A DNA stretch of 11,631 bases from an uncultured Clostridia bacterium (lineage in GTDB: Bacteria > Bacillota > Clostridia > Oscillospirales > Ruminococcaceae): positions 1 to 11,631 of the forward strand of contig CAMYUO010000019.1 of assembly GCA_947302065.1 (NCBI GenBank), written 5' to 3'. The notes beneath the pieces are model-generated. The model worked only from the letters and a program-made list of their open reading frames with translations, made no database searches and had not been told where the DNA came from. Shown in pieces: positions 1 through 11,631 of this stretch. The position numbers were made by a program, and so were the translations under genes. Each line of letters begins with the position of its first letter. Within the stretch, counting starts at the first letter, position 1.

Positions 1-7
1 CTAAGCT

Positions 8-1303
8 ATGGTTTTAGACTATATAACCTCATATTTTTCGACGCTGATGATACTGTTCATGCTGATGGTGATAATGTTCGTCAACAGAAAGTCACAGATA
101 CCTGCGGCGGCGCTGTTCCGCACGGCTGTACTGCTGATCTTTGCGATATCAGTATTTGACTTTCTTGACGAAATGGCATCGGGCGGCACGGCAAGGGCAT
201 ACACGTTCGAGCTGATGGAGAACAGGGTGTGGGTAAGGCTGTTTGCGAGCACGATGAACTATGTGCTGCGCCCTCTCGTTATCCTGCTGGAGCTGATAAT
301 GATATGCCCGAACAGAAAGGCAAAGGTGCTGGTCATAATCCCGAGCATAATCAATGCGGCGGTATATCTGCCTGCGCTGTTCGGTGCGCACATATCCTGC
401 TGGATAGACGAGAACAACAACTGGAAAAGCAGTTTTCCGCTCGGCAGAACGGTCTACGTTGTGCAGCTGATATACGTTGCGCTGCTGATAGTGCTGTCGA
501 TAAAGTATTTTCACAGGGACAACGTGCTGCAGAGCCTTATAATAGTAGCTATCGCTGCGCTGAGTGTCACGGTGGCGATATTCGAGTTCACCAATCTTCT
601 GACAGGCTTTGCAACGCCTGTGACGGCGCTGTGCGCACTTGGTTATTACATCTATCTGTCGATGATATATCAGCAGGCGATGCGGCGGACGATCGCAGAA
701 AAGGAACTTGACATCGCACGAAGCGAGCTTGCGGTGCTGAGAAGTCAGATACAGCCGCATTTCATTTACAACTCGCTGAGCACGATAAGGTCGCTGACAA
801 AGCGTGACAGCGAACGTGCGGTAAAGTGCATAGACGACTTTTCAAAGTATCTCAAATCTCACATAGGTGCTATTCAGAACGAGGGTCTTGTGCCGTTTGA
901 AAACGAGCTGGAGAACGTAAAGGTATATATGTCTATGGTGCAGGCGGGATATTCAAAGGACATCATAGTGGATTACGACCTGCAGGTAACAGACTTTGAA
1001 GTGCCGCCTTTGTCGCTCGAGCCGATAGTTGAAAACGCTGTCGAGCACGGCGTCGGACGCTACGGCGGAACAGTGAGGATAAAGACGTTCGAGAAAGACG
1101 GAGAGATAACCATTCGCATTCAGGATGACGGAAAGAAAGCGAATACACAGGAGGAGTACAAGCCTGTACACAACGGTATCGGCTTGAAAAACACAGAGAA
1201 AAGGATACAGATGCAGTGCGGCGGCAGGCTGGTGACAGATTTTGCGCCTGCGGGAGCGACTGTGGACATAGTTATACCTGTATCCAAGGGGGAAGAAGAA
1301 TGA
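8..1303 (+). CDS. LytS/YehU-type sensor histidine kinase with multi-pass membrane sensor
   Basis: A 431-residue sensor kinase that should autophosphorylate and pass phosphate to the regulator encoded next. Residues 8-220 are about seven hydrophobic segments with short loops, so the signal is probably sensed in or at the membrane rather than by a large outer domain. A short coiled coil (about 224-246) leads to the His_kinase family motif SQIQPHFIYNSL, with phosphoacceptor His251. The ATPase domain shows the N box IVENAVEHG (Asn343), DDG (373-375) and the GIGL loop near 390. The DxGxG box is imperfect, with lysine where the second glycine usually is. An in-frame stop at 2-4 makes the ATG at 8 the first possible start; no ribosome site can be judged because the window begins there. 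The stop overlaps the regulator start (ATGA), which indicates translational coupling. Family assignment is firm; the signal is unknown. Confidence 0.93.
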   Translation: MVLDYITSYFSTLMILFMLMVIMFVNRKSQIPAAALFRTAVLLIFAISVFDFLDEMASGGTARAYTFELMENRVWVRLFASTMNYVLRPLVILLELIMICPNRKAKVLVIIPSIINAAVYLPALFGAHISCWIDENNNWKSSFPLGRTVYVVQLIYVALLIVLSIKYFHRDNVLQSLIIVAIAALSVTVAIFEFTNLLTGFATPVTALCALGYYIYLSMIYQQAMRRTIAEKELDIARSELAVLRSQIQPHFIYNSLSTIRSLTKRDSERAVKCIDDFSKYLKSHIGAIQNEGLVPFENELENVKVYMSMVQAGYSKDIIVDYDLQVTDFEVPPLSLEPIVENAVEHGVGRYGGTVRIKTFEKDGEITIRIQDDGKKANTQEEYKPVHNGIGLKNTEKRIQMQCGGRLVTDFAPAGATVDIVIPVSKGEEE

Positions 1304-1896
1304 AAATACTTATTGCTGACGACCATCAGGTCATTGTCGATGACATTATAGATGAGCTGAGCAAGCTGTGCCCGAATGCGATGTGCATAGGCACGAGCGA
1401 CCCTGAGCAGATACTGCCGATATTCAAGGAATACGAATTTGATGTTATATTCATGGACATCGACCTTTCTGGTTACAACGGCATATCGCTTGCAAAGAAG
1501 ATACTTGAGATAAAGCCGAGGACGAACATAATCTACATCACGGGGTATGAAAAATTCGCTCTGGAGAGCTATGAGACTTGTGCGAGCGCTTTTCTGGTCA
1601 AGCCGATAAACACTGAGATGATAAGCAAGGCGCTGGACACTCTGCGCTACCCTGTTTCAAACGTGACAGATGCTATGCTGCACTCGCAGTACATGGGCAA
1701 GAACCTTATCGGTGCACGACTGATGCAGTGCCGTGAAGAGCGTGGGATGAGCGTTCAGGAGCTTGCAGGCGAGCTTGGCGTTGCGGTGCAGACGATATAC
1801 CGCTGGGAGCGTGGAGAGCGTATCCCCGATGTTATCACGTTCATGCACATCGCTAAGGTGCTCGGCGTGAATGTTGAAAAGATAATGTGCTTGTGA
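1300..1896 (+). CDS. Response regulator, receiver domain plus XRE-type helix-turn-helix
   Basis: A 198-residue transcriptional regulator, the evident partner of the kinase it overlaps by four bases. The receiver domain (1-115) has acidic Asp7/Asp8, phosphoacceptor Asp53 in FMDIDLSG, Thr81 and Lys101 in the KP motif. After a linker containing LRYPV, residues 137-196 form a Cro/CI-type HTH: GARLMQCREERGMSVQELA, then VAVQTIYRWERGERIPD, the standard XRE pattern. The ATG at 1300 was chosen because a purine-rich site (GGGGGAAG, about 1288-1295) precedes it and it gives a canonical receiver start, MKILIADDH; an earlier in-frame ATG at 1216 lies inside the kinase gene without such a site. LytS-family kinases usually pair with LytTR or AraC outputs, so an XRE output is unusual. 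Targets are unknown; candidate sites lie at 1944-1987 and 3378-3425. Confidence 0.92.
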   Translation: MKILIADDHQVIVDDIIDELSKLCPNAMCIGTSDPEQILPIFKEYEFDVIFMDIDLSGYNGISLAKKILEIKPRTNIIYITGYEKFALESYETCASAFLVKPINTEMISKALDTLRYPVSNVTDAMLHSQYMGKNLIGARLMQCREERGMSVQELAGELGVAVQTIYRWERGERIPDVITFMHIAKVLGVNVEKIMCL

Positions 1897-1904
1897 TGAA
1901 AACA

Positions 1905-1933
1905 GCCGTTCCCTATGGAACGGCGTCTTCTAT
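1905..1933 (+). terminator. Probable terminator of the kinase-regulator operon
   Basis: A perfect 8-bp hairpin (GCCGTTCC, loop CTAT, GGAACGGC; 1905-1924) lies 8 bases after the regulator stop and is followed by a T-rich but interrupted tail (GTCTTCTATTTG). The position is right for the operon end; the weak tail lowers confidence. Confidence 0.65.
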
Positions 1934-1943
1934 TTGTTGTGTA

Positions 1944-1987
1944 TATGCCACAAACGGACAACTACAAATTGTACATATGCAACAAAT
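1944..1987 (+). promoter_or_regulatory. Candidate operator: direct repeats of TATGCAACAAAT
   Basis: TATGCCACAAAC (1944-1955) and TATGCAACAAAT (1976-1987) match at 10 of 12 positions and are 32 bp apart, about three helical turns. Between them lies the palindrome TACAAATTGTA (1963-1973). The exact 12-mer TATGCAACAAAT recurs, in the same orientation relative to transcription, upstream of the KHPGE-repeat gene (3378-3389, - strand). The pair sits upstream of the small-RNA promoter, an activator-like position. That it binds the neighbouring XRE-type regulator is inference only. Confidence 0.4.
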
Positions 1988-2033
1988 TTTGACATTTTGA
2001 GGCTAAAACGGGCATTTTAACCGTTTCGGTGAA

Positions 2034-2061
2034 TGACAAACGAACAAAGTGAGGTTATAAT
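2034..2061 (+). promoter_or_regulatory. Sigma-A promoter of the small-RNA candidate
   Basis: TGACAA (2034-2039) is followed after 16 bp by TATAAT (2056-2061); a second overlapping TATAAT lies at 2061-2066. The inverted repeat AAACGG (2006-2011) / CCGTTT (2021-2026) lies just upstream and could be an additional operator. Transcription would start near 2068. No protein gene follows on this strand. Confidence 0.6.
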
Positions 2062-2067
2062 ATAATC

Positions 2068-2245
2068 AAAGAACAGCACCGGACAGTAGCTCGGTGCGGT
2101 GGCTAATGAGAAGTATTTTTACATCCTCCGGGTATTTGCAAGCCAAAGCTCCGCATTGCTTTTGGAACAAATACCACAACCTTTCACAACACCCCCTATC
2201 TTTAAGATCTCTGCAGATCGTTACGGTCTGTGGGGGTCTTTTTTT
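2068..2245 (+). ncRNA. Putative structured small RNA of unknown family, about 180 nt
   Basis: A strong promoter and a strong intrinsic terminator bracket about 180 bases with no convincing ORF. Visible structure: GCACCG/CGGTGC hairpin (2076-2081 with 2092-2097); a long central hairpin GGTATTTG/CAAATACC (2131-2138 with 2168-2175) that continues as CCAAAGC/GCTTTTGG (2143-2149 with 2158-2165, one bulge); and the terminator ACCCCC (2191-2196) with GGGGGT (2232-2237), enclosing a CAGATC/GGTCTG hairpin and followed by seven T. Length and a roughly central hairpin recall 6S RNA, but I cannot form the long closing duplex expected of 6S, so I leave the family open. A 48-codon frame from 2106 runs through the terminator and is not credible. 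Confidence 0.5.
2191..2245 (+). terminator. Intrinsic terminator of the small-RNA candidate
   Basis: The outer stem ACCCCC/GGGGGT (2191-2196, 2232-2237) closes over the inner hairpin CAGATC-GTTAC-GGTCTG and runs directly into CTTTTTTT (2238-2245). Confidence 0.75.
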
Positions 2246-2335
2246 GAGGTAAGAGGTCAGAGGTAAGAGGTGAGAAACAGATTTTTCAAGCGAGTGTGAA
2301 GTCAGAGCGTCTTACATCTTACGTCTGATCTCTGA
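2246..2335. repeat. MITE-like imperfect inverted repeat with internal direct repeats
   Basis: GAGGTAAGAGGT occurs twice with a 14-bp period (2246-2257 and 2260-2271). The stretch 2254-2275 pairs with 2310-2331 as a 22-bp inverted repeat with four mismatches and a 34-bp loop. Low-complexity foldback sequence of this kind, directly after a terminator and with no coding sense, is typical of a small dispersed intergenic repeat. Copy number in the genome cannot be judged from this window. Confidence 0.5.
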
Positions 2336-2341
2336 AAACCC

Positions 2342-2374
2342 AAAAAACGTTCGCACGGATAGTACGAACGTTTT
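2342..2374 (-). terminator. Terminator of the KHPGE-repeat protein gene
   Basis: AAAACGTTCG (2344-2353) and CGAACGTTTT (2365-2374) form a perfect 10-bp stem with an 11-base loop. Read on the - strand it ends in a run of T and begins 24 bases after the stop codon of the gene at 2399-3280. Confidence 0.85.
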
Positions 2375-2398
2375 GCTGTCTGTTAGATCTTGAATTTA

Positions 2399-3280
2399 TC
2401 AGTATGCGAAAGTGAAAGTCGATTCGTCGCTGTCGACCCAGACATAGCCTTCCTTGGTCATTACAATGTGACCTTCGTGGTTAGCGTCGATCTGCTTGCC
2501 TTCAACGATATTGCCCTTTTCATCGTAAACCATCTCGGTCTTTGTGCCGCCTGCGTAGTACATCTTATCCTCGTAAACTGTTGCCAGGATGCCGTAAACG
2601 ATATATGAGTTCTCGCCGTTCGGTACCTTTACTGTGCAATAAGCGGTATTGTAGGGATCTGCCTTTGCAACTGTGAGTACGATGCCGCGTCCGTTTACCG
2701 ATTCAAAGTCGCCCGAGAAAACAGCTGTCGGAGTTGCATCGGTCTTTTCATCGGCAGCTGCCTTATAGTTGCAGCCGCTTTCGCCGGGGTGTTTTCCGTT
2801 CACATCAACATAATTGCAGCCTGCCTCGCCGGGATGCTTAACTACTTCTGCGGTCGGCTCTGCCTGTACTTCAAGAACTGACTGAGCCTGCTTTACAGCT
2901 GGCTGTGTGTTATTTGTATCAGCTACGGTCTGGTAGTTATAACCGCTCTCGCCAGGGTGCTTGCCGTTTGCATTAACTGCTTCGTCCTTCTTGTTTTGCT
3001 CAGGCTGAGCAGCTTTCTGTGTATTTTCAGACTTTTCGGTCTTATCTGTCTTGTTTTCGGTTTCTGGCTTCTGTGTTTTCTCGGTAACAGCTGTGTCAGG
3101 CTTTACGGTTATTGAAAAAGCCGATCTTACAGGTGCGATCTCACTTGTGTTTGCAGATGCGCTGAACACTGCGATGCCAGTTACCATTGCTGTTGCTGCG
3201 ATAACTGCGCAGATGGAAGCTGCGATCTTCTTGTTTGTTCTTCTTACCTTTGTTGTGTTGTTCTTGTTTGTGTTTTTCAT
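2399..3280 (-). CDS. Secreted protein with three KHPGE[S/A]G[Y/C]NY decapeptide repeats
   Basis: A 293-residue protein of unknown function. Residues 1-43 are a Gram-positive signal peptide: a Lys/Arg-rich N region, a hydrophobic core (about 19-40) and a likely cleavage after ASA. Residues 45-105 are a low-complexity Thr/Lys/Glu/Pro linker. Three copies of a decapeptide follow: KHPGESGYNY (107-116), KHPGEAGCNY (148-157) and KHPGESGCNY (163-172), two preceded by NG. Residues about 185-293 look like one small beta-rich domain ending in FTFAY. The start at 3280 was chosen because AAGGAG lies about 8 bases upstream and it begins a proper signal peptide; the longer frame reads through the leader and promoter. 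No anchor motif is visible, so the product is probably released. I do not recognise the C-terminal domain. Confidence 0.85.
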   Translation of the reverse strand: MKNTNKNNTTKVRRTNKKIAASICAVIAATAMVTGIAVFSASANTSEIAPVRSAFSITVKPDTAVTEKTQKPETENKTDKTEKSENTQKAAQPEQNKKDEAVNANGKHPGESGYNYQTVADTNNTQPAVKQAQSVLEVQAEPTAEVVKHPGEAGCNYVDVNGKHPGESGCNYKAAADEKTDATPTAVFSGDFESVNGRGIVLTVAKADPYNTAYCTVKVPNGENSYIVYGILATVYEDKMYYAGGTKTEMVYDEKGNIVEGKQIDANHEGHIVMTKEGYVWVDSDESTFTFAY

Positions 3281-3331
3281 AATGCTTCTCCTTTTTTTAT
3301 AACAAAGTTTATATTTCCTTGGTGTGATTAC

Positions 3332-3360
3332 ATAATAGCACCGAAAAGCGAAAAACACAA
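3332..3360 (-). promoter_or_regulatory. Promoter of the KHPGE-repeat protein gene
   Basis: Read on the - strand: TTGTGT (3360-3355), a 17-bp spacer, then TATTAT (3337-3332). Transcription would start near 3325, leaving a leader of about 45 bases. The -35 box is poor, which fits dependence on an activator. Confidence 0.5.
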
Positions 3361-3377
3361 TATTCAATATATGCGTG

Positions 3378-3425
3378 ATTTGTTGCATAAACTACACTAT
3401 GCAGGCGGGCAGTAGTTTATACTAC
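3378..3425 (-). promoter_or_regulatory. Candidate operator upstream of the KHPGE-repeat gene
   Basis: Contains TATGCAACAAAT (- strand, 3389-3378), identical to 1976-1987. Also present are the palindrome GTAGTTTATACTAC (3412-3425) and AAACTAC (3389-3395) facing GTAGTTT (3412-3418). The cluster ends about 18 bp upstream of the -35 box, a plausible activator position. Which protein binds it is not shown; the nearby XRE-type regulator is the obvious candidate. Confidence 0.4.
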
Positions 3426-3460
3426 AAAAACATATGAAATTGTAAAGGAAATGAGCGAAT

Positions 3461-3492
3461 AAAGATCCACAGGCACAGACCTGCGGATCTTT
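3461..3492 (-). terminator. Probable terminator of the DUF2809 gene
   Basis: AAAGATCC-A-CAGG (3461-3473) pairs with CCTG-C-GGATCTTT (3480-3492), a 12-bp stem with one mismatch and a six-base loop, located 10 bases after the DUF2809 stop. The T tail on this strand is short and interrupted. Confidence 0.6.
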
Positions 3493-3502
3493 ATGCAAAA
3501 AA

Positions 3503-3883
3503 CTATTTTCCGGATTTCCTGACAGCCATGGTACAAAGAAGTGCAGCTGCGATGCCGACAGTATAGGCGGCGAGGTCGCTCCACAAAAAGCCCTGGCCAA
3601 GCAGCAGATGCCCTATCTTTGTTGATCTGAGTTCAACGAGCCAGCGCCAGCGTATCAGCTGCGAGAACTCCACAGCAAATGATGTGACGAGCGCAAACAA
3701 GGCTGCCACATACGGCGGCCGCTTTACAAGAACTATCCGCCAGCAGCAGTACATCACAACAGCCCAAAGTGCGTCGCCAAAGCACTGCGGCACAAATGAC
3801 ATCCGGCGTGAAAGCAGACCTATCACGATAAGAACGGCAATTGCGCCGATATATATAAGTCTTGTTTTGAGTCGACTTCTCAT
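3503..3883 (-). CDS. DUF2809 family small membrane protein
   Basis: A 126-residue membrane protein of the uncharacterised DUF2809 family. It has about four hydrophobic segments (8-25, 36-52, 57-72, 105-122) and the conserved family features: FVPQCFGDALWA at 30-41, a VEFSQL motif at 71-76, and LRSTKIGHLLLGQGFLWSD across 85-103, followed by AYTVG. Length is normal for the family. The ATG at 3883 was chosen because GAGGTG lies six bases upstream; a longer frame reads backward through the tRNA terminator and is not credible. It stands alone on this strand, just downstream of the terminator of the broken tRNA. No function is known for the family. Confidence 0.85.
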   Translation of the reverse strand: MRSRLKTRLIYIGAIAVLIVIGLLSRRMSFVPQCFGDALWAVVMYCCWRIVLVKRPPYVAALFALVTSFAVEFSQLIRWRWLVELRSTKIGHLLLGQGFLWSDLAAYTVGIAAALLCTMAVRKSGK

Positions 3884-3905
3884 AATACACCTCGGAAATA
3901 AAGAT

Positions 3906-3941
3906 AAAACCTCTTTTGTCAGATACAACAAAAGAGGTTTT
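3906..3941 (-). terminator. Terminator of the tRNA-Asn transcript
   Basis: AAAACCTCTTTTGT (3906-3919) and ACAAAAGAGGTTTT (3928-3941) form a perfect 14-bp stem with an eight-base loop, immediately after the tRNA 3' end on the - strand. It is intact although the tRNA itself is not. Confidence 0.8.
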
Positions 3942-3943
3942 TG

Positions 3944-4002
3944 TGGCTCCCCCAGTTGGACTCGAACCAACGACCCTGCGGTTAACAGCCGCATGCTCTA
4001 CC
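3944..4002 (-). pseudogene. tRNA-Asn (GTT), 3' fragment lacking its 5' end
   Basis: Read on the - strand, 4002-3944 gives GGTAGAGCA (D-loop and 3' D-stem), an anticodon arm TGCGG-CTGTTAA-CCGCA with anticodon GTT, a normal T-arm containing GGTTCGAGTCC, the 3' acceptor strand TGGGGGA, discriminator G and an encoded CCA. The expected 5' acceptor strand TCCCCCA and the 5' D-stem GCTC are absent: sequence upstream of GGTAGAGCA is unrelated and AT-rich. The gene cannot make a cloverleaf. A 3' tRNA fragment of this kind is what integration or excision of a mobile element at a tRNA leaves behind, and a recombinase stub lies 120 bases away. A reverse-frame ORF across it is an artefact. Confidence 0.8.
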
Positions 4003-4122
4003 AGTGTAGACAAGTTAACCATTATGTAACAGTAAAAGCCTATTTTCAATCGAAAGATCCCTTTTGTTGTTTATTAATATCCTTATACATATTATATATG
4101 AAAAGCCCATTTAATTCAAGCA

Positions 4123-4443
4123 TTATTTTAAATATGTTCCCATCCACCCCTCACAGAACTGTTCGTAATCCATGTTTAGCTGTATATTTATGCTATACCC
4201 CTTGCCAATCTCGATTCTGCTTATCAGCTGGGAGATTATCATCTTTTTCTGCTCTGTTGGGACAAGGTCAAATTCTTCTGCCCAACCCTTGAACTGTTCA
4301 TACATAGGTTTTATCTTCATCATTGCATTTTTCTTGTTATTGAGCTCTTCTTCAGTTTTCTCTATCTGCGATTCTATAGCTGCTATGTTTTGCTGTACCT
4401 TGGTCATTGCCATTGATAACTGCTCTGGGGAATAAAAGCTCTC
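4123..4443 (-). pseudogene. C-terminal remnant of a large serine recombinase
   Basis: An open frame ending at 4123 encodes the tail of a large serine (resolvase-type) recombinase. A helical coiled coil (QQNIAAIESQIEKTEEEL) is followed by the family's C-terminal signature around EQKKMIISQLISRIEIGKGY and a final beta strand with DYEQFC. The recombinase-like reading continues upstream of the internal ATG at 4413 as SFYSPEQLSMAM to about 4440. The catalytic serine domain, the recombinase domain and the zinc ribbon are all missing, and the helical-protein gene begins at 4449. It is therefore a stub of roughly 100 residues with no start signal, not a working gene. Low GC relative to its surroundings also suggests foreign origin. 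The exact 5' boundary is uncertain. Confidence 0.7.
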
Positions 4444-4448
4444 CCCTA

Positions 4449-5840
4449 TCAGCGTATCATATAGTACATAGGATACTGTGCTTCGTTCCTGCTCACTGTT
4501 GTCCAGCCTATGGATACATAAAGATACAGGTTTTCAGATTCATTATAGTTCTTATCCTTCAGATCAACGCCCTTGTAGTAATAGTTGCGAGCACAGCCTG
4601 AGCTCATCTGCATACTTTTCGGCCCGCCCATATTCACCATCATAAAGGCTTTTTCATAATCATTGCCTGTGAACTTGAAACCCACATATTGCAGAAATTC
4701 TCTGAGAGTTTTTTCCGGGTGATAGGTCTTCACATAATTGATAATATACTGCATCTGCTCGGTGCTGAGTATCCTGTCGCCGGGAAGGATGTTCTTGAGC
4801 TCTTTTGCAGCGGTGAAATCCGTCCTTCCGAGGGTTTCAAGCATCGGGATATTCTTCTGGGTATTTCCCGAGTGATCGTAGAACATAAGCGGATTGGTGT
4901 TTTTCCTGTATTTATTGATACAGGTTTTAACGTCTTCGACCTGCTGAAGGATGCTCTTGATCTTATCCACGCAGTAATCAGCATCGCACTCGGCGGACTT
5001 GGTACCCTGACGAAGCAGCTGGGCTCTTTCTGCGAGCAGACAATCTATCATCTCAATGCTGCCTTGCAGATAGATCGCAGCTGCATCTCCGATAAAGCTA
5101 TCTGTCTTCTCGATGGCTTCTTTTCCGAAGCAGACGGATTTGGAATAGTGGTTTACCATGGTCGTGTAGATCGTATTGTTTCCGGAGCTGAGCTTCTTTT
5201 CTCCGGTCAGATAATCACCGAGGATGGAAAGGGCGGAAACCGCGTTGTCCTCGTTTACCCATTTCTCACGGGTGCCGATCAGATTTGCCATTTTGATATC
5301 CTTTTCCTCCTGGGGCAGATTGTTCCAGCAGGATATCTGATCGAACTGGATGTGTATCTCACGGCAGACACGTTCAAAGTTATTATATGCCTTAACAAAT
5401 TCAGCCATATCGTTTGCCGAGGCCATGGCTTCGATGAGGTCCTTCTTCATATCCTTCATATCACAGGAAATGCTTCGCATCTTCTTTGCAAGACTGTCCA
5501 GGGTGACCTCCGGTTCATCACCGGTGTAAAAGGCTTTCATCATCTGGATGAAGGGAACGGTGACAAACTTTACTTCCGGGAAATTCTCCGCGATCAGAGC
5601 GGCTGCGCCTTCCGCACTTTTGATAAGCCCTTTCAGCTTATCGTCCGACTTGACAAGCTCAGTGATACCGCTGATCGTTTTATCGGTGTTCTCATCGAGC
5701 TTATCCGAGCTTATGCCTTTAGCCGTTATCATTGTACTTTCCGTTCCGGATACGTCCATCGCGTATGCCGAGTAAGGTGCTATTACTGTCATTGTCATTA
5801 CGCACGCCAGTGTTGCTGCTAATTTTTTCATTTTGTTCAT
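4449..5840 (-). CDS. Secreted mostly helical protein of unknown function
   Basis: A 463-residue exported protein. Residues 1-27 are a signal peptide ending AYA. The mature chain is predominantly alpha-helical by pattern: a long N-terminal helical region with one markedly hydrophobic stretch (about 78-104, around AALIAENFPEVKFVTVPFIQMM), amphipathic helices with KMRSISCDMKDMKKDLIEAM at 120-139, and a second apolar patch around GDAAAIYLQG (251-260). The C-terminal part (about 395-463) looks more beta-like and Tyr-rich. The mature part has nine cysteines. The ATG at 5840 is eight bases from AGGAGG, versus 17 for the ATG at 5831. The gene starts five bases after the PAP2 stop and so belongs to that operon. 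The architecture loosely recalls helical pore-forming toxins, but I find no diagnostic motif. The stop abuts recombinase debris, so the native C terminus may be altered. Confidence 0.85.
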   Translation of the reverse strand: MNKMKKLAATLACVMTMTVIAPYSAYAMDVSGTESTMITAKGISSDKLDENTDKTISGITELVKSDDKLKGLIKSAEGAAALIAENFPEVKFVTVPFIQMMKAFYTGDEPEVTLDSLAKKMRSISCDMKDMKKDLIEAMASANDMAEFVKAYNNFERVCREIHIQFDQISCWNNLPQEEKDIKMANLIGTREKWVNEDNAVSALSILGDYLTGEKKLSSGNNTIYTTMVNHYSKSVCFGKEAIEKTDSFIGDAAAIYLQGSIEMIDCLLAERAQLLRQGTKSAECDADYCVDKIKSILQQVEDVKTCINKYRKNTNPLMFYDHSGNTQKNIPMLETLGRTDFTAAKELKNILPGDRILSTEQMQYIINYVKTYHPEKTLREFLQYVGFKFTGNDYEKAFMMVNMGGPKSMQMSSGCARNYYYKGVDLKDKNYNESENLYLYVSIGWTTVSRNEAQYPMYYMIR

Positions 5841-5845
5841 TTGAT

Positions 5846-6493
5846 TTACCTCCTGTTTAAGATTGTAATTGTGCAACTGTTCCGATTTTGTTTTCTTTGC
5901 TTCTGTAGAAAAAAATGCCGTGTGACCATATATCCGACAAGCCCTGAAGCTATACCGATCACCATGCCTGCAACCACATCGCTGGGATAATGAACGCAGC
6001 GTATGATCCTTGAGCAGCCTACGATAACGGGAATAATGAACAATGCCCATGCCCATTTTTTCTTTTCCTTGAGAAGTACGGCTGCCAGTGCGGTGAAGAT
6101 AAGGAAATTAACTGATGTATGACCGGAGGGGAAAGCCGGATCATTTTCAAGGAATCCGCCCGCTTTGGTCCAGTGAGCATTATAGGTATCCCAGAACGGA
6201 GTGTTCTGTAAGGTAACGTAAGGTCTGTCTCTTCCGACGGCAAATTTGACCGCCTCCATAGATACAAGACCAACAATGAATGCAACTATCATTGCTACTC
6301 CGTATTTTCTTGTCTTTTTCGGAAAGCAGAGGAGCAGGGAAACAACGCCGTAGATCGTGTATCCCAGGCTGTCGCCCGTGTATTGACAGAAGTTTGCTAT
6401 TGCGATCGTAAAGCCGTTTTGAAACCACCATATAAACTTGTATACGGCCGTATCAAAACCGAAAAATAACAGATCGATCATTGTTCCCAACAT
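5846..6493 (-). CDS. PAP2-family membrane phosphatase
   Basis: A 215-residue integral membrane phosphatase of the PAP2 superfamily, which removes phosphate from lipid phosphates such as phosphatidate, diacylglycerol pyrophosphate or undecaprenyl pyrophosphate. All three signature motifs are present: KFAVGRDRP (about 83-91), PSGH (122-125) and SR-(5)-H-(3)-D (161-172), including the catalytic histidines. About five to six membrane segments surround them, and the C-terminal tail is basic. The ATG at 6493 was preferred (AAGGAG with an 11-base spacer) over a TTG at 6502, which would sit only two bases from that site. It is first in an operon with the helical secreted protein, transcribed from a promoter with a SARP-like direct repeat at 6566-6583. 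The substrate cannot be told from sequence. Confidence 0.93.
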   Translation of the reverse strand: MLGTMIDLLFFGFDTAVYKFIWWFQNGFTIAIANFCQYTGDSLGYTIYGVVSLLLCFPKKTRKYGVAMIVAFIVGLVSMEAVKFAVGRDRPYVTLQNTPFWDTYNAHWTKAGGFLENDPAFPSGHTSVNFLIFTALAAVLLKEKKKWAWALFIIPVIVGCSRIIRCVHYPSDVVAGMVIGIASGLVGYMVTRHFFLQKQRKQNRNSCTITILNRR

Positions 6494-6548
6494 ATTTATC
6501 AAGACTCCTTTCGATTCTTTCTTTGTAAGCTCTGTTTAGCTTGATCAT

Positions 6549-6583
6549 ATAATACAACACCCATCCTTGCAAAATCATTGCAA
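6549..6583 (-). promoter_or_regulatory. Promoter with SARP-like direct repeats, PAP2 operon
   Basis: Read on the - strand: TTGCAAT (6583-6577), a 4-bp spacer GATT, TTGCAAG (6572-6566), 11 bp, then -10 TATTAT (6554-6549). No -35 hexamer is present at the normal distance. The heptamer pair has an 11-bp period and the same distance to the -10 as at 9962-9996 and 11401-11435. Confidence 0.7.
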
Positions 6584-6905
6584 ATGATGGGGCTGGCAAA
6601 AAACTTTTTTGATATAGGCAAAACCGCACATCCGTTCGGAAAAGCAGCGGGTGCAGCACCTTATCTGCAAACAGATGCCATAGCTGAAAAAATCAGCAGT
6701 ATGCTTGACATCTTCCGCCCGCTGTACTATAATGATGACAGCATCAGCGAAGGAGCGAACTGAAATGACTTGCTTTAACGCTTACACTCTGCATAGCGGA
6801 GAATTGCAAGTCTCGTCCCCGCAGAAGAGATCCATATTGTGCTGTGTGCAGATAATTCGGAGAGCCATTTCAGGGAGCTTGCTTAGTTACCGGTCCTTGA
6901 CATAA
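6578..6905 (+). pseudogene. Possible decayed gene remnants
   Basis: On the + strand a 61-codon frame (6578-6763) is followed, after a good GAAGGAG site (about 6750-6756), by an ATG at 6764 whose frame starts MTCFNAYTLHSGEL. A second frame from about 6809 reads LVPAEEIHIVLCADNSES and stops at 6886, looking more protein-like than the original frame after that point. This is compatible with the end of one gene and the frameshifted start of another. No family is recognised, the first frame begins inside the PAP2 operator, and chance is a real alternative. Confidence 0.25.
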
Positions 6906-6945
6906 GAAACACCGTCTGCACACGGCAGGCGGTGTTTCTTATGTC
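6899..6945. repeat. Long near-perfect inverted repeat
   Basis: GACATAAGAAACACCG (6899-6914) pairs perfectly with 6930-6945; the stem then continues through a T-G pair and CTGC/GCAG around the loop ACACG, about 21 bp in all. No T tail follows on either strand that would make it an ordinary terminator. Confidence 0.6.
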
Positions 6946-7002
6946 GGCGTGACCATAGATCAGATCATAGTTACAAAAAGACATCTGACTATCCCGCCGA
7001 CA
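6942..7002. repeat. Second inverted repeat abutting the first
   Basis: TGTCGGCG (6942-6949) pairs with CGCCGACA (6995-7002). Inside it, ATAGATCAGAT and ATCTGACTAT are imperfectly complementary. It shares four bases with the preceding hairpin, so the two structures could be alternatives. Confidence 0.4.
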
Positions 7003-7040
7003 CACCACACATATTCCTTAAACAAAAGGCTTTTTATCTT

Positions 7041-7079
7041 GCTGTGCTATCCCCCGCCGGAGGCGGGGGATAGCACAGC
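7041..7079. repeat. Perfect 18-bp palindrome with 3-base loop
   Basis: GCTGTGCTATCCCCCGCC (7041-7058), loop GGA, and its exact reverse complement (7062-7079). It is more GC-rich than its surroundings and lies between the convergent remnants and the kinase gene ending at 7154. Neither side has a T run, so a REP-like repeat or element end fits better than a standard terminator, though it could still stop kinase transcription. Confidence 0.7.
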
Positions 7080-7153
7080 GTTGGTCTAATTGCCGTAATC
7101 TCCTAAATAAGGTGTTTGAAAATGGTGTGTCAAAGGGATAACCATATAAACAA

Positions 7154-8827
7154 TTAAGCAGTCCCTGTATCAGCATCGCTGCCCTTGTCCTTCGGGATAA
7201 TGACCCTTGCCGTTGTCCCTTCACCGATGACGCTTGTTATCACCACATCGGCATTGCAAAGGTCTTTAAGGCGCTTTCTTGTGTTCTCTATGCCGATATG
7301 CGAGCGCCCGTCCTCTTTCCTCGGGGCATCGGCATCAAAGCCTACACCGTCATCCGCAACGGTAACTATGAACGCATCCCCGGTCTCTTCCGAAGATATC
7401 GTGATCGTTCCGCCCTTTTTCTTCTGACCTACTCCGTGCTTGACTGCATTCTCGACAATAGGCTGTATGCTCAGCAGCGGTATCTCGAAATCCATTGTAC
7501 GGATATCATAAACGATATTCAGCTTTTTCCCGAACCGGAGCTTTTCGATATACAGATACTTTTTCAGATGCTCTATCTCTTTTTCAAACGGGACCGGAGC
7601 AGTCTGCTTCAGCGAGTCCATATTGCACCGGATGTAATCCGAAAACTCGACAATAGCCTCCTGCGCCTTTTCCGGGTCAAGGGTGCAGAGCATTGCTATA
7701 GAGCTTAACGCATTGTACATAAAGTGCGGCCTTATCTGCGACACCATTATCTGCACCTTAGCTTCGTAAAGCTCCTTTTCAGCACGCTCGTGCGCAGCTG
7801 CGATACGGATGTTCTTCTTGGTGTAGTTGTCTATCTCCAGCGCCATATCAGAAATGGAATCGGCAAGGAACTGCAGCTCGTTGTTCTCTTTTATGTCGTA
7901 CATTTTTGAAACTATCTCGGAACTTTTCTTGTTCACGGTATAGTCGATTATCGCTTTTTGTATCTTAACCGTGGGCCTGACAGATCTGCGGTACAGTACC
8001 ATAAGTATTATCACCATTACCAGCAGTATTCCGCCGATACTGAGTATAAGCGCTGAGTTTATCGAGGTAAGTGCCGAGGAGTGTATCTCGTCCCAGTCGT
8101 ACACCAGTCCGATCACGCCGCGCATCTTGCCGTTGCAGAATATGGGCTTGTATCCGATGTAGTATCTGCCTTTGTTCGGAATATTTGACGAGCGTTCAAA
8201 CACGATCTGATCTGAGTTGCTTTGCAGGATATTATCTAAAACAGGGTGATCTGAGATGTCATAATGATCCCCCAATTCCTTGTGCGTATCTATCTTGCCG
8301 GACTGATAGATAACCATTCCGCGGTGATCCTCGGTCATATCCATAACAAAAACGCAGTCCAGATTGCTTTCGTCAACGTAGTTCGAGGTAAACATTACCT
8401 TTTCTTTAAGGGTCTCATTTGCAAGGACCTTTGCGATGTTATGAGGCAGTCTGTCATACCATGATTTGTAAGGGTAGTCATCGTCAAGGTGATTCGTATA
8501 ATAATCATAGAGCGTTGCCTGTTCCTCATCACTAAGCTGTTCTAACGACTCCTCGGGATATCTCTCCCAGAAGTCAAAGCAGAAGGTCAGAGTGTAGTCG
8601 CCCTCTCTCGGCTCCTCCAGCAAAAAGTACTTATCGTATATTCGGTTGAGCAGATATTCCATATGTGCATTCTGAGCATCAAGGTAGGAGTTGGTGACAG
8701 AGTGATAGACCACCCACGAGATACCTGCGATAAGCAAAACAAACAGCGGCAGCAGCACTGCTCCGATCTGAAACAGCAGCGTTTTTTTTACCTTTTTTGG
8801 ATTCAGCTTCAGCTTTTTTTCACTCAT
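7154..8827 (-). CDS. LytS/YesM-type sensor histidine kinase with extracytoplasmic sensor domain
   Basis: A 557-residue membrane kinase. A basic N terminus precedes TM1 (about 17-41); residues 43-255 form an outer sensor of Cache-like size and layout, including RYYIGYKPIF and GVIGLVYDWDEI near its end; TM2 spans about 257-279. A HAMP-like linker and coiled coil lead to SQIRPHFMYNALS with phosphoacceptor His368. The ATPase domain has IVENAVKHG (Asn460), DDGVGF (492-497) and IGIENTRKRL (511-520), all intact. The ATG at 8827 was chosen because a GGGGGG-type ribosome site (8837-8842) lies nine bases upstream and it follows a consensus promoter; a GTG at 8854 has no such site. The regulator gene lies upstream on the same strand, but each gene has its own promoter. 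It probably senses a small extracellular ligand, identity unknown. Confidence 0.94.
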   Translation of the reverse strand: MSEKKLKLNPKKVKKTLLFQIGAVLLPLFVLLIAGISWVVYHSVTNSYLDAQNAHMEYLLNRIYDKYFLLEEPREGDYTLTFCFDFWERYPEESLEQLSDEEQATLYDYYTNHLDDDYPYKSWYDRLPHNIAKVLANETLKEKVMFTSNYVDESNLDCVFVMDMTEDHRGMVIYQSGKIDTHKELGDHYDISDHPVLDNILQSNSDQIVFERSSNIPNKGRYYIGYKPIFCNGKMRGVIGLVYDWDEIHSSALTSINSALILSIGGILLVMVIILMVLYRRSVRPTVKIQKAIIDYTVNKKSSEIVSKMYDIKENNELQFLADSISDMALEIDNYTKKNIRIAAAHERAEKELYEAKVQIMVSQIRPHFMYNALSSIAMLCTLDPEKAQEAIVEFSDYIRCNMDSLKQTAPVPFEKEIEHLKKYLYIEKLRFGKKLNIVYDIRTMDFEIPLLSIQPIVENAVKHGVGQKKKGGTITISSEETGDAFIVTVADDGVGFDADAPRKEDGRSHIGIENTRKRLKDLCNADVVITSVIGEGTTARVIIPKDKGSDADTGTA

Positions 8828-8870
8828 GATCCCGTTCCCCCCTAAGACCTGCACTGCGTTTCACAGCTAA

Positions 8871-8899
8871 ATTATATCATCTGACTCTGCTCCTGTCAA
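8871..8899 (-). promoter_or_regulatory. Consensus sigma-A promoter of the second kinase gene
   Basis: Read on the - strand: TTGACA (8899-8894), 17 bp, TATAAT (8876-8871), with an extended TGA directly before the -10. All twelve hexamer bases match consensus. Start near 8864 gives a leader of about 37 bases. No direct-repeat box is present. Confidence 0.85.
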
Positions 8900-8946
8900 G
8901 AAGGACCCCTTATGCAAACAAGCAGAGACAGCTCGGTAAAATCAGC

Positions 8947-8988
8947 AAACGCATATCTCCCCGTGCTCAGACAGGAGAATATGCGTTT
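8947..8988 (-). terminator. Probable terminator between the SARP regulator and the kinase
   Basis: AAACGCATATCTCC (8947-8960) pairs with GGAG-A-ATATGCGTTT (8974-8988), about 14 bp with one bulge, located 30-70 bases after the regulator stop. The T run is better on the + strand (TTTTTGTTTT); on the - strand TTTGCTGATTTT follows. Confidence 0.55.
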
Positions 8989-9019
8989 TTGTTTTCCGGG
9001 GCTGCACGCCGTCTTATTA

Positions 9020-9808
9020 TCAGTAAAGGTCCTCGTCGAACAGGAAATCCGCCCAGTAATACTGGCTCATATACTCGTTCTGATAAGAATTCACCGCACC
9101 GGCATCCAGCTGCTTGAAGCGGTAATAGTCACAGTCAAGCACCTCCGGGTTTACTGCAAAGGCATTGTATGTGTGTATAAGCGCTGCCTCTGCGCCGACG
9201 TTCTTCAGGCTTTTTTTGAGAGCATATATGTAGGTCTGCATAAGGTTTTGATTTTTTTCGTCATACGGCTCGTCCTCGAAAAGTGCGGCAAATATCTCCC
9301 GCGAGGTACACGATGCCCCCTGCTTATGCACCAGATAGGCAAACATCTCCTTTGCCTTGCTTCGCACAAACTTTACGTGCTCACCGTCCGGCGTGAACAC
9401 ATCAAAATTGCCAAAGCACTGCACACGCAAAAGAGCATCGCTTTTCGGCACGATAGGAAAGCGAAGATCGGCAAGCTCCTTTTCGACCTTGGCCTTGGAG
9501 ACAGGCTTCATTATATATCCGCTTGCGTGCATATTCATAGCGTCGCCTGCATATTCCGAAAAGCCCGTTACAAAGATGATATTCATTTTGGGATTGATCT
9601 CCTTGAGCTTTTTTGCGACCTCAACGCCGTTCATTCCTCTCATGTGAATATCAAGGAAGGCAATGTCGCAGCCGTTTTTCTCGGCGTCCGTTATAAGCTC
9701 ATCCTGATCGTCAAAAGCGGTAACGTCCGCATCGGGCTTTGCTTTTTTGATCGAAAGCTCCAGCATCTGCAATGCCAGCTCCTCATCGTCAAGGCAGAGT
9801 ATCCTCAT
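9020..9808 (-). CDS. SARP-family response regulator (receiver plus winged helix)
   Basis: A 262-residue regulator, the likely partner of the kinase at 7154-8827. The receiver domain (1-118) has Asp8/Asp9, phosphoacceptor Asp53 in FLDIHMRG, Thr81 and Lys101 in KP. From about 126 a winged-helix domain of the SARP/OmpR type begins with VQCFGNFDVFTPDG, continues with the RSKAKEMFAYLV helix and the recognition region around 167-200, and ends near NAFAVNPEVLDCDYYRF. It stops soon after the start of what would be a BTAD domain, the normal length for receiver-SARP regulators of clostridia. The ATG at 9808 was chosen because CCTCCT (AGGAGG, 9818-9823) is nine bases away. SARP proteins activate promoters through direct repeats with 11-bp period; three such promoters lie in this window. 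Confidence 0.93.
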   Translation of the reverse strand: MRILCLDDEELALQMLELSIKKAKPDADVTAFDDQDELITDAEKNGCDIAFLDIHMRGMNGVEVAKKLKEINPKMNIIFVTGFSEYAGDAMNMHASGYIMKPVSKAKVEKELADLRFPIVPKSDALLRVQCFGNFDVFTPDGEHVKFVRSKAKEMFAYLVHKQGASCTSREIFAALFEDEPYDEKNQNLMQTYIYALKKSLKNVGAEAALIHTYNAFAVNPEVLDCDYYRFKQLDAGAVNSYQNEYMSQYYWADFLFDEDLY

Positions 9809-9888
9809 TGTCCTGTTCCTCCTTTGCAGGCAGCCTGTTTTATCGGCTATTGTCACTGTGTACAGCCTCGTTGCTTTATTCCGATTTT

Positions 9889-9917
9889 ATTATATCACTT
9901 GAAAAGGTCAGAGTCAA
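9889..9917 (-). promoter_or_regulatory. Sigma-A promoter of the SARP regulator gene
   Basis: Read on the - strand: TTGACT (9917-9912), 17 bp, TATAAT (9894-9889), again with TGA before the -10. It is divergent from the PI-PLC promoter, whose operator begins about 45 bp further upstream, and has no direct-repeat box of its own. Confidence 0.8.
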
Positions 9918-9961
9918 GGAGCTTTGTCTGTGTGTCCGTATTTTTTAATCTCCTCATTCCC

Positions 9962-9996
9962 TTGCAAGGATATTGCAAGGGTCGGTATGGTATATT
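9962..9996 (+). promoter_or_regulatory. Promoter with SARP-like direct repeats, PI-PLC gene
   Basis: TTGCAAG (9962-9968), spacer GATA, TTGCAAG (9973-9979), 11 bp (GGTCGGTATGG), then TATATT (9991-9996), with an overlapping TATTAT at 9993-9998. No -35 hexamer is visible. The stretch GCAAGGATA-(1)-TGCAAGGGTCGGTATG is shared almost base for base with the promoter at 11401. Confidence 0.75.
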
Positions 9997-10071
9997 ATGA
10001 TCACAGCAAGGGGAATACCCCGGACAAACAGTGTGATAAACACAGTATCAAAGTAAAAAAGGAGAATTGTT

Positions 10072-11262
10072 ATGAAAAGAAACACATTTATCGGAAAAAC
10101 GATCGGCAGACTGGCAGCGGCCGCAGTATCTGCTGTTATGATCGCAAGTTCATTATCATTCGGCGCATCTGCTCAGACCTTCGACACCAAATACGGCACC
10201 AAGGAAATCGAAAGCAGCAGCTGGATGAGTGCTCTGCCGGACGACATAAAGATCAGCGACATGAGCATTCCCGGAGCGCACGATGCCTCGACAAGAAATG
10301 TTATTATCGGAATGGGTCATTTTGCACAGACGCAGTATTTTTACATCAATGAGCTGCTCGAAATCGGTGTAAGATACTTTGATCTGCGGGTTTGCTGTGA
10401 TGATAACGGCGTACTGTATATGTGCCACGGGAAAGTCAATTGTTATAATTGCGCAGACTGCAGGATGACTCTTGGTGACGTTTTCGCACAAATGAGGAAT
10501 TTTCTCAGAGACAACCCAAGTGAAACGATACTTCTTCAGGTGAAATGCGACCGCTATGATAACAATGCACAAAATGAGACCTGGAACTTTTTAAAGGATA
10601 TGGCTGACGGCGGAGAGCTGTATTACGGCGACCATGTTCCCACACTCGGCGAGGTAAGAGGCAAGATGTATTTGTTCAGCAGACTTGACTTCGGAGAAAC
10701 GACTCAGAAGGATAAGTTTATGACTTTCGAGGATGGCAACATTTTTAAATTCCGCAGCTGGGGAATTGATGTACACAATTTCAGCGGTGGAAATACCGAA
10801 GAAAAAACTCTGGATGAGACTGCATACGGCGGGGTGCATAATTGCGTAGTAAATACGGAGGATATGTATGATGTTCCCAAAGCCGAGAAATGGGAATATG
10901 TTTACAACTCTCTAGTGGGGCCCCACAATGCAGCATACTACTCAGACGCAGGAAAAGATGTGGGTCTGGATACATTCAACATCATCTATGCGAGCATGAG
11001 CTATCAGAACTGGTATGAAGTTGCATTAAGAGTGATCCATCCGTTTTACAATCTGTTCAGCGATAAAGAGGCCATGGTATGGCCGAAAGAAGGTGCAGAT
11101 TACATCAATCCAAAGCTCAGAGCTCTTTTGGAGCATAACCCGACCCTTTATACAGGCTGCCTTGTTTGCGACTATATTGATAGATCTCTTTCGCAGGATA
11201 TTTATATGACAAACTTCATTGACCCGGCTGACTGCTCGTTCGGATATACCGGATCCTGGTGA
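10072..11262 (+). CDS. Secreted PI-PLC-like phosphodiesterase
   Basis: A 396-residue exported enzyme of the bacterial phosphatidylinositol-specific phospholipase C family, which cleaves the phosphodiester of phosphatidylinositol (in some members GPI anchors) to diacylglycerol and cyclic inositol phosphate. Residues 1-34 are a signal peptide ending ASA. The X-domain motifs are present in order: SIPGAHDAST with the first catalytic His70 and Asp71, GVRYFDLRV with Arg106, and YMCHGK with the second catalytic His119, then FLRDNPSETILLQVK. A C-terminal aspartate near VCDYID (367-370) may complete the site. The core carries several cysteines (CYNCADC, 124-130), more than the Bacillus enzyme. The ATG at 10072 follows GGAG with a seven-base gap. 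It has its own promoter with a SARP-like box and its own terminator. Substrate specificity is inferred from family only. Confidence 0.92.
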   Translation: MKRNTFIGKTIGRLAAAAVSAVMIASSLSFGASAQTFDTKYGTKEIESSSWMSALPDDIKISDMSIPGAHDASTRNVIIGMGHFAQTQYFYINELLEIGVRYFDLRVCCDDNGVLYMCHGKVNCYNCADCRMTLGDVFAQMRNFLRDNPSETILLQVKCDRYDNNAQNETWNFLKDMADGGELYYGDHVPTLGEVRGKMYLFSRLDFGETTQKDKFMTFEDGNIFKFRSWGIDVHNFSGGNTEEKTLDETAYGGVHNCVVNTEDMYDVPKAEKWEYVYNSLVGPHNAAYYSDAGKDVGLDTFNIIYASMSYQNWYEVALRVIHPFYNLFSDKEAMVWPKEGADYINPKLRALLEHNPTLYTGCLVCDYIDRSLSQDIYMTNFIDPADCSFGYTGSW

Positions 11263-11322
11263 AAACAGCCTTCAAATGCGACATATATGACGAATTTCAA
11301 CAGATAAATACAGTTATCAGAC

Positions 11323-11356
11323 CCGGTCTGTGCTTCAAAGCGCAGGCCGGTTTTTT
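11323..11356 (+). terminator. Terminator of the PI-PLC gene
   Basis: CCGGTCTGTGC (11323-11333), loop TTCAAA, GCGCAGGCCGG (11340-11350): an 11-bp stem with two G-U pairs followed by six T. Confidence 0.88.
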
Positions 11357-11400
11357 ATCTCCGGAAAAATTTTTTCAGCTTTTTTGAAAATCACAGAATA

Positions 11401-11435
11401 GTGCAAGGATAATGCAAGGGTCGGTATGTTATTAT
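11401..11435 (+). promoter_or_regulatory. Promoter with SARP-like direct repeats, small-peptide genes
   Basis: GTGCAAG (11401-11407), spacer GATA, ATGCAAG (11412-11418), 11 bp (GGTCGGTATGT), then TATTAT (11430-11435). Heptamer period, distance to the -10 and the GGTCGGTATG spacer match the PI-PLC promoter. Confidence 0.75.
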
Positions 11436-11482
11436 ACAGTCAGACCAAAGGAAATAACAAATCTGTAAAGGAGGTGGACCGG

Positions 11483-11557
11483 ATGATCTCATTTCTCGGT
11501 GCTTGTGCCGGTGCGGCACTTATCGGAGCGATAGTTTATGCTATCAGCAGTATCTGA
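11483..11557 (+). CDS. 24-residue hydrophobic peptide, MISF type, copy 1
   Basis: A very short gene with full expression signals: the SARP-like promoter at 11401, a perfect AAAGGAGGTG site (11467-11476) six bases before the ATG, and a stop at 11555. The peptide begins MISFLGACAGAALIGA, continues IVYAISSI, and is one apolar helix with small-residue spacing (GACAGAA, IGAI) that suits membrane insertion or helix packing. It has no charged residue and no separate leader, so it could be a membrane-active or signalling peptide, a leaderless bacteriocin-like peptide or a small membrane subunit. It is too short for usual gene callers. The similar start of the next gene argues that it is real. Function is not known. 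Confidence 0.65.
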   Translation: MISFLGACAGAALIGAIVYAISSI

Positions 11558-11597
11558 GCATATAAAAATGCAATTGATAAGAAAGGAGCGATAGTAA

Positions 11598-11631
11598 ATG
11601 ATCAGCTTTTGCATTCTTGGAGTCGGACTGT
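11598..11631 (+). CDS. Hydrophobic small peptide, MISF type, copy 2 (cut by window end)
   Basis: An ATG at 11598 is preceded nine bases upstream by AAAGGAG (11582-11588). The eleven complete codons visible read MISFCILGVGL, matching the first peptide in MISF and in the Cys/Gly-containing apolar run. It lies 40 bases after the stop of copy 1 with no terminator between, so the two are presumably one transcript from the promoter at 11401. The gene runs off the window and its length is unknown. Confidence 0.6.
   Translation, partial: MISFCILGVGL

Follow-up and report, generated by a model that had tools for sequence, protein, structure and literature searches.

The window analysed here, a stretch of 11,631 nucleotides of DNA from an uncultured Clostridia bacterium, carries three sites that belong to a large family of operator-like sites (Table 1). 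We propose, with a probability of roughly 85%, that the response regulator encoded between these sites is signalled by a LytS-type kinase and activates promoters devoid of a -35 box through paired TGNNNN repeats, and that this design is repeated in insulated paralogous kinase-regulator pairs.

In the proposed mechanism, a signal would lead the kinase (7154-8827) to phosphorylate the response regulator (9020-9808), which would bind as a head-to-tail dimer to two TGNNNN half-sites repeated at one helical turn (11 bp) and spanning about -41 to -24. The target promoters lack a -35 box, usually have an extended -10 (TGnTATNNT) and share a fixed start context (C/A.A, the stroke marking the predicted start). 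The bound regulator would substitute for the missing -35 and recruit RNA polymerase in a manner similar to AfsR or PhoB. In the window the targets would be the operon of the PAP2-family phosphatase and the 463-aa protein, the PI-PLC gene and the tiny-peptide operon. Many paralogous pairs, in Ruminococcus-like bacteria and mostly in ruminants, would share this design, each pair with its own half-site letters (read by helix residues about 186-205) and a diverged sensor, which would insulate the sister systems. If this is true, an annotated regulator family gains an operator, a promoter class and targets, and its members offer a natural data set for learning how the DNA specificity of a winged helix changes at constant geometry. 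Moreover, a class of tiny-peptide genes often overlooked by gene callers would become findable by its operator.

Table 1. Features of the window discussed in the text
Feature	Coordinates	Strand	Description
463-aa protein	4449..5840	-	Start resembles a signal peptide by eye; without a Pfam family above cut-off
PAP2-family phosphatase	5846..6493	-	Pfam; ATG at 6493 with ribosome-binding site (TTG at 6502 possible)
Operator 1	6549..6583	-	TTGCAAT GATT TTGCAAG N11 TATTAT (TGCAAT/TGCAAG repeat); putative promoter of the PAP2 gene and the 463-aa-protein gene behind it
LytS-type sensor kinase	7154..8827	-	His_kinase (PF06580) and HATPase_c
Consensus-like sigma-70 promoter before the kinase gene	8871..8899	-	TTGACA-17-TATAAT
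Response regulator, 262 aa	9020..9808	-	Receiver, OmpR/PhoB-like winged helix and short conserved tail; proposed operator-binding protein
Consensus-like sigma-70 promoter before the regulator gene	9889..9917	-	TTGACT-17-TATAAT
Operator 2	9962..9996	+	TTGCAAG GATA TTGCAAG N11 TATATT (TGCAAG/TGCAAG), extended -10 TGGTATATT; putative promoter of the PI-PLC-like gene
PI-PLC-X-like enzyme, 396 aa	10072..11262	+	PF00388, 23.4 bits (cut-off 23.1); signal-peptide-like start by eye
Operator 3	11401..11435	+	GTGCAAG GATA ATGCAAG N11 TATTAT (TGCAAG/TGCAAG), extended -10 TGTTATTAT; putative promoter of the tiny peptides
Tiny hydrophobic peptide, 24 aa	11483..11557	+	With ribosome-binding site
Second tiny peptide	11598..11631	+	Cut by contig end; 25 aa in a near-identical copy (G028:C232)

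Three operator-like sites in the window

A first-pass annotation, made from the letters alone, had pointed to three heptamer repeats in front of a -10, and we recovered all of them, each at its place and on its strand. Its description of these promoters as having no -35 box holds; it had overlooked the extended -10 (TGn) present at two of the three sites, operator 1 (6583) carrying TTG at this position. The predicted start position reads TC/A at all three. A genome-wide search with the heptamer pattern, which the annotation had suggested as a check, gave three matches in the source genome (a 70% complete draft of 2,172,444 bases in 380 contigs). All three fall in the window, and the reversed pattern matched nowhere. 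A looser form of the pattern also matched three times in the window, against zero in 200 dinucleotide shuffles.

The bare repeat TGCAA-N6-TGCAA gave 15 rows genome-wide (some places being counted on both strands), five of them in the window, versus six in the reversed control. Five of the ten rows outside the window were read: C143:1266, C143:1213 and C133:5338 look promoter-like, and C315:1125 and C106:1141 lie inside long ORFs. The two promoter-like sites at C143:1213-1281 (locus L005 of the source genome, G000) are divergently oriented; the script found no small ORF after 1266, and a protein that appears GGDEF-like by eye starts about 300 bp further on.

A large family of sites with rigid geometry

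We assembled 101 loci, comprising 20 regions around close relatives of the regulator, the best 80 of 183 named loci (those fetched being mostly ruminant-gut MAGs, with a few isolates) and the window itself. The pattern TGNNNN-N5-TGNNNN-N8-TGnTAnnnT, with at least four of six bases equal between the half-sites and TG among them, matched 146 sites in these loci and a single one when reversed. After removal of eight loci judged to be duplicates, at least one site was present in 49 of 93 loci, for a total of 114 sites. The period of 11 and the spacing of 8 are rigid. In a scan without any fixed repeat base (102 sources, 1.30 Mb, eight of the sources being duplicates), period 11 gave 151 matches versus nine reversed, and the other periods between 7 and 24 gave 6-32. 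Repeats starting with TG lie 8 bp from an extended -10 in 134 cases, compared with none in the reversed control.

Over all loci, the sites comprise 101 distinct sequences. In 78 of these the two half-sites are identical, and such identical pairs occur in 11 versions; the half-site types include TGCAAA, TGTAAG, TGTCAA, TGTTGT, TGTAAA, TGCAAG and TGTCCG. If the -10 is taken as -12 to -7, the repeats fall at -41 to -35 and -30 to -24, and with the same numbering the start context, which was outside the search pattern, is conserved: C at -1 in 96, A at +1 in 98 and A at +3 in 97 of the 101 distinct sites. More distant regulators, only 32-49% identical, have sites of the TGTTGC and TGTAAC types in eight of 16 loci, with none in the reversed control, and eight loci of other regulators used as a control contained no such site. 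Across 394 genomes of the order, the TGTTGC-type site matched once (reversed control, 0), so that this class is not widespread in the order.

Sites follow the regulator across genomes

Close relatives of the regulator (70-85% identical, plus identical pieces in G028) were present in seven of 29 genomes of the genus, that of the window included, and often several per genome. All seven carry sites (3-11 each), compared with two of the 22 genus genomes without a close regulator, namely G007 with three sites and G008 with one. G007 is 80% complete and no close regulator was found in it, which may reflect missing sequence or orphan sites. The same association holds in the family, for which 197 genomes were drawn evenly from a larger group: the four genomes encoding a regulator of at least 70% identity carry 6, 6, 9 and 2 sites, whereas only three of the other 193 have a site, one each (reversed control, one in all 197; Fisher 6e-7).

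Placement within genomes agrees with this. In Ruminococcus sp. FC2018, 10 of 10 pattern sites lie at most 5.6 kb from one of three close full-length regulators, and the TGTCAA, TGTAAG and TGCAAA site groups each adjoin their own regulator. When 7 kb around each of 86 distinct regulators were considered, a strict site was present for 43, a relaxed one for two more and no site for 41. Perfect repeats in the 41 site-less loci are at background level (five versus four reversed), and no site was found in the small loci of three close regulators (L096-L098). Strict locality of the operators was rejected as a rule: searching the genomes of 27 of the 41 site-less regulators revealed 36 sites in 15 of them, against none in the reversed control.

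Half-sites covary with the predicted recognition helix

Covariation was examined in 43 regulators, collapsed to 34. The half-site correlates with residues 186-205, the predicted recognition helix (Mantel r 0.487, partial 0.417, both p 0.0005), whereas r is 0.157 with the receiver and 0.074 with the tail. This stretch was picked after inspection of the alignment; the peak of a sliding-window analysis, at residues 187-198, is independent of that choice. Plain mutual information ranks two non-helix residues, 208 and 143, above those of the helix. The varying helix residues align with the AfsR helix RTYASRLRK in a non-significant profile match, and in AfsR, according to PMC10936776, T88 and R92 read bases.

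A tyrosine occupies position 193 in all 16 regulators that have a TGC-type site nearest to them and in none of the 27 with TGT. On a tree built without the helix, this rule amounts to only 2-3 independent changes, which leaves significance out of reach; the half-site class changes at least 18 times on that tree, in which seven of 39 inner branches are well supported. We then used Tyr193 as a predictor in the 27 searched genomes, where TGC half-sites occurred in 10 of the 16 entered through a Tyr193 regulator (one of these 10 having one TGC and one TGT half) versus three of the 11 others, a difference that is not significant (p 0.12). Three family genomes outside the set from which the rule was made (G098, G117 and G203) have Tyr193 in their aligned regulators (L096-L098, G098 having two further regulators outside the alignment), and 17 of their 17 sites are TGC, though the pattern permitted TGT. 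As a universal rule, residue 193 was rejected: the distant regulators L017 and L021 combine an aligned tyrosine with TGT sites, which confines the rule to the close clade.

Because the sites are rigid, the half-sites covary with the helix and sites and regulators co-occur across genomes, the response regulator of the window very probably binds and activates these promoters lacking -35 boxes. Its role as the binding protein, which the first-pass annotation had proposed, is supported by genome-level co-occurrence, by placement and by covariation with the recognition helix. In contrast, the idea of one compact regulon was too narrow, as the window holds one member of a paralogous family with diverging operators. 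We give slightly better than even odds to a recognition code in which paralogous two-component systems of one group reach at least 11 operator specificities on one promoter frame, via a few helix residues and diverged or swapped sensors, with several insulated copies per genome, each controlling its own secreted proteins and arrays of 20-28-aa leaderless membrane peptides.

Alternative explanations

Another regulator might bind the repeats, for example that of a second two-component system (8-1896), the 9020-9808 protein being a mere neighbour. This second system consists of a LytS-type kinase followed by a response regulator with a receiver and an XRE-type HTH output (HTH_3, 4.2e-15), to our knowledge an unusual pairing. 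The regulators with no nearby site (41 of 86) and the sites of G007 would fit such an explanation, which we nevertheless consider improbable: the sites recur at loci fetched through the 9020-9808 regulator alone, track the genomes with a close regulator of this type and are rare elsewhere in the searched genomes, and their half-sites covary with its own recognition helix.

The sites could also be ordinary sigma-70 promoters, with the second TTGNNN as a poor -35 used together with a -10 displaced by 5 bp, and with an upstream copy left from an ancestral duplication. A scan does find TTGCAA-17-TATGAT overlapping operators 1 and 2. However, in conserved register 12 bp separate the TTGNNN hexamer from the -10. 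Of the 101 sites, only 21 have A at position 2 together with T at position 6 of the hexamer displaced by 5 bp, and the C/A.A start context matches the unshifted -10. Both half-sites moreover change together in 11 versions, which a -35 would not need, and we regard this explanation as very unlikely. The chance is equally slight that the promoters derive from a single element that spread recently, their shared geometry reflecting descent and not binding. Similar leaders after the start in many loci and the few independent origins of the residue-193 rule agree with a spread; yet descent alone would not maintain equal halves, the 11 perfectly repeated half-site versions arose while period and spacing stayed fixed, and sites also occur beside the regulators of 32-49% identity.

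Regulator class and comparison with known activators

The receiver of the regulator is clear (PF00072, 3.6e-21) and present in 39 of 39 relatives. The winged helix matches Trans_reg_C (PF00486) with 24.2 bits, just under the cut-off of 26.2, and is seen in 29 of 39 relatives at E<=1. No BTAD (PF03704) was detected in any of the 39 relatives at E<=1, and the Pfam families listed for the regulator and these relatives include no LytTR match. The protein ends in a conserved tail, CDYYRF...EYMSQYYWAD, which could be a BTAD remnant. A profile of the DNA-binding part matched, in the PDB, EmbR with an E of 0.033, the OmpR-type response regulator 1p2f with 0.14 and AfsR with 0.34; no match is significant. 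The NCBIfam models that span both domains are of the OmpR/PhoB type (RprY, RpaB, CtrA and CreB), with scores far below their cut-offs. Among the matches listed, three of 120 relatives bear the name 'two-component SAPR family response regulator'.

PMC10936776 defines SARP operators by direct repeats 11 (or 22) bp apart ahead of the -10, and the repeats described here lie 11 bp apart ahead of the -10. A further mark is a distance of 8 bp between 3' repeat and -10, which here is 11 bp with the heptamer of the first-pass annotation, a value that depends on the repeat end chosen. The AfsR box extends from -40 to -19 with its centre at -29.5 (PMC10936776); the centre here is at about -30.5 if the conserved A is the start, which would put the repeats within 1 bp of that box. 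AfsR, DnrI and ActII-ORF4 likewise have boxes of 11-bp direct repeats just ahead of the -10, in promoters that lack a good -35. In contrast to SARPs, the regulator has a receiver in front and no recognisable BTAD, the half-sites are TGNNNN and the -10 is usually extended. SARPs target antibiotic clusters, whereas the targets here are secreted proteins and tiny peptides. EmbR is a relative of the SARPs; the winged helix resembles both it and AfsR, weakly and not significantly.

PhoB, for its part, replaces the -35 contact. According to PMC4832192, a hallmark of OmpR/PhoB-type regulators is that a tandem dimer binds 7-bp repeats held strictly 4 bp apart. Repeats of this spacing are present here, and the layout of a receiver followed by a winged helix recalls PhoB (Pho box) and PhoP of M. 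tuberculosis. Unlike these, the regulator has a winged-helix Pfam score just short of the curated cut-off, a LytS-type kinase as partner, an extra conserved C-terminal tail and several paralogues per genome whose operators differ. Of the label 'SARP-type' given by the first-pass annotation, the 11-bp direct repeats before the -10 stand; membership in the SARP family is not secured, BTAD being detected in none of 39 relatives and the 7-4-7 repeats being equally PhoB-like. We describe the protein as a regulator that would work like a SARP- or PhoB-type activator. Control of the agr and phenol-soluble-modulin type depends on a two-component system that turns on short, leaderless peptides encoded in tandem, a feature that the system described here would share; in contrast to agr, no LytTR domain was found, the operators are different and the peptides look like single membrane spans. 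A search of the open-licence literature found no paper on the operators of these regulators.

Kinase and own promoters

The genes of the kinase and of the regulator each have their own consensus-like promoter (Table 1), which suggests that they are steadily expressed and controlled by the signal; the window contains 35 matches of this consensus-like kind, where 19.5 would be expected. In a comparison of 72 kinases with that of the window, median identity was 67.5% in the kinase domain and 11% in the sensor part; owing to this low conservation of the sensor, the signals sensed by sister kinases probably differ.

Predicted secreted and tiny-peptide targets

The list of targets in the first-pass annotation proved right, the phosphatase and the PI-PLC-X-like enzyme by Pfam, and the 463-aa protein and the tiny peptides appearing by eye to be secreted or membrane-bound. 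Relatives of the 463-aa protein form 10 database clusters, one of them 99% identical. Over the site family, an ORF with a ribosome-binding site lies downstream of 106 of 114 sites (ORFs behind double operators being counted twice): 33 have at most 60 aa, 12 have 61-150 aa and 61 exceed this length; most ORFs of the last group begin, by eye, like a signal peptide. The near-identical copy in G028 encodes, after the peptides, a protein that matches Lipase_3 (PF01764, 26.2 bits; cut-off 22).

The minus strand of L054 (about 7500-8300) carries, behind a double operator, a row of seven ORFs of 20-28 aa. All seven have a ribosome-binding site, and six are hydrophobic by the cut-off used. Tiny-peptide genes of this kind are easily missed by gene callers. 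Tiny ORFs that have a strong ribosome-binding site are hydrophobic in 28 of 49 cases at most 1.8 kb downstream of a site, versus 30 of 228 elsewhere in the same loci. One peptide is identical in two loci whose codons differ by seven synonymous and no other changes, which indicates selection on this peptide; all seven peptide pairs counted together show 26 synonymous and 21 non-synonymous changes. A 28-aa relative (E<1e-3) was found in six of the 29 genomes of the genus, each of which also has a close regulator. The targets may together act on lipids or membranes, and the set may include membrane-active peptides; this is the weakest part of our reading.

PADLOC assigned none of six proteins to a defence family, and Rfam and tRNA scans of the window gave no hit. 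A protein encoded at 2399-3388 (-) has three copies of HPGE[S/A]G[Y/C]NY and no Pfam family at E<=0.01. Finally, visual inspection of the region 3950-4413 showed a sequence like the 3' part of a tRNA-Asn, absent from the ARAGORN calls, and an adjoining 96-aa ORF weakly resembles the C-terminus of a recombinase (XisF, E 0.0026, under the cut-off); together they are possibly an old integration scar.
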